Source: Ruegeria arenilitoris
GTDB lineage: Bacteria; Pseudomonadota; Alphaproteobacteria; Rhodobacterales; Rhodobacteraceae
Reading direction: 5' to 3'
NCBI RefSeq assembly: GCF_013030985.1
Contig: NZ_WPYP01000013.1
Span: 1-64,000 of the forward strand
DNA: 64,000 nt
Under the pieces are notes generated by a model. That model did not search any database, was not told the origin of the DNA, and was given only the letters and a program-made list of their open reading frames with translations. Below, in pieces: positions 1 through 64,000 of the stretch. How positions within the stretch are numbered: position 1 is the first letter of the stretch; each line of letters starts with the position of its first letter. A program made the position numbers and the translations under genes.

Positions 1-49
1 CGTGAAGCTGCAGAACCTTAACAAAGGCCTCTTCCGTCGTCATTTTCAT
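1..49 (-). CDS. xsc: Sulfoacetaldehyde acetyltransferase Xsc, N-terminal fragment
   Basis: Only the first 16 codons lie in the window; the gene continues to the left. They read MKMTTEEAFVKVLQLH, which matches the start of the thiamine-diphosphate enzyme Xsc in Roseobacter-group bacteria. A purine-rich AAGGACA lies about 10 bases before the ATG at position 49; a second ATG two codons in is a possible alternative. Xsc cleaves sulfoacetaldehyde with phosphate into acetyl phosphate and sulfite in the cytoplasm. It is the last gene seen of a minus-strand operon whose upstream genes import taurine and oxidise it to sulfoacetaldehyde, so the context fits exactly. The call rests on 16 residues plus context; another ThDP enzyme is possible but unlikely. 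Confidence 0.72.
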   Translation of the reverse strand, partial: MKMTTEEAFVKVLQLH

Positions 50-89
50 CTGAGTCTGTCCTTGTTTGAGACGTCAAAGCGTTGGTGAG

Positions 90-1493
90 TTAGAGAATTT
101 CGTCCCTGAGGTAGTAGCCGACATAAGCCATGCGCTGGCCCAATCGTCGGAAAGGTGTGAGGATGCCGTGGCTTGGCAAAGGCGACGTGAAGATTGGCAG
201 GTCAAATGCCTTGTCCTTTTCACCGGCAACCAACTGCGCCATGCGTCGCCCGGCCTGTGCTGAATACATCACGCCGTTACCGCCATACCCCATCGCGTAG
301 AACACGCTTTGATCAGGGTCTGGCTGGAAGATGCGGGGCATCATGTCGTGGCTGACATCGACCCACCCCCACCACGAGTAGTCGAGGTTGATGTCTTCCA
401 GCGCCGGGAACTTGCGGGCGAGACCTTTTTTCAGCAGTTCCAAATGCTTGTTGTTTTCAGCGTCCCGCCCTGTCACCGCACTGCGGCTGCCGATCTGCAT
501 CCGGTTGTCTGGCAACAGGCGATAGTAGTGCCGCAACGTGCGGGTATCGGTCAGGGGTGACTTGGTCTGAATGCCGCACTCGTCCAGCTCGGACTGGGTT
601 AACGGCCGGGTGACCATCGAATTCGACAGGATCGGCATCAGGCGGTGTTTCGTCCGATTGTTCAAGCCGGGTGGGGTGTAACCGGCGGTCGCCAGAGCCA
701 CGGTCTTTGCCCGGACAATGCCCCCCGGTGTGCGCAGATGATGAACGCCGCTCTTGGTCTCCCACCCCATCACCGGGCTGCCGGTGTGGATTTTCACACC
801 CAACCGACGAGCCATGTTGACATAACCAAAGGCCAGCTTTCCGGCATGGATGCAGGTGCCATCAGGCTCCCACATGGCGCCTACTGCCTCCATGTCCCGG
901 ACGTGGCTTTCGTGCAGTTCATCGCGATAGATGATGCGCGAGCCATAGCCGAACACATCGTTCAGCAGTTTGCTCTCTTTCTTGAGCGACGGCATCACTT
1001 TGTCCCGGTGAGCAATATAGTAATGCCCCCCCGGCTGCGGATCGCAGTTGATATCATCCGAAGCGATCAGATCATTGAACAGCTCAAAGGCTTCGGTCAC
1101 CTCTGCGTGCATGCCTTTGGCGACATCAATGCCCCACCGCTCGATCCACTGCGAGCGTTTCAGCCGCCCGGATGAAATCTGGGCCTGCCCGCCATTGCGG
1201 GTCGAACAGCCCCAGGCCACGGTGTTTGCCTCCAGAACCACGGCCTGAATGCCATGTTCCTTGGCCAGATGAATGGCGGTCGACAGGCCGGTATAGCCCG
1301 AGCCGATTACAACGACATCGGCGTCCGTGTCACTGGGTACCGGGCCGTCATCCGCAGGCGGCGTGCCGGCGGTGCCAATCCAATAGGTTGGCGCGTGGTC
1401 GCGATTGTGACCCGGGCCCGCATCTATGATGGGGTCATACTTGGGATCATAGCTGGCCTTGGGCCAGTGACGCGGGATGCTGTTGTCCACCAT
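90..1493 (-). CDS. tauY: Taurine dehydrogenase large subunit, FAD-dependent
   Basis: A 467-residue FAD-dependent oxidoreductase of the DAO family. A Rossmann dinucleotide-binding motif (VVVIGSGYTGLSTAIHLA) lies near residues 60-77, followed by an acidic residue in VVLEAN, and a C-terminal FAD motif (AMGYGGNGVMYSAQAG) lies near residue 405. There is no signal peptide. In Rhodobacter sphaeroides and Paracoccus, TauXY is the proposed cytochrome-c-linked taurine dehydrogenase that releases ammonia and gives sulfoacetaldehyde for Xsc. Here the gene lies between tauX and xsc, which is the arrangement known for that pathway. The start at 1493 has GGAG about ten bases upstream. An alternative reading is a generic glycine/D-amino-acid oxidase, but the operon argues for taurine. 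Confidence 0.8.
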   Translation of the reverse strand: MVDNSIPRHWPKASYDPKYDPIIDAGPGHNRDHAPTYWIGTAGTPPADDGPVPSDTDADVVVIGSGYTGLSTAIHLAKEHGIQAVVLEANTVAWGCSTRNGGQAQISSGRLKRSQWIERWGIDVAKGMHAEVTEAFELFNDLIASDDINCDPQPGGHYYIAHRDKVMPSLKKESKLLNDVFGYGSRIIYRDELHESHVRDMEAVGAMWEPDGTCIHAGKLAFGYVNMARRLGVKIHTGSPVMGWETKSGVHHLRTPGGIVRAKTVALATAGYTPPGLNNRTKHRLMPILSNSMVTRPLTQSELDECGIQTKSPLTDTRTLRHYYRLLPDNRMQIGSRSAVTGRDAENNKHLELLKKGLARKFPALEDINLDYSWWGWVDVSHDMMPRIFQPDPDQSVFYAMGYGGNGVMYSAQAGRRMAQLVAGEKDKAFDLPIFTSPLPSHGILTPFRRLGQRMAYVGYYLRDEIL

Positions 1494-1530
1494 TCTTGTT
1501 TTTCTCCGAAGCTGCGCGCAGGGCGGCGGA

Positions 1531-1917
1531 TCAGGCTTTGAACATTGGGCGCGTTTTTCGAAGCGCCTGTTTCACGATGATTTTTCCGTCACGCACGGTG
1601 AACAGATCGGCGCCTTCGGCCTCGATCCGCATGCCGTTGGCGTCAGTGCCGGAAAAGGTCCATTCCGATACGGCCCGGTCACCATGCACGAAGTGGCTGT
1701 GGTGATCCCAATGGGCGTCTTTCATGCCGGCCCACACGCCCGAGAAGGCGGCGGCGATGGCTTCGGCACCTTCGACTTTGTTGCCGTATTTCTCATCGCC
1801 GGCCACGGTGTAGAACACGCAATCATCGGCGAAATGGGTCATCACACCGTTGATGTCGTGACGGTTGAAAGCGTCGAACGTGTCGGCCAGGTCCTGCGCC
1901 GTCAGGGTTTTGCTCAT
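1531..1917 (-). CDS. tauX: Taurine dehydrogenase small subunit, SnoaL-like
   Basis: A 128-residue protein with the NTF2/SnoaL-like fold signature: an N-terminal helix (DTFDAFNRHDINGVMTHFADD), then VFYTVAGDEKYGNKVEGAEAI and a strand-rich C-terminal half. No signal peptide is visible. It lies 37 bases upstream of the FAD subunit and downstream of the stress protein, in the same order as tauX-tauY in other Rhodobacteraceae, where it is named the small subunit of taurine dehydrogenase. AAGGAAA precedes the ATG at a good distance. SnoaL-like proteins are functionally diverse, so the name depends on gene order and on my memory of the R. sphaeroides cluster. Confidence 0.72.
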   Translation of the reverse strand: MSKTLTAQDLADTFDAFNRHDINGVMTHFADDCVFYTVAGDEKYGNKVEGAEAIAAAFSGVWAGMKDAHWDHHSHFVHGDRAVSEWTFSGTDANGMRIEAEGADLFTVRDGKIIVKQALRKTRPMFKA

Positions 1918-1943
1918 ATTGTGTTTCCTTTTCAGAGGGGGTG

Positions 1944-2438
1944 TTACGTTTCGTCCGGGTTCGGAACGATCAGTGTCGGGATCTTGGACCGCCGCAAAAC
2001 GCGCTTGGCGACGGTACCCAGGAAGGTGTGCGAGAAGCCGTGGTCATGCGCGCCCAGCACGATCAGATCACAGCCCATCTCAACCGAACGGCGCAGGATC
2101 ACTTCGGCCGGGTGGCCATCGGTGACCTCGACCGAGGTGACCTGATCGCGAATCTTGGCATCATCGCCTTCGAAACGGGCCCAGAACTTGGCCTGCCGTT
2201 CGGCCAACACCTGGCGCACCATTTCGTGGCGGCGCGACTGCGCGGTTTTGCGGGTTTCCTCGTTCAGGATGAACATTTCCATCGTGATTTTGACGTCATC
2301 TGAAAGCGGCTCGTTGACGTGTAGGACGTGGATCTGCGCTCCGGTCGCCTGCGCGATGCTGGCGGCATGGCGCAGGGCGTGGGGTGAGTTCGCCGACAAG
2401 TCGGTGGCAAACAGGATGTTGGTGACCAGTTGTTTCAT
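1944..2438 (-). CDS. Universal stress protein (UspA family)
   Basis: A 164-residue UspA-type protein. The N-terminal strand ILFATDLSANSPHALRHAASIA and the C-terminal LIVLGAHDHGFSHTFLGTVAKRVL give the usual alpha/beta hydrolase-like nucleotide-binding fold with a Gly-rich loop near residues 131-145. It lies 18 bases downstream of the TRAP large permease gene and upstream of tauX, so it is co-transcribed. Usp proteins are often encoded inside TRAP transporter operons (TeaD in the ectoine system is the known case, where it binds ATP and modulates transport), so a regulatory role for taurine uptake is a fair inference. No taurine-specific feature can be seen in it. Confidence 0.85.
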   Translation of the reverse strand: MKQLVTNILFATDLSANSPHALRHAASIAQATGAQIHVLHVNEPLSDDVKITMEMFILNEETRKTAQSRRHEMVRQVLAERQAKFWARFEGDDAKIRDQVTSVEVTDGHPAEVILRRSVEMGCDLIVLGAHDHGFSHTFLGTVAKRVLRRSKIPTLIVPNPDET

Positions 2439-2456
2439 GTCGTCAACCTTTCCGGG

Positions 2457-3797
2457 TCAGTAGCCCAGCAGCCGTGGCAGCCACAGCGACAGTTCAGGGA
2501 AGAAGGCGATGATGAAGATCGCGGCGGTATTGGCGGCGGCAAACGGCAGCGCCCGCAGCGAGATCTGTTCGATCGAGATGTTTGAAATCCCCGAAGCGAT
2601 GAACAGGTTCTCACCCAGCGGTGGAGTCTGGAAGCCGATGCCCAGTGTACAGACCATCACCACGCCAAAGTGGATCGGATCAATACCCACCGAATAGGCC
2701 ACCGGCAGCATCACCGGAACCAGGATCAGGATGGTGGCCAGCGTCTCCATGAACATGCCGACGAACAGCAGGAAGAAGATGATCAGCGCCCAGATCAAAT
2801 AAAGGTTGTCGGTAAAGCTGAGCATCGAGTCGGCGATGATCGCCGGGATCTGGTTTTCTACCAGCAGACGGCCAAACACGGTTGCGGTGAACAGGATCAG
2901 CAGCACCCGCCCAGTCAGCCACGTCGTGGCCTCAAGCGACTGGAACAGCGATTGCCAGGTCAGTTCGCGGTAGATGACCACACCTACGACCAGCGTGTAG
3001 AAGATCGCGACAATTGCGGCCTCGGTCGGGGTGAAGAAGCCGGTGTAGATACCGCCCAGGATCACCAGCGGTGCCATCAGCGACCAGAACCCGCGATACA
3101 TTTCGCAGAACACGTTACGGATGGACCAGCCTTCGGCCGAGCCCTTGTAGCCGCGCTTTTTGGACATGAAAAAATTCAGGATCAGCAGGCTGGTGGCGAT
3201 CAGGAAGGCCGGAACAAAACCTGCGATGAAAAGTTTCGAGATTGAGACCGATTGGAAGGTGCCGAATTTCTCGACCGCTTCGGGCGGTGGCGCCATGCCG
3301 AGCGCGGCAATGCCGAAGATCACCATCGGGATGGAGGGAGGAATGATAATCCCGAGGCCGCCAGAGGACGCCGTGATCGCCGAGGCATAGCCGCGCTCAT
3401 ATCCGCGGTTGATCATGGCAGGGATCATCAGCATCCCCACCGCCGCGGTTGTTGCCGGGCCTGAACCCGAGATGGCGCCAAAAAACAGACAGGCCATGAC
3501 AGTTGCCGCCGAAATGCCGCCGGTGAAGGGGCCGGCCAGGCTTTCAGCAACATTGATAAGCCGTTTTGATATCCCGGCGGCCTCCATCAGGGCTCCAGCC
3601 AGGATAAAGGCGGGCAGCGCCATCAGCGGGAAGGCTCCCACCGAAGTAAAGGCGATCTGCACGAATTTGATGGGGTTTTCGCCCAGATACAGGAACGAAA
3701 ACAGCGAGGCCACACCCAGAGCCACAGTGATCGGTGCACCGATCAGCAGCAAAAGTAGGAATGAGCCAAACAGAATTGTAACGATTTCGGATTCCAT
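2457..3797 (-). CDS. tauM: TRAP transporter large permease (DctM type), taurine
   Basis: A 446-residue integral membrane protein with about a dozen hydrophobic segments, of the usual length for DctM subunits. Typical family stretches are present: GAPITVALGVASL near the N-terminus, the repeated GLGIIIPPSIPMVIFG, and ETLATILILVPVMLPVA with FQTPPLGENLF in the second half. TRAP transporters use a sodium gradient and a periplasmic binding protein. The gene follows tauL by 18 bases with AGGGAGG before the ATG. Its place in an operon with tauX, tauY and xsc points to taurine as substrate. Confidence 0.85.
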   Translation of the reverse strand: MESEIVTILFGSFLLLLLIGAPITVALGVASLFSFLYLGENPIKFVQIAFTSVGAFPLMALPAFILAGALMEAAGISKRLINVAESLAGPFTGGISAATVMACLFFGAISGSGPATTAAVGMLMIPAMINRGYERGYASAITASSGGLGIIIPPSIPMVIFGIAALGMAPPPEAVEKFGTFQSVSISKLFIAGFVPAFLIATSLLILNFFMSKKRGYKGSAEGWSIRNVFCEMYRGFWSLMAPLVILGGIYTGFFTPTEAAIVAIFYTLVVGVVIYRELTWQSLFQSLEATTWLTGRVLLILFTATVFGRLLVENQIPAIIADSMLSFTDNLYLIWALIIFFLLFVGMFMETLATILILVPVMLPVAYSVGIDPIHFGVVMVCTLGIGFQTPPLGENLFIASGISNISIEQISLRALPFAAANTAAIFIIAFFPELSLWLPRLLGY

Positions 3798-3815
3798 GAC
3801 GTGTCCTCCCTGCCT

Positions 3816-4352
3816 TTAGTCGTTCTTCGCTGCTTCGGTCGCAGCTTTGATTTCGTCGAGGTCGATCTGATCGGGGTCGTGAATTTCCTCGCCCTTGATC
3901 AGGCGGCGGTAATTCACCTGAAGGATGCGGAAGGTCATCAGCGCAAAGGCGATGGGCAGCACCATGTAGATGTACTTCATCTCGATGCCCAACGTCTGGG
4001 ACTTCCAGAACTTGTTCATCTTGTTGAAAACAAAATCCGTCGCCAGATAGAGGAAGTAGACATTGAAGAAGAGCCAGAAGAGATCGGCAAAGGCTTCGAT
4101 ATACTTGATCGCGCCGTCGGGCAGGAATTTGAATTGGAACGTCACGCGGTTATGCGCGCCCTTCAAGGCGGCGTAACTGGCGCCGAAATAGACGAACCAG
4201 ACGAACATGTAGACCGAGAGTTCCTCGATCCAGCTGATCGAAAAGCCGAAGACTTCGCGCGCGACGATCTGTACGAACAAAAGGCAGACGAAACCGGATA
4301 ACAAAATCCGGCATATGACGCTTTCTATATTGTCCAGAAATTTCCAGAACAT
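3816..4352 (-). CDS. tauL: TRAP transporter small permease (DctQ type), taurine
   Basis: A 178-residue protein with four predicted membrane segments (near residues 15-35, 45-65, 88-108 and 128-148), the normal DctQ architecture. The family-typical FGFSISWIEELSVYMFVWFVYFGASYAAL lies near residues 33-61. The highly charged C-terminus (DPDQIDLDEIKAATEAAKND) is cytoplasmic. DctQ bridges the binding protein and the large permease. The gene lies between the binding protein gene (67 bases upstream) and the large permease gene (18 bases downstream), the standard P-Q-M order. Confidence 0.82.
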   Translation of the reverse strand: MFWKFLDNIESVICRILLSGFVCLLFVQIVAREVFGFSISWIEELSVYMFVWFVYFGASYAALKGAHNRVTFQFKFLPDGAIKYIEAFADLFWLFFNVYFLYLATDFVFNKMNKFWKSQTLGIEMKYIYMVLPIAFALMTFRILQVNYRRLIKGEEIHDPDQIDLDEIKAATEAAKND

Positions 4353-4419
4353 GTGGTTTCCCTCCTCCCTGAGATGAGAAGAGCGCCGCGGCGCTCTTCC
4401 CTGTATCGCTCTGCGGCGA

Positions 4420-5436
4420 TTATTGCTGGACCGGATCGCGGCCGATGGCTTCGAGAACGGCGTTCAGCTTTTCGACGCCACCGATGGACTCGTAGAACTG
4501 CGGCCAAACGGCACCGGTCGCCAGTTCGATGAACTCGGCCTCGTCGTTTTCGGGATCAACAATTTCCATGCCCTTGGCGACCAGCTCTTCTTTGATAGCG
4601 GCTTCCGAGTCGCGCAGGAACTGAGCGGATTTCTGGGTTGCTTCCTGACCTGCTTCCAGGATCATCTGCTGCTCTTCTTCGCTCAGGCTCTGAAACACGG
4701 CCTCGGAAATGATCAGCGGTTCGATCGAGAAGATGTAACGCAGGTTGGTCACGTGGTCCTGGACCTCGTAAAACTTCATCGCGTTGATGGTCATGTACGG
4801 GTTGTCCTGACCGTCGACCACTTTGGTCTGCAGACCGGTGAAGGTTTCCGACCAGGCCATCGGGGTCGGGTTGATGCCCCAGGCCTTGTAGGTTTCGATC
4901 ATGATCTCGTTCTTGGGAACGCGGATGATCAGATCCTGCAGGTCGGCAACCGAAGTTACAGGTTTCTTCGAGTTGGTCAGGCGGCGGAAGCCGGTATAGG
5001 TCCACGCGATGATGCGTACGCCTGCGTCACGAATTGTGTTTTCCGTCAGCTCCTGGCCGATCGGGCCCTGGGTCAGGGTTTCGGCGTCTTCCAGGCTGAG
5101 GATGACGTAGGGCAGAGTGAACACGCCCACCGAAGGCGAGAACGGGGTGACGTTGTTGATCGCCAGCAGCGACATGTCCAGCGTGCCGATGGCCGCTTCG
5201 TTCACGGTGTCCTGTTCCGAGCCCAGCTGACCGTTCAGGAACAACGTTGCGGTGTGTTCGCCGCCCGACTTCGCCTCCAGTGCTTCGACAAAGAACTTAC
5301 CGGTCGCTTCCTGCGGGCTGCCTGCGCTGTCGCCGACCGCGATCTTGAAGTTTTTCGCGTCAGCCGCGCCTGCGACCATCAGCGCCGCCACGGATACGGC
5401 AGCGGTAAAGGTGCCAAGCTTGTTGATGATTGACAT
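4420..5436 (-). CDS. tauK: TRAP periplasmic binding protein (DctP type), taurine
   Basis: The open frame extends to 5733, but the start at 5436 is preferred: it has a GGAGG-like site 6-9 bases upstream and begins a clear signal peptide (MSIINKLGTFTAAVSVAALMVAGAADA). That gives 338 residues, the usual DctP length. Family features include KFFVEALEAKSGGEHTATLF, GQLGSEQDTVNEAAIGTLDMSL and the conserved central arginine in DLIIRVPKNEIMIETYKAWG that binds the carboxylate, or here presumably the sulfonate. First gene of the tau operon, divergent from a LysR gene; the promoter must lie in the 156 bases between them. Confidence 0.85.
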   Translation of the reverse strand: MSIINKLGTFTAAVSVAALMVAGAADAKNFKIAVGDSAGSPQEATGKFFVEALEAKSGGEHTATLFLNGQLGSEQDTVNEAAIGTLDMSLLAINNVTPFSPSVGVFTLPYVILSLEDAETLTQGPIGQELTENTIRDAGVRIIAWTYTGFRRLTNSKKPVTSVADLQDLIIRVPKNEIMIETYKAWGINPTPMAWSETFTGLQTKVVDGQDNPYMTINAMKFYEVQDHVTNLRYIFSIEPLIISEAVFQSLSEEEQQMILEAGQEATQKSAQFLRDSEAAIKEELVAKGMEIVDPENDEAEFIELATGAVWPQFYESIGGVEKLNAVLEAIGRDPVQQ

Positions 5437-5528
5437 GGATTTCCTCCCATTTGTCAGGTTTCGAGGTGCGCGCTGACCAGGGGAGAGTTGGCCAGTCCGA
5501 TTCTGCCTCGGCGCGGAAAACCTAGCTT

Positions 5529-5562
5529 GCGCAAAGTGTTTCTTCGTTGCTAAACTTTGCGC
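5529..5562. promoter_or_regulatory. Inverted repeat, candidate LysR operator for the taurine operon
   Basis: A perfect 9-base inverted repeat, GCGCAAAGT (5529-5537) and ACTTTGCGC (5554-5562), separated by 16 bases. It lies in the 156-base gap between tauK (minus) and the divergent LysR gene (plus). LysR-type regulators usually bind interrupted dyads with A/T-rich half sites between the genes they control, so this is the best operator candidate here. It could regulate both directions. Binding is inferred. Confidence 0.55.
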
Positions 5563-5592
5563 GATAGGTTTCACATATATCGAACTTGCAGA

Positions 5593-6546
5593 ATGAAGCT
5601 CGACACACTGTCCACACGAATAGGCGATGCCGATATCCGGCTGTTGCGGGTGTTCAAAACCGTTGTTGAAAGCGGCGGGCTTTCGGCAGCCGAGGTTGAG
5701 TTGAACATCGGCAAATCGACAATCTCCAAACACATCTCGGACCTTGAGCTGCGTCTGGACCTGAAACTCTGCAATCGCGGGCCTGCCGGTTTCTCACTGA
5801 CAGAAGACGGGGAAAAGGTGCTGCGCGCCGCCGAAGACCTGCTGATTTCCGTCTCGCAGTTTCGAACGGAAGTGAACGAAATCAAGGAGCAACTGGCGGG
5901 AATTATTCGGGTGGCGTTGTTCGATCAATGCACCTCAAACCCGGAGGCGCGGCTGGCCCGCTCGATCCACAAGTTCAACGAGGCAGCGCCCGCCGTTCAA
6001 ATCGAGCTTTCGGTGGAGCCCCCCAACGTGATCGAAACCATGGTTATTTCCGGGCATCTGGATATCGGGATCATTGCGTTGCACCGTCCCTCAGCCAGTC
6101 TTGATTATGTCCCGCTCTATGGAGAAGACATGTTTCTGTATTGCGGCAATGAACACCCTTTGTTTGATCGTTCAGATGCCGATCTGAACATGGACGAGCT
6201 GCGCAAGTTCAACTATGCGGGCCTCAGCGTGAATTCCCCAAATCTCATTGTTGGTCAGCAATTGGGCTTTAAGCGCGCGGCAAAGGTACAGAGCGAACAG
6301 GCTCTAGCCGTTTTGATTCTATCCGGCCGGTATCTAGGGTATCTGCCGGACCACCTTGCCCGGCAATTTGTTGACCAGAAATTGATGAAGAAGGTTTTGC
6401 CCAGCGAAACTCAGTATCGCACACGATTTGCGGCTGTGACCCGAAGGCAACCCGCGCCAACACGCATCACCAAACTTTTCATGAGTGTTTTGAGCCAACA
6501 ACACGACAATCCAGATCATGCTGAAACCTGCTCACGGTTGATTTGA
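5593..6546 (+). CDS. LysR-family transcriptional regulator of the taurine operon
   Basis: The ATG at 5593 (317 residues) is preferred over an upstream TTG at 5557. An N-terminal winged helix-turn-helix (RLLRVFKTVVESGGLSAAEVELNIGKSTISKHISDLELRL, about residues 12-51) is followed by a LysR effector-binding domain (from about residue 100, with FDQCTSNPEARL and GHLDIGIIALHRPS). It is divergent from tauK across a short gap with an inverted repeat, so it most likely controls taurine uptake and oxidation in response to taurine or a product. Many Rhodobacteraceae use the MocR/GntR-type TauR here instead; none is seen beside this operon. Confidence 0.85.
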   Translation: MKLDTLSTRIGDADIRLLRVFKTVVESGGLSAAEVELNIGKSTISKHISDLELRLDLKLCNRGPAGFSLTEDGEKVLRAAEDLLISVSQFRTEVNEIKEQLAGIIRVALFDQCTSNPEARLARSIHKFNEAAPAVQIELSVEPPNVIETMVISGHLDIGIIALHRPSASLDYVPLYGEDMFLYCGNEHPLFDRSDADLNMDELRKFNYAGLSVNSPNLIVGQQLGFKRAAKVQSEQALAVLILSGRYLGYLPDHLARQFVDQKLMKKVLPSETQYRTRFAAVTRRQPAPTRITKLFMSVLSQQHDNPDHAETCSRLI

Positions 6547-7003
6547 AGGCAACAAACACCAAGGAACGCGGTTCCGTCAATTTCGGGCCAATACTTGCAA
6601 CACAACCGCGTGGCCTTGAAGCCAATGTAGCTGAGGTTACGCCACCCGCCGTTTTCATCCTGTGCATTGTGCGGATGTTCACAAGGGGGGCCAGTCAGCA
6701 TCTGCGCAATAAAGCCAATCCGCGCGCGGACATTCCAGACCGGTGTTCGGGCCTGGTGTCCGCTTCAGAGGCCATCTGACATAACCCATTCAATATCTGC
6801 CACGCCGCTGAACGCCGAAAAGCTATGCGCTGTTCTTATTTCTGCTGAATGACGACGAAGCTGCCTTTGGGTTTTCCTGTGGGACAACTGGTACACAGTG
6901 CGCGCGAGGAGCATTGAACACGGAGAAACACGATCGCCTACCTCAGGACCCATTGATTTCCGGCAGGCCGGGTGATTCACGGTTCGAAAGCCGATCGGTG
7001 AGC
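6547..7003. other. Intergenic, no gene recognised
   Basis: About 450 bases between the LysR gene and an IS relic. Short open frames exist on both strands, but none has a recognisable domain, a good ribosome site or an intact neighbour. It probably belongs to the decayed insertion zone that follows. Confidence 0.5.
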
Positions 7004-7483
7004 ATGCCTGATCTTTTCCGGCTGGCGGATGCGCAGATGCTGCGTCTTGCGCCCGTCTTTCCTGAATCCCACGGTAAACCCCGCATCGATGATCGGCGGG
7101 TCTTGAGTGGCATTGTCTTCATCCATCGCAATGGGTTGCGGTGGCGGGATGCGCCTAAGGAATACGGGCTGCTCAAGACACTCTGCAATCGTTGGAAGCG
7201 CTGGAGCGATAAGGGCATCTTTGCCGAGAGGGGGTGAACTAAGGGTGGCATGAACACCAATCTGCATGCCATCTGCGACAGCTGAGCCATGGTGCGCCAT
7301 TGGTTCGAGCACAATGCGAATGCCGCCCGATACGACAAGCGTCGTTACAAACGCCGCAACCGTATCGAGATTATGTTCGGCAGATTGAAGGATTGGCGAC
7401 ATGTGGCAACGCGCTTCGACCGCTGCCCAAAAGTCTTTCTGTCGGCCGTCGCACTCGCAGCGATGGTCATTTACTGGCTATGA
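7004..7483 (+). pseudogene. IS5-family transposase relic, internally deleted
   Basis: The N-terminal part (MPDLFRLADAQMLRLAPVFPESHGKPRIDDRRVLSGIVFIHRN, then LRWRDAPKEYGLLKTLCNRWKRWSDKGIFA) is the start of an IS5-family (IS427-like) transposase. After a stop at about 7237, a short TKGGMNTNLHAICDS piece follows, then a C-terminal piece with RYDKRRYKRRNRIEIMFGRLKDWRHVATRFDRCPKVFLSA up to 7483. Most of the DDE catalytic middle is missing, so the element is dead. The 3' end (ATGAGGCCTGAGCCTAG) resembles the end of the relic near 38.1 kb (ATGAGTCTGGAACCTAA). Both relics lie in the same orientation. Confidence 0.85.
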
Positions 7484-8192
7484 GGCCTGAGCCTAGAGTT
7501 TCTATTTTCTGAGACACTTGAATTCGAGAACTTCCAGCTGAACAATTGGTAAGCAGCCCTTCGTGTGACACGCAGAGAATGGCCGGTTTGAGCCCTTACC
7601 GGACCTTGATCACACCTCGGTCTTTCGCTCATGCGGCAGGTCGCGAACCACGTAAACCGGACATTCTCTGAGTGGTACGCAGATGGCGGTGACTCGGACG
7701 AAGTGCTCTTTTGCTGCGTCTGTGCCAATGGCGGCTTACTCAACCAAGCGCACACTTTCTCGGTGAGAACAGGCACTCAGGTGGCAATAGAATAGCGCGC
7801 GGCGTGAACGGCCGCTCAGGCGAAACCTGCTGTGGCCGCAAAATAGCTGTGCTGCACTAGCTCGGATTCAGCGTGAGATTTTGAGCTGCTTGAGTCGACG
7901 CGCACAAAGAGTGGTTCATCAAAGGTGTCACGCAAGCGGTCCAAAGCCAAGCGTCACGACGATCTCGCCTCAGAGGTCACGCGTGGTCTCGACCGCAATC
8001 GCGGGTTCGAGATGGATTGATGAACTTTAAGGAGCCTTCGCCGCAAAGATCTGCAATACCAATCGCGACTTCGGCCGCGAACCGCTGCAGAAACGGCACG
8101 ACCAGGTGGCGATACGTTGTAGGAGCAACAATGGCGTCGGAATGGTCCCGTGTTAGACTAAGAACTCAGGTTTAGCGTTTGTGAGATTGCAG
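7484..8192. other. Intergenic, no gene recognised; holds one copy of a short repeat
   Basis: About 700 bases without a supportable gene on either strand. The only structure noted is a 26-base sequence at 7623-7648 that recurs at 8628-8653. Open frames here lack domains and ribosome sites. Confidence 0.5.
7623..7648 (+). repeat. 26-base dispersed repeat, copy 1
   Basis: Matches 8628-8653 at 24 of 26 positions; the shared core is GGTCGCGAAC preceded by a CATGC-rich segment. GACCTT precedes both copies by about 20 bases, so the related segment may be longer. It does not overlap a recognised gene. Confidence 0.6.
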
Positions 8193-8510
8193 ATGATAGT
8201 CAAAATTTGGGTCAACTGCCCATCCGAGAAAGTCGCTGACCAGATCGCGGACAGTCTTCTTGAAGAGCGTTTGGTTTCCTCATCGAACCGCTACACTGCG
8301 ACTAGCAGTAAATATCTCTGGAAGGGAAAAATCGTAACCGCGCGGGAGGTCCCACTTCTGCTGAAGACCCGAAAAGAGCTTTTTGGCGTAGTCGTTGAAG
8401 CGATCCGCAGGATGCACCCTTATGAGACGCCCAGTATTCTCTCGATTGATGTTGACCAAGCCAACGGTGAATATCTTGAGTGGATGATTGAAAGCACGCG
8501 CGAGATCTAA
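8193..8510 (+). CDS. cutA: CutA1-like divalent cation tolerance protein
   Basis: The ATG at 8193 gives 105 residues (a GTG at 8181 is an alternative). The sequence MIVKIWVNCPSEKVADQIADSL, KYLWKGKIVTAREVPLLLKT, MHPYETPSILSIDV and EYLEWM follows the whole CutA1 fold: a ferredoxin-like trimer protein of about 105-112 residues with the HPYE signature. The family's role is poorly defined (copper tolerance in older work). The usual AACVN-like segment is replaced by SSSNRYT, and no cysteine other than Cys8 is present, so metal binding may differ. It stands alone between gene-free stretches. Confidence 0.85.
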   Translation: MIVKIWVNCPSEKVADQIADSLLEERLVSSSNRYTATSSKYLWKGKIVTAREVPLLLKTRKELFGVVVEAIRRMHPYETPSILSIDVDQANGEYLEWMIESTREI

Positions 8511-8857
8511 CCAAAGCTCAAATTAACGGCCTATAACCGCTGTATCTTTGGGCTCACTACCGACTTTCTCTGCGGCGAGTTCGGACAAGCAGATGAGCCC
8601 ATACCAGACCTTCACTGTCGTCTGGAGTTTCGCGCATGCAGCAGGTCGCGAACGGCGCAATGCGGACCTAGAAGCCATTCGCCGCGCTCTAACAAAACGC
8701 CTCGCCCTGCAAAAAATCGGACGAGGTGTTATCCTGACTTCGTCAGTCTACTGACTTAAACAGCCCCGTGCTTAGGGTCGCCAAGTCGACCATTTTGATG
8801 CTCCTTGCGTGTGAAACCACACCAACCTAGCGTTCAGCCAGATTGGAAGGATTGTTG
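8511..8857. other. Intergenic, second copy of the short repeat
   Basis: About 350 bases without a supportable gene. It contains repeat copy 2 (8628-8653). A 68-residue open frame spans the repeat but shows no domain and is probably chance. Confidence 0.5.
8628..8653 (+). repeat. 26-base dispersed repeat, copy 2
   Basis: Differs from 7623-7648 at two positions only. Both copies lie in gene-free DNA on either side of cutA, in direct orientation, 1005 bases apart. Confidence 0.6.
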
Positions 8858-9328
8858 ATGTTCAGATTTATTGGCGCTCAGTGCGTATTGCTTATTGTTC
8901 TTTCCACAGGTCAAGGGTTTGCAACTGAGTATTCCGAACTCCGTCACTCCGACCTGATTGACCAATGCCTTGATGCTATCGAAAGAGATGATCGAGTGGC
9001 TGTTGAGACGATGGCTGAAGAGCTACTCGGTCGAAGCGGATTCAACCTTGGGCCTGAAAGTCAGGATAGAGGATCTTCGTGCCTTCAATCCGCTTATGGT
9101 TTGGATTTCGAGTTCGGGGGCCGACGCTTTTATTCACAAGAACTGCTAGGCGCCCAAGCACATATGGCGGAGCGAGCGGCCAGTGTTCTCGAAAATCAAC
9201 AAGAAGAGTTCGCGAAAGCCATTGTCGAAGCTTGCTTTCTAGAGCTGGAAATTGATCGGTTCCGAGCTCTGACAACCCCAGCCTGCGCAGAAGTTTTTAA
9301 AACCCTTGGATTGCCCGGATCGCAGTAA
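8858..9328 (+). CDS. Small secreted hypothetical protein
   Basis: A 156-residue protein starting at 8858, with GGAAGG eight bases upstream of the ATG. Residues 1-22 (MFRFIGAQCVLLIVLSTGQG and FA) look like a Sec signal peptide, so it is probably periplasmic. The mature part is largely helical, with four cysteines (in IDQCLDAIE, SSCLQSAYG, VEACFLELE and TPACAEVF) that could form two disulfides. I do not recognise a family. Neighbours are a gene-free tract and a convergent GntR gene and give no clue. Confidence 0.6.
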   Translation: MFRFIGAQCVLLIVLSTGQGFATEYSELRHSDLIDQCLDAIERDDRVAVETMAEELLGRSGFNLGPESQDRGSSCLQSAYGLDFEFGGRRFYSQELLGAQAHMAERAASVLENQQEEFAKAIVEACFLELEIDRFRALTTPACAEVFKTLGLPGSQ

Positions 9329-9567
9329 TTCAAGCCCGAAGGACGCCCGTGGGCTGCAGCTGCAAAATGCTCTGACGGCATCCTAGTCCGACAGCAACGG
9401 CGGCTTAGGGCGCTTACCTCCCATCAATACCCGCGGCAGAGAATGGCAGCGTCGAGCCCAAAGTACGAAGTGCTGCGCCTCAATCGGACGGCGGCTATGC
9501 GTCGGGAAGCCGGCCATTCCGTCTTCCGGCTGCCGCGTCATGACATTGTCACTACCTTAGGGTCTCG

Positions 9568-10266
9568 TTACTCCGCCCCGGTTGATAGCAGGTGGGATTT
9601 GATCCTCTGGTAGCCATATCCGATGTGGGTGCGCTGGATATATCCGATCGCAGCGACATCGCCATGCTCTAATGCCGTGTTGATATCACTGAGTTCCGCC
9701 ACCAGCGCCTGTGCCATTTCGGGGCCTCTTTGGTTGCTGAGTCGGTACCACGTACTGGCCGCCTGATAATAGGTTTGCCACCAGAATGACTGCAGCACAC
9801 CATTGCCGATAAGGCTGGCTATCAAAATGTGCAGGCGGTGATTGATCTCAATGTATCGCCGCGAATTAAAGGCACTGCGAAGCGCTTTCGCCTCATGCAG
9901 CAAAGTCCGTCCAGCCTCGCAGTCGGTTTGGGTGATAGTGCGGGGTGACATCGTGCCGATCAGCGCCGCGAGTTCCAGACGCATATCATAGACATGGCGG
10001 ATTTGCGCGGCGGACAATGCGACAACGACCGTGCCCACCCCATTACGGGTTTCTACCAGCCCCAGATGACTGATCCGGCTGATTGCATCACGTACCGGGG
10101 TGCGACTGACGCCATATTCAGCAGCAAGTTCAGCCTCTTTCAGTTGATCGCCCTGATTGTAATCCAGAAAACAGATTCTTTGGATAATCTCGGTCTGAAT
10201 GGCCTCGACCGAGTTTCTGAGTTCAGTCGCCGGGGCTTTCTGAGAGGGTGGCAAATAAATCTCCAT
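9568..10266 (-). CDS. GntR-family (FCD subgroup) transcriptional regulator
   Basis: The open frame runs to 10392, but the ATG at 10266 fits the family (232 residues). The N-terminal winged helix (AIQTEIIQRICFLDYNQGDQLKEAELAAEYGVSRTPVRDAISRISHLGLVETR, about residues 21-73) is typical of FadR-type GntR proteins. The all-helical FCD effector domain follows, with metal-ligand-like residues in VYDMRLELA and EINHRLHILIA. It is divergent from a hydrolase pair and probably represses it until a substrate or product binds. A TGTATACA palindrome lies just upstream. Confidence 0.85.
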   Translation of the reverse strand: MEIYLPPSQKAPATELRNSVEAIQTEIIQRICFLDYNQGDQLKEAELAAEYGVSRTPVRDAISRISHLGLVETRNGVGTVVVALSAAQIRHVYDMRLELAALIGTMSPRTITQTDCEAGRTLLHEAKALRSAFNSRRYIEINHRLHILIASLIGNGVLQSFWWQTYYQAASTWYRLSNQRGPEMAQALVAELSDINTALEHGDVAAIGYIQRTHIGYGYQRIKSHLLSTGAE

Positions 10267-10275
10267 ACAGACAGA

Positions 10276-10283
10276 TGTATACA
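10276..10283. promoter_or_regulatory. TGTATACA palindrome, candidate GntR operator
   Basis: An 8-base perfect palindrome in the 128-base gap between the GntR gene and the divergent hydrolase gene. FCD-type GntR regulators often bind short dyads centred on TATA or similar. A looser GTGTATGCA lies about 60 bases further on (near 10340) and could be a second site. Confidence 0.45.
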
Positions 10284-10394
10284 CCAATGGTAACCGTGGG
10301 GCAAGAACCTGCACAATTATTAGGTTTGACTCCTTAGGTGTATGCAGCTTACGCATATTGAAAGTTTCTCGACTCATCAATTGAGGAAGCAAAC

Positions 10395-11552
10395 ATGCTC
10401 GACGAAGCCAAAACCCGCACTCTTGCCCTTCAAGCCCGCATGCAGGACTTGGGTATCCAGCGTGCTGTCATTACGGATGAAAGCTCCATCGCTTATCTTG
10501 CAGGATTCTGGGGTTACTTGGGTATCGAGTTTGGCCGTCCGACCATGTTGGTGGTCAGCGTCGATGAGGCGCCCATCGTGATTACGCCTCTGATGGAAAG
10601 TGAAATGGTGGGCGCAATGACTTGGGTCGAAGATGTGCGCACTTGGGAAGACATGGGACAACGCACATGGGGCCGGGCCCTTGCTGGCGCCTTGGGTGAC
10701 AAACCGGGTGAGATCTGGGTGGAACGCAGCAGCATCCCAGCCCTTGTACGCAACCATTTGGACGAGACCTATCCGGGTGTGCCGATCAAGGATTTCTCAC
10801 CTATCCTGGGGGCCATGCGGATGATCAAAACCCCGTTTGAGATTCAGGTGATGAAGGAAGCGGGGCAAATCGCCGGCGCGATGATGAAGGCCGCCCATGT
10901 TAGCCTGCGGGAAGGTGCTCAGGAATATGAAAGCGCGCTGGCGGTGATCGAAGCCGGATCGCGCAAAGCGGCTTCATTCCTCACAGATAAAGGCTGGGAC
11001 AGGTTCGTCTCACCGATGATCCACAACCTACAAATCCTGCAAAGTGGCAAGGATACATCCATGGTGCATCGCCGGGCTTCGGTGCGCCAGTATCAGCGCG
11101 CCGATCCAGTCTATTTCTGCTTTTGCAATATGGCGCAGTTCAAACAATACAAATTGGGATTTGACCGGATGTTTCACATCGGTGAGGTGCGCGATGATGC
11201 CGCTCGCGTGCAGCAGGCTGCAATTGACGCCCAACAGGCGGCAATCGCCGCCATTCGTCCCGGCATCCAAGCGCAGGAAGTGGCTGCAGCCGCCAATGAC
11301 GTATATGCCGAACGCGGGTATGAGACAGGCTATCGCACTGGGCGGTCGATTGGTGTGGCCTACCTTGAAGCACCAGAACTGAAAACCGGCGACACCACTA
11401 TCCTGCAACCCGGCATGACGTTTGCGGTGGATGGGGGTATTTCCATCGATGGGGTCACCGCAGGCCGCATTGGAGACTCTGTCGTCGTGACGGAAACGGG
11501 AATTGACTACATCACGGAATACCCCCGCACATTGCTTGTTACGGACAACTAA
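10395..11552 (+). CDS. M24-family (creatinase/aminopeptidase-fold) hydrolase lacking metal ligands
   Basis: A 385-residue protein with an N-terminal creatinase-like domain (residues about 10-150) and a C-terminal pita-bread domain (about 155-380). In M24 aminopeptidases two metals are held by Asp, Asp, His, Glu and Glu. Here the His position reads GRSIGVAYLEAP (Arg instead of His), the first Glu position reads MTFAVDGGISI (Asp), and the Asp pair is not evident. The family includes metal-free amidohydrolases such as creatinase and ectoine hydrolase (DoeA), so an amide or guanidine hydrolase is more likely than a peptidase. The stop is two bases before the nitrilase start; both are divergent from a GntR regulator. 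Confidence 0.75.
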   Translation: MLDEAKTRTLALQARMQDLGIQRAVITDESSIAYLAGFWGYLGIEFGRPTMLVVSVDEAPIVITPLMESEMVGAMTWVEDVRTWEDMGQRTWGRALAGALGDKPGEIWVERSSIPALVRNHLDETYPGVPIKDFSPILGAMRMIKTPFEIQVMKEAGQIAGAMMKAAHVSLREGAQEYESALAVIEAGSRKAASFLTDKGWDRFVSPMIHNLQILQSGKDTSMVHRRASVRQYQRADPVYFCFCNMAQFKQYKLGFDRMFHIGEVRDDAARVQQAAIDAQQAAIAAIRPGIQAQEVAAAANDVYAERGYETGYRTGRSIGVAYLEAPELKTGDTTILQPGMTFAVDGGISIDGVTAGRIGDSVVVTETGIDYITEYPRTLLVTDN

Positions 11553-11554
11553 AA

Positions 11555-12349
11555 ATGAGCCGCACATTTCGACTTGCAGTCGGGCAATCTCCTGCCGAGC
11601 TGGCCACGACACAAGAGCGATTGAATTGGCTGTCCGAAGCGATGCCTGCGGTTGCCGCTGAGCATGTTGACCTTCTGGTGCTGCCCGAGCTGTTTGCCAC
11701 CGGCTACAACATTGGCGATCTGATCGCGGATAGGGCTGAACCGGCCGACGGTCCCATTGCAAAAGCTATCGCGGTGCTTGCCAAGGCTTATGGCGTCGCT
11801 ATCCATTACGGATTTGCCGAGGCTGACCGGGAAGTAATCTATAACTCGGCGCAGTGCATCGGGCCGGGCGGTACGCGTTTGGGCGGTCACCGTAAACTGG
11901 CCATTCCGCCGGGGTTCGAAGGGGATCATTTCACACCCGGTCGAGGTTGCACACTTTTCTCTTACCGCGGCGTGAGAATTGCGACGCTGATTTGCTATGA
12001 CGCTGAATTCCCGGAAACTGCGCGGCATGTGGCCTCAATGGGAGCAGAGCTCGTACTGGTACCTACTGCACTTGGCGCTCAGTGGGAGTGGGTCGCTCAG
12101 CGCATGATCCCGACCCGAGCATACGAAAACGGCGTATATCTCGCTTATGCCAACAGCGCTGGCATCGAAAACGGCATGACCTTTTTGGGTCAAAGCGTTA
12201 TCGCGACACCAGACGGGCAGGAACTCGTCCGCGCGGGAGCGGATACTGAGATTATCTACGGCACATTGCGGCTAGACAACGTTTCAACCGCGCAAGAACG
12301 GCTTCCCTATCTAAAGGATCGCGAAGCGCTAGGACCGGAATTTCTTTAG
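11555..12349 (+). CDS. Carbon-nitrogen hydrolase (nitrilase superfamily amidase)
   Basis: A 264-residue cytoplasmic enzyme of the nitrilase superfamily. The catalytic triad is visible: Glu in VLPELFATGYN (about residue 45), Lys in GGHRKLAIPP (about residue 112) and Cys in TLICYDAEFPE (about residue 146). These enzymes hydrolyse amides or carbamoyl groups; amidases and N-carbamoyl hydrolases are commoner than true nitrilases at this length. It starts two bases after the M24-type hydrolase, so the two are almost certainly co-translated and act in one catabolic route. The substrate cannot be read from the sequence. Confidence 0.85.
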   Translation: MSRTFRLAVGQSPAELATTQERLNWLSEAMPAVAAEHVDLLVLPELFATGYNIGDLIADRAEPADGPIAKAIAVLAKAYGVAIHYGFAEADREVIYNSAQCIGPGGTRLGGHRKLAIPPGFEGDHFTPGRGCTLFSYRGVRIATLICYDAEFPETARHVASMGAELVLVPTALGAQWEWVAQRMIPTRAYENGVYLAYANSAGIENGMTFLGQSVIATPDGQELVRAGADTEIIYGTLRLDNVSTAQERLPYLKDREALGPEFL

Positions 12350-12434
12350 TTCGTGCCGAACGGCACTCGAAATCACAATTCCCGGACTAAAGCGCCGTCT
12401 GCGGGGACCATGGCAACGGCGGCTCTCCAACGAC

Positions 12435-13503
12435 ATGGATAGCATCGTCTAATGGCTCCGTGATCATGAGTTCCATGAGCATGCCAGATCGTTCAAGGAA
12501 AATGGAATCCGCTTGGATCTGGTCGCCAAGTTGTCCGAAGACGATCTCAAGGACCTTGGACTAAATCGCGGAGATCGAAGACGTTTTTAGGCCGCGGTCC
12601 GCGAAAGCGTCGCATCCCCAATCCCGACCACTGCTACAGCCCAACCCACCGCCTCCAACGCCGAACGCCGCCAGCTTACCGTCATGTTCTGCGATTTGGT
12701 CGGTTCCACTGCCCTTTCGGAATCGGTGGACCCGGAGCAATTCAGAGAGCTGCTGACCGACTATCGCTCAGCGGCTTCGCGGGCGCTCAATGAGTTCGGT
12801 GGGTATATCGCAAGCTATATGGGCGACGGCTTGCTGGTCTATTTCGGATGCCCGCATGCCCATGAAGACGATGCGGAACGAGCCATCAGAGCAGCGCTTC
12901 GTACGATAGGTTCGGTCGAACGATTGAACCGGAATGATTGTGCACATGAACTCCAGGTCGCATCGGGATCGCTACCGGCCTCGTCGTCGCCGGCGATCTC
13001 GTCGGCGAAGGAGTTTCTGAATCTCGGGCGGTCTCGGATGACACACCGAATTTGGCGGCTCGGTTGCAGGGAGAAGCAGGTCCGAATGTCGTCGTCATAA
13101 GTGAGAAAACGCAGCGATTGGCAGGTGGGCGATCCCAGCTCGAACAGTTGGCGCGGCGGCAACTAAAGGGAATTTCTGATCTTGTTACCCTGTACAAGGT
13201 CGTCGGATCGCTCGCGATCTCGCGTTTTGGAGCGGTAGCTGTCGGCGGGCTCACGTCCTATGTCGGCCGTGATGCCGAGCTTGAGATGATTTGGTCTCGC
13301 TGGATCTGTGCCCGCGAGGGCGACGGAAAAGCGGTTTTCGTGTGTGGCGAGCCCGGCATCGGCAAGAGCCGGCTGATCGAGGAATTCCTCTCCAGAGCGC
13401 GCGCCGCATGCCAACCCAATGTCCGCCACTATCAGTGCTCACCACACCAACAGTTCGCTGCATCCGGTCATGGATACCCTGTCGCGGGCTGCCTCGATAT
13501 CGA
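12435..13503 (+). pseudogene. SAM domain/adenylate cyclase/AAA protein, broken and truncated
   Basis: A decayed sensor gene of the SAM-domain, class III cyclase and AAA-ATPase type, whose intact relatives exceed 1000 residues. From the ATG at 12435 a SAM-like segment (WLRDHEFHEHARSFKENGIR, then KLSEDDLKDLGLNRGDRRR) carries two in-frame stops. The cyclase core follows (QLTVMFCDLVGSTALSE and ASYMGDGLLVYFG, with both metal Asp residues), then frame changes near 12.95-13.05 kb. A second frame holds the end of the cyclase and a Walker A motif (GEPGIGKSR). Another shift near 13.44 kb leads into HTNSSLHPVMDTLSRAA, after which homology ends abruptly at a thiolase tail. Confidence 0.85.
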
Positions 13504-13646
13504 TAGGCCACCCCTATGGTATGACAGGTGCGAGACAAGTCGGGCACGCTCTGCTTGAGGGGAGGCGTCGTGGTGTAAAATACGTAGTTACGTCCATGTG
13601 TATTGGCGGAGGCATGGGGGCCGCAGCGCTGTTCGAAGTCGCCTGA
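13504..13646 (+). pseudogene. Thiolase (acetyl-CoA acyltransferase) C-terminal remnant
   Basis: The last 47 residues or so of a thiolase: GHPYGMTGARQVGHALLEGR followed by VKYVVTSMCIGGGMGAAALF and a stop at 13646. This includes the second thiolase signature with its active-site His (GHP) and the C-terminal active-site Cys (MCIGGG). The rest of the gene is gone; the tail is joined in frame to the broken cyclase gene at about 13504. A degradative thiolase would fit with the acyl-CoA dehydrogenase at 14992, so a lost beta-oxidation neighbour is plausible. It has no function as it stands. Confidence 0.88.
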
Positions 13647-13776
13647 CCCCACTGAAATGAGGTCAAGCAGAGCGTTATGTGGTTGAGACATTGACATTCT
13701 GTCATCTGCGAAGGTCGCACATCTGCATGTGCCGCATTTCATATCGTCCGGAATTGGTGATACCTCCTGAGGTGTT

Positions 13777-14796
13777 ATGACCAATGTCACGCCAACTATC
13801 CTTTCCACCGTTTCCAGCCAGTTTGTCGATGACTGGCTGGTGGCGCTGCGCGCCCTGTGTCCAGAGGCGCAGATGGCGTCGCTGCTTAGCCGGTCCGGTC
13901 TGAACGCGGATACGCGCTCGCCGAATGGTCGCATTACGCTGGATCAGATCGTATGTCTCTATCAACTTGCCGCAGTTGAGACTGGTGATGAGATGATGGG
14001 GCTTTGGAGCAGACCTGTCAGACCGAGGGCCCTACAACATCTTCTGACGACAGTGCGCGAAGCAACAACCTTGCCATCTGCACTCTACCGGTTTTCGACC
14101 TTCTGGAATTTGCTGCTCGATGACTATCAGTTTGATCTCGATGACGCCGAAGGTGCGTTGGTGCTTACACTGACACCACAAGGCGAAGTGCCGCTTCAGC
14201 GGTTTGGGCATATGCTGATCCTCAAACTTGCCCACGGGCTCATGTCTTGGCTGGCAGGACATGAGGTTCCGGTTAAGGCCGTTGATTTCGCGTTTGATCG
14301 CCCGGACTTTGATCAGGATTACGCGATTATCTTTCCCGCACCCTTTCAGTTTGGCCAACCTGCCACCGCGATCTCGTTCGACCCGAATGCACTGGGGCCA
14401 GTACAAACGCGCAGCACATCTGATCTTGACCGGTTTTTGCAAAACGCGCCCCGGGACTGGATCTTTACCAGTTCGCGGGAGCACACCCAATCGCTGCGGG
14501 TGCGCACTTACCTGGGGCAGGCGGGATGGGAGGCGGCGACCCTGACCCGGGCCGCATCCGCAATGCACATGACCCCGCGCACCCTGATCCGCAGGTTGCA
14601 GGCGGATGGGACGTCGTTTCAGGCGATCAAGGATGCCCTGCGCCGCGACATCGCGATCCGCGACCTGCAGGCGGGGCGCAAAAGCGTTGAGGCCATCGCA
14701 CATGATGTCGGCTTTTCCTCGGCTGCCAATTTTCACCGAGCCTTTCAACGCTGGACCGGCAGCACCCCAAGCTCGTATCGCAGGACGCAAAGGTAA
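13777..14796 (+). CDS. AraC-family transcriptional regulator
   Basis: A 339-residue protein with the domain order of the OruR/ArgR-like AraC group: an arabinose-binding-like N-terminal domain (about residues 20-205) and a C-terminal pair of helix-turn-helix motifs (about residues 240-336; LTRAASAMHMTPRTLIRRLQ and VEAIAHDVGFSSAANFHRAFQRWTG, ending in PSSYR). It lies 195 bases upstream of an acyl-CoA dehydrogenase gene in the same direction, which it may activate. This pairing occurs in many Proteobacteria for acyl-CoA degradation, but the effector is unknown. Confidence 0.85.
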   Translation: MTNVTPTILSTVSSQFVDDWLVALRALCPEAQMASLLSRSGLNADTRSPNGRITLDQIVCLYQLAAVETGDEMMGLWSRPVRPRALQHLLTTVREATTLPSALYRFSTFWNLLLDDYQFDLDDAEGALVLTLTPQGEVPLQRFGHMLILKLAHGLMSWLAGHEVPVKAVDFAFDRPDFDQDYAIIFPAPFQFGQPATAISFDPNALGPVQTRSTSDLDRFLQNAPRDWIFTSSREHTQSLRVRTYLGQAGWEAATLTRAASAMHMTPRTLIRRLQADGTSFQAIKDALRRDIAIRDLQAGRKSVEAIAHDVGFSSAANFHRAFQRWTGSTPSSYRRTQR

Positions 14797-14991
14797 AGCA
14801 GTCCAATTTGTCATTTTTGAACAATGATCTGTCATCGCACGAGATGGTTCTCAGCGGGCCGACTTGCTAGATCTTGCTGCAGAGAAGCGTTTTCAGCTGA
14901 AGCTTCGCGTTGATAGCTCACCAGCCCGGCATACCCCAGCTGCTCGGCTGTGGCGTCATATGAGAATGATCGCCTTTGAAAGGACCCCCCA

Positions 14992-16170
14992 ATGTCAGAC
15001 AAACTCGCCGCCATACTCCAAGCCGCACGCGACCATGCCGAGCAGGTCATCCTGCCCAATGTGGATGCTTGGAACGCCGCAAAGAAATGGCCCCGTGATG
15101 CGTCGGACAAGGCCGGGGCCGCTGGCCTGACCGGGCTCTACGCCCCCGAAGAGTTTGGCGGCCAAGGATTGCCGCTGGCAGAAGGCATTCAGGTCTATGA
15201 ACAACTGGGGCTGGGGGACGGCGCTTATGCCTTTGCCCTGTCGATGCATAACATCTGTACCTTCGCGGGCTGCGGCTATGGCACAGATGCCTTCAAGGAA
15301 AAATGGGCACGGGATCTGACCTCTGGCCGCAAACTGGCGAACTTTGCACTGACCGAACCGCAATCGGGGTCGGACGCAACAAACATGTATTCGCGAGCCG
15401 TGATCAATGACGACGGCACATGGACGATCAGCGGTGCGAAGGCATGGGTCAGCCTGGCGACCGAGGCTGATATCTATTTCACCGTGGTCAAAACCAGTGA
15501 CGCACCCGGCCACAAGGATATGGCGATGATCGCCATTCCCGCTGATGCTCCGGGGCTCAGCTTTGGTCCGCTCTACGACACCCCGTCCTACAACTTCCTG
15601 CCTCTTGCCGAGATGTACATGGACCAAGTAGTGGTGCGTGAAGACAACATCATCCTGCCGATCGGTCAGGGCTTGCAAGGCTCACTCATGGCAATCGATA
15701 TCGCTCGTGTGTCGATTGCGTCAGGATGCTGTGGATTGATGCAAGCTGCCTTGGATACGGCGCTGTCCTATTCCAAGAACCGCAAGATGTTTGGTGGCAA
15801 GAACCTTGATCTGGACGGGATCCAGTGGATGCTGGGCGAAGTTGCGACCGATCTTGAAGCCTCGAAACTGCTGTACCGCAAGGCGGCAGAGGCCCTTGGC
15901 ACTCCCGAAGGCCCACTGATGGCCGCCCATGCCAAACGGTTTGTGCCAGATGCCGCAGTGAAGGCCGCAAATACATGTACGCAAGTGCTGGGCGGCATGG
16001 GGCTGTTGCAGCCTTATGGTCTGGATCGCTTGTCACGTCTTGCACAAATGCTGCGGATCGTGGACGGGACGACGGAAATCAGCCGCGTGGTCATCGGACG
16101 GGCCTTGCAGAAGCGTGCGGCAACCTTGCCTGATCTGCCAGTGCCGAAAGGTTTCGGTGAGACCGGCTGA
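14992..16170 (+). CDS. Acyl-CoA dehydrogenase
   Basis: A 392-residue flavoenzyme of normal family length with the N-terminal helical domain, the FAD-binding middle ([20 protein letters not shown] and [16 protein letters not shown]) and the C-terminal helical domain ([20 protein letters not shown]). It oxidises an acyl-CoA to the enoyl-CoA and passes electrons to ETF. At the position where short- and medium-chain enzymes have the catalytic Glu (EGTSEI), this protein has Asp358 (IVDGTTEI), so the base may be Asp or lie elsewhere, as in isovaleryl-CoA or long-chain types. AAAGGACC precedes the ATG. Preceded by an AraC regulator and a thiolase remnant. Confidence 0.9.
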
Positions 16171-16562
16171 ACATTCCAACCCACTGGAGAAGCGGAGCCG
16201 ACCTGAAAATCGGTAAAATCAAAAGACCGGCCGCGCATATGCGTCCGGTTATTCGATATTGCAGACCTTGGTGCAAACGCAGCGAATTCACCCTTTGTCC
16301 GTTCACCTGCCAATTGCACCTGGTTCTAAACGTCCGGTTTCCGCGGTTCACGACGTGCTTCGCTAGCAAAATCAATAGTGCTGGCGGAGTCCAGAAAGGG
16401 CTCTTTCCGGACTTCGGTGGCGTTGCAGTATCCAATTCAGAGGAAACATCCGGCGCCGACAAAGATGGCCCAAAGCCGAAATTGGCTGTCTGCACCAAGG
16501 CCGCAGTGCGGCGTCTCCTTAGCAGATTTTCATGAGTTCCAAGTCGACACGCATCACTCGTA
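16171..16562. other. Intergenic with a dispersed repeat
   Basis: About 390 bases between the convergent acyl-CoA dehydrogenase and TetR genes. Open frames of about 100 residues exist on the plus strand but have no recognisable domain. The segment holds the first copy of a 31-base sequence (16329-16359) that recurs at 37125-37155. Confidence 0.5.
16329..16359 (+). repeat. 31-base dispersed repeat, copy 1
   Basis: About 26 of 31 positions match 37125-37155. The shared pattern is AACGTCCG, TTTCCGC and CGTGCT with small differences between. Both copies lie in gene-free DNA in the same orientation. Confidence 0.5.
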
Positions 16563-17180
16563 TTATCGACGTGCCAGCAGCGAGCTCAGAACAAAGTCTT
16601 CCACGCTTCCAATGATCTTGTTCATGGGTAATTCTGACAACACACTGCGATACGCGCTGCCCTCCAGAACCTCTATCATCAATTGCGAAGCCTGAAGAGG
16701 ATCCGGAACAGCGCGCAGGTCACCTGCGTCTACTCCACTCCTTACAACCGCTTCAAGCGCCTCGGTCAGCCTGGCACGGTTCTCGACAAACAGCTGTGCG
16801 ATGTCCGGTTGGCGGATGGCTTCACTTGAAATCTCCAGCGTGAGAATAACGTTTTCCGGCACTGCCAGATACTTGGCGTAGGCTGCGATGAACCTTTTTA
16901 GGATTTTAGGCGCGGGTGCTTTTGAGGTCAGGATTTTCAAAAACGGCTCCATCTCGCGGCGCTCGAGCATTGCGATTTCCACAAGCACATCATGTTTACC
17001 GCGAAAATGGTTGTAGAGGTTTCCAAGGCTGACGCCCGCCCGCGCTGCAATATCGCGGACACCGGTCTGATGGTAGCCGCGTTCAAGGAAACACATAACC
17101 GCGGCCTCCAAAATCTGGTTGCGACGCTTGGCTGTTGCCTTTTCCCGGGTTGAACCCGGCTTTTTCGTGTTTTCGGTCAT
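16563..17180 (-). CDS. TetR-family repressor of the RND efflux operon
   Basis: A 205-residue TetR protein. The N-terminal helix-turn-helix (NQILEAAVMCFLERGYHQTGVRDIAARAGVSLGNLYNHFRGKHDVLVEIA, about residues 20-69) is textbook AcrR-type; the C-terminal ligand domain is variable, as usual. It is divergent from the periplasmic adaptor gene of an RND pump, and a GAACGATCGTTC palindrome lies between them. It is therefore most likely the local repressor, released by a pump substrate. Confidence 0.88.
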   Translation of the reverse strand: MTENTKKPGSTREKATAKRRNQILEAAVMCFLERGYHQTGVRDIAARAGVSLGNLYNHFRGKHDVLVEIAMLERREMEPFLKILTSKAPAPKILKRFIAAYAKYLAVPENVILTLEISSEAIRQPDIAQLFVENRARLTEALEAVVRSGVDAGDLRAVPDPLQASQLMIEVLEGSAYRSVLSELPMNKIIGSVEDFVLSSLLARR

Positions 17181-17196
17181 TTTTACGTTTAGCTAT

Positions 17197-17214
17197 TGAA
17201 CGAACGATCGTTCA
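17197..17214. promoter_or_regulatory. TetR operator candidate
   Basis: A perfect 12-base palindrome, GAACGATCGTTC (17202-17213), inside TGAACGAACGATCGTTCA. Sites of this form (GAACGNNCGTTC) are typical of AcrR/TetR repressors. It lies 16 bases upstream of the TetR gene and about 70 bases upstream of the adaptor gene, where it could block both promoters. Confidence 0.7.
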
Positions 17215-17281
17215 TAGTATATGACAATTTACCTCATGCCACAAGGTGCAATGGATTCGGCGGCACAGGAAAAACAGGACT

Positions 17282-18430
17282 ATGACAGACCAAACCTTGG
17301 AAACTCAGCAAAGACCAACCCGACAATGGCTCTGGATTGGACTTTCGCTGGCGCTGTTTGTCGCGATCGTCATGCTGCTGTTTGACACAGAAGATACAAT
17401 TGATGTTCAGGCAACAAACACCTCACGTCCGCCACCGACCGTCTCTGTCGTCAGCGTTGCCCCGGAAACCGTGCAGGCCCGGGTTTCGGCCTTTGCCGAA
17501 GTACGGCCTAGGTGGGATGCTGAGCTGCGATCTGCCGTGTCCGGGCGCATCACCGCAGTGCATTCTGCCGCTTTGGCTGGTGCGCAGGTGGAACAGGGCG
17601 ACCGGCTGTTTTCAATCGAAAATGCACCTTATCAAAGTGCCGTTGCTGCGGCCGAGATGGAGCTTGAGCAAGCGGAACTGGCGTTATTGCGCGCCCAGAA
17701 CAACGTAACCGTTGCGCAACGCCAGTTTGACCGGGATGAAACAGAACCGCCAAACGAACTGGCCGTGAACCTGCCACAATTGCGCATTGCCGAAAAAACC
17801 GTTGCGGCGGCTCAGGCACGCCTGAATGCGGCGCGAAATGAGCTGAAGGACGCAGAAGTTGTCGCCCCGTTTTCGGGCTATGTCACCCATCGCTTTGCCA
17901 GCCTCGGTCAGACGGTTAGCCCGGGCGATGTCCTGATACACCTCTCGGACAACCGGCAATTCGAACTGGTCGCCGAGTTCAGCCAGTCGGATTGGGCACT
18001 TTTGGACCATCCGATCTCTGGTGCCACAACTGATCTGACACAGCGCTCGGGCGGATCTTTGGGGCAAGCTCAAGTTCGGCGTGGAGGCGGGTTTCTGGAT
18101 CAAAACACGCGACAAGTGCGCGTTTTCTTGGACGTCACAAATCCCGATGAACGCATACTCGCCGGAGACTTCCTGCAGGTTCACATTCCTGGACGCCGGA
18201 TTCCAGACACCGTGACCCTACCGGAAAGCGCCCTGACTCGTGCGGGGTATTTTTGGTTTGTGGACGATGAGGACCACCTGCAGAGGCTCAGCGCGAATAT
18301 CCTGTTTCGCAGCGAAGGCGCGGTCACAATATTGGCCCCCGAAGGAACTGGCCCATGGCGCGTGGCCAGAACACCTCTGGCCTCGTTTCTGCCGGGTCAG
18401 CGGGTAACGCCGCAATCGGATGGGGGCTAA
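17282..18430 (+). CDS. RND efflux periplasmic adaptor (membrane fusion protein)
   Basis: The ATG at 17282 is chosen (382 residues); an upstream in-frame start at 17246 lacks a better site. A single N-terminal membrane anchor (WLWIGLSLALFVAIVMLLF, near residues 17-35) is followed by a lipoyl-like domain (SGRITAVHSAALAGAQVEQGDRLFSI), an alpha-hairpin (AEMELEQAELALLRAQNNV and beyond) and beta-barrel parts (VVAPFSGYVTHRFASLGQTV). It links the inner-membrane pump to an outer-membrane channel that is not in this window. The gene ends three bases before the pump gene and is divergent from TetR. Confidence 0.88.
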   Translation: MTDQTLETQQRPTRQWLWIGLSLALFVAIVMLLFDTEDTIDVQATNTSRPPPTVSVVSVAPETVQARVSAFAEVRPRWDAELRSAVSGRITAVHSAALAGAQVEQGDRLFSIENAPYQSAVAAAEMELEQAELALLRAQNNVTVAQRQFDRDETEPPNELAVNLPQLRIAEKTVAAAQARLNAARNELKDAEVVAPFSGYVTHRFASLGQTVSPGDVLIHLSDNRQFELVAEFSQSDWALLDHPISGATTDLTQRSGGSLGQAQVRRGGGFLDQNTRQVRVFLDVTNPDERILAGDFLQVHIPGRRIPDTVTLPESALTRAGYFWFVDDEDHLQRLSANILFRSEGAVTILAPEGTGPWRVARTPLASFLPGQRVTPQSDGG

Positions 18431-18433
18431 ACC

Positions 18434-21400
18434 ATGCACACGCTGACATCCTGGTTTATTCGCAATCCGGTCGCGGCCAACCTGATGATGGCTCTGATCC
18501 TGTTCCTCGGGGTGCAAACGCTGCTGAATATCAGGATCGAAGGATTCCCGCGCATTCCGGCGGAAAGCGTCACAATCGCGATCGAGTTTCCGGACGCCAC
18601 GGCCGAACAGGTCGATGAATTGGTGACCCAGAAAGTTGAGCAGGCGCTCGAAGGGTTGGAGGGCGTGCGAAGTGTGACCTCGCAATCCCAAAATGATCTA
18701 AGTGTAGTGACCGTCCGCCGCGCAGGTGGCCAGAAACTGCAAGCCGTTTTGGATCGTGTCCGTATTCGGATCGACGGGTTGACCGATTTGCCCGATACCG
18801 CGCGTCGACCCGTGATCGAAGCGTCGGGTTTCGATTTTCCGGCGCTGTATCTGAACCTGTTTGGCGACACAGACCCGGCCACATTGCAGAGCTTGGCGCA
18901 ACGCCTGAAGGAAGAGCTGCTGGCGCAACCGGAATTGTCCCGGCTGCAAATCTGGGGCTTGATCCCCCGGGAATTACGCATCGAAATCGACCCGGCATTG
19001 TTGCGCCATTATGGCCTGACCGTATCGGATGTAACGCGCGCCATCGAAGGTAACTCGCTGGCCTTTCAGGCAGGTCGTCTGCGGACCGAGGGCGGCACGA
19101 TCTATCTGCGAGCGGATAACAGGGCAAAATACGCGCCGGAATACGCGGCCCTGCCAATCATTGAACGTGACGACGGGTCCTTTGTGCCTTTGGGCGATAT
19201 TGCCAAAATCGAAGACGGGTTTCAGGACGGCGAGTACCTGTTCCGGCTGAACGGCAAACCAACCGTGGGGATGGAGGTTCTGGTCGGGCAGAAAGAGAAC
19301 CTGCTGGAAATCAGTGACGTTGTGCGCCGCACGCTGGATGAGTTCGGCCGCCAGCTACCGTCGCAGGTTCAGGTCGAAGTCTGGGGCGATAGTGCTGGCT
19401 ATATCTCGGACCGTCTGGCGCTGTTGCGGTCCAACGGTGTGCAGGGTTTGATCCTTGTGACCTTGATGCTGTCGGTGTTCCTGAACGTGCGGTTGGCCTT
19501 CTGGGTCGCCATGGGCATTCCCGTTTCGGTCATGGGGGCGATTGCGGTCTCTGGCTCGAAATGGGTGGATTACTCGCTGAATGATGTCACGACTTTTGGC
19601 CTAATCATCGCCTTGGGTATCCTGGTCGATGACGCCGTTGTGGTCGGTGAAAGCGTTTTTGAGGAACGTCGGAAGGGCAACGACCCGATCAGGGATACTG
19701 AACGAGGCGTGCATCGGGTCGCGGTTGCGACCGTCTTTGGCGTGCTGACCACAATCGCGGCCTTTTTCCCGATGCTGTTGATCGACAACCCGCTGGGCAA
19801 AGTGCTGGCCGGGTTTGCAGGCATCGTGATCCTGACGCTGATCTTCTCGCTCATCGAAAGCAAATTCATCCTGCCAGCCCACTTGGCGCAGGTCTCGATG
19901 GGGCAAGAGCGCCGCTATCTGCTGACCCGCCTGTGGGGCCGGGTACAGGATGCTGCGCAAGGCGGATTAAACTGGGTTCGGGATCGCATTTACCAGCCTC
20001 TGCTCGTTGCGGCGGTGCGACAGCGTTACGCCGTGCTGATCCTGTTCATTGCCGCTGCAACGCTGGGGCTTGGCCTGATGTACAAGGGCAAGGTCAGAAC
20101 AGTATTCTTCCCGGAAGTGCCCGGTCAGATCATCACGATGAATCTGGAAATGGACGCCCGCGCGCCCTTTGCGCTGACCCGCGCAAACGTGGATCGGACT
20201 GAAGCGGTCCTGAATGACCTGAACGCCGAACTTGCCGAAGACGCCGGTATGGCCACGCCGCCCATTCAGACGGTGTTCACCATCATCAACAGCGCAGGAA
20301 ATGCGCAAATATACGCTGAAATGATCCCAGTGATCGAGCGCCCTGATGTTCCGATCCTGACCGTCGTCCGCGAATGGCGTGACCGGGTTGGTTCGGTCGA
20401 AGGCGCAACCGAGCTGGAGTTCACCGGATCGGAAGCACTTGCCGGAGGGTTTCGCATCCGGTTGGCGTCAAAAGACGAAGACCTGCTGGAGCAAGCCAGC
20501 GCTGAGATGAAGGACTTTCTGTCGAATATCGAAGGCGTGGCGAATGTTCGGGATGGGTTGGCGGGCGGTCAGCCTGAACTGAAAATCCGCCTGCGCCCGG
20601 ACGCACGACACCTTGGTTTCAACGCCGAAGCCTTGGCCAGACAGATTGGCTATGGGTTTGGCGGGGCAGAGGTGACCAAGGTCAGGCGCGATGGGTCCGA
20701 AGTCCGCGTGGTCGTACAGAACGCGCGGGAAAACCGCGATACTCTGGCTGATCTGATGCAGACCCAGTTGCGCAGCGCATCCGGCGCCTGGGTGCCGCTT
20801 GAAACAGTTGCCGAAATCGAAGGCGCCTACACCTCTGGTACCATCGACCGCCGTGACGGAAAGCGTATGAACATCGTGGCCGCGTCCATCGATCGTGATC
20901 GTGTCGCCCCCGAGGAGGTTGGTCAGGCGGTGTTCGAGCAACTGGTCCCGAAACTCCGCGCCAAATATCCCAGCGTAACAGTCCTGCCTGCCGGTGAACT
21001 GGAAGAGATGGCCGATATCAGCGATGGCCTTAAACGTGCGCTGCTGCTGGCGGCTGTTTTGATCTATGTGCTGATGGCCGTGCCATTGAAAAGCTATTGG
21101 CAGCCTTTTGTCATTCTGGCCATTGTGCCTTTTGGCTTTATCGCGGCTGCCGTCGGGCATCTGATTATGGGTGTCTCTCTGTCGCTGTTTTCATTCTTCG
21201 GCATGCTGGCGCTGACCGGCGTGATCGTGAACGACAGTCTGGTCATGATCACCCGATACAATCAGGCGCGCGAGGAAGGTCAATCCGTGAACCTGGCGCT
21301 GAAGAGCGCAGGCATAGGGCGTTTCAAGGCGATCTTTCTGACCACCGCAACCACGGTGATTGGACTGTTGCCCTTGCTGACCGAAACCTCTGAGCAAGCG

Positions 21401-21562
21401 CAGTATCTGATCCCTGCGGCAATCTCTCTGACTTTTGGGGAACTCTTCGGCACCGCCCTGATGCTGCTGCTGGTGCCGGTGCTGATCGCCATCACCGAAG
21501 ATGTCCTTGCAGTTTTCAGGCCACCCCTTCCGCAGCCTTCTGAAGAAAGGACAAAGCCATGA
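18434..21562 (+). CDS. RND (AcrB/HAE1-like) inner-membrane efflux pump
   Basis: A 1042-residue pump of normal RND length. The first membrane helix begins near residue 9, large periplasmic loops span about 35-330 and 560-860, and helix clusters lie at about 335-545 and 870-1025. The proton-relay Asp pair is visible in GILVDDAVVVGESVFEE (about residues 397-413). It exports drugs, detergents or metabolites using the proton gradient. It overlaps the following DUF2141 gene by four bases (ATGA). The substrate cannot be predicted. Confidence 0.92.
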   Translation: MHTLTSWFIRNPVAANLMMALILFLGVQTLLNIRIEGFPRIPAESVTIAIEFPDATAEQVDELVTQKVEQALEGLEGVRSVTSQSQNDLSVVTVRRAGGQKLQAVLDRVRIRIDGLTDLPDTARRPVIEASGFDFPALYLNLFGDTDPATLQSLAQRLKEELLAQPELSRLQIWGLIPRELRIEIDPALLRHYGLTVSDVTRAIEGNSLAFQAGRLRTEGGTIYLRADNRAKYAPEYAALPIIERDDGSFVPLGDIAKIEDGFQDGEYLFRLNGKPTVGMEVLVGQKENLLEISDVVRRTLDEFGRQLPSQVQVEVWGDSAGYISDRLALLRSNGVQGLILVTLMLSVFLNVRLAFWVAMGIPVSVMGAIAVSGSKWVDYSLNDVTTFGLIIALGILVDDAVVVGESVFEERRKGNDPIRDTERGVHRVAVATVFGVLTTIAAFFPMLLIDNPLGKVLAGFAGIVILTLIFSLIESKFILPAHLAQVSMGQERRYLLTRLWGRVQDAAQGGLNWVRDRIYQPLLVAAVRQRYAVLILFIAAATLGLGLMYKGKVRTVFFPEVPGQIITMNLEMDARAPFALTRANVDRTEAVLNDLNAELAEDAGMATPPIQTVFTIINSAGNAQIYAEMIPVIERPDVPILTVVREWRDRVGSVEGATELEFTGSEALAGGFRIRLASKDEDLLEQASAEMKDFLSNIEGVANVRDGLAGGQPELKIRLRPDARHLGFNAEALARQIGYGFGGAEVTKVRRDGSEVRVVVQNARENRDTLADLMQTQLRSASGAWVPLETVAEIEGAYTSGTIDRRDGKRMNIVAASIDRDRVAPEEVGQAVFEQLVPKLRAKYPSVTVLPAGELEEMADISDGLKRALLLAAVLIYVLMAVPLKSYWQPFVILAIVPFGFIAAAVGHLIMGVSLSLFSFFGMLALTGVIVNDSLVMITRYNQAREEGQSVNLALKSAGIGRFKAIFLTTATTVIGLLPLLTETSEQAQYLIPAAISLTFGELFGTALMLLLVPVLIAITEDVLAVFRPPLPQPSEERTKP

Positions 21563-21981
21563 CAAAGAACCTTCTGCCCTCTGCATTCGCCGTGATGGCG
21601 CTGCTGGCGACGCCTGCCGCTGCTGATGGTCTGAATGTAACCGTGGATGGCATCCGCAACGCCAAAGGAAACATCGTGATCCTTGTGTTTGATGACGCGC
21701 GCGCCTTTGACAGTTTGGACGTCTGGAGCGCGATTGGCTACGCCCAGATTCCGTCCCGCAAAGGCAGTGTCAGTCATGCGTTCGCTAACCTGAATGCAGG
21801 CCCATATGCTGTGCTGTTGTTTCATGATGGAAACAAGGACGAAAATTTGAACATGACCGCGACGAAACTGTTGGAGGGTCTGGGATCAACAGGTGCCCCA
21901 AACCCCGAGGACGAGCCTGATTTCAAGGCCGCCTCGGTCTGGCCCGGCGATGTCCGTGTTCGCATTCACTATGATCAGTAG
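21559..21981 (+). CDS. DUF2141 periplasmic protein
   Basis: A 140-residue protein with a signal peptide (MTKNLLPSAFAVMALLATPA, cleaved near AAADG). The mature part follows DUF2141: LNVTVDGIRNAKGNIVILVFDD, FANLNAGPYAVLLFHDGNKDENLN and a C-terminal VRVRIHYDQ. DUF2141 proteins are small beta-rich periplasmic proteins of unknown function. The four-base overlap with the RND gene implies translational coupling, so it may assist or respond to the pump. Confidence 0.82.
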   Translation: MTKNLLPSAFAVMALLATPAAADGLNVTVDGIRNAKGNIVILVFDDARAFDSLDVWSAIGYAQIPSRKGSVSHAFANLNAGPYAVLLFHDGNKDENLNMTATKLLEGLGSTGAPNPEDEPDFKAASVWPGDVRVRIHYDQ

Positions 21982-21987
21982 TGCGCC

Positions 21988-22836
21988 ATGCTGACAGATC
22001 GAATACTGACAATCGGCACGCTTCTGAGTGTGTTTCGTTGGCGCGTAGGGCTTACCTGGTTTCTGATCCTGGCGGAAACGGCGCTAACTGTGTTGGTCCC
22101 GCTTTTCATAGGCTTCGCTATCGATGGATTGCTGAGCGGAAAGTTTCAGCCCTTTGTGCATTTAGGCACTCTCATGGTCGCCCTTACGTTGATCGGCGTG
22201 ATCCGGCGGATTTACGACACGCGTGTGTACGGAACGATCCGTGTCGAACTGGGCAAGGCGATTGCTGCGCGGTTTTCGAACCTGCCAATTTCATCGCTGA
22301 ACGCCCGGATCGGAATGGGGCGTGAACTGGCCGACTTCCTGGAGGAGATCCTGCCTTCGGCAATCTCAGGGATCGTGCAATTCGTCGTGTCAGCAATCTT
22401 GTTGTTTTACTTCTCGCCGGCTCTGGCTCTGTCAGCCTGCGGGGTTCTTGTCGGAATGATGTCCGTCTACGCTCTGTTTCATTCGACATTTTGGCAATGG
22501 AACCGTGCGCTGAATGAGCAAATGGAGCATCAGGTCAACGTTCTGGAGCAACGCCGCGAACGTCCGGTTCTTGTCCACTTGGAAAAACTGCGTCGGTCCG
22601 AAGTAAAGCTCTCGGATACCGAAGCCATACTGTACGGCGTGATCTTCGCTCTGCTGATAGGTTTGATCCTGTTCAACCTGTGGTTCGCGACGCAAAACCT
22701 GGATGCGACACCTGGAATGATCTTTTCGATTGTCAGCTATTCGTGGGAGTTTGCTGAAGCGGCGCTTACCTTGCCGGTAACCTTGCAGTCCTGGTCACGA
22801 CTGTCCGAAATCACGACCCGATTGCAGAGCGATTGA
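21988..22836 (+). CDS. ABC six-helix transmembrane domain protein without ATPase domain
   Basis: A 282-residue membrane protein with six hydrophobic segments arranged as in the membrane half of ABC exporters (first helices near residues 20-60, last pair near 215-275). No Walker A or signature motif exists: the frame stops where a nucleotide-binding domain would begin (RLSEITTRLQSD), and the following 220 bases do not encode one. Such ATPase-less six-helix proteins occur beside efflux and regulatory genes. It starts six bases after DUF2141, so it belongs to the RND operon. Its role is unknown; the gene looks intact rather than truncated. Confidence 0.72.
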   Translation: MLTDRILTIGTLLSVFRWRVGLTWFLILAETALTVLVPLFIGFAIDGLLSGKFQPFVHLGTLMVALTLIGVIRRIYDTRVYGTIRVELGKAIAARFSNLPISSLNARIGMGRELADFLEEILPSAISGIVQFVVSAILLFYFSPALALSACGVLVGMMSVYALFHSTFWQWNRALNEQMEHQVNVLEQRRERPVLVHLEKLRRSEVKLSDTEAILYGVIFALLIGLILFNLWFATQNLDATPGMIFSIVSYSWEFAEAALTLPVTLQSWSRLSEITTRLQSD

Positions 22837-23055
22837 CCGGAATGCCGAACCATTCATTGAGTGGAACGGGATTTGTAATCAAGTATAGGCGGCCCATAGC
22901 CAACATCCAACACAGTCCTCGTATGCTGCGCTTGCCGCCCGCATTTCAGACATTCGCCGCGGCTGCAAATTGTTTACGGTCGCGAACTCACGGATAGCGC
23001 AACAAAGCTATTGCTCAAAAATGGGCTTTCATAGTCGGTTGCTGAGCAAAATAGG

Positions 23056-24807
23056 TCATTCCGGCAACCCGGCCTTTCGCAAACCTTGCAGATAGTGTTC
23101 GAGCGCTGGGGCGTGTGTGTAGAGATGGCACCGCCGGACCATTGAAACGGAAAAGTCAGGTCGGTGGGCTGAACACTCGGTGATTAATCGCGCAGCTTCC
23201 TCAGTTTTGCCTGAGTAGCCCAGGCCGGCGAGAACGACAGAGTAGCGGGACCACTGAAATCCTTGTTGTTGAAGCGCTCTCCTTCCCCATTCAATCGCCA
23301 GCCTGTAGTCGCGTTTCAGCAAGTGGGCCTCTGCCAACCTCACCATATATGATCCCATATGCTGGTCGCGGGGGCTGAGGCGAATGGCATCTTCCAAATG
23401 TGGAATAGCCTGATCGGCATTTCCCAAAAACACTGCGGCAGCGCCGAGACCGTAATGAGCCCAAGCAAGACTGGGATTGAGTTCAATGGCCAGCTTGAGG
23501 TCCGGAATAGCATTTTCGTGTTCGCGACCAACGATCCGGGCCTTTCCCATAGCGCAGTGCGCGGCGGCGTCATCGGGATCCAGTTCTACCGCCATCCGGG
23601 CCGCTTGCAGTGCACGTTCGCAATTCTCTGCGGGGGAATCCGCCAGACCAAGCACCACTTCATAGTAGTAAGCATCCACCAAACCGGAAAATGCCGGCGA
23701 CAGGTTGGGATCTTGTGAAAGAGCTGCCTCAAACCGCGAACGCGCCTCCATCAGGTCTTCTTTGGTCCGCTTGTAAAGATGCCACATGCCGCGTTGATAG
23801 ACATCCCATGCGTTCAGGTTACCGGACTTCTTGGATGTCGCCCGTTGCTGTTCTGCTTTGTCCAATTCTGGCGCAATGGCCCCTACAATGGCGGCGGTTA
23901 CTTCATCCTGGACTGCAAAAATATCCTCAAGGACGCGGTCATAGCGCTCGGCCCAGATTTGCTTTCCAGATGCCGCATCGATCAATTGAGCAGCAATCCG
24001 GACCCGGTTTCCTCCTTTGCGAACACTTCCATCGAGCACATAGCGTACCCCGAGTTGTCCGCCGATTTTCTTCAGGTCTGTCGCTTCATCTTTGTAAGCG
24101 AAACTTGAGTTGCGGGCGATGACCATCAGCCATCGGTTACGGGACAGTGCGGAAATGATGTCTTCCGACACACCGTCGGCGAAATACTCCTGATCAGTTT
24201 CACCGCTCAGGTTGTGGAAGGGCAGAACGGCGATGGAGGGTTTCTTCGTAGCCGCAATCGGCGTTGGCGAAACATCCCCTGGTGGATCGGCACCGCTCAA
24301 CGCTATGCTATAAGCGCGAATGGGTTGATCTACATTTTTGAGTTCGAGTTTGCCTAAGTCCTTGAACTCGGCATTGATTTTTCCGTTGGCCTGACGATAG
24401 GCGTCTTCGGACAGGCAGATACCGTCTGGATCAGCCTGGGCTTCAAGTCGAGCGGCTATGTTAACGCCGTCTCCCAAAAGGTCTTCACCGTCCACAATGA
24501 CGTCGCCAAGGTTAAGCCCGATGCGAAAACTAAGACGTCTGTGTTCTTCACCTGGTCTCCTTTCCTGAATTAGGACCTTTTGCCATTGGATCGCACAGTC
24601 GATGGCGTCGACGATGCTGGCGAACTCCACCAACATCCCATCACCGACAAGCTTGAAAATTCGACCATGGTATTGGGAAATAAGTGGTTCGATAACTTCG
24701 CTGCGAACAGCGTTCAAACACTCGAGAGTGCTGGCTTCATCCTGCCCCATAAGGCGCGTGTAGCCGACCACATCGGCAACTAGAATGGCGGCAAGTCGGC
24801 GTTCCAA
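23056..24807 (-). CDS. Class III adenylate/guanylate cyclase with TPR domain
   Basis: A 583-residue protein. Residues 1-165 form a class III cyclase catalytic domain: metal Asp residues in ILVADVVGYTRLM and LVGDGMLVEF, a purine-selecting Lys in GRIFKLVGD, an Asp in NLGDVIVDGEDLLGDG, and the transition-state Asn and Arg in GVNIAARLEAQ. All essential residues appear present. A TolB-like segment (PSIAVLPFHNLSGETDQEYFADGVSEDI, about 190-290) and TPR repeats (about 335-560) follow. There is no membrane segment. It probably makes cAMP in response to an interaction sensed by the TPR part. Transcribed alone. Confidence 0.88.
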   Translation of the reverse strand: MERRLAAILVADVVGYTRLMGQDEASTLECLNAVRSEVIEPLISQYHGRIFKLVGDGMLVEFASIVDAIDCAIQWQKVLIQERRPGEEHRRLSFRIGLNLGDVIVDGEDLLGDGVNIAARLEAQADPDGICLSEDAYRQANGKINAEFKDLGKLELKNVDQPIRAYSIALSGADPPGDVSPTPIAATKKPSIAVLPFHNLSGETDQEYFADGVSEDIISALSRNRWLMVIARNSSFAYKDEATDLKKIGGQLGVRYVLDGSVRKGGNRVRIAAQLIDAASGKQIWAERYDRVLEDIFAVQDEVTAAIVGAIAPELDKAEQQRATSKKSGNLNAWDVYQRGMWHLYKRTKEDLMEARSRFEAALSQDPNLSPAFSGLVDAYYYEVVLGLADSPAENCERALQAARMAVELDPDDAAAHCAMGKARIVGREHENAIPDLKLAIELNPSLAWAHYGLGAAAVFLGNADQAIPHLEDAIRLSPRDQHMGSYMVRLAEAHLLKRDYRLAIEWGRRALQQQGFQWSRYSVVLAGLGYSGKTEEAARLITECSAHRPDFSVSMVRRCHLYTHAPALEHYLQGLRKAGLPE

Positions 24808-24975
24808 GACGACCTCCTATCGCCACCAGATTACCGCTGGAAGTGACGAGAATCCAACTCAATTGAAATCCGGGCACAAAGCGGGTTTCTATTCGCAGAA
24901 TACTCCGGATGTTTAGCCACGCCCCACTTCAGACTGACACAACTGTGTCACCGAGTTTGTCATCATTTTGAATTT

Positions 24976-25007
24976 GGGGCGTGCTCTGGACTTGTTGAGC
25001 ACGCCCC
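24976..25007. terminator. Strong hairpin, possible terminator
   Basis: An 11-base perfect stem, GGGGCGTGCTC (24976-24986) and GAGCACGCCCC (24997-25007), with a ten-base loop. It lies between the end of the DUF1127 gene (25058) and the start of the cyclase gene (24807), both on the minus strand. There is no clear U-run on either side, so it could act as a terminator or as an mRNA-end stabiliser. Confidence 0.55.
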
Positions 25008-25057
25008 GAAGATCCTAGGCCAGAGGTTCTTTGGCACCTTTCTTGGCGCGTACAGCC

Positions 25058-25315
25058 TTATACCCTCCAAAATGCGTCACGCCCGTAACGCAGGACGTCG
25101 ATGTGCTGATCCGGCTCAAGGCCGATGTCTTTCAACAGGCGTTTGTCAAACTGCGAGACATGTCGAATATCGCGGCGAATGCGGTGTTCGCGGATTACGG
25201 CACTGCCCAGGCGGGAAAACAGACTGTACAGTTTCTTAACCGGCGAGCTTGCTCTTCCCTCAGGTCGAAACAACACGCCCTGCGGTTGGGAAATAGAACT
25301 ACGATCTATTGTCAT
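25058..25315 (-). CDS. Small DUF1127 protein
   Basis: The ATG at 25315 gives 85 residues; the longer frame to 25504 is not needed. The C-terminal half, SAVIREHRIRRDIRHVSQFD followed by KRLLKDIGLEPDQHI, is the DUF1127 motif (an Arg-rich segment, then DxRLLxDIGL). Proteins of this kind are common in Alphaproteobacteria; some affect phosphate, carbon or RNA metabolism through their Arg-rich part. The N-terminal half is low in recognisable features. Followed by a strong hairpin. Confidence 0.75.
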   Translation of the reverse strand: MTIDRSSISQPQGVLFRPEGRASSPVKKLYSLFSRLGSAVIREHRIRRDIRHVSQFDKRLLKDIGLEPDQHIDVLRYGRDAFWRV

Positions 25316-25451
25316 TTTGGTCTCCTGAATTTGGTACGTTTGCGCCAATTTCGCCCGGACCACTGTGCTGTCGACTTCTGCCAGATCATCGCAATTCAGC
25401 GAGGGACAACTGGCCACAGCGGCCCGGGATTTGTGTGATCCGAAACGCCGG

Positions 25452-26408
25452 TCAGACGGTTTCGGTCGTAGGTTGCCGGGCTGCTTTGCAAACATGCTCG
25501 ACATGACGGTGGTCGGTGCCGCAGCACCCGCCGATAACGGTCAGATTGGGCAGAATCTTTGCGAGTTCCTGATGGAGCTCACCGAATTCCCGCGGATTTC
25601 CGTCATCCAGTTCATCCGCAGCATCAAGCTCGGCATGTGAAAGGCGCGACGCATTGGCCCGCAAACCCATGATACGGTTTGTCCAGTCGCCGCCCTGCTC
25701 AAGAACCGAGCGGAAATGGTCAGGATGCGCGCAATTGATCATGAAATAGGCCGCGGCGCTCTGAGTGGCGGCGTCGACCTGTTCAATGGCAGCGCGCAGC
25801 CCCTGACCCGAAGGCAGGCGGCCATCGGTTTCGACGGTGAATGAGATCACCACGGGAATGCCGGCCGCCTGTGCGGCGCGTACGATGCCAATGGCTTCGT
25901 CAGCGTATGTCATCGTTATGGCCGAAACCATGTCTGCGCCCATCTCGGCGAACCATTCCACTTGCGTCCGATGGTAGGTTTCAGCTTCGGAATCGCCCAG
26001 GATCTCGGTCGGGGCGTAGCCGTCGCTGTGCGGCCCGATCACCCCATTGATCACAAAGGGGGATTCCGGTTTCTCATGTTCTTCACGCATCTTTACAAGC
26101 GTGGCGATGACCTCGCGATGAACCTCCTTGAGCTGATCGTGGTCCACGCCCAGTTCGGCAGCCCACCGGGGGCTGGCGCGCCATGTCGGTGTATCCATGA
26201 CAAAGCCGCGACGGTTATTTACCGCCAGTTGTGCAAACCCGCGCATGTACCGGTCGATAGCGTCAATGCCGACCTGGCTGTCCAGTGCTTTGAACGCTGC
26301 AAAGAGCGGCAGATCGATCCCGTCGTGAAAGACCAGGGTAGTTTCCAGCCCGCCATCGGCCAGCATCTGGGTGCCGTTCAACTGGGGCAGAGCGTTTCGA
26401 TATTTCAT
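25452..26408 (-). CDS. Homocysteine S-methyltransferase-like protein
   Basis: The ATG at 26408 (318 residues) is preferred over the one at 26414 because AGGAGG abuts the latter but lies six bases before the former. The zinc-binding cysteines of the pterin-/betaine-type methyltransferase barrel are visible: NCAHP (about residue 226) and GGCCGTD (about residue 300). The opening MLADGGLETTLVFHDGIDLP is family-typical. These enzymes move a methyl group, often from S-methylmethionine or a betaine, to homocysteine or a related thiol. It lies upstream of DUF1127 on the same strand, 136 bases away. The true methyl donor is unknown. Confidence 0.85.
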   Translation of the reverse strand: MKYRNALPQLNGTQMLADGGLETTLVFHDGIDLPLFAAFKALDSQVGIDAIDRYMRGFAQLAVNNRRGFVMDTPTWRASPRWAAELGVDHDQLKEVHREVIATLVKMREEHEKPESPFVINGVIGPHSDGYAPTEILGDSEAETYHRTQVEWFAEMGADMVSAITMTYADEAIGIVRAAQAAGIPVVISFTVETDGRLPSGQGLRAAIEQVDAATQSAAAYFMINCAHPDHFRSVLEQGGDWTNRIMGLRANASRLSHAELDAADELDDGNPREFGELHQELAKILPNLTVIGGCCGTDHRHVEHVCKAARQPTTETV

Positions 26409-26575
26409 TGCCATCCTCCTGTTTCTGGGCCCCTTTGCGGGCCGCTTAGGATGAAACGGGAATAGCAGCGCCTCGGTTTTGAACCTCGAGCCGCATCTGA
26501 GCTTTTCCTGAGAAAGTATGAGGGTTAGGCTTGAGGCAAACGGGAATTGTTCGAAACGCGACCGGTTTTTGGGAA

Positions 26576-28129
26576 ATGAAGTACGAGTTCAATGATTGCA
26601 CGATTGATACCGATCTTTTTCAGATATCGCGTGGCGGTGTCGCTGGAAGCCTGACGCCGCAAACCCTGCAAATTCTTGAATATCTCATTTCAAACCGGGA
26701 TCGGGTGGTTTTGAAAGATGAACTGGTCGAGCAGGTGTGGCAGGGCCGGTTCATCACTGACGCGACCTTGTCGACCGCGATGAAAGAAGCTCGGCAGGCG
26801 GTTGGCGACACAGGGCGGGATCAGCACACAATCCGAACTGTACACGGCGCAGGGTTCCGCTTTGTCGCGGAAATCGAAATGCCCGTTGCCCACACGCGAA
26901 ATGCGCCGCCGTCTGATGGTATTGTCCTCGCGGTTCTTCCATTCAAAAGTTTGGGCACAAACACCAACGACGCTTTTTTGGCCGAAGGTCTGACAGAAGA
27001 CGCGATCACGAACCTGTCCCGGTTTCGCGAACTTACGCTGCTGTCGCACCGCACAACAGCACAGCTGGCTGCAGAAAAGGTTTCGAACGCGGAAATGTCG
27101 GAACGATATGCCATCACCCACGTGGTCGAAGGCAGCATCAGAAGGTCGCAAAACCAGTTGCGCGTGACTGTGCAAGTAACCGAAGCCAGCGGCGGCAGGC
27201 TGGTTGCGACCGAACAATTCGATCGCGGCGGCGGGCCCGAGAATTTGTTTGAGATTCAGGAAGACATCGCCGCGCTCATTGCTGGCCGTCTTGGCAGCCG
27301 CCACGGATTGATGGCAAAACAGGTCGCCAGATCACTGCCTGTCGGGCGCACGCATTTCTGGGAGACCTATTTTCTCGTCGCGCAGTTTTACGAGTATTAC
27401 AGGTCCTATGATCATTCGATACATGCCGATATCCGGGACAGGCTAAAGGTCGCGCTGGAAAAAGACACCCATTCTTCAGATGGGTGGGCTGCTTATGCCA
27501 TGCTGTTGTTGGAAGAGTACCGCTATCACATCAACCAGCGACCAGATGTCGATGCCTTGGCGCTCGCAACCGAGGCAGCTGGAAGGGCGGTCGAGTGTGA
27601 CGGTTTGAACGCCTTTGCGCAAATGACCCTGGCGCTGACCATTTTCTACCAGATGGATATTGCGAGGTTCAGGGCTGCTGCGGATCGGGCGCTCCAGCTG
27701 AATTCCGGCCATTGCGACGTTCTGGCCGAGATCGGCTCCTGTCACCTGTTTCTGGGCGAATATGATCGTGCGGTCGAACTACTGGACCGGGCGATTGATC
27801 TGAGCCCCGTCCATCCGGGCTGGTATCACTATGCGCGGTGCTGGCTCTATGCATCGCAGGGGTTTACCGAGGCTGCACTGATTGAGATCGAGAAAGTGCC
27901 GATGCCGGATTTCTTCTGGTATCAGGCACATCTGGCATGGCTTCATGGCGAATTGGGCAACACAGAAAAAGCCCAAGCAGCAGCTGCAGTCATGCGGGAA
28001 ATGTTTCCGATCTTCGAAGACGTCGTCTATGAAGAGCTTGCGATGACCGGCATCACCCCGGAACACGGAGAGATGGCTGTTCGAGGATGGCGCAAGGCGG
28101 GGCTTAGAATCCCGGAATATCCGACTTAG
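26576..28129 (+). CDS. Winged-helix/TPR sensor-regulator (CadC-like DNA-binding domain)
   Basis: The start at 26576 (517 residues) begins MKYEFNDCTIDTDLFQISRG, a normal OmpR/PhoB-type winged-helix opening; 26531 is an upstream alternative. Residues about 1-95 are the DNA-binding domain (LTPQTLQILEYLISNRDRVV, TIRTVHGAGFRFVAEIE). A TolB-like segment (VLAVLPFKSLGTNTNDAFLAEGLTEDAI, about 115-230) and TPR repeats (about 300-500) follow. No membrane helix separates the domains, so it is a cytoplasmic regulator and not a true CadC. The TolB-TPR part parallels that of the cyclase at 23056. Its target genes are unknown. Its end overlaps the convergent MFS gene by 26 bases. Confidence 0.82.
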   Translation: MKYEFNDCTIDTDLFQISRGGVAGSLTPQTLQILEYLISNRDRVVLKDELVEQVWQGRFITDATLSTAMKEARQAVGDTGRDQHTIRTVHGAGFRFVAEIEMPVAHTRNAPPSDGIVLAVLPFKSLGTNTNDAFLAEGLTEDAITNLSRFRELTLLSHRTTAQLAAEKVSNAEMSERYAITHVVEGSIRRSQNQLRVTVQVTEASGGRLVATEQFDRGGGPENLFEIQEDIAALIAGRLGSRHGLMAKQVARSLPVGRTHFWETYFLVAQFYEYYRSYDHSIHADIRDRLKVALEKDTHSSDGWAAYAMLLLEEYRYHINQRPDVDALALATEAAGRAVECDGLNAFAQMTLALTIFYQMDIARFRAAADRALQLNSGHCDVLAEIGSCHLFLGEYDRAVELLDRAIDLSPVHPGWYHYARCWLYASQGFTEAALIEIEKVPMPDFFWYQAHLAWLHGELGNTEKAQAAAAVMREMFPIFEDVVYEELAMTGITPEHGEMAVRGWRKAGLRIPEYPT

Positions 28130-29102
28130 GTCGCACGCGCATCAGGGCAGGTAAAGCGATCAAGCCCGAAATGACAACCGCGCTGGCCAAGGCCGGATAG
28201 CCGCCCATGGCAATCGCCAGACTCCCCATTCCGCCACCCATCGCAAACCCCAATAGGTAACGTGCCATGCCCGATGCCGGGGCGTCAGTTCGGTCCAGAT
28301 AAAGCGGGAAAAACAGAAACAGGCCGAATGCGTTGACAAGGATCGTCGCGCCCATCAGCAGTTCGGAACTTGAAAGATAGGTCAGCCCACCTGCAAAGGC
28401 GGCCAGTAACAGGCCAACTATCTGGGCGTGAAGCCTCAGTCGGTCTAGGATGATACCGGCAATAAACGACCCCAGCGCAGAAAGCCACAGGCTCGCCGCC
28501 AGCCAGGCGCTGAGGCTGCCAAGGTCTTGCTCTATCGAAAACACTTCCAGAAAAGCCCAGTAGGCGCCCATGCAGATAAAGAACGGCATCAGACTAAGAT
28601 CCTGTTTCCAGTTGAAGTGCCGAACATTGCGTTTGCCTGGAGGGGGCAGATGCAGCAGAAGCAGGATGGCCTGTATCGCCGCAAGAAGGGCCAACGGAAG
28701 CAGCAATGATATCCCGGTTGCATGGATACCGGCCAACAGAGCGAATGAAGCGACACAGCCGATCGCCATTCCATTGCTGATCATTCGCAATACACTGTCT
28801 ACGCCGGAACTGCGCGACAGAGGCACAGCCAAAACCATGCCCAGCGACGAACCGACGATAGCTGCACCGACAAACAGTATCGCTGTCGAAATGGTCTGCT
28901 CTATCGCAGCAGCGGCAATTCCGATGCACGCAACTGCCCCGGCGACCCGCGGCAAAACATGCCCGGCGACAGTACCAATCACACATCCAATCGCGGCGGT
29001 CAGCAGGACAACGCTGGCCAGCAGGCCGACCACAACTTCGGAACTCCCGCTTTTGGCGGCCAGTTCAGCCAGCCAAATCGGCATCGTGTTCAGAATTGTC
29101 AC
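28104..29102 (-). CDS. MFS-like transporter, N-terminus uncertain
   Basis: The GTG at 29102 gives 332 residues with about ten hydrophobic helices, shorter than the usual 390-420 of MFS proteins. The same frame stays open upstream and encodes more residues (KDGQLTRSFYIALAVTILNT), so the true start may lie near 29150 or the gene has lost its first helix. Recognisable features are only general (glycine-rich helices, PLSRSSGVD loop, FLFFPLYLDR). It overlaps the convergent sensor gene by 26 bases. The substrate is unknown. Confidence 0.62.
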   Translation of the reverse strand: MTILNTMPIWLAELAAKSGSSEVVVGLLASVVLLTAAIGCVIGTVAGHVLPRVAGAVACIGIAAAAIEQTISTAILFVGAAIVGSSLGMVLAVPLSRSSGVDSVLRMISNGMAIGCVASFALLAGIHATGISLLLPLALLAAIQAILLLLHLPPPGKRNVRHFNWKQDLSLMPFFICMGAYWAFLEVFSIEQDLGSLSAWLAASLWLSALGSFIAGIILDRLRLHAQIVGLLLAAFAGGLTYLSSSELLMGATILVNAFGLFLFFPLYLDRTDAPASGMARYLLGFAMGGGMGSLAIAMGGYPALASAVVISGLIALPALMRVRPKSDIPGF

Positions 29103-29543
29103 CGCTAACGCGATATAGAAGGAGCGTGTCAGTTGACCATCCTTGCCCGGCGGGTTTCCTGTCCACTTCGATGTTTGTTTAAATAAACCTGTTGGTCAAC
29201 GCTGCCAAAATGGTAATCGGCAGTCGCTATGCGTGCGGCAGTTATATGCGTGAAACCCCAAAAAGAATATTCCGCCGAGCGTCCGTTCCGAACAATTCGC
29301 AGGGCATTTAGCAAAGTTCTCTATCTGCGACTTCGATTTCAATATCGGACTCAGGTCGTATCAGGCTCATGGTTCTCTCCAGGATCGAACGCGCCGCGCC
29401 ATGATTGCGTCGGTGATGGGATGCCTTCCAAAAGTCTGCTGCGAAGTCGCCCGGCAAGGTGCCACGACTTTGCATCACGAGGTCATCCTGCCTTTGTCCC
29501 GATGGGACCAGAATCCGAAGTTTGCGGAACTCTGAGTTTCAAA
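29103..29543. other. Intergenic, no gene recognised
   Basis: About 440 bases upstream of the MFS-like gene. Open frames on the plus strand have no domains. It may contain the MFS promoter (an AT-rich patch with TTTAAATAAA lies near 29177). Confidence 0.45.
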
Positions 29544-29681
29544 TCATGTAGGCAAAGTCTCCTTTGTCCGGTCAAACTTGGTTCCATCTCGCCAATGCCG
29601 CGTCAGGATGACCGCAATTTTGCGTGCAGTAGCGACCGTCCCCTTTTTGAGCCCATTGCGTTGCACAACCGGGTTCAGGCG
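29544..29681 (-). pseudogene. IS110/IS1111-type transposase C-terminal relic
   Basis: A short minus-strand segment reads NPVVQRNGLKKGTVATARKI followed by AVILTRHWRDGTKF, the C-terminal hallmark of IS110-family transposases (KKATVATARKLAVILHRMWxDGT). Nothing of the DEDD or central domains is present nearby. Probably a remnant of an old insertion just downstream of the ABC permease gene. Confidence 0.55.
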
Positions 29682-29863
29682 CGGAAATTCTATTGGGAAG
29701 AATCGGCGCGCAGGTTGGTCGTCGTGGTTCAGCATCTCCTTGAGGAAAGGCATGCCCGAAAGGATAGGGCCACATGCCATTTCCCGTATTGCATCAAGGA
29801 CTTTAGCGTGTTGATGACATGTTGCTTTTCTCTGACTGTCTGGTTCAATCCACGGGTCAGAAC

Positions 29864-31381
29864 TCATTTCTTTCCCGCCACAATACGGTCAAGGATGAGT
29901 GCGCAGAACAGGATTGCCAGACCTGCCAGTATGCCTTGGCCTGCCGCAGCATATTGCAGCGCTTCCAACACATCCTCGCCCAGACCTTTCGCGCCGATCA
30001 GTGACGCTACAACAACCATTGCCAGCGACATAAGAATGGTCTGGTTAACTCCAGCCATGATCGTTTTGTGCGCCAAAGGCAGATCAACCCGCCACAGCAG
30101 GTAACGCGGCGTGGCACCAAAGGCGAGTGCAGCCTCACGCACTGTTTCAGGCACTTGTTGCAGTCCAAGGACGGTAAAGCGGATTACCGGTGGGCTGCCA
30201 AAAATCATGGTCGCCACAACCCCAGCCGGTTTGCCAGACCCAATGAAGGCAACAACCGGGATAAGGTAGACAAAGGAAGGCATCGATTGCATGAAGTCTA
30301 GAATTGGTCGCACGATTGCAAACGCGCGCGGACGACGTGCACAATAGATACCAAGTGGTATTCCCAGCGTAATCGAGATCAACGCGGCCGCTCCGAGCAG
30401 CGCTATGGTAGTCATTGCCTTTTCCCAGAAGTCCAGCAGTCCGAGATAAGCCAGTGCTGCACCGGTAAAGATCGCAACGCGTGGTCCTGCGGAAAGGAAC
30501 GCCAGCATGATGATCACCAGCGCCACTACCGGCCAGGGGGTGTCGACCAGAACGACTTCGATCCAGTCCAGCAGCGTACGCATTCCATAGGTTAGCCCGT
30601 CGAAAAAGCCGCGCCCGGCTGTTTTGGTCCATTCAAAGACAGCCTGCACGCCGTCCCCGACATTTAGCCTCCAATCCCGGTTAGTCGGGAAAGTCTTCAG
30701 AACAGCCAATGCATCTGGCTGAGCAAACTTGATGGCCGACAATACGACAACTATTAGGGTCAGAGCAGAGGCAACGACCATTCGGGTCCCAGACCATCCA
30801 TGCGCCACACTGGAGTCCGAACGCCAACGCGCAAACTGACCTTCCAGCGTCCAGTTGGCCAACGATGCCGCAAGGAACTTGACCGCCAGTAGCAAGACGA
30901 TCCCGACCGCCAGGTACGCGATGCCGGTGGAGTCTGCGCTCTGGGCAGCTTCCTGCGCTCCAGCCAAGGCACCCTCCAGTGACTCTGCTGCGCGTTTAAG
31001 GGAGTCTAAGGAAGCAGCGCCGGATTGTTCCGCCGCCTCGATCTGCTGTCTACGCAGCGCCAATGTTTGCTCGATCTGATCAGCCCGCTCACGAAACTCC
31101 CGCCCGAGATCGCCGAACAAACCCAAGCCGATTTGAATGTAGGCGAGCGTCTCAAGCACCAGAAAGCCCAAGAACCACGACCAGAGGCCACGTGCCCCGA
31201 ACCAGATCGGGCCGAGAATGGCCGCAGCCTTGTTTAGGGTGAACCGATAACCTGGCGCCTGCATCATGTAGGCAAAGGTTTTCTGATAATAGGCTTGGCT
31301 TTGGCCGACAAAATCGCCGATCAAACCTTCCAGACGGTCGGCGGTTTCGGGTTTGACCTGCTGTGCGTCAACGTGTTTCAT
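29864..31381 (-). CDS. ProW-type ABC permease with a long N-terminal extension
   Basis: The ATG at 31381 gives 505 residues, far longer than usual ProW/OpuAB permeases (about 280-350). The C-terminal 220 residues are the permease core (GLDFWEKAMTTIALLGAAALISITLGIPLGI, then GGLQQVPETVREAALAFGATPRYLLWRVDLPLA-like EAA loop). The N-terminal part has extra membrane segments (about 55-80, 150-180, 200-225) and a charged helical stretch (about 88-145; RADQIEQTLALRRQQIEAAE). It is the last gene of an operon with a ProV-type ATPase and a ProX-type binding protein. Glycine-betaine-like compounds are the likely substrates. Confidence 0.85.
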   Translation of the reverse strand: MKHVDAQQVKPETADRLEGLIGDFVGQSQAYYQKTFAYMMQAPGYRFTLNKAAAILGPIWFGARGLWSWFLGFLVLETLAYIQIGLGLFGDLGREFRERADQIEQTLALRRQQIEAAEQSGAASLDSLKRAAESLEGALAGAQEAAQSADSTGIAYLAVGIVLLLAVKFLAASLANWTLEGQFARWRSDSSVAHGWSGTRMVVASALTLIVVVLSAIKFAQPDALAVLKTFPTNRDWRLNVGDGVQAVFEWTKTAGRGFFDGLTYGMRTLLDWIEVVLVDTPWPVVALVIIMLAFLSAGPRVAIFTGAALAYLGLLDFWEKAMTTIALLGAAALISITLGIPLGIYCARRPRAFAIVRPILDFMQSMPSFVYLIPVVAFIGSGKPAGVVATMIFGSPPVIRFTVLGLQQVPETVREAALAFGATPRYLLWRVDLPLAHKTIMAGVNQTILMSLAMVVVASLIGAKGLGEDVLEALQYAAAGQGILAGLAILFCALILDRIVAGKK

Positions 31382-31391
31382 CGTCGTCCCC

Positions 31392-32441
31392 TTACGCCTG
31401 ACTGTCTTGGATAGCGCGGATGAGCCCCGCACGGTTGATCACCCCTACGGTTTTGCCATCTTGCGTAACCGCCACCACGCCGTGCCCTTCGACGCAGAGA
31501 TTCATCAGATCGGACAAGTCCATATCCGGATGCGCCTCTTTGGCGTCGTCTGGAACCTCGCCGTGACGTGCCTCGAATTCGTCAACCGGCTTCATCACCG
31601 AGTGGGCGAAGATCATGTTGAGCTTGGAGATCCCGGCGACGAAATCGGCAACGTAATCATCGGCCGGGTTCAGTATGATTTCCTCGGGTGTACCAATCTG
31701 AACAATGCGGCCATCCTTCATGATCGCGATGCGGTGACCGATACGGATCGCCTCATCGAGATCGTGCGTGATAAACATCGTAGTCTTGTTGAGCTTGTGG
31801 CTGAGATCCATGAACTGATCCTGCAATTGCTTGCGGATCAGCGGATCGAGGGCCGAGAAGGGCTCGTCCATCAGCAGGATCTCCGGGTCTGCAGCGATGG
31901 CCCGCGCAAGGCCGACACGCTGCTGCATGCCACCGGACAACTCATGGGCGTATTTGTCTTCCCAGCCGTTGAGCTCCACCAACTCAAGAACGCGGTCCGC
32001 CTCTTCCCAACGACGCGCCTTCCCGGTGCCGCGAATTTCCAAGGGCATGGCAACGTTATCGCGCACAGTCCGGTGGGGCATCAGGCCAAAGTTCTGGAAC
32101 ACCATCGCAACGCGGCGGTTGCGCAGATCACGAAGGCCTTCGTCATTCAGACCCATCACATCATCGCCGTCCAGGTAGATATGGCCATCGGTGGGTTCCA
32201 GCAGACGGTTTACGTGGCGCACAAGGGTTGATTTACCGGACCCGGACAGGCCCATGACGCAAAACAGCTCACCGCGCTCAATCTCGAAGCTGGCATCAGC
32301 GACTCCGACAACGCAGTTGAACTGTTCCAGCACGTCGGCCTTGCTCAGTCCTTCACTGTGAATGGCTTTCAGCGCGTCCTGCGCTCGTGCTCCGAACACC
32401 TTCCAAACGCCACGTGCATCGATTGCAATATCTGCCGTCAT
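31392..32441 (-). CDS. ProV/OpuAA-type ABC ATPase with CBS-like tail
   Basis: The ATG at 32441 (349 residues) is preferred to the open frame start at 32564. Walker A (GLSGSGKSTL, about residue 62), signature (LSGGMQQRVGLARA) and Walker B (EILLMDEPFSALDP) are intact. An N-terminal segment (AIHSEGLSKADVLEQFNCVVGVADASFEIERG) is typical of quaternary-amine (QAT) ATPases. The C-terminal 60 residues resemble a single CBS-type repeat (GHGVVAVTQDGKTVGVINRAGLIRAI), which in OpuA-like systems gates transport by ionic strength. It ends ten bases before the permease gene. Confidence 0.9.
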   Translation of the reverse strand: MTADIAIDARGVWKVFGARAQDALKAIHSEGLSKADVLEQFNCVVGVADASFEIERGELFCVMGLSGSGKSTLVRHVNRLLEPTDGHIYLDGDDVMGLNDEGLRDLRNRRVAMVFQNFGLMPHRTVRDNVAMPLEIRGTGKARRWEEADRVLELVELNGWEDKYAHELSGGMQQRVGLARAIAADPEILLMDEPFSALDPLIRKQLQDQFMDLSHKLNKTTMFITHDLDEAIRIGHRIAIMKDGRIVQIGTPEEIILNPADDYVADFVAGISKLNMIFAHSVMKPVDEFEARHGEVPDDAKEAHPDMDLSDLMNLCVEGHGVVAVTQDGKTVGVINRAGLIRAIQDSQA

Positions 32442-32506
32442 ACTGGCCCCACTTTGGTCTAGCTTGCAGATTGTGCCCCCGGAAACCGGCCGGGGGCCAA
32501 TTGGTG

Positions 32507-33478
32507 TCAGTTGGTTTTCAGGCCAAGCCAGCCGTCGACCATATCGCCGTTTGCGGCAATCCACTCGGCGACAACCTCATCCGTGTCGCGTCCCTTGACC
32601 ACGACTTCGTAGGTCAGGCCGCTGAGTTGATCAGCATCCATGTTGATGTTGCTCAGGAAAGAAGCCGCGGCCGGGTTGCGCTGCTCCAAAGACTTGGAAT
32701 GGGCAACAGTTACAGTTTTTACAGGCTCGCCTGTGCTGACATGCGATTTGTTAAACCAATCCGCATCCTGGTCTGGCTGTACCATCTTGTATGTCGCCGC
32801 ATCATGCTCGGGCTCTTCCAGGATCGTCACGTCATAGAGCGCGTGCACGTAATGCGGTGCGTAGCAGTAGAAAGCAGCACCCTTTTTCTGGTCGATCTGA
32901 TCTTTGAGACGCGAATAGAAGACGGTCTCATCCTCGGTGGTGGGCGTCAGGAAAGTTTCGATGCCGTAGTCGCGCACGCGAACCTTGAAGGTGTTGGTTG
33001 AGGCCCAACCCGACGCGCCGACCCAAACTTCGCCCATTCCGTCACCATCCGAGTCAAACAACTCCTGAGCCATTGGCGTAGCCAAATCGTAGATCGATTT
33101 GATGTTGTGATCTTCGACCATGTAGTTCGGAACACAGATTCCTGCGCGGCCCTCATAGTTGCCGGAAGACAGCGCCACGGTGCCTTTCTGATCGACATAT
33201 TCGTCGGTGAACGAGGATTGGTTCGGCAACCAGACATCAGGGTGCACGTCTATGTCGCCGCGCCCGCCGTCCATTGCGGCAAAAATCACGGCGTTGGCAC
33301 CCGGGGCATACCCGACTTCACCGCCCAGGCGTGTTTCGATGACCTGACCGATGACCCGGCTCATGATTTTGGCGCCCGGCCAGCTGGGTTCGCCCACCAT
33401 GACTTTGTCTTGTGCCAACGCCGAAGTAGAACCTAAGGCGAGGGCCAATGTTGCCGTCAGTGTTGTCAGTTTCTTCAT
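32507..33478 (-). CDS. ProX/OpuAC-type periplasmic substrate-binding protein
   Basis: A 323-residue protein with a signal peptide (MKKLTTLTATLALALGSTSA, cleaved after ALA). The mature part contains tryptophans in the contexts typical of quaternary-ammonium cages: GEPSWPGAKIM, DVHPDVWLPNQS and VGASGWASTNTF. It probably binds a betaine or other N-methylated zwitterion. The gene lies 65 bases upstream of the ATPase and 36 bases downstream of a DUF1989-GcvT gene, the first gene of the operon. Confidence 0.88.
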   Translation of the reverse strand: MKKLTTLTATLALALGSTSALAQDKVMVGEPSWPGAKIMSRVIGQVIETRLGGEVGYAPGANAVIFAAMDGGRGDIDVHPDVWLPNQSSFTDEYVDQKGTVALSSGNYEGRAGICVPNYMVEDHNIKSIYDLATPMAQELFDSDGDGMGEVWVGASGWASTNTFKVRVRDYGIETFLTPTTEDETVFYSRLKDQIDQKKGAAFYCYAPHYVHALYDVTILEEPEHDAATYKMVQPDQDADWFNKSHVSTGEPVKTVTVAHSKSLEQRNPAAASFLSNINMDADQLSGLTYEVVVKGRDTDEVVAEWIAANGDMVDGWLGLKTN

Positions 33479-33514
33479 ACCAAATTCTCCCGTTACATTG
33501 TGATGGTTGCGCCA

Positions 33515-35839
33515 TCAGGCGCGCGCCCGCGTGCGTTGCGGGTCTATGAATGGAATGTCCGATACCGTTGCCCCCAGGCGCTTCATTCGCCCGTCGAGTT
33601 GACCAACCTCCAGTTGGGTCCCGTTCTCTGCGTGTTCGACCGACAACCGCGCCATGGCGATCGCGTGTTCCAACATCGGTGAGCGGGTGGCCGAAGTGAC
33701 CACGCCCACCTGCCGTTCGCCTGCAAAAACAGGGGCGCCGTGGGCAGGCACATCATCACAGCCGATCAACAACCCTTTGAGCGCGCGACGCGGCTCTCGC
33801 GCGTTTCTTTCAAGCGCGGCTTTGCCCGTAAAACTGGTTTTGTTGAGATCCACCGCAAAGCCTAGCCCTGCCTCGAACGCGTCAACACCTGGTGCAAACT
33901 CGGCATTTGCCGCGGCCAACCCGGCTTCGATCCGGATGATATCCAGCGCCGCCGAGCCCATAGGAGTGAGCCCAAATTCTTCACCCGCCTCCATAACTGC
34001 GTCCCAGATCGCAATCGCATCGGATTTCGAGCAGAAGATTTCGTAACCCAGTTCTCCGGTATAACCCGAGCGCGAGAGCATGAACGGCGCGCCATCCCGA
34101 TCATTCAACCGCGCAATCGTCACCCCAAACCACTTCAGGTCCTCGAGCGAAGGAACATGTGGTTGAGTGAAGGCGATCTTGCGTAGAAGGTCCCGCGATT
34201 TCGGCCCCTGAATGGCGAGGTTCGGCATAGCGTTCTGCATTGCGTGCACTCGAACCTGCAGGTCCAGATCCGTAGCCAAGGCTTGCAGCGTGCGACCGCT
34301 TTCCTCGGAACCGCAGCACCAGCGGAAAATCTCGGGCGCAAGCCGAAAAAGCGTGCCGTCATCAATGACCGACCCGCTTTCGTCGCACATCAACGTGTAA
34401 GATCCGCGCCAGACCGGCAGTTTTGCGACGTTTCGTGTTGTTGCCTGCTGCAGCAGTTTCTCGGCATCCGGGCCAACAATATCGAATTTACGCAGCCCGC
34501 TCATGTCCTGCACCGTCACCGCTTCGCGACATGCCCAGTATTCACCCAACGTGCCGTGCGCGGGAAAGCTGACCGGCGCCCACAGATCACGTGCAGGCGC
34601 GAATTGTTGGGTCAAAGGGGAAAGCCGGTCATGAAATGCGGATTCCTGACTGATCGACATCGGGGCATCTTCCTTTTCACGATAGGCAACCGCTCGCCGG
34701 ATCGGCGTTTCCGGGCGGTAGATGCGAACATGCACATCCGTCGGGTTCCAGCCATTGATTGGGTCAATGTCGTCCGGACAGGCGGTCGAAACGCAGACCA
34801 GATCCTCCATCGCGCGCATGGCAACATAGTCACCGGGGCGGGAATAGGATTCTTCGGTCAGGATGTGATGCGTCGCCGGATCGATCCACGTGTTCCAGAA
34901 GAAATTGATCGCTGGCCAAGCCGCCCGACGCGCGACACCGTAAGGCGCCAGCGCCTTCGACATGTTGTCGGAACAGTTCACGTGCCCGGGAAAGCCGCGC
35001 TCTTCATAACCTCGGGCAGTGCAGGCCAGTCCGAACGTGTCATGCCGACCACAGGTATCCTGCACCACATTGAGAAGTGGCCGCATCTCACGATCGTAGA
35101 ACTTGTCCAGCAACCCAGGCCCAGGATAGGCCCGTCGCACCATCGACCGCGTCGCAGTCGAGTCGATCGACCACTCGGCACCGCGGTCCAACCCGTCGGA
35201 ACGAAGCGCCATGAAGTCAGAGCACTGCTGCCCTTCCACGTCGATGATTTGAACGAATTCACCGGCTTTCAGCTCGTATGCGATCCCCGTCCCGCGCGGC
35301 ACAGTGAACTCGTCCCGCGTGTCGCCCAAAAGCGGCGGCAGCAAAGGTCCGCTTGAAGCTGCGATCTTATGAGAAACTGCAACACAGCCAGCGCCGGTTC
35401 CTTCAATCAATCCAAAAACAGGAGTTGGCCGGATCAGCCAAACTGTAACCCGCTCGTCAGTGCGCAAGACCAGCGGCTCTGTAGAGGTGATCACCCTGGA
35501 GCGCGGAATTTCTTGTGCCGGATTTCCGCCATTTGCACCAATCCAACCCGTGATTGGTTCGCTGTTGAACTCGTTGCGATCAACTGTTCCGTTTGCCTCT
35601 AAGCCCAGATGAGCGAGCGTCGGCTTTCCGTTGCAAAGTGCAACAACGTCCAGCGGATGAGACTGCGACGTTGCTTCCAAAGATAGCAGGTCACCTGTGT
35701 CCATCTCCACGCGGATCGCTTCGCGCGATCCCAAGACATATTTTCGAACACCGGATGCCTTCGGAAATCCTGGAAATCTGCGTCCCGGGCTAACGAACCC
35801 GGAATTCGAGAACTCGTGTAAGACGGCCGAACCTTGCAT
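33515..35839 (-). CDS. DUF1989-GcvT fusion protein, putative THF-dependent demethylase
   Basis: A 774-residue fusion. Residues about 30-165 are an unassigned region; about 190-375 carry DUF1989 (urea carboxylase-associated; IIDVEGQQCSDFMAL, LNVVQDTCGRHDTFGLAC, SRPGDYVAMRAMEDLVCVST); about 400-765 are an aminomethyltransferase (GcvT) domain (SGLRKFDIVGPDAEKLLQQA, GSVIDDGTLFR, LSRSGYTGELGYEIFC, GLGFAVDL). GcvT-type domains take methyl or methylene groups to tetrahydrofolate; DUF1989 has no firm role. It is first in an operon with a ProXVW-type transporter and is divergent from a LacI regulator, so a role in demethylating the imported compound is inferred. Confidence 0.85.
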   Translation of the reverse strand: MQGSAVLHEFSNSGFVSPGRRFPGFPKASGVRKYVLGSREAIRVEMDTGDLLSLEATSQSHPLDVVALCNGKPTLAHLGLEANGTVDRNEFNSEPITGWIGANGGNPAQEIPRSRVITSTEPLVLRTDERVTVWLIRPTPVFGLIEGTGAGCVAVSHKIAASSGPLLPPLLGDTRDEFTVPRGTGIAYELKAGEFVQIIDVEGQQCSDFMALRSDGLDRGAEWSIDSTATRSMVRRAYPGPGLLDKFYDREMRPLLNVVQDTCGRHDTFGLACTARGYEERGFPGHVNCSDNMSKALAPYGVARRAAWPAINFFWNTWIDPATHHILTEESYSRPGDYVAMRAMEDLVCVSTACPDDIDPINGWNPTDVHVRIYRPETPIRRAVAYREKEDAPMSISQESAFHDRLSPLTQQFAPARDLWAPVSFPAHGTLGEYWACREAVTVQDMSGLRKFDIVGPDAEKLLQQATTRNVAKLPVWRGSYTLMCDESGSVIDDGTLFRLAPEIFRWCCGSEESGRTLQALATDLDLQVRVHAMQNAMPNLAIQGPKSRDLLRKIAFTQPHVPSLEDLKWFGVTIARLNDRDGAPFMLSRSGYTGELGYEIFCSKSDAIAIWDAVMEAGEEFGLTPMGSAALDIIRIEAGLAAANAEFAPGVDAFEAGLGFAVDLNKTSFTGKAALERNAREPRRALKGLLIGCDDVPAHGAPVFAGERQVGVVTSATRSPMLEHAIAMARLSVEHAENGTQLEVGQLDGRMKRLGATVSDIPFIDPQRTRARA

Positions 35840-35860
35840 GTCGTTGTTAGATTCTCAGTT

Positions 35861-35897
35861 ATGAAACTAGTTACAGAGGTTGATGAAACTAGTTACA
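35861..35897. promoter_or_regulatory. Tandem LacI operators
   Basis: Two identical 15-base sequences, ATGAAACTAGTTACA, at 35861-35875 and 35883-35897, start 22 bases apart (two helical turns). Each contains the palindrome AACTAGTT within a near-dyad TGAAACTAGTTACA. They lie between the DUF1989-GcvT start (35839) and the LacI start (35933), where a repressor could control both. Confidence 0.75.
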
Positions 35898-35932
35898 TAT
35901 GTCAACACTTTCGTTGAAAGCCGGCAGAATGG

Positions 35933-36973
35933 ATGCAAAATCAGGTGACACAAAAAGACCCGGCGTTGAAAAAACGCGCAAATCTCAGAGATGTTGCAAA
36001 AGCTGCGGGCGTGTCAGTCGCGACGGTGTCCCGTGTCCTGAACGAACCCGGTATAGTGAAAAGGGACACTCTGGAGAAAGTTCAGAAAGCAATTGCGGAT
36101 CTTCGATTCGTCCCCAGTGCGGCTGCCAGGGCTATTAACTCGGGCCGAACGCGTTTCGTAGGCGCGTTGGTTCCGACATTGGACAACGCCATTTTCGCTC
36201 GGTTTCTTGCCGCGTTGGAACGAAAGCTCTCAGAAGATGGGCTTTCATTGATCGTCTCCACAACTGAGTCCGAACCGGCCGTTGAAGCCATCAAAGCGAA
36301 GGGGCTTGTCGATATTGGAGCAGAAGGTCTGATCGTTACTGGCGCGACACATTCCGATGAGTTCCACAGTCTTATAGAACGTACGATGATCCCTACCATC
36401 ATCACATCCTACTTTGATGGCACCAATCCTTTGCCGACGATCGGGTACGACAACAAAGCCGCCGCGCAATTGGCTTTGCAGCACCTCATTGAACTTGGGC
36501 ATCGGCAGATCACCGTCGTACACGGACCGGTTCACAATAATGACCGGACGCTGGCCAGGCTTTCCGGGCTGCGCTCGGTGCACTGGGAGGGTCAATTTAC
36601 GACAGTAGAGACTGACATCAGTCTTCGCGGTGGGGCGGAAGCGGCTGTGCGCATCGTCGGCAATTCGGCCAAGACTGACGCCATTCTGTGTCTTTCCGAC
36701 GTCGTGGCGTTAGGGGTCTTGTTCGGCCTGCAGTCGAAAGGGATAAGCGTCCCGGAAGAAATCTCACTAATGGGCTTGGACGATCTACCAAGCTCTGCCG
36801 TTGCTGTACCATCAATAACAACAGTTCACCTTCCGGTTTCCCGCATGGGTGAAAGGGCAGCCATCGCGTTGGCGCGGTGGATTTCTACTCAGGAGAGGCC
36901 GGAGGCTGAAATGCTAGAGGCAAAACTGATCGAAAGAAACTCAACTATTCGAAACGAAACACTACAGAAATAG
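35933..36973 (+). CDS. LacI-family transcriptional regulator
   Basis: A 346-residue regulator. The N-terminal helix-turn-helix and hinge are clear (NLRDVAKAAGVSVATVSRVLNEPG, about residues 17-40; VPSAAARAINSGRT, about 62-75). A periplasmic-binding-protein-like effector domain follows (VGALVPTLDNAIFARFLAALE; DAILCLSDVVALGVLFGLQSKG; SLMGLDDLPSSAVAVPSITTVH). It is divergent from the DUF1989-GcvT/ABC operon, with two direct-repeat operators between. It probably represses that operon until the amine substrate or a derivative is present. Confidence 0.9.
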   Translation: MQNQVTQKDPALKKRANLRDVAKAAGVSVATVSRVLNEPGIVKRDTLEKVQKAIADLRFVPSAAARAINSGRTRFVGALVPTLDNAIFARFLAALERKLSEDGLSLIVSTTESEPAVEAIKAKGLVDIGAEGLIVTGATHSDEFHSLIERTMIPTIITSYFDGTNPLPTIGYDNKAAAQLALQHLIELGHRQITVVHGPVHNNDRTLARLSGLRSVHWEGQFTTVETDISLRGGAEAAVRIVGNSAKTDAILCLSDVVALGVLFGLQSKGISVPEEISLMGLDDLPSSAVAVPSITTVHLPVSRMGERAAIALARWISTQERPEAEMLEAKLIERNSTIRNETLQK

Positions 36974-37452
36974 TTCTTTCCTTTGACAGTCTAACAAGGA
37001 ATCTCCAGTGGCCGTCCCTTGCAAAGTGTCGAATGCCTGAATTGGGCTAGCAGTGGTCATTTTCACGACGTGCATTGACTGGACGAACGAACCCTACTGC
37101 CCATCTGATCGCTTTACACCAGCCAACGTCCGCTTTCCGCAGTTAGCGTCGTGCTGCACACACGAAAGGCGGAAGTGTGTCAAATGACGGGTAAGGGCTC
37201 ATTGAGGCCATGACCGCAGCATCGATGAATGGCCGCTCTTCATTCTGGGTCAAGAATGCTTGACGTTTGGGGCAGAATGGAGTGACGGGACTCTCTGTTT
37301 TGTTGAGGTTTTGGTTGACGATTGAGACAAATGTCTGTGACGTTCCATATTCGCTAAAAATGTATCGGCTTTTGAAAAATAAAGATAAAACAATATGTTA
37401 TGCCCTAAAATTCCGCTCGGCAATTTGGTTCAGGTCCCATTATTTTGGTTTC
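36974..37452. other. Intergenic with a dispersed repeat
   Basis: About 480 bases downstream of the LacI gene, ahead of an IS relic. It holds the second copy of the 31-base sequence (37125-37155). No supportable gene is present; an AT-rich stretch near 37355-37400 is unlike the flanking DNA. Confidence 0.5.
37125..37155 (+). repeat. 31-base dispersed repeat, copy 2
   Basis: About 26 of 31 positions match 16329-16359. A related piece in reverse orientation (GCGGAAAGCGGAAGTTCGCT) lies near 49328 in another gene-free tract, which suggests a family of small degraded elements. Confidence 0.5.
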
Positions 37453-38131
37453 TGTGATTTCGCTTGCGGGATTATTTTCATGAACCGCAATGGGTTGTGG
37501 TGGTCTGATGCGCCGAGAGAATATGGGCCGCCAAAGACACGGTGCAACCGTTGGTAACGGTGGAGCGATATGGGTGTGTTCACTCGGATTATGGAAGGAT
37601 TGGCTGCCCAGACGACTGATCATACGACCATCATGAATGACACAACTTATCTCAATGCGCACCGCACGGCTTCCAGCCTGCGGTCGAAAAAAGGGGGCGT
37701 GGCGGACTGATCGGAAGGACGAAAGGCGGCATGAACACAAAACTTCACACCGCCACCGATAGTGTCGGTCGTCCTATTTGGCTCTTGATCTCTGCGGGCC
37801 AGGTAAGCGACTACTCTGGAGCCAGGGCTCTGGCGAGCAGCCTGCCATCGGCCAATTGGCAACTGGTGATCGCGGTTATGACGCGGACTGGTTCCGCGAA
37901 GCTCTGATAGAGAAAGGCACAAAGCCCTGCATCCCTGGCCGAAAATCACGCGACAGGCCTGTCGGGTACGACAAGCGCCGCTACAAACGCCGTAACAGGA
38001 TCGCGGTTATGTTTGGGCGCATGAAGGACTGGCGTCGTGTCGCTACCCGATACGACAGACGCCCAAGGTCTTCCTTTCGGCCATCGTACTCGCAGCTATC
38101 GTCTTGTTCTGGTTGTATATTAATGAGTCTG
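37453..38131 (+). pseudogene. IS5-family transposase relic with several frameshifts
   Basis: Pieces in different plus-strand frames together cover most of an IS5-family (IS427-like) transposase: IIFMNRNGLWWSDAPREYG with a stop after CNRW; MNDTTYLNAHRTASSLRSKKGG; then LIGRTKGGMNTKLHTATDSV and ISAGQVSDYSGARALASSLP; then GDRGYDADWFREALIEKGTK; then GYDKRRYKRRNRIAVMFGRM; and finally VFLSAIVLAAIVLFWL. At least three frame changes and one stop make it inactive. It is longer than the relic near 7 kb, in the same orientation and of the same group. It ends just before the BetI-like gene. Confidence 0.88.
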
Positions 38132-38169
38132 GAACCTAAAGTGGCCAGATAGGAAACCTGTCGCAAACT

Positions 38170-38811
38170 CTACACAAATAGCAAGGCGCCGTTCAGGTCG
38201 AAATGCTTCGGGAACATTGCACGCAGAAATCGAAAAACAATTCTCATAGCCTCGTCGCGATCAAATGAATCCGGGTGGAGCAGATAATCGGTCCACATGC
38301 CTTCCAGCATTGCGAGTGTGCCGTGCGTAGCGTCTCGTGCAACCTGGTTGGGGTGTTCGGTTCCGGCTTCTTTTGCAATTCGAGCGAATGCGTTGAAAAC
38401 CAGATTACGAAGCTTTGCATCGCGGGTATCTGAAAACGCAGCGATTGCCGCTCTGTTTCGGGCCTCGCCGCGAAATGCGTACCAAATTGAAACATTCTTC
38501 TTGTTGAGAATGGCTTCACTCAAGTCGCCCCTAACAATCATCTCAATATGTTCTTGACCCGTTTGTCCGGTCTTTTCCAGCAAAGCATAGATGCCGTCGT
38601 AGTATTGTTCGGACGAGTAGCGGACGGCTTCGTCAACCAAGTTGTCCTTGCCGCCAAAATGAAGGTGAATCATGCCACGGGACAGCTCGGCGCGTTGAAT
38701 GATTTCGCTGACTGAGGTCTCGGAAATCCCTTTCTCTGCGACCGAGTCGAGTACTGCCTCAATCAGGGAAAGGCGATTTCGTTCGCGTATTTCTTGTCGT
38801 CTTCCAGTCAT
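38170..38811 (-). CDS. BetI-like TetR regulator
   Basis: A 213-residue TetR protein. The helix-turn-helix spans about residues 12-58 (LIEAVLDSVAEKGISETSVS, RGMIHLHFGGKDNLVDEAV), and the C-terminal domain is BetI-like (LNKKNVSIWYAFRGEA, AMLEGMWTDYLLHPDSFDRD, MFPKHFDL). BetI-type regulators often sense choline, betaines or other amines. It is divergent from the Pot-type transporter operon, and a 20-base palindrome lies in the gap. A related but broken gene lies at 48731-49111. It probably represses the amine operon. Confidence 0.88.
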   Translation of the reverse strand: MTGRRQEIRERNRLSLIEAVLDSVAEKGISETSVSEIIQRAELSRGMIHLHFGGKDNLVDEAVRYSSEQYYDGIYALLEKTGQTGQEHIEMIVRGDLSEAILNKKNVSIWYAFRGEARNRAAIAAFSDTRDAKLRNLVFNAFARIAKEAGTEHPNQVARDATHGTLAMLEGMWTDYLLHPDSFDRDEAMRIVFRFLRAMFPKHFDLNGALLFV

Positions 38812-38933
38812 TTGATCAGGCGGCTTTGTTTGTTTTCAGTCTCTTGCGGTGCCTTCTAACGGCCAGTGTGAAATTTGCCAGCACCGGTTGCGAAATTATC
38901 AGTTGACACAACTAGCCCAAAAATTCCAGATTT

Positions 38934-38953
38934 AAATGGACGATTGTCCATTT
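38934..38953. promoter_or_regulatory. 20-base palindrome, BetI-like operator
   Basis: AAATGGAC (38934-38941) and GTCCATTT (38946-38953) form a perfect 8-base dyad around GATT. A TTGACA box lies 25 bases to its left (38903-38908). It sits between the TetR start (38811) and the permease start (39002), consistent with control of the operon. It also lies just before the first in-frame codons of an upstream extension, which argues for the ATG at 39002. Confidence 0.75.
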
Positions 38954-39001
38954 TGTGATCGACATCGTTTTGCAGCCAAATACGAAGTTCAGCAGGGAAG
39001 C

Positions 39002-39865
39002 ATGGCCGGAGTACTACGAAGTGAAACGGGCAGGGGCCTGGCGCTGAGCGCGCCTGCGACGCTCTACGTCGGCCTGCTTGTAGCCGTGCCTCTTTGCATT
39101 CTTGTCGCCTACAGTTTTTGGACCCAGACATATGTCGAGATTGACCGGACCCTGACATGGGCGAACTACCAAGAGGCATTTACCGACCCCTTGGTTCGGC
39201 ACCTGATGATCCGTTCAGTCGCAATTGCGGGTGCGGTGACATTGGCAACGGTCTGTCTGGCCTATCCGATTGCCTACTTCATCGCGTTTCGGACACAGAA
39301 GAAAACCCTCTGGCTGTTGTTGATCACCATTCCCTTTTGGAGCAGCTACCTTCTGCGTGTGTTCAGCTGGAAACTAATTCTTGGCTTCAACGGGGTGTTG
39401 AACTCGGCGCTGATTTCACTGGGACTGATAGAAGAGCCGCTGACATTCCTGCTCTACAACGAATTCGCCGTAGTTCTCACACTAGCCCATGCATGGGCGC
39501 CATTTGCGATCCTGCCGATTTATGTGTCGCTCCAAAAGATTGACCGTAGCCTGCTGGAGGCCGCAACCGACCTTGGCTGCAGTAAGATAGAACGGTTTGT
39601 GCGGGTGACTCTGCCCCTGACGGTGCCGGGGATCATTGCTGCCTGCCTGATCATATTCATCCCTACGGTGGGAGATTACGTGACCCCAGCTCTGGTCGGC
39701 GGATCGCAGGGTAAAATGGTTGCGAACTTGATCCAAGTGCAGTTCGGCGCCGCCAATAACTGGCCGTTGGGTGCAACCCTGTCTCTGCTTGCCATGCTAT
39801 CGGTCGGCTGCGTTGCAATCCTTTTCGTAGTGGTCATCACCGCGCTGGGAAGGAGGATCAGATGA
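39002..39865 (+). CDS. PotB-type ABC permease
   Basis: The ATG at 39002 (287 residues) with AGGGA upstream is preferred to an open frame from 38936, which would run through the operator. Six membrane helices are visible, with the EAA loop in LLEAATDLGCSKIERFVRVTLPLTVPG (about residues 183-209). This is the spermidine/putrescine-type permease family. It overlaps the next permease gene by four bases. First gene of an operon that continues with a second permease, ATPase, binding protein and three amine-degrading enzymes. Confidence 0.9.
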   Translation: MAGVLRSETGRGLALSAPATLYVGLLVAVPLCILVAYSFWTQTYVEIDRTLTWANYQEAFTDPLVRHLMIRSVAIAGAVTLATVCLAYPIAYFIAFRTQKKTLWLLLITIPFWSSYLLRVFSWKLILGFNGVLNSALISLGLIEEPLTFLLYNEFAVVLTLAHAWAPFAILPIYVSLQKIDRSLLEAATDLGCSKIERFVRVTLPLTVPGIIAACLIIFIPTVGDYVTPALVGGSQGKMVANLIQVQFGAANNWPLGATLSLLAMLSVGCVAILFVVVITALGRRIR

Positions 39866-40656
39866 CCAAGGCGTTTCGTATCTCATGGTTGCTGGTTTAT
39901 GCGATCGCCTATCTGGTGTTTCTCTACTTGCCGGTTTTGCTATTGCCGCTGTTTTCGTTCAACGACGGAACTATCGTGGCCTTCCCACTAAAAGGGTTCA
40001 CGTTGAAGTGGTACGCGCAGTTGGGGCAGCAGGACACGTTGCTACAGGCAATGGTGAATTCGCTGATCGTCGGCAGCGTGACCGCCCTGATGGCAACATC
40101 GCTGGGTCTTTTCGCAGCACGTGCCTATGTTCGGTATCGTTTTGCAGGGCGCGAGTTATCAGAGGGACTGGTCATGCTTCCGCTGGTCATTCCCGGTATC
40201 ATCGTTGCCAGTTCGATGCTGGTTCTGTTCATCAGCATCGGCTTGAAACCATCGCTGACCACTGTGATCCTCGGGCATGTGTTCGTGGCGCTGCCCTTTT
40301 CCGTGTCGATCATGAAATCTGCCTTTGACGATTTCGACCAGTCCTTGGAGGAAGCCGCGTTCGACCTTGGTGAAAGCGTTGTGGGAACGTTTCGGCGCGT
40401 TACATTGCCAATCGTCGCACCGGGCATCATCGCCAGTCTTTTGGTTACCTTTACCGTGTCTTTTGACGAGTTTGTTCTGGCCTTTTTCCTATCCGGGAAC
40501 AGCCCGACATTGCCGGTCTATATCTGGAGCCAGATCCGCTTCCCGGCAAAATTGCCCAACACGCTGGCGCTTGGGTCGCTGCTTTTGCTGTCTTCGGTCC
40601 TGCTGCTGTTGATTGCCGAGTATTTCCGCCGCCGTTCCATCCAATCGTCAGATTGA
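39862..40656 (+). CDS. PotC-type ABC permease
   Basis: A 264-residue permease with six helices and an EAA loop (SLEEAAFDLGESVVGTFRRVTLPIVAPG, about residues 162-189). It pairs with the preceding PotB-type permease through a four-base ATGA overlap. The FVLAFFLSGNSPTLPVYIWSQIR region near the end is typical of the family. Confidence 0.9.
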   Translation: MTKAFRISWLLVYAIAYLVFLYLPVLLLPLFSFNDGTIVAFPLKGFTLKWYAQLGQQDTLLQAMVNSLIVGSVTALMATSLGLFAARAYVRYRFAGRELSEGLVMLPLVIPGIIVASSMLVLFISIGLKPSLTTVILGHVFVALPFSVSIMKSAFDDFDQSLEEAAFDLGESVVGTFRRVTLPIVAPGIIASLLVTFTVSFDEFVLAFFLSGNSPTLPVYIWSQIRFPAKLPNTLALGSLLLLSSVLLLLIAEYFRRRSIQSSD

Positions 40657-40676
40657 AGCCAAAGGAAGCGAACAAG

Positions 40677-41792
40677 ATGAGCGAACAGAACATCATCGAA
40701 ATACTGGGCGTCGAAAAACGCTTCGGATCTTTTGTGGCTGTCTCAGACCTGAACCTCACCTTGAAAGAGGGTGAGTTCTTTTCACTGCTTGGCCCCTCTG
40801 GCTGCGGAAAAACAACGGCTTTGCGCATCATTGCAGGTTTTCAGGATCACGAAGAAGGCGAGATCAGGATTGATGGCTTAACGATGGGTGGGGTGCCGGC
40901 CAACAAGCGTCCCACCAATATGGTGTTCCAAAGCTATGCGATCTTTCCGCACCTGAATGTCGGTGACAATGTTGGCTTCGGATTGCGCAAGACAAAGCTC
41001 TCGCGGAAGGAAATCAAAGAACGGGTTGCTGAGGCGCTTGAGATGGTTGAGCTTGGCGGCTTGCAGGACCGTAAGGCCAATGAGTTGTCGGGCGGTCAGC
41101 GGCAACGTGTGGCGCTCGCCCGAGCACTCGTCATGCGGCCTAAAGTGTTGTTGCTCGATGAGCCTTTATCCGCATTGGACAAAAATCTGCGCGAAGCGAT
41201 GCAACTGGAAATGCGCCGTCTTCAGCAGAAGCTTGGAATTACTTTCGTCATGGTCACGCACGACCAGTACGAGGCGATGACCATGTCCGACCGCATCGGC
41301 GTCATGTTCGCGGGGCAGCTCAAGCAGGTGGATAAACCAGAGGTCCTGTATTCCCAACCGTGTAATCGGGAAGTGGCGTCTTTCATCGGTGGAATGAACT
41401 TTCTCGATGCCGAGGTAACGGCAGAGAACCCTGAAGCGCTGGAAGTCAACGTTCAGGGCTTTGGGCAGATGAAAATCGGGGTGAACCCCAACGTTCAGGT
41501 GCATGACAAGGAACTTCTTGTCGGCGTCCGGCCTGAGCAATTGGAAATCAGTGCGGAAAAGCCGGATGGATACGATGCCCTTGTTCAGGGCGAAGTTTCG
41601 GACGTCGCCTTCTATGGTGAGAGCGTCCACTATTATGTGCGCGTCGATGGTCTGAAAGACAGCATCGCCGTTGCAGTGCCAAACTACTTTCACACAGTCG
41701 ATCACAACCGCAGCGATACCGTCTGGCTTGGCGTTCAAAGCGCCTCGGTGATCGATTTGGGTAAACGTGAATCTTTGGGAGGAGACAAATGA
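40677..41792 (+). CDS. PotA-type ABC ATPase
   Basis: The ATG at 40677 (371 residues) has AAGGAAG about eight bases upstream. Walker A (LGPSGCGKTTALRI, about residue 38), signature (LSGGQRQRVALARAL, about residue 139) and Walker B (VLLLDEPLSALDK) are intact. A C-terminal TOBE-like regulatory domain runs from about 240 (VGVRPEQLEISAEKPDGYDAL). It ends in a four-base overlap with the binding-protein gene. Confidence 0.92.
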   Translation: MSEQNIIEILGVEKRFGSFVAVSDLNLTLKEGEFFSLLGPSGCGKTTALRIIAGFQDHEEGEIRIDGLTMGGVPANKRPTNMVFQSYAIFPHLNVGDNVGFGLRKTKLSRKEIKERVAEALEMVELGGLQDRKANELSGGQRQRVALARALVMRPKVLLLDEPLSALDKNLREAMQLEMRRLQQKLGITFVMVTHDQYEAMTMSDRIGVMFAGQLKQVDKPEVLYSQPCNREVASFIGGMNFLDAEVTAENPEALEVNVQGFGQMKIGVNPNVQVHDKELLVGVRPEQLEISAEKPDGYDALVQGEVSDVAFYGESVHYYVRVDGLKDSIAVAVPNYFHTVDHNRSDTVWLGVQSASVIDLGKRESLGGDK

Positions 41793-42844
41793 AAAAAACA
41801 GCATCACTTACGGCAGCAGTAGTTGCCACCTTTACCGCCAGCCAAGCTCTCGCGAATGCAGCTGATCTGACCGTTTTTGACTGGTCCGGATATGAGGATC
41901 AGGGTTTCTTCGGCGACTATGTCGAAAAGTACGGCGGCCCGCCCAGCTACACCTATTTCGGCAGCGTGGAAGAGGCGTTCACCAAGCTTCAATCCGGGTT
42001 TGAGGCCGATCTGGCTCATCCCTGCACCGATGCCCTGAGAAAATGGGTCGCCGCGGACATGCTTAAGCCGATCGATACCAGCAAGCTGGAGAACTGGGAT
42101 AAACTGATGCCCAAGATCAAAGAGGTCGATGGCATCACGATCGACGGGCAGACCTATATGGTGCCGTTCGAATGGGGCAACACCGGCCTGATTTACCGCA
42201 CCGATATGGTTTCGGCGGATGATGTTTCGCTGCAGCTGCTAGCAGATCCGGCCTATCAGGGCAAAGTTGCGGTTCCGGACGCAGCGTCCAGTGCGTTTGC
42301 CATGGCCGCACTAGCAACTGGCGCCTCCAGCTATACCGATATGAGCGACGAGGAATTCCAAAAAGCGGCGGACTACCTGCGCGCGATTCATCCGAATGTG
42401 CGCTTTTACTGGTCTGACGCTGGCCAGCTGGATCAGGCTATTGCCAGTGGAGAGGTGACACTGGGCTGGGGCTGGAACCAATCGGAACTGAACCTGATCT
42501 GGAACGAAACTCCGGCGGTCATGATGCGGGATGTGGACAAGGGCATCGCCACCTGGGTTTGCGGCTATGTGCATCTGAAATCTGCCAAGCAGTCGGATGA
42601 ACAGGTCTATGACATGCTCAACGCCCTGAGTTCGGCTGCCAGCGGCAAGTACATCATCGAAAGCTGGGGGTACGCCCATGCCAACGAGGACGCGTTTGCG
42701 CAGGCAGACCCGGCACTGATCGAAACCTACGGGTTCTCAGACGTGGATAGCTTCTTTGAAGGCAGCCTGTTCTTTGACGCGGTTAATCCCGAGCTGGAAG
42801 CCAAGATGTTGAAGGAGTTCGAGCGCATCAAGGCCGGCTTTTAG
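41789..42844 (+). CDS. PotD-type periplasmic binding protein
   Basis: A 351-residue protein with a signal peptide (MKKTASLTAAVVATFTASQA and LA). The mature part follows the spermidine/putrescine-binding fold: LTVFDWSGYEDQGFFGDYVE, SVEEAFTKLQSGFEADLAHP, MVPFEWGNTGLIYRTD and QAIASGEVTLGWGWNQSEL. GGGAGGAGAC precedes the ATG. Relatives bind polyamines but also betaines and other amines, and the enzymes downstream make an N-methylated amine or betaine the likely substrate here. Confidence 0.88.
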   Translation: MKKTASLTAAVVATFTASQALANAADLTVFDWSGYEDQGFFGDYVEKYGGPPSYTYFGSVEEAFTKLQSGFEADLAHPCTDALRKWVAADMLKPIDTSKLENWDKLMPKIKEVDGITIDGQTYMVPFEWGNTGLIYRTDMVSADDVSLQLLADPAYQGKVAVPDAASSAFAMAALATGASSYTDMSDEEFQKAADYLRAIHPNVRFYWSDAGQLDQAIASGEVTLGWGWNQSELNLIWNETPAVMMRDVDKGIATWVCGYVHLKSAKQSDEQVYDMLNALSSAASGKYIIESWGYAHANEDAFAQADPALIETYGFSDVDSFFEGSLFFDAVNPELEAKMLKEFERIKAGF

Positions 42845-42937
42845 GACCATCTAACAACACAACCGGGATTGGCGGGACCTTAGAAACCCCTCCATTCCCT
42901 CGAAACTATTTCCGATTTTTTTGGAGGAAGCGCAGCA

Positions 42938-45004
42938 ATGTCAGGCGCTGACGGATATTCTGTTCTCTTTGAACCGGTTCAGATAGGGCCAGTGACGGCC
43001 CGAAACCGCTTCTATCAGGTGCCCCATTGCAACGGTATGGGGCACCTGCGACCGCAGGCCGAAGCTGCGATGCGGGCAATGAAGGCCGAAGGCGGTTGGG
43101 CCGTTGTGTCCAATCAAGAGACGGAAATTCATCCGACGTCTGACCTGTCCCCTTATGCCGAGAACCGGCTATGGGACGAACGGGATATCCCGGCGCTGCG
43201 TCTGATGACAGAAGCTGTGCACAGCAAGGGGTCACTGGCGGCAATTGAATTGGCGCACAACGGCCACCATGCGCAAAACCACCTGAGCCGGGCGCCTTTG
43301 TTGGCCCCGTCAGAACTCGCCCTGCAAACTGCGTACCCAAAGCAGGCCAGGGCGATGGATAAGGCGGACATTCGCGAATTCCGCAAGTGGCACCGCGCAG
43401 CGGCGCGCCGTTCACGCGAAGCGGGCTTTGACATCGTGTATGTCTATGCCGGGCATCATATGACCCTGCCGCACCACTTTCTGTTGCCACAATTCAATGA
43501 CCGGACCGATGAATACGGCGGCTCGTTGGAAAACCGGGTGAGGCTTACCCGTGAGCTTCTGGAAGAAACCCGGGAAGAGGTTGGGGACGATTGCGCCATT
43601 GCCCTGCGGTTCGCGGTCGATGAAATGCTCGGATCGGATGGGATGCAGGCGCAGGAAGAAGGCCGAGCCGTTGTCGAATTGCTGGCCGAACTGCCAGACC
43701 TTTGGGATGTAAACGTCGCGGATTGGAGCAACGACTCTGCAACGACCCGCTTTGAACCCCGGGACGGCTTTCAAACCTCCTATATCGAATTCGTCAAACA
43801 GGTGACCTCCAAGCCAGTGGTGGGCGTCGGGCGCCTTACCTCTCCGGACTTGATGGTGTCACTGGTCAAGAAAGGCATTCTTGATTTTATTGGCGCGGCG
43901 CGACCATCCATTGCTGATCCATTTCTTCCCAATAAAATCAATGAAGGTCGCATCGAAGAAATCCGCGAATGCATCGGCTGCAATATCTGTGTTTCATCCG
44001 ATACGTTGGGCGTTCCAATCCGCTGTACCCAAAACCCGACGATGGGCGAAGAGTGGCGGAGAAAATGGCACCCTGAGATCATTGGGCGCCGGGAGAAAGA
44101 GGAAGCTGCGCTTGTTGTCGGCAGCGGACCAGCCGGACTTGAATGCGCCATGCAATTGGCGCGTCGCGGCTATGAGGTGACGTTGGCCGAAGCCAAGCAA
44201 GAGCTTGGTGGACGTGTGTTGCAAGAATCCAGCCTGACCGGTCTATCCGCCTGGAAGCGTGTGACAGATCACAGAATTTATGACCTTCAGCAACGAGGGA
44301 ATGTCCAGCTGTTCACCGACAGCTGTTTGTCAACAAGCGAGGTGGTCGAGTTGGGCATACCAAATGTCTTTCTGGCCACCGGCACGACATGGCGGCGAGA
44401 TGGTCGCGGAAAATCTGCGTTTCAGGGCGTTTCGATAGATCCAAGCTCTCAAGTGTTGACACCGGACGACATTATGTCGGGCACAATGCCTGGGGATGGC
44501 CCGATCATGGTCTACGATGATGACCAAGCTTATCTCGGAGGAGTTTTGGCGGATCATTTGGCTCAGTCCGGACGAGAGGTCGTCTTTGTGACGCCGGCCT
44601 CAATAGTATCGCCGTTTACCGAATTGACGTTGGAACAGGCCAAAGTGCAACGCAGTCTGTTGGAAAAAGGCGTTCAACTGAACCTGTCCCAGACACTGGT
44701 CAATATCGCGCCCGGTCGGGCGACATTGCAGTGCGTCTACACGGGACGAGAGCATTCCGTTGAATGCAGTTCTGTCGTGCTCGTGACGCAGCGAATGCGA
44801 GAAACCACCCTTTACGATGGGCTATGCGGTTTGGCTGCGAGTCCGCTGAATACGTTGGAATTGATCGGAGATGCCGCAAACCCAGGCTTGATCGCGGACG
44901 CTGTTTATTCGGGCCACATGGCTGCCCGAAATTTCGAACGCGACGCGGGCGATATCGACCGCGAATTTTTCCGCCGAGAAATCGTTTCCCTTGAATCTGT
45001 ATGA
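42938..45004 (+). CDS. Trimethylamine dehydrogenase-like flavin/Fe-S N-demethylase
   Basis: A 688-residue protein with the full TMADH layout: an FMN barrel (about 1-340), a 4Fe-4S site (Cys345, Cys348, Cys351, Cys363) and a nucleotide-binding C-terminal half (LVVGSGPAGLECAMQLARRG, about 392-411). Cys31 in QVPHCNG matches the cysteine that binds FMN covalently in TMADH. The catalytic Tyr170, His173 and Asp266 are present. Two of the three bowl aromatics are replaced (Glu61 and Asp355; Trp263 is kept; comparison from memory), so the substrate is probably not trimethylamine. StcD, linked to N-methylproline demethylation, belongs to this family. It precedes a Rieske oxygenase gene. Confidence 0.88.
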   Translation: MSGADGYSVLFEPVQIGPVTARNRFYQVPHCNGMGHLRPQAEAAMRAMKAEGGWAVVSNQETEIHPTSDLSPYAENRLWDERDIPALRLMTEAVHSKGSLAAIELAHNGHHAQNHLSRAPLLAPSELALQTAYPKQARAMDKADIREFRKWHRAAARRSREAGFDIVYVYAGHHMTLPHHFLLPQFNDRTDEYGGSLENRVRLTRELLEETREEVGDDCAIALRFAVDEMLGSDGMQAQEEGRAVVELLAELPDLWDVNVADWSNDSATTRFEPRDGFQTSYIEFVKQVTSKPVVGVGRLTSPDLMVSLVKKGILDFIGAARPSIADPFLPNKINEGRIEEIRECIGCNICVSSDTLGVPIRCTQNPTMGEEWRRKWHPEIIGRREKEEAALVVGSGPAGLECAMQLARRGYEVTLAEAKQELGGRVLQESSLTGLSAWKRVTDHRIYDLQQRGNVQLFTDSCLSTSEVVELGIPNVFLATGTTWRRDGRGKSAFQGVSIDPSSQVLTPDDIMSGTMPGDGPIMVYDDDQAYLGGVLADHLAQSGREVVFVTPASIVSPFTELTLEQAKVQRSLLEKGVQLNLSQTLVNIAPGRATLQCVYTGREHSVECSSVVLVTQRMRETTLYDGLCGLAASPLNTLELIGDAANPGLIADAVYSGHMAARNFERDAGDIDREFFRREIVSLESV

Positions 45005-45012
45005 GGTGCGCT

Positions 45013-46212
45013 ATGCCAAAAGATGACTTGCAAGTAATGCGCGACTTGATGGAAGCGCAACGGGAAGGGTTCGCCTTGCCGCGTCACTTCTATACGTCTC
45101 AGGCAGTATACGAGAACGATATCAGTACGTTCTGGAATCGTAACTGGATCTGGGTCGGCCATGTCAGCCAAATCGCTGAACCCGGTGACTACTTCCTCTT
45201 CGACTACGGGCCCGAGTCCGTGATTATCGTTCGGGATCGCGAGGGCGAGGTGCGCGCGCATCTGAACGTATGCCGCCACCGGGGATCGCGGGTTTGCGTT
45301 GAAAAGAAAGGCAAGGCGCGCAATTTCATCTGCCCCTATCACGCGTGGACATTTGACCTGAACGGCAAGCTCAGAAACGGGCGGTCAATGGGGGCGGATT
45401 TTGATCCAGGCCAGTACGGATTGTTCCCGGTGCAGGTGAAAGTTTTCCAGGGCTTAATTTTTGTTTGCGTAACGGAAGACGCTCCGCCGCTGGATGCTGC
45501 TTTAGAGAGGCTGGCTCCACTTTCAAAGCCGTTCGATTTTGAGAACCTGAAGGTCGCTCATGAAGCCTCGTATCCGGTTCCTGCGAACTGGAAACTGGCC
45601 TTGGAGAACTATCTGGAATGCTATCACTGTGCCCCGTCCCATCAGGAGTATTCGCGCAGCCATTCCCTGAAAGACCCCGCTCAGGTTCTGGAGTTCAGCG
45701 GGGCACTTCATGAGCGGATGGAAGAGGCTGGAATACCTGCTGAGGAGCTGGACCTGACCGGAGAAAACGCTGTTGCGCCGGGCGCAGATGTGTATTGGCG
45801 GCGCTACCCACTGTTCCCCGGCTACATGACGGGCAGCAAGGACGGTGCGCCCCTGGCTCCGCCTTTGGGTGAACTGAAGGGCCACGATGGCGGCGCCACT
45901 GATCTAGGGATCGGTACGCTGAACTACTTCCTTGTCTATGCAGATCACGTGGTCGGGTACCGGTTCGTGCCGCGCGCCATGCAAGACACGGATATCCAGA
46001 TCGTCTGGTACGTGCGTGGAGATGCGGAAGAGGGGCGCGACTATGACAAGGATGCCCTGACATGGCTGTGGCATGTCACGTCGCTCGATGACGAACGGAT
46101 CATACGGCACAATCAGGAAGGTGTGAACTCGCACCACTTCGTCCCCGGACCACTGTCCGAGATGGAATGGAGCATTCCAGGCTTCTATCGCAACTACTTC
46201 AGCATGATCTGA
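45013..46212 (+). CDS. Rieske non-heme iron oxygenase, betaine N-demethylase type
   Basis: The ATG at 45013 (399 residues) follows GAGGTG and lies eight bases after the previous stop. The Rieske site is Cys87, His89, Cys107 and His110 (NVCRHRGS, FICPYHAW). The mononuclear iron ligands include His205 and His210 (ECYHCAPSH), with a later Asp in SLDDERI likely the third. The family includes Stc2 (stachydrine demethylase), GbcA and similar quaternary-amine monooxygenases, which remove a methyl group as formaldehyde. No dedicated reductase gene (GbcB-like) is in the operon, so electrons must come from elsewhere, or from the neighbouring flavoprotein. Confidence 0.9.
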   Translation: MPKDDLQVMRDLMEAQREGFALPRHFYTSQAVYENDISTFWNRNWIWVGHVSQIAEPGDYFLFDYGPESVIIVRDREGEVRAHLNVCRHRGSRVCVEKKGKARNFICPYHAWTFDLNGKLRNGRSMGADFDPGQYGLFPVQVKVFQGLIFVCVTEDAPPLDAALERLAPLSKPFDFENLKVAHEASYPVPANWKLALENYLECYHCAPSHQEYSRSHSLKDPAQVLEFSGALHERMEEAGIPAEELDLTGENAVAPGADVYWRRYPLFPGYMTGSKDGAPLAPPLGELKGHDGGATDLGIGTLNYFLVYADHVVGYRFVPRAMQDTDIQIVWYVRGDAEEGRDYDKDALTWLWHVTSLDDERIIRHNQEGVNSHHFVPGPLSEMEWSIPGFYRNYFSMI

Positions 46213-46237
46213 GACGCGCAAAATTCGGAGAAAGAAC

Positions 46238-47806
46238 ATGACAGAACTAACGCAGCGCAGATCAAGGCGGCGCGGGGGCGGACGTGAGGCGCGCGCAGCA
46301 GTACGAGCCAGTAACGCCCCTTCGCAGGCGATCTGGCCGGGCATTCCCGGTGGACGATACAAGCCCTTGTCAGGCGCGGACATGTCGCGCATTCACGAGG
46401 CCGCACTCAGCATTCTGGAACGCACAGGGGTCGGGGACCCCACGAAAGAAATTCTCGATCTCGTGGTGCCAAAGGGGGCAACGGTGAACGAGCATGGCAG
46501 GCTGTGCTTTCCTCGGTCCTTGATGGAAGACCTATTGGCCAAGGCGGCTAGCGAATTCTATGTCCATGCACGCGGATCGCGGGCCGGGAAGGACGACATG
46601 CACTGCACCAAGGACAAGGTGTATTACGCAAACTCCGGCACCGCTGTGACCACGTTTGATGCGGAAACGCGCAGTTACCGACCATCAACGCTTAAAGATA
46701 TTTACGACTTTACCCGTTTGGTAGACCGGCTCGACAACATCCACATGACTGGTGATACGGTTTTGGCAACGGATGTTCCTCAGGATTATGAGCATGACAT
46801 GAGTATGCTCTACGCCATTCTGGCGGGCAGCGAGAAACCTTCCTGCCTGACGTTCCGTACGCGCGAGCATATTAAAGACGCAATCCATCTGTTCGATCTG
46901 GCGTCGGGCGGGGAGGGCAAGTTCCTTGAAAAGCCCTCGGTGATTTTTGGCGGGTGCCCCATCGTTTCACCGCTCAGATTTGGGCGGGAAAATCTGGAAA
47001 TCCTGATCGATACAGCGAAAATGGGGCTTGTCTGCGACCTGGCCGTCCCACCACAAGCTGGGGCTACGTCTCCTGCGCCATTGGCTGGTACGCTGGCGCA
47101 GGCGGTGGCAGAGACGTTGTCATGTGTGGCCATCGCCAATTTGATCAATCCGGGTACCCCGGTGGTCTTTGCCGCGTGGCCGTTTATTACCGATCTGCGC
47201 ACTGGATCGTTTACGGGTGGCAGCGGCGAACAGGCGTTGATTTCAGCCGCCGCTATTCAGATGGGCAATTTCTATAACCTGCCGACCAGCGTCGGTTGCG
47301 GCATGACCGATTCCAAAATCCCCGACGCGCAATATGGGTTGGAGAAGGCGCTGACCTTCGCGTTGGCGGCTCATGCCGGGGCCAACAGGCTCTGCGAGTT
47401 TGGTGGGATGCTTGGCAGTTTGATGGGGTGTAGCTTTGAGTCAATGGTCATCGATAACGAAGCTGCGGGCATGATCTCGCGAACGCTTCGCGGGATCGAG
47501 GTTAGCGATGACACGCTTTCGGTCGACGTCATCCATGACTGCGCAATCGACCCCGGACATTTCCTTGGTAACACTCAAACCTTGCAATACATGGAAACTG
47601 AGTTTGTCTACCCGACACTGATGGACCGAGAGCTGACAGATACCTGGGAGAAAGCCGGTCGTCAGGACATGTTCGAACGGAGCCGATCTGTTGTGAATGA
47701 CATTCTGTCCAATCACTACCCAAACTACTTTGGCAGTAAGGTGGACGAAGAGGTTCGGTCCAAGTTCCCGATCAAATTGCCGCCCGAGGCAATGCGCGCC
47801 GGATAA
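46238..47806 (+). CDS. MttB-family (non-pyrrolysine) methyltransferase
   Basis: A 522-residue protein of the trimethylamine methyltransferase (MttB) superfamily: IHEAALSILERTGVGDPTKEIL near residues 50-71, VIFGGCPIVSPLRFGREN, TSPAPLAGTLAQAVAETLSC, SVGCGMTDSKIPDAQYGLEK and LCEFGGMLGSLMGCSFESMV. There is no in-frame UAG, so it is not a pyrrolysine enzyme. Non-Pyl relatives demethylate glycine betaine (MtgB), proline betaine (MtpB) or carnitine (MtcB) onto a corrinoid protein. No corrinoid protein or reactivator is in this window. The basic N-terminus (RRSRRRGGGREAR) is unusual. Last gene of the operon. Confidence 0.88.
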   Translation: MTELTQRRSRRRGGGREARAAVRASNAPSQAIWPGIPGGRYKPLSGADMSRIHEAALSILERTGVGDPTKEILDLVVPKGATVNEHGRLCFPRSLMEDLLAKAASEFYVHARGSRAGKDDMHCTKDKVYYANSGTAVTTFDAETRSYRPSTLKDIYDFTRLVDRLDNIHMTGDTVLATDVPQDYEHDMSMLYAILAGSEKPSCLTFRTREHIKDAIHLFDLASGGEGKFLEKPSVIFGGCPIVSPLRFGRENLEILIDTAKMGLVCDLAVPPQAGATSPAPLAGTLAQAVAETLSCVAIANLINPGTPVVFAAWPFITDLRTGSFTGGSGEQALISAAAIQMGNFYNLPTSVGCGMTDSKIPDAQYGLEKALTFALAAHAGANRLCEFGGMLGSLMGCSFESMVIDNEAAGMISRTLRGIEVSDDTLSVDVIHDCAIDPGHFLGNTQTLQYMETEFVYPTLMDRELTDTWEKAGRQDMFERSRSVVNDILSNHYPNYFGSKVDEEVRSKFPIKLPPEAMRAG

Positions 47807-47826
47807 GCGCTGATGATCGTAGGGCA

Positions 47827-47855
47827 GGCTTCGCAACACTTATCTTTGCGAAGCC
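47827..47855. terminator. Hairpin between convergent genes
   Basis: A perfect 9-base stem, GGCTTCGCA (47827-47835) and TGCGAAGCC (47847-47855), with an 11-base loop. It lies 21 bases after the MttB stop and 16 bases before the convergent aminotransferase end. There is no U-run, but position and strength suit a two-way terminator. Confidence 0.55.
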
Positions 47856-47870
47856 GCTACGCAGTCGTGC

Positions 47871-48730
47871 CTAAGTCTTGAAAACCCCTTGGCGCGTCAG
47901 GTCGTCGGTTGCCAGCCGGATTCCTTTTTCAAGGATGTCGAACATCTCGTTTAATTCGCCCTCCGTGATGATCAGCGGAGGGGAGAACACACACATGTTG
48001 ATGATTGGCCGCAAGATCAGCCCGTTTTCTTGGCAATGGTGATCAATCATCGCACCAACGGACTTATCCAGATCCAATAAATTGTCAGCTTCGGCATCCG
48101 CGACGCATTCAACGCAGCCAACCAGACCCATGCCACGGGCATCGCCGACCAGCGGAAAGTCGGCCAGAGCCTGAAGGCGCTCTTTGAACAGCGGCGTGAT
48201 CGCGCGGACATGTTCCAGAACGCCGTCGCGTTCCTTGATTTCGATGGTTTTCAAACCTGCTGCTGCGCTCACTGGATGGCCCGAATACGTGAAACCGTTT
48301 GAAAAAGTGGCGTTCTGCCCGTTGTCTCGGCTCACATCTGCAATCAGCCGATCAGAGATGATACAGGCCCCCATAGATACATACCCGGACGTCATGCCCT
48401 TGGCGCAAGTTATGATATCAGGTTGAATTCCAAAGACATCTTCCGATGCAAACCAATGTCCAAGCCGTCCAAATCCGGTTACGACCTCGTCCGAAATATA
48501 CAGGACATCGTATTTCCGGCAGATTTCCAGACAGCGCTGATGATACCCATGCGGAGGCACAATGACGCCACCAAAGCACAAGATCGGTTCAGCTATGAAA
48601 GCAGCGACCTTGTCTGCTCCGGTCTGCAGGATCATGTTTTCCAGATCAGCAATTTTTTCGTCCAGGAAGTCATCGATCGTCTGATCGGGGCGAAGCGTGT
48701 AAGGGTTCACGTTCGGCAAAAACCGCGTCA
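47871..48730 (-). pseudogene. Class III aminotransferase, N-terminal third or more deleted
   Basis: About 285 codons match the C-terminal two thirds of a PLP class III aminotransferase: VAAFIAEPILCFGGVIVPPHGYHQ, DVLYISDEVVTGFGRLGHWF (PLP Asp) and DIITCAKGMTSGYVSMGA (PLP Lys). The N-terminal 170-200 residues, including the phosphate-binding part and start, are absent. The frame runs out at about 48730, where the plus-strand BetI-like remnant begins. It cannot fold as a normal enzyme. Relatives act on omega-amines, beta-alanine, taurine and similar compounds. Confidence 0.85.
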
Positions 48731-49111
48731 AGCCCTGTGGACAAGCTGATCTCAATCATAAAGGCGGATTTTGACCCGTTGGTTCTTAATGCGCGGGACG
48801 TTGCGATCTGGATTTCGTTTCGGGCCGAAGCGCTCTCGAATCCACTCATATTTCCTTTCATCGACTCGCGAGACAAAGGTTTCCGAGCGGTGATACTGGA
48901 CTTGTTGTAGCAAATTAAGAGCGAAGGTGAGTACGAAGACGTCGACGTCAAACTTGCAACAGACGCGTTGATCGCTTTGCTGGAAGGGCTCTGGACTGAC
49001 TTCCATTTGCACTCAGATATCTTCAACCCAGACGAGGCTTTGAAGGTCTGCTTCTATGTACTGCAGTCAGTGTTTCCGAACCACTTCGGAACCCTGTCGA
49101 TCCACAGGTGA
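48731..49111 (+). pseudogene. BetI-like TetR regulator, N-terminus deleted
   Basis: From 48731 one frame reads SPVDKLISIIKADFDPLVLN, ARDVAIWISFRAEALSNPLI, then after an in-frame stop at 48908, ATDALIALLEGLWTDFHLHS and YVLQSVFPNHFG, stopping at 49111. This is the ligand domain of a BetI-type TetR protein. The DNA-binding half is missing. It matches the intact regulator at 38170 in the same positions (AMLEGMWTDYLLHPDSF, MFPKHFDL). It abuts the aminotransferase remnant head to head. Confidence 0.85.
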
Positions 49112-49724
49112 ACACAACCGGAAAGCTCAGGAATTAACCACGGGCTGATCGCGACCATTCTAAAACGCCGAACGAACCTGTTTTCAATCAAAGGCGTGCA
49201 CGAGAAGCGTTGGGGCAGGACACCTTCGATGCCGGAACTAAATCCGACCTCGAACCGGAGCAGAACAATGAACTTGATCAGCTACTACTACGGTTCCCGG
49301 CAAAGTGGTTTTGAAAACACGGTGCGGAAAGCGGAAGTTCGCTGCCGTGGTTCGGAAACCTGACATGCATGCAAAATACAGAACTACCTATAGAGTTGTT
49401 CTCGCTCAGCGATGGCATGAGTAACCAGTCCAGCAAATGGCTTTCCAACCAGTACGGAACCAAGACTAGTTTTTCTGATCTAACTTGGCTCGGTATATCA
49501 CTTCAGGTTTTCAATTCTGGTGGGGGCAGAAACCTGTGCTCGTTGATTTTTCTTGCAGAACCGGCAGTACGGTGGTGAGATCGCTTCAGTCATGGGAGGA
49601 CAGGCCGGAATATGTTCTGGCGGACATAAAAAAGACCAAGCAGCCATTTGGCGATTGCCTCTAATGATAGAAGTACCGGTTTGCCGCCAAAATTCTCGGC
49701 TCGGGACACAGGGGAGGAAAGACT
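49112..49724. other. Intergenic upstream of the AfuABC-type operon
   Basis: About 610 bases without a supportable gene. A GCGGAAAGCGGAAGTTCGCT stretch near 49328 resembles the dispersed 31-base repeat in reverse. The promoter of the following ABC operon should lie here, but I cannot point to it. Confidence 0.5.
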
Positions 49725-50750
49725 TTGAAAAATCTGAAGATTACACTGGCAGGTTCGCTGGTCGCATTTGCGGCGTCGCTTAGTGCAGCCCAAGCTGACA
49801 AGCTGACATTTTATTGCTCGGCACAGGAAGATTGGTGTCAACTCATGGCCCGCAGTTTCGAGGATGCTACTGGGATCGACGTTAACATGACCCGCAAGTC
49901 GTCGGGTGAAACGTTCGCGCAAATTCGCGCCGAAAGTTCGAACCCCAAAGGTGATGTATGGTGGGGCGGTACCGGTGATCCTCATTTGCAAGCTGCCGAA
50001 GAAGGTCTGACGATGGAGTACATGTCACCAATGCGTGACCAGTTGCATGACTGGGCTATTTCACAGGCCGAAAGTGCAGGTAACAAGACCATCGGAATTT
50101 ATTCCGGCGCACTGGGCTATGGCTACAATTCCGACCTTTTGGCCGCAAACGGCCTGCCGGAACCCGCATGTTGGAAAGATCTGCTCAAACCGGAATACAA
50201 AGGGCACGTACAGATGGCGAACCCGAATTCCTCGGGCACCGCTTATACGACGCTGGCCTCGATGGTCCAGATTTTTGGCGAGGACGAAGGCTTTGAGTTC
50301 ATGAAGGGCCTGCACTCCAATATCAACCAATATACCAAGTCGGGTTCAGCCCCTATCAAAGCCGCCGGGCGGGGTGAGAACACCATTGGCATCGTCTTCA
50401 TGCATGATGCGGTCAAACAGGCGGTGTCCGGTTTTCCTGTAAAAGTCGTGGCCCCATGCGAGGGTACAGGCTATGAGATTGGCTCGATGTCGATCATCGA
50501 AGGCGCTCGGAACGAAGAGGAAGCCAAAAAGTTCTATGACTGGGCGCTCAGCCCCGAGGCCCAGAATCTCGCGCTTGAGGTTAACGCCTTTCAGGTTCCG
50601 TCCAACAAAAACGCGGAAACCTCTGATAGCGCGCCTGACATGAGCCAGATCAAGCTGATTGACTATGACTTCAAAAAGTACGGCTCGTCAGACGAACGTA
50701 AGCGTCTTTTGCAGAAATGGGACGAAGAGGTCTCTGTTCTGCCTCAGTAA
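49725..50750 (+). CDS. AfuA-type periplasmic binding protein, probably for a phosphorylated sugar
   Basis: A TTG start at 49725 with GGGGAGGAAA just upstream begins a signal peptide (MKNLKITLAGSLVAFAASLS and AAQA) in a 341-residue protein. It belongs to the FbpA/AfuA group usually annotated as ferric-iron binding. The tandem tyrosines that hold iron in FbpA are not present. Instead His227, Asp228 and Glu251 match, with identical spacing, the His205, Asp206 and Glu229 that I recall contacting hexose phosphate in Actinobacillus AfuA. The context of phosphatase genes supports an organophosphate substrate. Confidence in the binding-protein call is high; the ligand is inferred. Confidence 0.82.
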   Translation: MKNLKITLAGSLVAFAASLSAAQADKLTFYCSAQEDWCQLMARSFEDATGIDVNMTRKSSGETFAQIRAESSNPKGDVWWGGTGDPHLQAAEEGLTMEYMSPMRDQLHDWAISQAESAGNKTIGIYSGALGYGYNSDLLAANGLPEPACWKDLLKPEYKGHVQMANPNSSGTAYTTLASMVQIFGEDEGFEFMKGLHSNINQYTKSGSAPIKAAGRGENTIGIVFMHDAVKQAVSGFPVKVVAPCEGTGYEIGSMSIIEGARNEEEAKKFYDWALSPEAQNLALEVNAFQVPSNKNAETSDSAPDMSQIKLIDYDFKKYGSSDERKRLLQKWDEEVSVLPQ

Positions 50751-52967
50751 GTGACTGACACCACAACAAAAACGACCCATCCGGTATTGATCTTTTGGAT
50801 CATCGCCGGGTGGGTCGGTTTCTGCCTGTTGCCATGGTTCATGTTAGAGGACGGCATATGGTCATTCGTATGGCTGATGGATGGATATCCGTTCGACGAA
50901 GACTATGCACCCGCCGCTTTCCTGATTGGGCAAGGCGAAAAGCTTTGGCTTGCGCCGCTATTGGTCCCGCTTGCCTTGCCATTATTGATACTCGGTAAAC
51001 CGAAGTCCGATCCACAATACGCACGCATCCTGATATTGGCCGGGGCCCTGGGTTTTGGCTGGCTAATTGCGCAAGGGTTCTCAATTGGCATTCGCGGGTT
51101 CAATTTCGACTGGATGAAAGCGCTGTTCGGAGAGCCAAAGATCCGCCAGTTCGGCATGGGGTACGGCGCAATGATCTGCGCCACCGCATTTCTGTTTCTG
51201 TTGACCCAAGGCATTGCGGCGCGCGGTGCCATTAACGGCGACGTTTTCGTCGTCAGCGCGATTGGCGGCGTAATCACCATTGTCACGGTTTTCGTCTTTT
51301 TCCCGATTGCGAAGATGCTGTTTGCCGCCTTCGTTACCGAGGATGGTGCCTATTCAGTTTCGGTTTTTGCTTCGAAATTCTTTGATGACCGACTTTGGGG
51401 CCTGGGCTGTTTTGCCGGTGCAAAATGCGGTGCCGCGTGGAACTCACTGTTTCTTGCAGTTCTTGTGGGCTTCATCACGACTGCGCTTGGCCTTTGTTTC
51501 GCACTTGTCGTCACGCGGTCAGGTTTCCGCTTTAAACGCGGGATGCGCGCGCTGACGGTCCTGCCGATTATCACTCCGCCTTTCGTGATCGGCCTCGCGC
51601 TGATCCTGTTGTTCGGGCTATCCGGCTCGGTCACCAGATTTGTGGCCGAGATCTTTGGAGTTCAGCCGACGCGGTGGCTATACGGCATGCCCGGGGTGCT
51701 GATTGCTCAGACACTAGCATTTACGCCAATCGCCTTTCTGGTTTTGATCGGGGTGGTCGAAGGGGTGTCCCCTTCGATGGAAGAGGCCGCCCAAACCCTG
51801 CGGGCCAACCGTTGGCAAACCTTCAAAACCGTATCACTGCCTTTGATGCGCCCCGGCCTGGCCAATGCCTTTCTGCTGGGGTTCATCGAGTCCATGGCCG
51901 ACTTTGGCAACCCACTTGTCTTGGGCGGGAATTTCGATGTGCTGTCGACCGAGATTTTCTTCGCCATCGTTGGCGCGCAATACGATCAGGGCCGCGCCGC
52001 CGTCCTGGCCATGGTGCTCTTGTTCTTCACACTTTCCGCGTTTTATGCGCAGCGCGCGTGGTTGGGAAAAAAAAGCTATACCACCGTTTCAGGTAAAGGC
52101 GATGCGGGCGTGCATCCGTTGATGCCACGCGGCCTTGCCATACCGGTTCTGGGCGTCGCAATTGCCTGGGCGATTTTCACCGCCGTGGTCTACGGGATGA
52201 TCATCTACGGGAGTGTCGTCGAACTGTGGGGCGTCGATAACTCGTTGACGTTCAAGCACTACGTCACGGCCTTCTCTGTCCGCTTCGAGGAAGAGGGCAT
52301 TCGCTGGACCGGAGCCGCCTGGGACAGTTTCTGGACCACGATCACCATCGCCGCCATTGCCGCGCCATTGACTGCAGCAGTGGGGCTGGTCACAGCCTAT
52401 CTGCTGACACGGCAAAACTTTGCGGGCAAGAATGCGTTTGAATTCGGCACGATGCTTTCCTTCGCCATTCCCGGCACCGTTATTGGCGTTAGCTATATCC
52501 TGGCATTCAACGTGCCCCCGATCGAGATCACTGGCACGGGCGTTATCCTTGTCGTCAGCTTTATCTTCCGCAATATGCCGGTTGGGGTTCGCGCGGGTAT
52601 CGCGTCGATGTCGCAGTTGGACAAATCTCTCGACGAGTCCTCGCTAACGCTTGGTGCGAACTCGTGGCAGACATTCAGGCGGGTCATTCTTCCGCTTTTG
52701 CGCCCAGCCATCCTGGCTGCGTTGGTCTACAGTTTTGTTCGGGCAATGACGGCCATTTCGGCGGTGATTTTCCTCGTTTCGGCCGAGTATGACATGGCCA
52801 CCAGCTATATCATCGGTCGGGTCGAGAATAACGACTATGGTCTTGCGATCGCATATTCCACAACGCTGATCTTCGTGATGCTGGCGGCTGTCGGGCTTTT
52901 GCAATTCCTCGTGGGCCGGGTTCAGATCGGGCGGCGCACGCAACTCGGAGCAGAGAAAACGACATGA
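50751..52967 (+). CDS. AfuB/FbpB-type two-domain ABC permease
   Basis: A 738-residue fused permease with two copies of the permease domain and two EAA loops (SMEEAAQTLRANRWQTFKTVSLPLMRPG, about residues 342-369; SLDESSLTLGANSWQTFRRVILPLLRPA, about residues 624-651). The GTG start at 50751 is directly after the binding-protein stop. There is an N-terminal extra region of about 220 residues with several helices, so the protein is longer than FbpB (about 510). It overlaps the ATPase gene by four bases. Confidence 0.88.
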   Translation: MTDTTTKTTHPVLIFWIIAGWVGFCLLPWFMLEDGIWSFVWLMDGYPFDEDYAPAAFLIGQGEKLWLAPLLVPLALPLLILGKPKSDPQYARILILAGALGFGWLIAQGFSIGIRGFNFDWMKALFGEPKIRQFGMGYGAMICATAFLFLLTQGIAARGAINGDVFVVSAIGGVITIVTVFVFFPIAKMLFAAFVTEDGAYSVSVFASKFFDDRLWGLGCFAGAKCGAAWNSLFLAVLVGFITTALGLCFALVVTRSGFRFKRGMRALTVLPIITPPFVIGLALILLFGLSGSVTRFVAEIFGVQPTRWLYGMPGVLIAQTLAFTPIAFLVLIGVVEGVSPSMEEAAQTLRANRWQTFKTVSLPLMRPGLANAFLLGFIESMADFGNPLVLGGNFDVLSTEIFFAIVGAQYDQGRAAVLAMVLLFFTLSAFYAQRAWLGKKSYTTVSGKGDAGVHPLMPRGLAIPVLGVAIAWAIFTAVVYGMIIYGSVVELWGVDNSLTFKHYVTAFSVRFEEEGIRWTGAAWDSFWTTITIAAIAAPLTAAVGLVTAYLLTRQNFAGKNAFEFGTMLSFAIPGTVIGVSYILAFNVPPIEITGTGVILVVSFIFRNMPVGVRAGIASMSQLDKSLDESSLTLGANSWQTFRRVILPLLRPAILAALVYSFVRAMTAISAVIFLVSAEYDMATSYIIGRVENNDYGLAIAYSTTLIFVMLAAVGLLQFLVGRVQIGRRTQLGAEKTT

Positions 52968-54037
52968 GCGAAACGACAATTGCAAGCAAGGCCGCGCCGG
53001 TTCGTTTCGAGGGGGTTTCGAAAGTGTTCGGCAAGGATGTTGTCGCCGTCGACAATATCAACCTGCACGTCGAAGCGGGTAAGCTGGTGACGCTTTTGGG
53101 TCCATCCGGCTGCGGTAAGACAACGACGCTGCGCATGATTGCAGGTCTGGAAATGGCGACCTCGGGCAGAATTCTGATCGGTGACCGGGACGTGACGAAA
53201 CTGCCCGCTACCGACCGTGACGTGTCGATGGTGTTTCAGTCCTACGCCCTGTTTCCACATATGAGCGTGCTGGAAAACGTCATGTATGGGCTGACCTTTT
53301 CCGGTTTCGATAAGCGCGAGGCGCGTTCGCGTGCGTTGCATGGGTTAGATCTTGTTGGCCTCAAGGGTTTTGACAATCGCTTGCCAAGTGAGCTTTCGGG
53401 GGGACAGCAACAGCGTGTCGCCGTCGCCCGTGCTTTGGTTCTGGAGCCTCAGGTCTTGCTTTTTGACGAACCGCTTTCGAATCTCGACGCCAAACTGCGC
53501 CGTCAGGTGCGCGAAGATATCCGCGCCATTCAGCAGGATCTGGGCCTGACGGTCGTCTATGTAACTCACGATCAGGAAGAGGCCCTTGCCGTTTCGGATG
53601 AGATTGTCGTCATGCGAAACGCCGCCATCGCTCAGATCGGTACGCCTCGGAAACTTTATGATGCGCCGATTGACCGCTTCGTGGCCGATTTCATTGGCGA
53701 AGCAAACCTGATTGATTGCACAATTATTGCAATTGAAGGTGATCTGGCCACTATCGAGATTGAGGGGTATCATCACATGCTCCCCTCACGTGATCTGACA
53801 CCCGGGCCCGCAACGCTGGCCGTGCGACCGTCGAGGATCTTGATCGGATCTGACACGGGCATCGCCGCAAAAGTCGCCAAGGCAACCTATGTCGGTGTGC
53901 GGATGGAATACACGCTCACCGGTGCCTTCGGGCAGGTATTTGCCGTGCAGGATGACGTGGACGAGCCGCTGGAGACCGGCACCGAAGTCAAAATGTCCTT
54001 TGCTGAACGCGGCCCTGTTCTGTTGCCGGAAGGGTAA
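52964..54037 (+). CDS. AfuC/FbpC-type ABC ATPase
   Basis: A 357-residue ATPase. Walker A (LGPSGCGKTTTLRM, about residue 44), signature (LSGGQQQRVAVARAL, about residue 144) and Walker B (VLLFDEPLSNLDA) are intact, and a C-terminal TOBE-like part follows from about 280. It overlaps the permease gene by four bases. It powers the import of the AfuA ligand. A broken phosphatase gene follows directly. Confidence 0.92.
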   Translation: MSETTIASKAAPVRFEGVSKVFGKDVVAVDNINLHVEAGKLVTLLGPSGCGKTTTLRMIAGLEMATSGRILIGDRDVTKLPATDRDVSMVFQSYALFPHMSVLENVMYGLTFSGFDKREARSRALHGLDLVGLKGFDNRLPSELSGGQQQRVAVARALVLEPQVLLFDEPLSNLDAKLRRQVREDIRAIQQDLGLTVVYVTHDQEEALAVSDEIVVMRNAAIAQIGTPRKLYDAPIDRFVADFIGEANLIDCTIIAIEGDLATIEIEGYHHMLPSRDLTPGPATLAVRPSRILIGSDTGIAAKVAKATYVGVRMEYTLTGAFGQVFAVQDDVDEPLETGTEVKMSFAERGPVLLPEG

Positions 54038-54038
54038 T

Positions 54039-54330
54039 GTGGGGACGTTGATAATCGTCACCCATCCCGAGGTTGTCGTTGAACCTACTACCCTGATCAC
54101 CGAGTGGCGATTGAGTGAAGCAGGCCGCGCAAATGCGTATCGTTCGAGCAGTCCTGTCACTCGTCGAAAGCCATGAGGGCAGAGATCTCGTGATAGTCAC
54201 CCATGGCGCGGTCGGGACACTTCTTTGGTGTCACTTTGCGGGCAACAAAATCGAACGGCGGTTTGATCAACCCGGTCAGGGCCACTACTGGTGTGCGGAT
54301 ATTGAAACTCGTCAACCTGAATGCGAGTGA
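54039..54330 (+). pseudogene. Histidine phosphatase (PGM-like), internally deleted
   Basis: Two pieces of one histidine phosphatase gene. The first (from GTG 54039) reads GTLIIVTHPEVVV and EWRLSEAGRANA, the N-terminal strand and the region after it (the family RHG motif is degenerate here, THPE). In a second frame from about 54121, VRAVLSLVESHEGRDLVIVTHGAVGTLLWCHF and GQGHYWCADI give the C-terminal part with the second catalytic His (VTHGA). About 60-80 central residues are missing. The gene abuts afuC by two bases and would have been the last gene of that operon. Confidence 0.75.
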
Positions 54331-54351
54331 CGACCGATTGCCTGAAGGACG

Positions 54352-55143
54352 TCAATTATTCCAGGCGCCATCGCAGATCAATTTCAACGTGCCAAAAACA
54401 TCCGGAGTCCCTGCGATCACGCGACCACCGTCTCGGATCATGCTTTCCGCGTCTTGATCCTCAATCTCACCACCGGCTTCTGCAATCATCAACTGCCCTG
54501 CAAGGCAGTCCCAGGCGTTCATGTGCTCTTCAATGTATCCCAGAAGACGTCCCGCTGCGACATAAGCCAGCGATAGAGCACCGCTTGCGTTGCGATGATA
54601 GAGAGCTCCGCCTTCGACAAGAGCTGCAATCACCGGAATGACATTAGATGCTTCAACCCGGTTTGAATAACCAACTGAGACGGTTCCACTTGCTAGTTCC
54701 ACATCCGAGGCAACCTGAATGGATTGCCCGTTCAGAGTGACACCTTCGCCTCGCACGGCAACGTAAGTTTCATCAACGTTGGGCTCGTAAATCACACCGA
54801 GTTGTGTCTGACGGTTGGAAACGCCCGCTAAGACAATCGTCCATGCCGGAATACCGTTTACGAAGTTCGTTGTTCCATCAATCGGATCGATCACCCAGTC
54901 AAATCCGCTAGAGCCAGCCTTTGCTTCGTGTTCTTCGCCGTATATCCCATCATCGGGAAATGAATTAGTGATCCTTTCGCGAATAAACGTCTCGACGTTG
55001 CGATCCGCCTCGCTAACCCAGTCCTGCGTGCCTTTTTGATCAATGACCAAGGTGTCTCTGTTGGTAAAGTATTCTAGCGCCAGCGCACCTGCTTCTTTGG
55101 CTGTCGCGACAGCAAAGTTTTTTCGGTCAGTGATATTATCCAT
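54352..55143 (-). CDS. Inositol monophosphatase-family phosphatase
   Basis: A 263-residue enzyme with the metal-binding motifs of the IMPase family: GEEH (about residue 69), WVIDPIDGTTNFVNG (about residues 83-97) and the C-terminal EHMNAWDCLAG (about residue 207). These enzymes remove phosphate from inositol phosphate, fructose bisphosphate, histidinol phosphate or other small alcohols. It is convergent with the broken phosphatase and the AfuABC operon. A role in dephosphorylating the imported compound is inferred from position only. Confidence 0.9.
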   Translation of the reverse strand: MDNITDRKNFAVATAKEAGALALEYFTNRDTLVIDQKGTQDWVSEADRNVETFIRERITNSFPDDGIYGEEHEAKAGSSGFDWVIDPIDGTTNFVNGIPAWTIVLAGVSNRQTQLGVIYEPNVDETYVAVRGEGVTLNGQSIQVASDVELASGTVSVGYSNRVEASNVIPVIAALVEGGALYHRNASGALSLAYVAAGRLLGYIEEHMNAWDCLAGQLMIAEAGGEIEDQDAESMIRDGGRVIAGTPDVFGTLKLICDGAWNN

Positions 55144-55444
55144 CGGTCCGCCTCCTACCTGCTAATTGCTACGTCACCAGTAGGGACTAGACCGCCTGAA
55201 AACAAAAGTTTTGTCGGTTCAAAATGTGAATTCTTCGAGTCGGCTGAGTTTCACTTAAATAAAATGAGCTCATTGAGGCACCTGTTCAATAACAGCTATG
55301 GGTTCGCAATTTTTCTGCGGTGGAGGCAAAAAACTACGATCCTGAACTGGCCTCCATCCTCGACTTTAAGGCACGCTGCACTGCAGAGTAACGTGATGTG
55401 ACGCCCGTCTGCTTTGAACCGTCCACAAAGTCGGCCCCTAGCGA
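55144..55444. other. Intergenic, probable promoter of the IMPase-like gene
   Basis: About 300 bases with an AT-rich section near 55200-55290 and no supportable gene. The IMPase-like promoter should lie here. Confidence 0.45.
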
Positions 55445-55990
55445 CTAGATTTCGATGGCTTCTGCGATGGCCAACGCGTCTTCGAGTTCAACACCCAAAT
55501 AACGAACCGTGCTATCCTTCCTAGTATGGCCGGACAAGAGTTGGACTGCACGCAAATTGCCTGTCTTCTTGTAGATTTGCGTTACCTTTATGCGGCGCAT
55601 CGAGTGTGTGCCATGGGCACTAGCTTCAAGACCGATTGATGTGACCCAATCTCTAACGATCCGCGCATATTGGCGGGTCGAAATGTGCGGCCGCTCATGA
55701 AATCAACCTGGCCACAGGTTTTCTGACCCGACCATGAATTCGTCTTCCATCCACCTCTCAATCGAAGCGCGGATGCCGTGACGTCGATGACTTTCATCTT
55801 CACCAGATCACAACCGCGAAGCTTGCTACCGATAGCCATGTTGAAGAGTGCCAGGTCCCGATGGTCACGGCCAGTTCAAGCCGAACTCTGATCGCCCAGA
55901 CGTGCATTGGTTTCAGTGGCTGCTTCTGACCAACTGTGCGACCCTTGTTCCAGGCGGGGCGAAGCGCACGAATGGCAGGTAAGTTTGGTG
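55445..55990 (-). pseudogene. Tyrosine recombinase (integrase) relic
   Basis: The last 85 or so codons (55445-55700) are intact: HISTRQYARIVRDWVTSIGL, GTHSMRRIKVTQIYKKTGNL and SGHTRKDSTVRYLGVELEDA carry the catalytic Arg (HSMRR), the His of GHT and the Tyr nucleophile (VRYLGVE). Further upstream the frame is lost; a separate piece (TGRDHRDLALFNMAIGSKLR and GCDLVKMKV, near 55770-55880) matches the start of the catalytic domain in this short alphaproteobacterial integrase group, and the part between is scrambled. It is inactive. Confidence 0.82.
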
Positions 55991-56407
55991 TGCCCGTGAC
56001 TGATCCTCTGATCCGCCATGCCCTCCCAAAACGATAACCCGACGTTGACGCAGGTTTATTTCCCATGATGCTGCGTTGCGTTTGAATGTCCCCAGTCGGG
56101 GAGAAACAGCTATTCCTGTGAGATCAATTCACTCGCAAATTATGCGGTCACGAATACAGATTATGTCGTTATCCTTTTGCGATACCGCATAAAATCGAGC
56201 AATCAGCGTCCGGTGAAACTAGAGCGGTGCAATCCGGTCCTCACTTCCTGCCAAAAGTGTCAAACAGTTGAATTGGATAGCTGCCGTCGGCCCGCACCAT
56301 TGCCTTTTGGAAACAAAAGTTCAAAAGGGCATTCCATGAGTGAGTGGAGCCGACGGCAACAGGCTGGAAAAACGCCTGATGGGTTTTTTATGGTGTTTAT
56401 GCTGCTC
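55991..56407. other. Intergenic between the integrase relic and autotransporter
   Basis: About 415 bases without a supportable gene. It holds the TTATGCGGT cluster and a weak hairpin (CAGGC/GCCTG) just after the autotransporter stop. Confidence 0.5.
56140..56192. repeat. TTATGCGGT repeats and dyad near the integrase relic
   Basis: TTATGCGGT (56140-56148) and ACCGCATAA (56184-56192) form a perfect 9-base inverted repeat 35 bases apart. A looser direct copy, TTATGTCGTTATC, begins at 56161, and the right arm reads GATACCGCATAA. This cluster lies 150 bases upstream of the integrase relic and could be a recombinase binding or attachment region. Confidence 0.45.
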
Positions 56408-59400
56408 TCAGAAGGACCATTGCAGGCCGGCTTTGACAAACGGGCCCTGGGCATCGCTACCGATTTCCTGCTCCGCGTTCACTTCCAGCTTCAAGCCAGA
56501 GTCAAAACGACTTTCATAGCCAATCAGAACACTTCCGCCGGTAAAGTCCGTGCTTGGGAACACCAGAGAGTTCGTCGTCGAGAACACAGTCACATCAGCT
56601 GATGACTGACCCAGATCACGCCGCAAGACACCGCTGACTTGGCCGATTAACGCACCGCCTCTGCCCACGGATTTCTCGGCCTCGATCCCAAGCCGGGCTT
56701 CGATAACCTCGGTGGTCGCGTCGCCGATCGTCGCATTCGCGAATGAGTCGGTTTCGGTGTAGCCATCATCGTCCTGCCGTGTGTAGCGAACGTTACCAAA
56801 GCCCAATAGCTCGAAGTCACTTTGCAAATCGAAAGATCGTTCGACGCCAATGCTCAACGTATACAGGGTCGAGTCATAGTCCCCTTTGGCATCCGGGCTG
56901 CCAGTGATCTCTCGGGTCTTGTCATTCGACAGGAAGCCCACACCCAGATCCGCCTCAACCGTATAGGCGCCGAACTGGCGTCCAGCGGCGAGACTCAGAT
57001 AAACGGCGTTGGTATCGAATGAGGTCGTGTCACTGTCCCCGTCGGCAGTGAACACCCCGATACCAAAGGCCAGAGCCGTCCCGTTGTCCAATTGGCCCGA
57101 GAAACCAAAGCTGCCGTTCAGGATGTCGACATCGGTATCGGACCCGCCGGGTTGATCGAACTGTTTCGCTTGCGCGTCGACCATCGCGTAGGGGCGGAAC
57201 GCATTCACGAAGCTGTCCCGGAAAGCAAACCCACGCGAGACCTGCGCCGGTGCGCTGTAACCCAGTGCCTGACCGGCGCTGCCGACCACCGCGCCGTAGG
57301 TCGCGATGACGTCTCCCGGTATAAACACATCCGCAGAGTCAACGGTTGCATAGACCGGGTTGGAGCCACCTTCGTCCCCAACAAACCAAGCGGAACCGTC
57401 ATCTGAAACTGTCGTCGTAAAGGTGCCTACATCGGTGTCTGCGTCCTCAAAGAAGAACACGCTGCTGCCGCCGCGCGCGTCGAGGTTCACATCGTGCCCC
57501 GCCACCCGCATGGTGCCGGTCACCCGGTCCTCGGTGTCGACATTCAACGTACCGCTGCCACTTTCCAGATAGATGGCATAGGCGTCACCACTGCCAGACG
57601 TGGCCGAGATTGTGCCCACATCCGTGATCACGCCGTCGAAGTTGTCGATACGGATACCAAAGGCCTCCGCCCCCACACCGGATGCTGTCGCGCTGATCGT
57701 CCCACTGTTGGTGATTGCGCCAGATGTTTCGCCGATGAAGACCCCAGTTGCGACGGTGGATGCCGTGCTGGAACGCGCATTCGTCGCGTCGGCCCGGATT
57801 GTGCCGCTGTTGGTGAAATCCCCGTCAAACGCACCAAAAAGGTTTATACCCGTTGCGTTCATGAAGGAACCGTCGCCTTCGACGCTCGCTACAAGCGTGC
57901 CAGAGTTTTCGACGTTGCCGGTTAGCGTACCTATGAAGATCGCAGCAGCACTTGCCCCGGTGCCGCTGTCAAGGTTTTCTGCAGTTACGCTTATTGACCC
58001 TGAATTGATCAGATCGCCGACGAAGCTGTTGGCCACTGTCACTCCATAGGCAAAGACCGACGACCCCCCATCAGCAAAGGCCGAGATCGTACCACTGTTG
58101 GACAACGTGCCGCTCACATCACCGCTTACGTTAATGCCAACTGCAGTTGCGCTGCCGATCTGGTTGCCGGTGACGACCGCGTCGATGGTACCGGTGTTCT
58201 GAATGTCCGAGTCAACGTCGCGGCGGACAAATATCCCCGTAGCGGTGGCGTTCAATCCACCTTCATTCTCGACGCGGCTCAGGATCGATCCGGTGTTGAG
58301 GATGCCACCACCTGCACCCAGGTTCTCACGTATCGCGAGTCCGTACGCATTTGCAGAATCTGCGCTGCCGGTGATGTTTGCCACAATTGATCCGGAGTTT
58401 TCGAACGAACCGTTCAGATCACCCTCAAGGTAATAGCCCCCGACTGTCGCATCTAAATCCCCGTCGCCTTGTACGTGAACCGATCCACTGTTGGTAATGT
58501 CGCCAGTAAAGCCTTCATCGACATACAAGCCATAGGCTTCGGCCTCGCCGGAACGAGAAGTCGCGCCAACCGATATCAAGCCCGAGTTCTCGAAATTCCC
58601 ACTCAACTGTCCGCCAATGTGAAATCCTGACGCGCCAGCTACGACTTCACCATCGGAAAGGGCACTGATCGTGCCACTATTGGAGATACTTCCAGTCATA
58701 TCTCCGTCGACGACAAGACCATCAGCAAACGCCAGTCCGATAGCATTTGAAGTACCGTTGTCAGCAAATGATTTTGTGGAAATCGAGCCTGAGTTCGAGA
58801 AATTCCCGTCGAAATCCGCGTCAAAGTAAAACCCGGCGGCTCCTGCCATTGCGAAATGCCCATCCGTATCCAGCCCCAGATTTTTGGCTACGGCACCGGT
58901 CATGATCGAGCCCGAGTTCGAAACATCGCCGGTTACATCGTCATCGACATACAGGCCATACCCCCTGGCATCGTCCGTCTGGTCCGTGACGACGGTGGTT
59001 ATAGATCCGGAGTTGGCGAAACTGCCGTTGAGAATATCGTCGATGTAGTAGCCCCCAGCGGTCGCATCTGTTGAGCCATCAGCCTGAACGTAAACCGAAC
59101 CGCTGTTACGAATGTCACCGACCATCTCGCTATCGACATAAAGACCATAAGCCTCGGCTTCATCCCCCGTCACATCTGTGGCTACGGCGGAGATGCTACC
59201 CGAATTGGTGAAGTTACCATCGAAATCACCGTTGAGGTAAAAACCTGCAGCAGTCGCCGAGGTTGCATTTTCAGCCCGCACTTCGACACTGCCGTTGTTA
59301 GTGACATTACCTGCCGTGTCGTCACTGACATACAATCCGTAAGCTTCGGCATCGTCTACCAGCGAATTCGCGGTCGCTGTGATCGAACCGGAATTCAAAA

Positions 59401-60781
59401 AGTCCCCGTTCAGGTCATCGCGAGCATAGAAGCCATAAGCCTCTGCATCGCGGCCTAAGGAATTTGCGGTCACTGTGATTGAGCCAGAATTCGAAAGATC
59501 TCCGGTCACCTCGTTGAAAATGTAAAAGGCATAAGCCTCGGCGTCGTCATCCTCAGCAAAGGCTGACACCGAAATCGAGCCGGAATTCAGGAAGTTACCG
59601 TTTAGTTCATCCTGGAGATGGAAGCCCGAGGCTATTGCGCTTCCACTGCTGACGGCAGTGGCTTCGGCAACGACTGATCCGCTGTTTTCAAGATTTCCCT
59701 GGACCGTCCCGTCAGAATAAACTGCGGCTGCGCCCGGAATGCGCACGAACGGCGGAAACGACACATCGTCTTCAATCAAATCGCGTGAGATCGCGGTAAG
59801 GGTTCCGGTATTGGTAAAGTTGCCCGTCAGGTCGCTTGCAAGCAGGAACGCATAAGCCGTCGCCGAGGTTATTGCGCTGGCATTCGCTGAAACGGAGCCT
59901 CCGTTGGTGATGTTTCCAGTCACATCGCCGTCGATACGCACGCCGACGGCCCGTGCCTCGCTGCCATTTTCCGTAGCAATTGCCTGAATCGTTCCGGAAT
60001 TGTTTATGTTTCCGTTCAACGCGTCATTGAATTCAATACCCGTCGCAAACAGGGATGAAGCGTTTTCGGCCGTGGCTCTTACTGTCCCGTTGTTGGTGAC
60101 GCTGGTATCAACATCGTTGTCAAAATAAAGACCGGTCGCGATTGCTCTACTGGTAGATCCCGCACTGGCTTTTGCCGAGATAACACCAGAATTCCGGATG
60201 GTCGCAGTAGCCTCGACGTCGCCATCAAAATCTATGCCAAAGGCAAGCGCCCTCCCGCTGGAGCTATTGTCCGAGTTGACTGTGATCGTACCCGTGTTGA
60301 CGATGCTGCCGGCGACTTGCCCGTCCAGGAAAAAGCCTGTCCCTGCAAGAAAGCTCGATCCGCTCACATTGATGCCGATCGTACCGTTATTCACGATCTG
60401 GCCAGATTCCTCCAGATCGCCATTCAAAAACAAGCCTAACCCAACCCGGTCGGCTGCCGATGGTCCCGAGATCGTGCCATCGTTCGTGAACGTACTGGAG
60501 TAGTCGTCTGTAATTACCACCGCATAGCCGGCGCTTGTCGTCAGATTGACGGAACCAGTAGTAGTGATCGTATGATCCACGTCGGTATTGAATACAGCCT
60601 GCGTATTCTGCGGAGAAGAAATGACATCCGCTGTGGCCATCCCGACCGACAACGCCGCCACTGACACAGACGCCAGGAACAGCGAAGGCGCCATGCTCGC
60701 CACTGTCCCCTTCCATTTCACTACCCGACCGCCACGGATCACGTGAGTATTCACGTGTTTCCCAAGTTTTTTATTATTCAC
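56408..60781 (-). CDS. Repeat-rich autotransporter (type V secretion)
   Basis: A 1457-residue protein with a GTG start at 60781 behind GAGGGGA. Residues 1-51 form an extended signal peptide (basic start, then SMAPSLFLASVSVAALSVGM). Residues about 60-1150 are a passenger of about 30 degenerate units, each 30-45 residues long and centred on G(N/D)xxNSG(S/T)I, many followed by EAYGLYVDD-like stretches; this is a beta-helix. Residues about 1190-1457 are the outer-membrane barrel ending in the usual aromatic (LQWSF). It is probably a surface adhesin. No proteolytic triad was seen. Single gene with long gaps on both sides. Confidence 0.9.
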   Translation of the reverse strand: MNNKKLGKHVNTHVIRGGRVVKWKGTVASMAPSLFLASVSVAALSVGMATADVISSPQNTQAVFNTDVDHTITTTGSVNLTTSAGYAVVITDDYSSTFTNDGTISGPSAADRVGLGLFLNGDLEESGQIVNNGTIGINVSGSSFLAGTGFFLDGQVAGSIVNTGTITVNSDNSSSGRALAFGIDFDGDVEATATIRNSGVISAKASAGSTSRAIATGLYFDNDVDTSVTNNGTVRATAENASSLFATGIEFNDALNGNINNSGTIQAIATENGSEARAVGVRIDGDVTGNITNGGSVSANASAITSATAYAFLLASDLTGNFTNTGTLTAISRDLIEDDVSFPPFVRIPGAAAVYSDGTVQGNLENSGSVVAEATAVSSGSAIASGFHLQDELNGNFLNSGSISVSAFAEDDDAEAYAFYIFNEVTGDLSNSGSITVTANSLGRDAEAYGFYARDDLNGDFLNSGSITATANSLVDDAEAYGLYVSDDTAGNVTNNGSVEVRAENATSATAAGFYLNGDFDGNFTNSGSISAVATDVTGDEAEAYGLYVDSEMVGDIRNSGSVYVQADGSTDATAGGYYIDDILNGSFANSGSITTVVTDQTDDARGYGLYVDDDVTGDVSNSGSIMTGAVAKNLGLDTDGHFAMAGAAGFYFDADFDGNFSNSGSISTKSFADNGTSNAIGLAFADGLVVDGDMTGSISNSGTISALSDGEVVAGASGFHIGGQLSGNFENSGLISVGATSRSGEAEAYGLYVDEGFTGDITNSGSVHVQGDGDLDATVGGYYLEGDLNGSFENSGSIVANITGSADSANAYGLAIRENLGAGGGILNTGSILSRVENEGGLNATATGIFVRRDVDSDIQNTGTIDAVVTGNQIGSATAVGINVSGDVSGTLSNSGTISAFADGGSSVFAYGVTVANSFVGDLINSGSISVTAENLDSGTGASAAAIFIGTLTGNVENSGTLVASVEGDGSFMNATGINLFGAFDGDFTNSGTIRADATNARSSTASTVATGVFIGETSGAITNSGTISATASGVGAEAFGIRIDNFDGVITDVGTISATSGSGDAYAIYLESGSGTLNVDTEDRVTGTMRVAGHDVNLDARGGSSVFFFEDADTDVGTFTTTVSDDGSAWFVGDEGGSNPVYATVDSADVFIPGDVIATYGAVVGSAGQALGYSAPAQVSRGFAFRDSFVNAFRPYAMVDAQAKQFDQPGGSDTDVDILNGSFGFSGQLDNGTALAFGIGVFTADGDSDTTSFDTNAVYLSLAAGRQFGAYTVEADLGVGFLSNDKTREITGSPDAKGDYDSTLYTLSIGVERSFDLQSDFELLGFGNVRYTRQDDDGYTETDSFANATIGDATTEVIEARLGIEAEKSVGRGGALIGQVSGVLRRDLGQSSADVTVFSTTNSLVFPSTDFTGGSVLIGYESRFDSGLKLEVNAEQEIGSDAQGPFVKAGLQWSF

Positions 60782-61459
60782 CGACCGATCCCCTCGGAGC
60801 TTTATTTTTCGTTTTCCCGGTCATCGAGCCTGTTCACCCAGACCGGCACCACCCACAAAACCGTCTTGCCCCCGTAAGTCGGTGAGGCCGAAGTCATAGA
60901 TCGAAATTATCGTATGTCTGCGACCACCTTTGCCTGTGCCCGCAGATACATTTTGAACGATCGTCGCGCACTAAGTAGCCCGAGCGTTGTACTCCTGCAG
61001 CGCCCCGTTAATCTTCACGCACAAATCCCATTTTCCTAACTGGAAGTTGAGTTTCCGTGTGAAATCACACGAGAATTACACCTAAACGGCGAAATAGAAC
61101 GGCGTGAGGTTGTACAGTATGAACTTTGACACCTATTCGATCAGCTATGATCTTGTTGAGCTTGGCCATTAATACAAAAACGGCACCCGCATCATGGATT
61201 ACTGGCGTGATGTCCTGCCGGAAGGTGCTTTCCACAAAAGCAGGCGTGCCAGCTCGCTCCGCTGGCTGATTTGATTGAAGTAGATCCGGAGTAAGAGCCA
61301 CCCTGTCATTTCAGAGTGTTGTCCATTGAGTGACTTGGCAAAAACAGACCGGGCTGTATCTGGAGGAAAAGCTCGGGCAATTGGTGATCAAGCTACAACT
61401 TTTTCCGTTTCACGATGCAAAGCGGACATCGCCGATGCTACCATGAGCGGCGGTTTAGG
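60782..61459. other. Long intergenic with a small plus-strand fragment
   Basis: About 680 bases upstream of the autotransporter. Near 61120-61275 a plus-strand reading MNFDTYSISYDLVELGH, stop, YKNGTRIMDYWRDVLPEGAF looks like part of a once-coding sequence, but I do not recognise it. No intact gene can be supported; the autotransporter promoter should lie near its start. Confidence 0.45.
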
Positions 61460-62246
61460 TCATATTGACAAATGGCGGATCCAGAGGCGGATCGAAGAGA
61501 TATTTACGACGCCGAAGTAGCTTTCGGCTGTCTTGTCATAGCGAGTTGCCACACCGCGGGCATTCTTCAGTTTGTTGAAGCATCTCTCGACCAGGTTTCT
61601 CAGCCAGTAGAGAGGCCAATCCAACCCAACGCGCCTCTTTCGGGACTTTCGCATTGGGATCACCGGTCGAATGCCCCGGCTGTGCAGTTCGGCGCGAATA
61701 CGGTCGGCATCGTAACCTTTGTCGGCTAGCAGCACGATCGGCTCCGGCAGGTTGTTGTCCATGACCCGATCAAAGCCGAGATAGTCGGATGTCTGGCCGG
61801 GTGTAATGTCTGTTCTCATCGGCAGCCTGGCGGCATTTACCCGAAGGTGGATCTTGGTCGTGGAGCCGCCTTTTGAGCGGCCAAAACCCTGTCGCGGAGT
61901 CCCCCTTTTGCGCCCGCTGCCTGATGATGGGCATGAACCACAATGCTGTCGACCATTTGAAGGGCGTCGAGAACAATCCTGCTCTCGGTCAGGGCTTCCA
62001 GGATCTGTTCCCAGAGCCCCGCGAGTGTCCAGCGCCGGAACTGTCAGTAGACACTCGACCACTTCCCAAACTCGTCAGGCAAGTCTCGCTATGGTCACCT
62101 GTGCGTGCAATACAGAAAACACCATCTAGAACAAGGCGGTGATTGGTCGGTTTGCGCCCATTCGGGGAACGGACCGAAAGGATAAACCGTTCAAAGAATG
62201 CCCGCACCTCGTCCGACATTAGGTTTCGTGCCAAGCTGGTCTCCAT
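61460..62246 (-). pseudogene. IS5-family transposase relic (different subgroup)
   Basis: Minus-strand pieces cover a whole IS5-type transposase: MSDEVRAFFERFILSVRSPN and KPTNHRLVLDGVFCIARTG; then in another frame RDLPDEFGKWSSVY, stop, QFRRWTLAGLWEQILEAL and LQMVDSIVVHAHHQAAGAKG; then GFGRSKGGSTTKIHLRVNAA to LLADKGYDADRIRAELHSRG and NLVERCFNKLKNARGVATRY, ending near 61463. The shift around GRSKGG may be the programmed one of this group, but the earlier shift and the stop (TGA where Trp is expected) inactivate it. It differs in sequence from the relics at 7 and 37 kb. Confidence 0.88.
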
Positions 62247-62554
62247 TGCAGATACCGGCTTGAATCACGAGCAGCGGGCGCAGTGAGCCCCTTTTTTGTC
62301 AACACGATCTAGCTGAGACTGGTTTGAATTTGTCTGACAGCACTGACAGGTCAAATTGGTGGTCCGGTTTCAGATGATCGGGTCACTAGGGTTGTGTCGA
62401 GTGAGACCTAAGTCGCTCAGACCAAGGTATAATATCGAAACTTTGTTCTGCTTTCTATGTTTGGCCCAGCACCGGTCCGGTGCCTGAACCAATGAGGATT
62501 GAGGCCATGGGATTCGCTGCATTTCTTGAAACTCTTTTTAAGGGGAGGAATGGC
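62247..62554. promoter_or_regulatory. Upstream region of the aldehyde dehydrogenase gene
   Basis: About 300 bases. It contains a TATAAT at 62428-62433 without a clear -35 box and a palindrome GCACCGG-T-CCGGTGC (62469-62483), which could be an operator. An in-frame ATG at 62492 would add 21 residues to the aldehyde dehydrogenase, but GGAGGAA sits before the ATG at 62555. Confidence 0.45.
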
Positions 62555-64000
62555 ATGAACATTCAAAACGTACAGGTCAGCACCGCGCTGGACACCTCGC
62601 ATCTTGGCGTCGAATTCCCGTTCAGAGCGCGCTATGGCAACTTCATCAATGGTGAATTCGTTGAACCCAAGTCGGGCCAGTATTTCGAAAACACCACACC
62701 GATCACCAACGAAGTGATCTGCGAAATCGCACGTTCGAACGCTGATGACATTGAGGCCGCGTTGGACGCTGCCCACGCCGCGTTCCCGGCCTGGGGCAAG
62801 ACCTCGACCACCGAGCGCGCCAACATGCTTCTCAAGATTGCGGACATCATGGAGGCCAACACCCAGACCCTGGCAACTGCTGAAACTCTGGACAACGGCA
62901 AGCCGATCCGCGAATCCATCGCCGCTGACCTGGCGCTGTGTGTCGATCATTGGCGTTACTTTGCCGGCTGCATCCGTGCCGAAGAAGGCCATGTCTCGGA
63001 AATCGATGGCGACACCTATGCTTATCACATTCCCGAACCGTTGGGCGTTGTCGGTCAGATTATCCCGTGGAACTTCCCGCTTCTGATGGCAGTCTGGAAA
63101 CTGGCGCCAGCGCTGGCCGCTGGCAACTGCGTTGTTCTGAAGCCCGCCGAACAGACCCCGGCCTCGATCATGGTTCTGGCTGAACTGATCGCCGATGTCC
63201 TTCCCGCCGGTGTTCTCAACATTGTCAACGGCTATGGCCTCGAAGCCGGGAAGCCGCTGGCCTCTTCCAACCGCATCGCCAAGATCGCCTTCACCGGTGA
63301 AACCACCACCGGGCGCCTGATCATGCAATATGCCTCGCAGAACCTGATCCCGGTCACCCTGGAACTGGGCGGCAAATCCCCGAACATCTTCTTTGAAGAC
63401 GTGATGGACGCGGATGACGAATTCTTCGACAAATGTCTCGAAGGTTTCACGATGTTTGCCCTGAACCAGGGCGAAGTCTGCACTTGCCCCTCGCGCGCGC
63501 TGATCCAGGAATCGATCTACGACGATTTCATTGCCCGCGCTCTGGAGCGCGTAAAGGCGGTCAAGCAGGGCAACCCGCTGAGTATGGACACGATGATCGG
63601 TGCGCAGGCCTCTATCGAGCAAAAGGAAAAGATCGCTTCCTACCTGCAACTGGGCAAGGATGAAGGCGCCGAACTGCTAACCGGTGGCAATGTCTCGACC
63701 CTGCCTGGTGTCGAAGGTGGCAACTACATCGAACCCACCGTGTTCAGGGGCCACAACAAGATGCGGATCTTCCAGGAAGAGATTTTCGGTCCGGTTCTGT
63801 CGGTCACCACCTTCAAGGATGACACCGAAGCGCTGGAAATCGCCAATGACACGCTCTACGGCCTCGGCGCCGGTGTATGGACCCGCAATGGCAGCCGCGC
63901 ATTCCGCTTTGGCCGTGAAATCCAGGCCGGCCGTGTCTGGACCAACTGCTACCACGCTTATCCGGCCCATGCGGCCTTTGGTGGCTATAAGCAGTCGGGC
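62555..64000 (+). CDS. Aldehyde dehydrogenase, C-terminus beyond the window
   Basis: 482 codons are visible; relatives have about 505, so the gene is cut by the right edge. The NAD-binding [23 protein letters not shown] (about residues 170-192), the Glu in [11 protein letters not shown] (about residue 270) and the nucleophilic Cys in [12 protein letters not shown] (about residue 307) are present. It belongs to the AcoD/ExaC-like acetaldehyde or broad-range aldehyde dehydrogenases that oxidise aldehydes to acids. The start follows GGGGAGGAA. The substrate is unknown; aldehydes from amine or alcohol catabolism are likely. Confidence 0.9.

Follow-up and report, generated by a model that had tools for sequence, protein, structure and literature searches.

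Three enzymes of different chemistry, each of which could take methyl groups from nitrogen, lie side by side in one operon of Ruegeria arenilitoris, raising the question of whether they act in succession on one substrate or whether some of them stand in for others. The operon is part of a 64,000-nucleotide stretch of DNA, here called the window, for which an earlier note had proposed stepwise demethylation of a quaternary amine. Comparison with related loci and with the rest of the genome leads us to conclude that this operon of a marine Ruegeria probably imports a quaternary amine and removes methyl groups from it.

Organization of the operon and its relatives

A BetI-like TetR gene is followed by potBCAD, the flavoprotein gene, the Rieske oxygenase gene and the MttB-type gene, with overlaps of 4 bp at the PotB/PotC, PotC/PotA, PotA/PotD and flavoprotein/Rieske junctions and intergenic gaps of 93 bp (PotD/flavoprotein) and 25 bp (Rieske/MttB). 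The features are the following:

38170..38811 (-): TetR/BetI-like regulator, divergent from the operon; PF13977 (TetR_C_6) 58 bits, BetI models 94-98 bits, under their cut-offs
38936..39865 (+): PotB-type ABC permease; NF007044 (PotB) 201 bits, cut-off 348
39862..40656 (+): PotC-type ABC permease; NF007047 (PotC) 176 bits, cut-off 326
40653..41792 (+): PotA-type ABC ATPase; TIGR01187 (potA) 365 bits, above the cut-off of 355.6
41789..42844 (+): PotD-like substrate-binding protein; PF13416 79 bits
42938..45004 (+): flavoprotein of the histamine/trimethylamine dehydrogenase type, with motifs for 6-S-cysteinyl-FMN and 4Fe-4S
45001..46212 (+): Group V-type Rieske oxygenase (quaternary ammonium class); PF00355, PF00848
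46238..47806 (+): non-pyrrolysine MttB-superfamily methyltransferase; PF06253, MtgB (2qne) 223 bits, alignment with MttB (7xcl)
47871..48755 (-): truncated class III aminotransferase, matching residues 193-478 of a 478-residue relative in locus L062
48737..49105 (+): second TetR gene, reduced to residues 107-229 of 230

Pfam and NCBIfam profile scores bear out the coordinates and families of the eight genes described in the earlier note. The truncated aminotransferase and the second TetR remnant (47871-49105) were absent from it, and relatives have intact, linked counterparts of both.

We compared 45 loci, of which 8 duplicates were merged to give 37 non-redundant loci, window included; loci with a flavoprotein identity below 60% were excluded from the 37. 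The flavoprotein tree covers 35 of these, L103 and L114 being omitted for their short downstream sequence, and the transporter-linked subset comprises 26 loci, again counting the window. Gene order is conserved among the relatives. Judged from cluster members and Pfam scans, the 11 gene clusters common to at least three of the 45 loci (duplicates included) contain neither a corrinoid protein nor an activase nor a Rieske reductase, and the 45 loci have no recurring aldehyde dehydrogenase cluster. On a SAR324 contig (L127), a flavoprotein, a piece of MttB, an aminotransferase, Pot genes and a Rieske gene are gathered inside about 10 kb. At L119, a phosphodiesterase and an aldehyde dehydrogenase are present, a putative link to phosphonates that is confined to that one locus and was set aside.

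A flavoprotein closest to histamine dehydrogenase

The trimethylamine dehydrogenase (TMADH)/histamine dehydrogenase family is marked by a cysteine that binds FMN covalently, catalytic Tyr, His and Asp residues and four cysteines that hold a cluster, and TMADH proper by a substrate bowl of three aromatic residues. All of the family residues are present in the operon's flavoprotein, where Tyr170 and His173 are invariant in 37/37 loci, Cys31 and Asp266 are each conserved in 36/37, and Cys345/348/351/363 are found in 37/37. The earlier note had correctly read these FMN and catalytic residues as retained and positions 61 and 355 as altered; these two bowl positions are Glu and Asp, respectively, in 37/37 loci, and Trp263 is the sole aromatic among the three, setting the protein apart from TMADH proper. 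It was described as TMADH-like in the earlier note; its nearest solved relative is histamine dehydrogenase (3k30, 751 bits) rather than TMADH (1djn, 516 bits).

According to the consulted portion of PMC10180351, enzymes of this family contain covalent FMN and an iron-sulfur cluster, and Gln65, Ile74, Phe77, Glu79, Asn115, Tyr181, Trp267 and Asp358 are the proposed histamine-site residues. At the mapped site, the operon's flavoprotein keeps Glu75, Trp263 and Asp355 and has similar residues in Leu70 and Tyr73, while Gln65, Asn115 and Tyr181 of the N. simplex enzyme are changed to Glu61, His111 and Met175, so it is not a histamine dehydrogenase proper either. Glu61, Glu75 and Asp355 are invariant in 37/37 loci. 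Because the closest flavoproteins of solved structure go by the name of histamine dehydrogenase, an enzyme type that oxidises primary amines, a demethylase role is putative, and the reaction on the operon's substrate is uncertain.

Rieske oxygenase and MttB-type protein as possible alternative first steps

Group V Rieske oxygenases are recognised by a bridging Glu and a Cys-x-x-Cys beside the mononuclear iron (PMC10952381), which correspond to Glu206-Cys207-Tyr-His-Cys210 in the operon's enzyme; at 291 bits against a cut-off of 670 (NCBIfam NF058607), it falls outside the glycine betaine monooxygenase GbcA. The MttB-type protein matches PF06253 over positions 1-489 of 500 with 350 bits (780 for the best paralogue), and its frame is uninterrupted, with Met356 at the pyrrolysine position and no in-frame amber codon, as in non-pyrrolysine members. 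In a structure model of modest quality (pLDDT 72, fit rmsd about 11 Å), used for fold comparison only, the ten best fold matches comprised MtgB, an MttB-like protein of Sinorhizobium, and MttB, also in its complex with MttC. Known non-pyrrolysine members demethylate quaternary amines or phosphocholine, as stated in the part of PMC12155760 consulted. Judged from sequence, the Group V motif, the non-pyrrolysine MttB and the replacement of the importer by a BCCT carrier in some relatives support a quaternary-amine demethylation operon.

Among the 26 transporter-linked loci, 13 carry both genes, 6 the Rieske gene only and 7 the MttB gene only, with none lacking both, and the genes are near full length and free of stops. 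Since half of these loci (13/26) have only one of the two enzymes, a stepwise trio is less likely than two alternatives, and the gene distribution is suggestive of Rieske and MttB providing alternative first steps that would lead into a common later step. This either/or distribution does not reach significance (Fisher p 0.146); mapped by parsimony onto the flavoprotein tree, Rieske requires at least seven changes and MttB at least five across the 35 loci, and the independent pairs informative for the pattern number at most two. Rieske interchanges with MttB among relatives, as PotBCAD does with BCCT. Speaking against the reading of two alternatives, flavoprotein genes with neither Rieske nor MttB occur at 5 of the 9 loci without a visible transporter, all with at least 1.4 kb of downstream sequence and some with an upstream region too short to show one.

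It is unlikely that MttB, Rieske and flavoprotein each take one methyl in three successive demethylations, a missing enzyme being replaced by a paralogue. All three do occur together in 13/26 transporter-linked operons, and single-enzyme loci could rely on paralogues elsewhere, this genome holding 12 full-length MttB and 5 Rieske genes; against this stand the 13 loci that lack one or the other, and the fact that MttB members of known function, like Group V Rieske enzymes, act on quaternary nitrogen compounds (PMC12155760, as far as consulted, and PMC10952381), by which both fit the first step. Of the earlier proposal, the demethylation operon is supported, and the three successive chemistries are the less likely reading.

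Corrinoid parts and candidate reductases elsewhere in the genome

The earlier note rightly stated that the operon contains no corrinoid protein, reactivator or Rieske reductase, and suggested a search for unlinked ones. That search located, outside the operon, a single corrinoid protein (B12-binding_2) beside a DUF1638 gene, a RACo-type activase in one copy and, as MtgD candidate, a pterin-binding protein with CdhD similarity (C1:634317), the separate parts of an MtgBCD system. Four unlinked FAD/NAD/Fer2 reductases are candidates for the Rieske partner, one of them adjoining a BCCT gene (G000:C4). In the arrangement that the note had called unusual, the absence of corrinoid parts is to be expected, because shared MtgC/MtgD/RamA serve glycine betaine demethylation by MtgBCD in Ruegeria pomeroyi (PMC12478193) and matching parts exist here. 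With these parts elsewhere in the genome, an orphan corrinoid system was ruled out. Another pterin-binding hit, C1:127189, was set aside as MtgD, as it looks, judged by eye from sequence features, like a folP adjoining glmM, and of the two only C1:634317 has CdhD similarity.

Importer, aminotransferase and nature of the substrate

E. coli PotD contacts spermidine through three acidic residues, Glu36, Glu171 and Asp257 (PMC4096761, consulted in part), which align with Gly, Ser and Cys in the operon's PotD; aligned Trp/Tyr residues are kept there. The PotD of a sister agmatine operon also lacks two of the three acidic contacts, so the loss alone is no betaine marker. In 3 of the 26 transporter-linked loci, a BCCT carrier takes the place of PotBCAD upstream of the flavoprotein and MttB genes, which supports a quaternary substrate. 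In the consulted portion of an R. pomeroyi transporter study (PMC10130141), no assignment was found for a transporter of this operon.

An aminotransferase gene lies within 6.5 kb at 16/26 loci, on the same strand at 11 and intact at 12 of the 16; the other 4, window included, carry a damaged or cut copy, and 10/26 have none. A full-length paralogue of the truncated copy, 81% identical, is found at G000:C8. The linked aminotransferase suggests an end product with a primary amine, and the context as a whole points weakly to an agmatine/putrescine-like or betaine-like compound. The earlier guesses of homarine, trigonelline and stachydrine found no support, the first two having no link to such an operon among the literature matches listed.

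A simple betaine (gamma-butyrobetaine, beta-alanine betaine or taurine betaine), converted to an omega-amino acid for the aminotransferase, is a tentative and somewhat doubtful candidate. It would fit the BCCT exchange, the lost acidic contacts and kept Trp/Tyr of PotD, and the carboxylate borne by most known MttB-superfamily substrates (PMC12155760, same portion), but not readily the invariant Glu61, Glu75 and Asp355, which are unexpected with an anionic tail, nor the lack of a recurring aldehyde dehydrogenase cluster, and the sister operon's PotD weakens the argument from contacts.

Rather doubtful is a polyamine- or agmatine-like substrate with a free amino group, deaminated at that end by flavoprotein and aminotransferase before Rieske or MttB demethylate the quaternary product. 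Histamine dehydrogenase, the nearest solved relative of the flavoprotein, also oxidises agmatine and putrescine (PMC10180351, as above), and in the sister operon AguA-like and AguB genes accompany an aminotransferase (81% identical) and Pot proteins (53-66% identical). Ureohydrolase genes directly adjoin wider-family flavoproteins at L134 and L150 (open frames) and L131 (two internal stops); the case for a strong agmatinase linkage is weakened by those stops and by the 4-12 ureohydrolases per genome across 23 same-genus genomes (own included), an abundance that makes nearby copies weak evidence. PotD without its acidic spermidine contacts also speaks against an agmatine-like substrate, as does the count of AguA-like genes, 0 in the 117 loci searched.

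Proposed pathway and comparison with known systems

Our preferred reading, to which we assign a probability of about one half, is that the operon takes up and breaks down a quaternary ammonium compound, whose first methyl is removed by alternative Rieske or MttB enzymes ahead of the flavoprotein and aminotransferase. PotBCAD would import the compound, and either enzyme may then take the first methyl off the quaternary nitrogen, as the gene distribution suggests. By one route, the Group V Rieske oxygenase would use O2 and an unlinked reductase and yield formaldehyde; by the other, the MttB-type protein would hand the methyl to MtgC, the one shared corrinoid protein of the genome, from which MtgD would transfer it to tetrahydrofolate, with the RACo-type activase keeping cobalt reduced. 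The flavoprotein would next oxidise the resulting tertiary and secondary amine, and the class III aminotransferase would take off the final primary amino group. We consider it quite unlikely that, more specifically, the O2-dependent and cobalamin-dependent enzymes are interchangeable for one quaternary agmatine/putrescine-like amine under high or low O2 (or B12), with the rest reusing agmatine catabolism.

If both enzymes serve one step, the operon would clearly show that, in nature, two unrelated enzymes, one O2-dependent and one B12-dependent, can replace each other in a single pathway. It would also give a role to one of the many MttB proteins of this genus that lack an assignment, and would lead to a nitrogen compound of marine origin with a breakdown not described among the open-licence literature matches listed.

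The operon combines parts known from separate systems. With the PotABCD spermidine/putrescine importer, it shares the same four families, including a PotA above its subfamily cut-off, but its PotB, PotC and PotD score under model cut-offs and the spermidine contacts are lost. Its flavoprotein resembles histamine dehydrogenase and TMADH over the full length, in the covalent-FMN Cys, the Tyr-His-Asp triad and the four cluster cysteines. Its Rieske enzyme resembles the stachydrine demethylase Stc2 (3vca/4qup, taken as Stc2 from the Cys202/Cys205 numbering; 243 bits) and the carnitine oxygenase CntA (139 bits, N-terminal half) in the Rieske and mononuclear-iron motifs and the aligned Glu and Cys-x-x-Cys, but has no reductase gene in the operon. 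Like MtgBCD of R. pomeroyi, the genome provides an MttB-family protein, a separate corrinoid protein with a DUF1638 gene, a RACo-type activase and a pterin-binding methyltransferase; whereas R. pomeroyi mtgD adjoins metF2, the candidate here is flanked by PPK2 and a gene without a Pfam match, and the MttB-type protein is divergent and sits with Rieske, flavoprotein and Pot genes.

Organization of the operon

The genes at 38170-47806 are best read as an operon for a quaternary amine that encodes two alternative enzymes for the first demethylation; gene families, motifs and distribution are observed, whereas we infer reaction order and substrate. Either a Rieske oxygenase or an MttB-type enzyme would first demethylate the quaternary amine, a flavoprotein of the histamine/trimethylamine dehydrogenase type would act second, and in many relatives an aminotransferase would complete the route. 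No description of this operon was found among the matches listed in the accessible parts of the open-licence literature. The open reading frames placed by an earlier note were confirmed by an ORF check of the window, and Pfam and NCBIfam recovered the following families, among them those it had named (Pot-type importer, flavoprotein, Rieske oxygenase, MttB-type protein):

38170-38811, minus strand, BetI-like TetR protein
PotB-, PotC-, PotA- and PotD-type proteins
Flavoprotein with Oxidored_FMN and pyridine-nucleotide domains
Rieske oxygenase
MTTB protein

Four gene junctions overlap by 4 bp, so that the layout is that of a single transcription unit. At 47871-49105, compared with the relative locus L062, a deletion has joined the 3' parts of a class III aminotransferase gene and a second TetR gene, both truncated here and intact in L062. 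Further downstream, 49725-52967 apparently encodes a separate importer, made up of an extracellular solute-binding protein and of an ABC permease in which BPD_transp_1 matches two stretches.

Flavoprotein site

Among solved proteins, the flavoprotein is closest to two histamine dehydrogenases, at 751 and 696 bits, followed by an unnamed Oxidored_FMN protein (635 bits) and trimethylamine dehydrogenase (516 bits). The substrate site of trimethylamine dehydrogenase is an aromatic bowl. For the N. simplex histamine dehydrogenase, PMC10180351 proposes Gln65, Ile74, Phe77, Glu79, Asn115, Tyr181, Trp267 and Asp358 as histamine-site residues, which align with Glu61, Leu70, Tyr73, Glu75, His111, Met175, Trp263 and Asp355, respectively. 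Across 37 non-redundant loci, Glu61, Glu75, Trp263 and Asp355 are invariant, with His111 present in 35 of them and Met175 in 36. Judged from these residues, the site is neither that of trimethylamine dehydrogenase nor exactly that of histamine dehydrogenase.

Candidate first demethylases

The Rieske protein matches 3vca/4qup with 243 bits over residues 17-388 of 403, and the carnitine oxygenase CntA with 139 bits over 23-220. We take 3vca/4qup to be Stc2 because its cysteines in the alignment, Cys202 and Cys205, carry the numbers reported for Stc2 in PMC10952381, which also describes a Glu and a Cys-x-x-Cys in Group V Rieske enzymes, whose substrates are quaternary ammonium compounds. The window protein retains both as Glu206, Cys207 and Cys210. 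No Rieske reductase lies within the operon. In the genome, PF00175 has eight matches. Six of these proteins were scanned: four combine FAD and NAD domains with Fer2 at the C terminus, in another Fer2 comes first, and the sixth is without Fer2. One of the four adjoins a BCCT gene (contig C4, 1158-3975), the closest PF00848 oxygenase being about 11 kb away.

The MttB-type protein matches MtgB with 223 bits, and Met356 occupies the pyrrolysine position of M. barkeri MttB in the alignment. Its AlphaFold model has a mean pLDDT of 72, with 136 of 522 residues below 50; the ten best fold matches of this predicted structure comprise MtgB, MttB (also in its complex with MttC) and an MttB-like protein from Sinorhizobium (TM 0.70-0.78, rmsd 10-11 Å).

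Distribution among relatives

Loci came from a search of 61 genomes, from which 20 regions were taken with flanks, fewer than all matches, and from a named-contig search, from which 80 loci were taken of more that matched. At 60% identity or above, 37 non-redundant flavoprotein loci were retained, the window included. A transporter is linked in 26 (23 Pot, 3 BCCT; PF02028 at 485-489 bits in four proteins scanned), of which 13 have both Rieske and MttB genes, 6 Rieske only, 7 MttB only and none neither; all these genes are near full length and free of in-frame stops. The remaining 11 comprise three with Rieske (one truncated by a contig end), two with MttB, five with neither and one cut off. 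Fisher's exact test of Rieske against MttB over the 26 gave p 0.146. On a flavoprotein tree of 35 loci, Rieske changed at least seven times and MttB at least five; independent pairs never changed in the same direction for both, and were too few for a test.

Neighbour clustering of 45 loci, duplicates included, yielded 11 clusters common to at least three: flavoprotein, TetR, PotC, PotA, MttB, Rieske, PotD, PotB, aminotransferase, BCCT and frames antisense to PotD. On a SAR324 contig (L127), a stretch of about 10 kb brings together counterparts of the flavoprotein (58% identity), the aminotransferase (59%), the Pot proteins (40-60%) and the Rieske protein (34%), along with part of an MttB gene (48%). 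The window's own genome holds a decayed second copy on contig C31 (L046, 4456-8267), a BCCT gene followed by flavoprotein and MttB gene fragments. At L080 (5380-14315), and likewise at L156 and L173, Pot genes adjoin a tandem array of three or four flavoprotein-family genes; neither Rieske nor MttB has a match in these stretches.

Clues to the substrate

The two candidate first enzymes and the exchange of Pot for BCCT transporters favour a quaternary amine. Aligned Trp and Tyr residues, which have a role in the binding site, are retained in the window's PotD. In contrast to spermidine PotD, whose acidic contacts are Glu36, Glu171 and Asp257 according to PMC4096761, it has Gly, Ser and Cys at these positions. 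A class III aminotransferase gene lies within 6.5 kb in 16 of the 26 transporter-linked loci (same strand in 11), which favours a primary-amine end product. Twelve of the 16 copies are intact; those of the window, L068, L072 and L104 are truncated, broken or cut.

A sister operon on contig C8 (L181, 3644-11607) places a TetR gene beside aminotransferase, AguA-like, AguB and PotBCAD genes, its aminotransferase being 81% and its Pot proteins 53-66% identical to those of the window. AguB scores 445 bits (cut-off 410) and the AguA-like gene 278, under its cut-off of 382; this operon probably serves agmatine. Its joining of similar proteins to such genes favours an agmatine- or putrescine-like skeleton. 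Its PotD shares Gly and Cys with the window's PotD at the positions of Glu36 and Asp257; only position 171, where it remains acidic, separates the two operons.

Upstream genes also include AguB in L117, from Sulfitobacter, and agmatinase in L100, L101 and L109, two of them from Leisingera and one from a Rhodobacteraceae member; a ureohydrolase gene directly adjoins wider-family flavoprotein genes in L134 and L150, and also in L131, where the copy has two internal stops. This linkage should not be over-read, since 23 same-genus genomes, the window's included, carry 4-12 ureohydrolase genes each and AguA-like genes occur in none of the 117 loci searched. The closest MttB paralogue among those compared (40%; L047, contig C31, 4467-14318) has a dimethylglycine dehydrogenase-like gene before it, and after it two genes for ureohydrolases and a betaine transporter of the OpuAC type; a guanidino-betaine is conceivable there.

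Comparison with the R. pomeroyi Mtg system

Mausz et al. 2025 (PMC12478193) show that in R. pomeroyi the demethylation of glycine betaine shares MtgC and MtgD with methionine synthesis, and they suggest that further MttB-type genes supply the same route. The genome studied here has a single B12-binding_2 protein, adjoining a DUF1638 gene, together with one RACo-type activase and a pterin-binding protein that resembles CdhD; two further B12-binding matches, whose frames are 713 and 668 codons long, are probably mutases. Given such sharing and these parts, the absence of corrinoid genes from the operon, which the earlier note had called unusual, is to be expected. PF06253 has 13 matches in the genome, 12 full-length and one fragment, the 12 exceeding the "up to seven" that the same text gives for related bacteria. 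In R. pomeroyi, as described there, metF2 adjoins mtgD, whereas the pterin-binding MtgD candidate here neighbours a PPK2 gene and one without a Pfam match.
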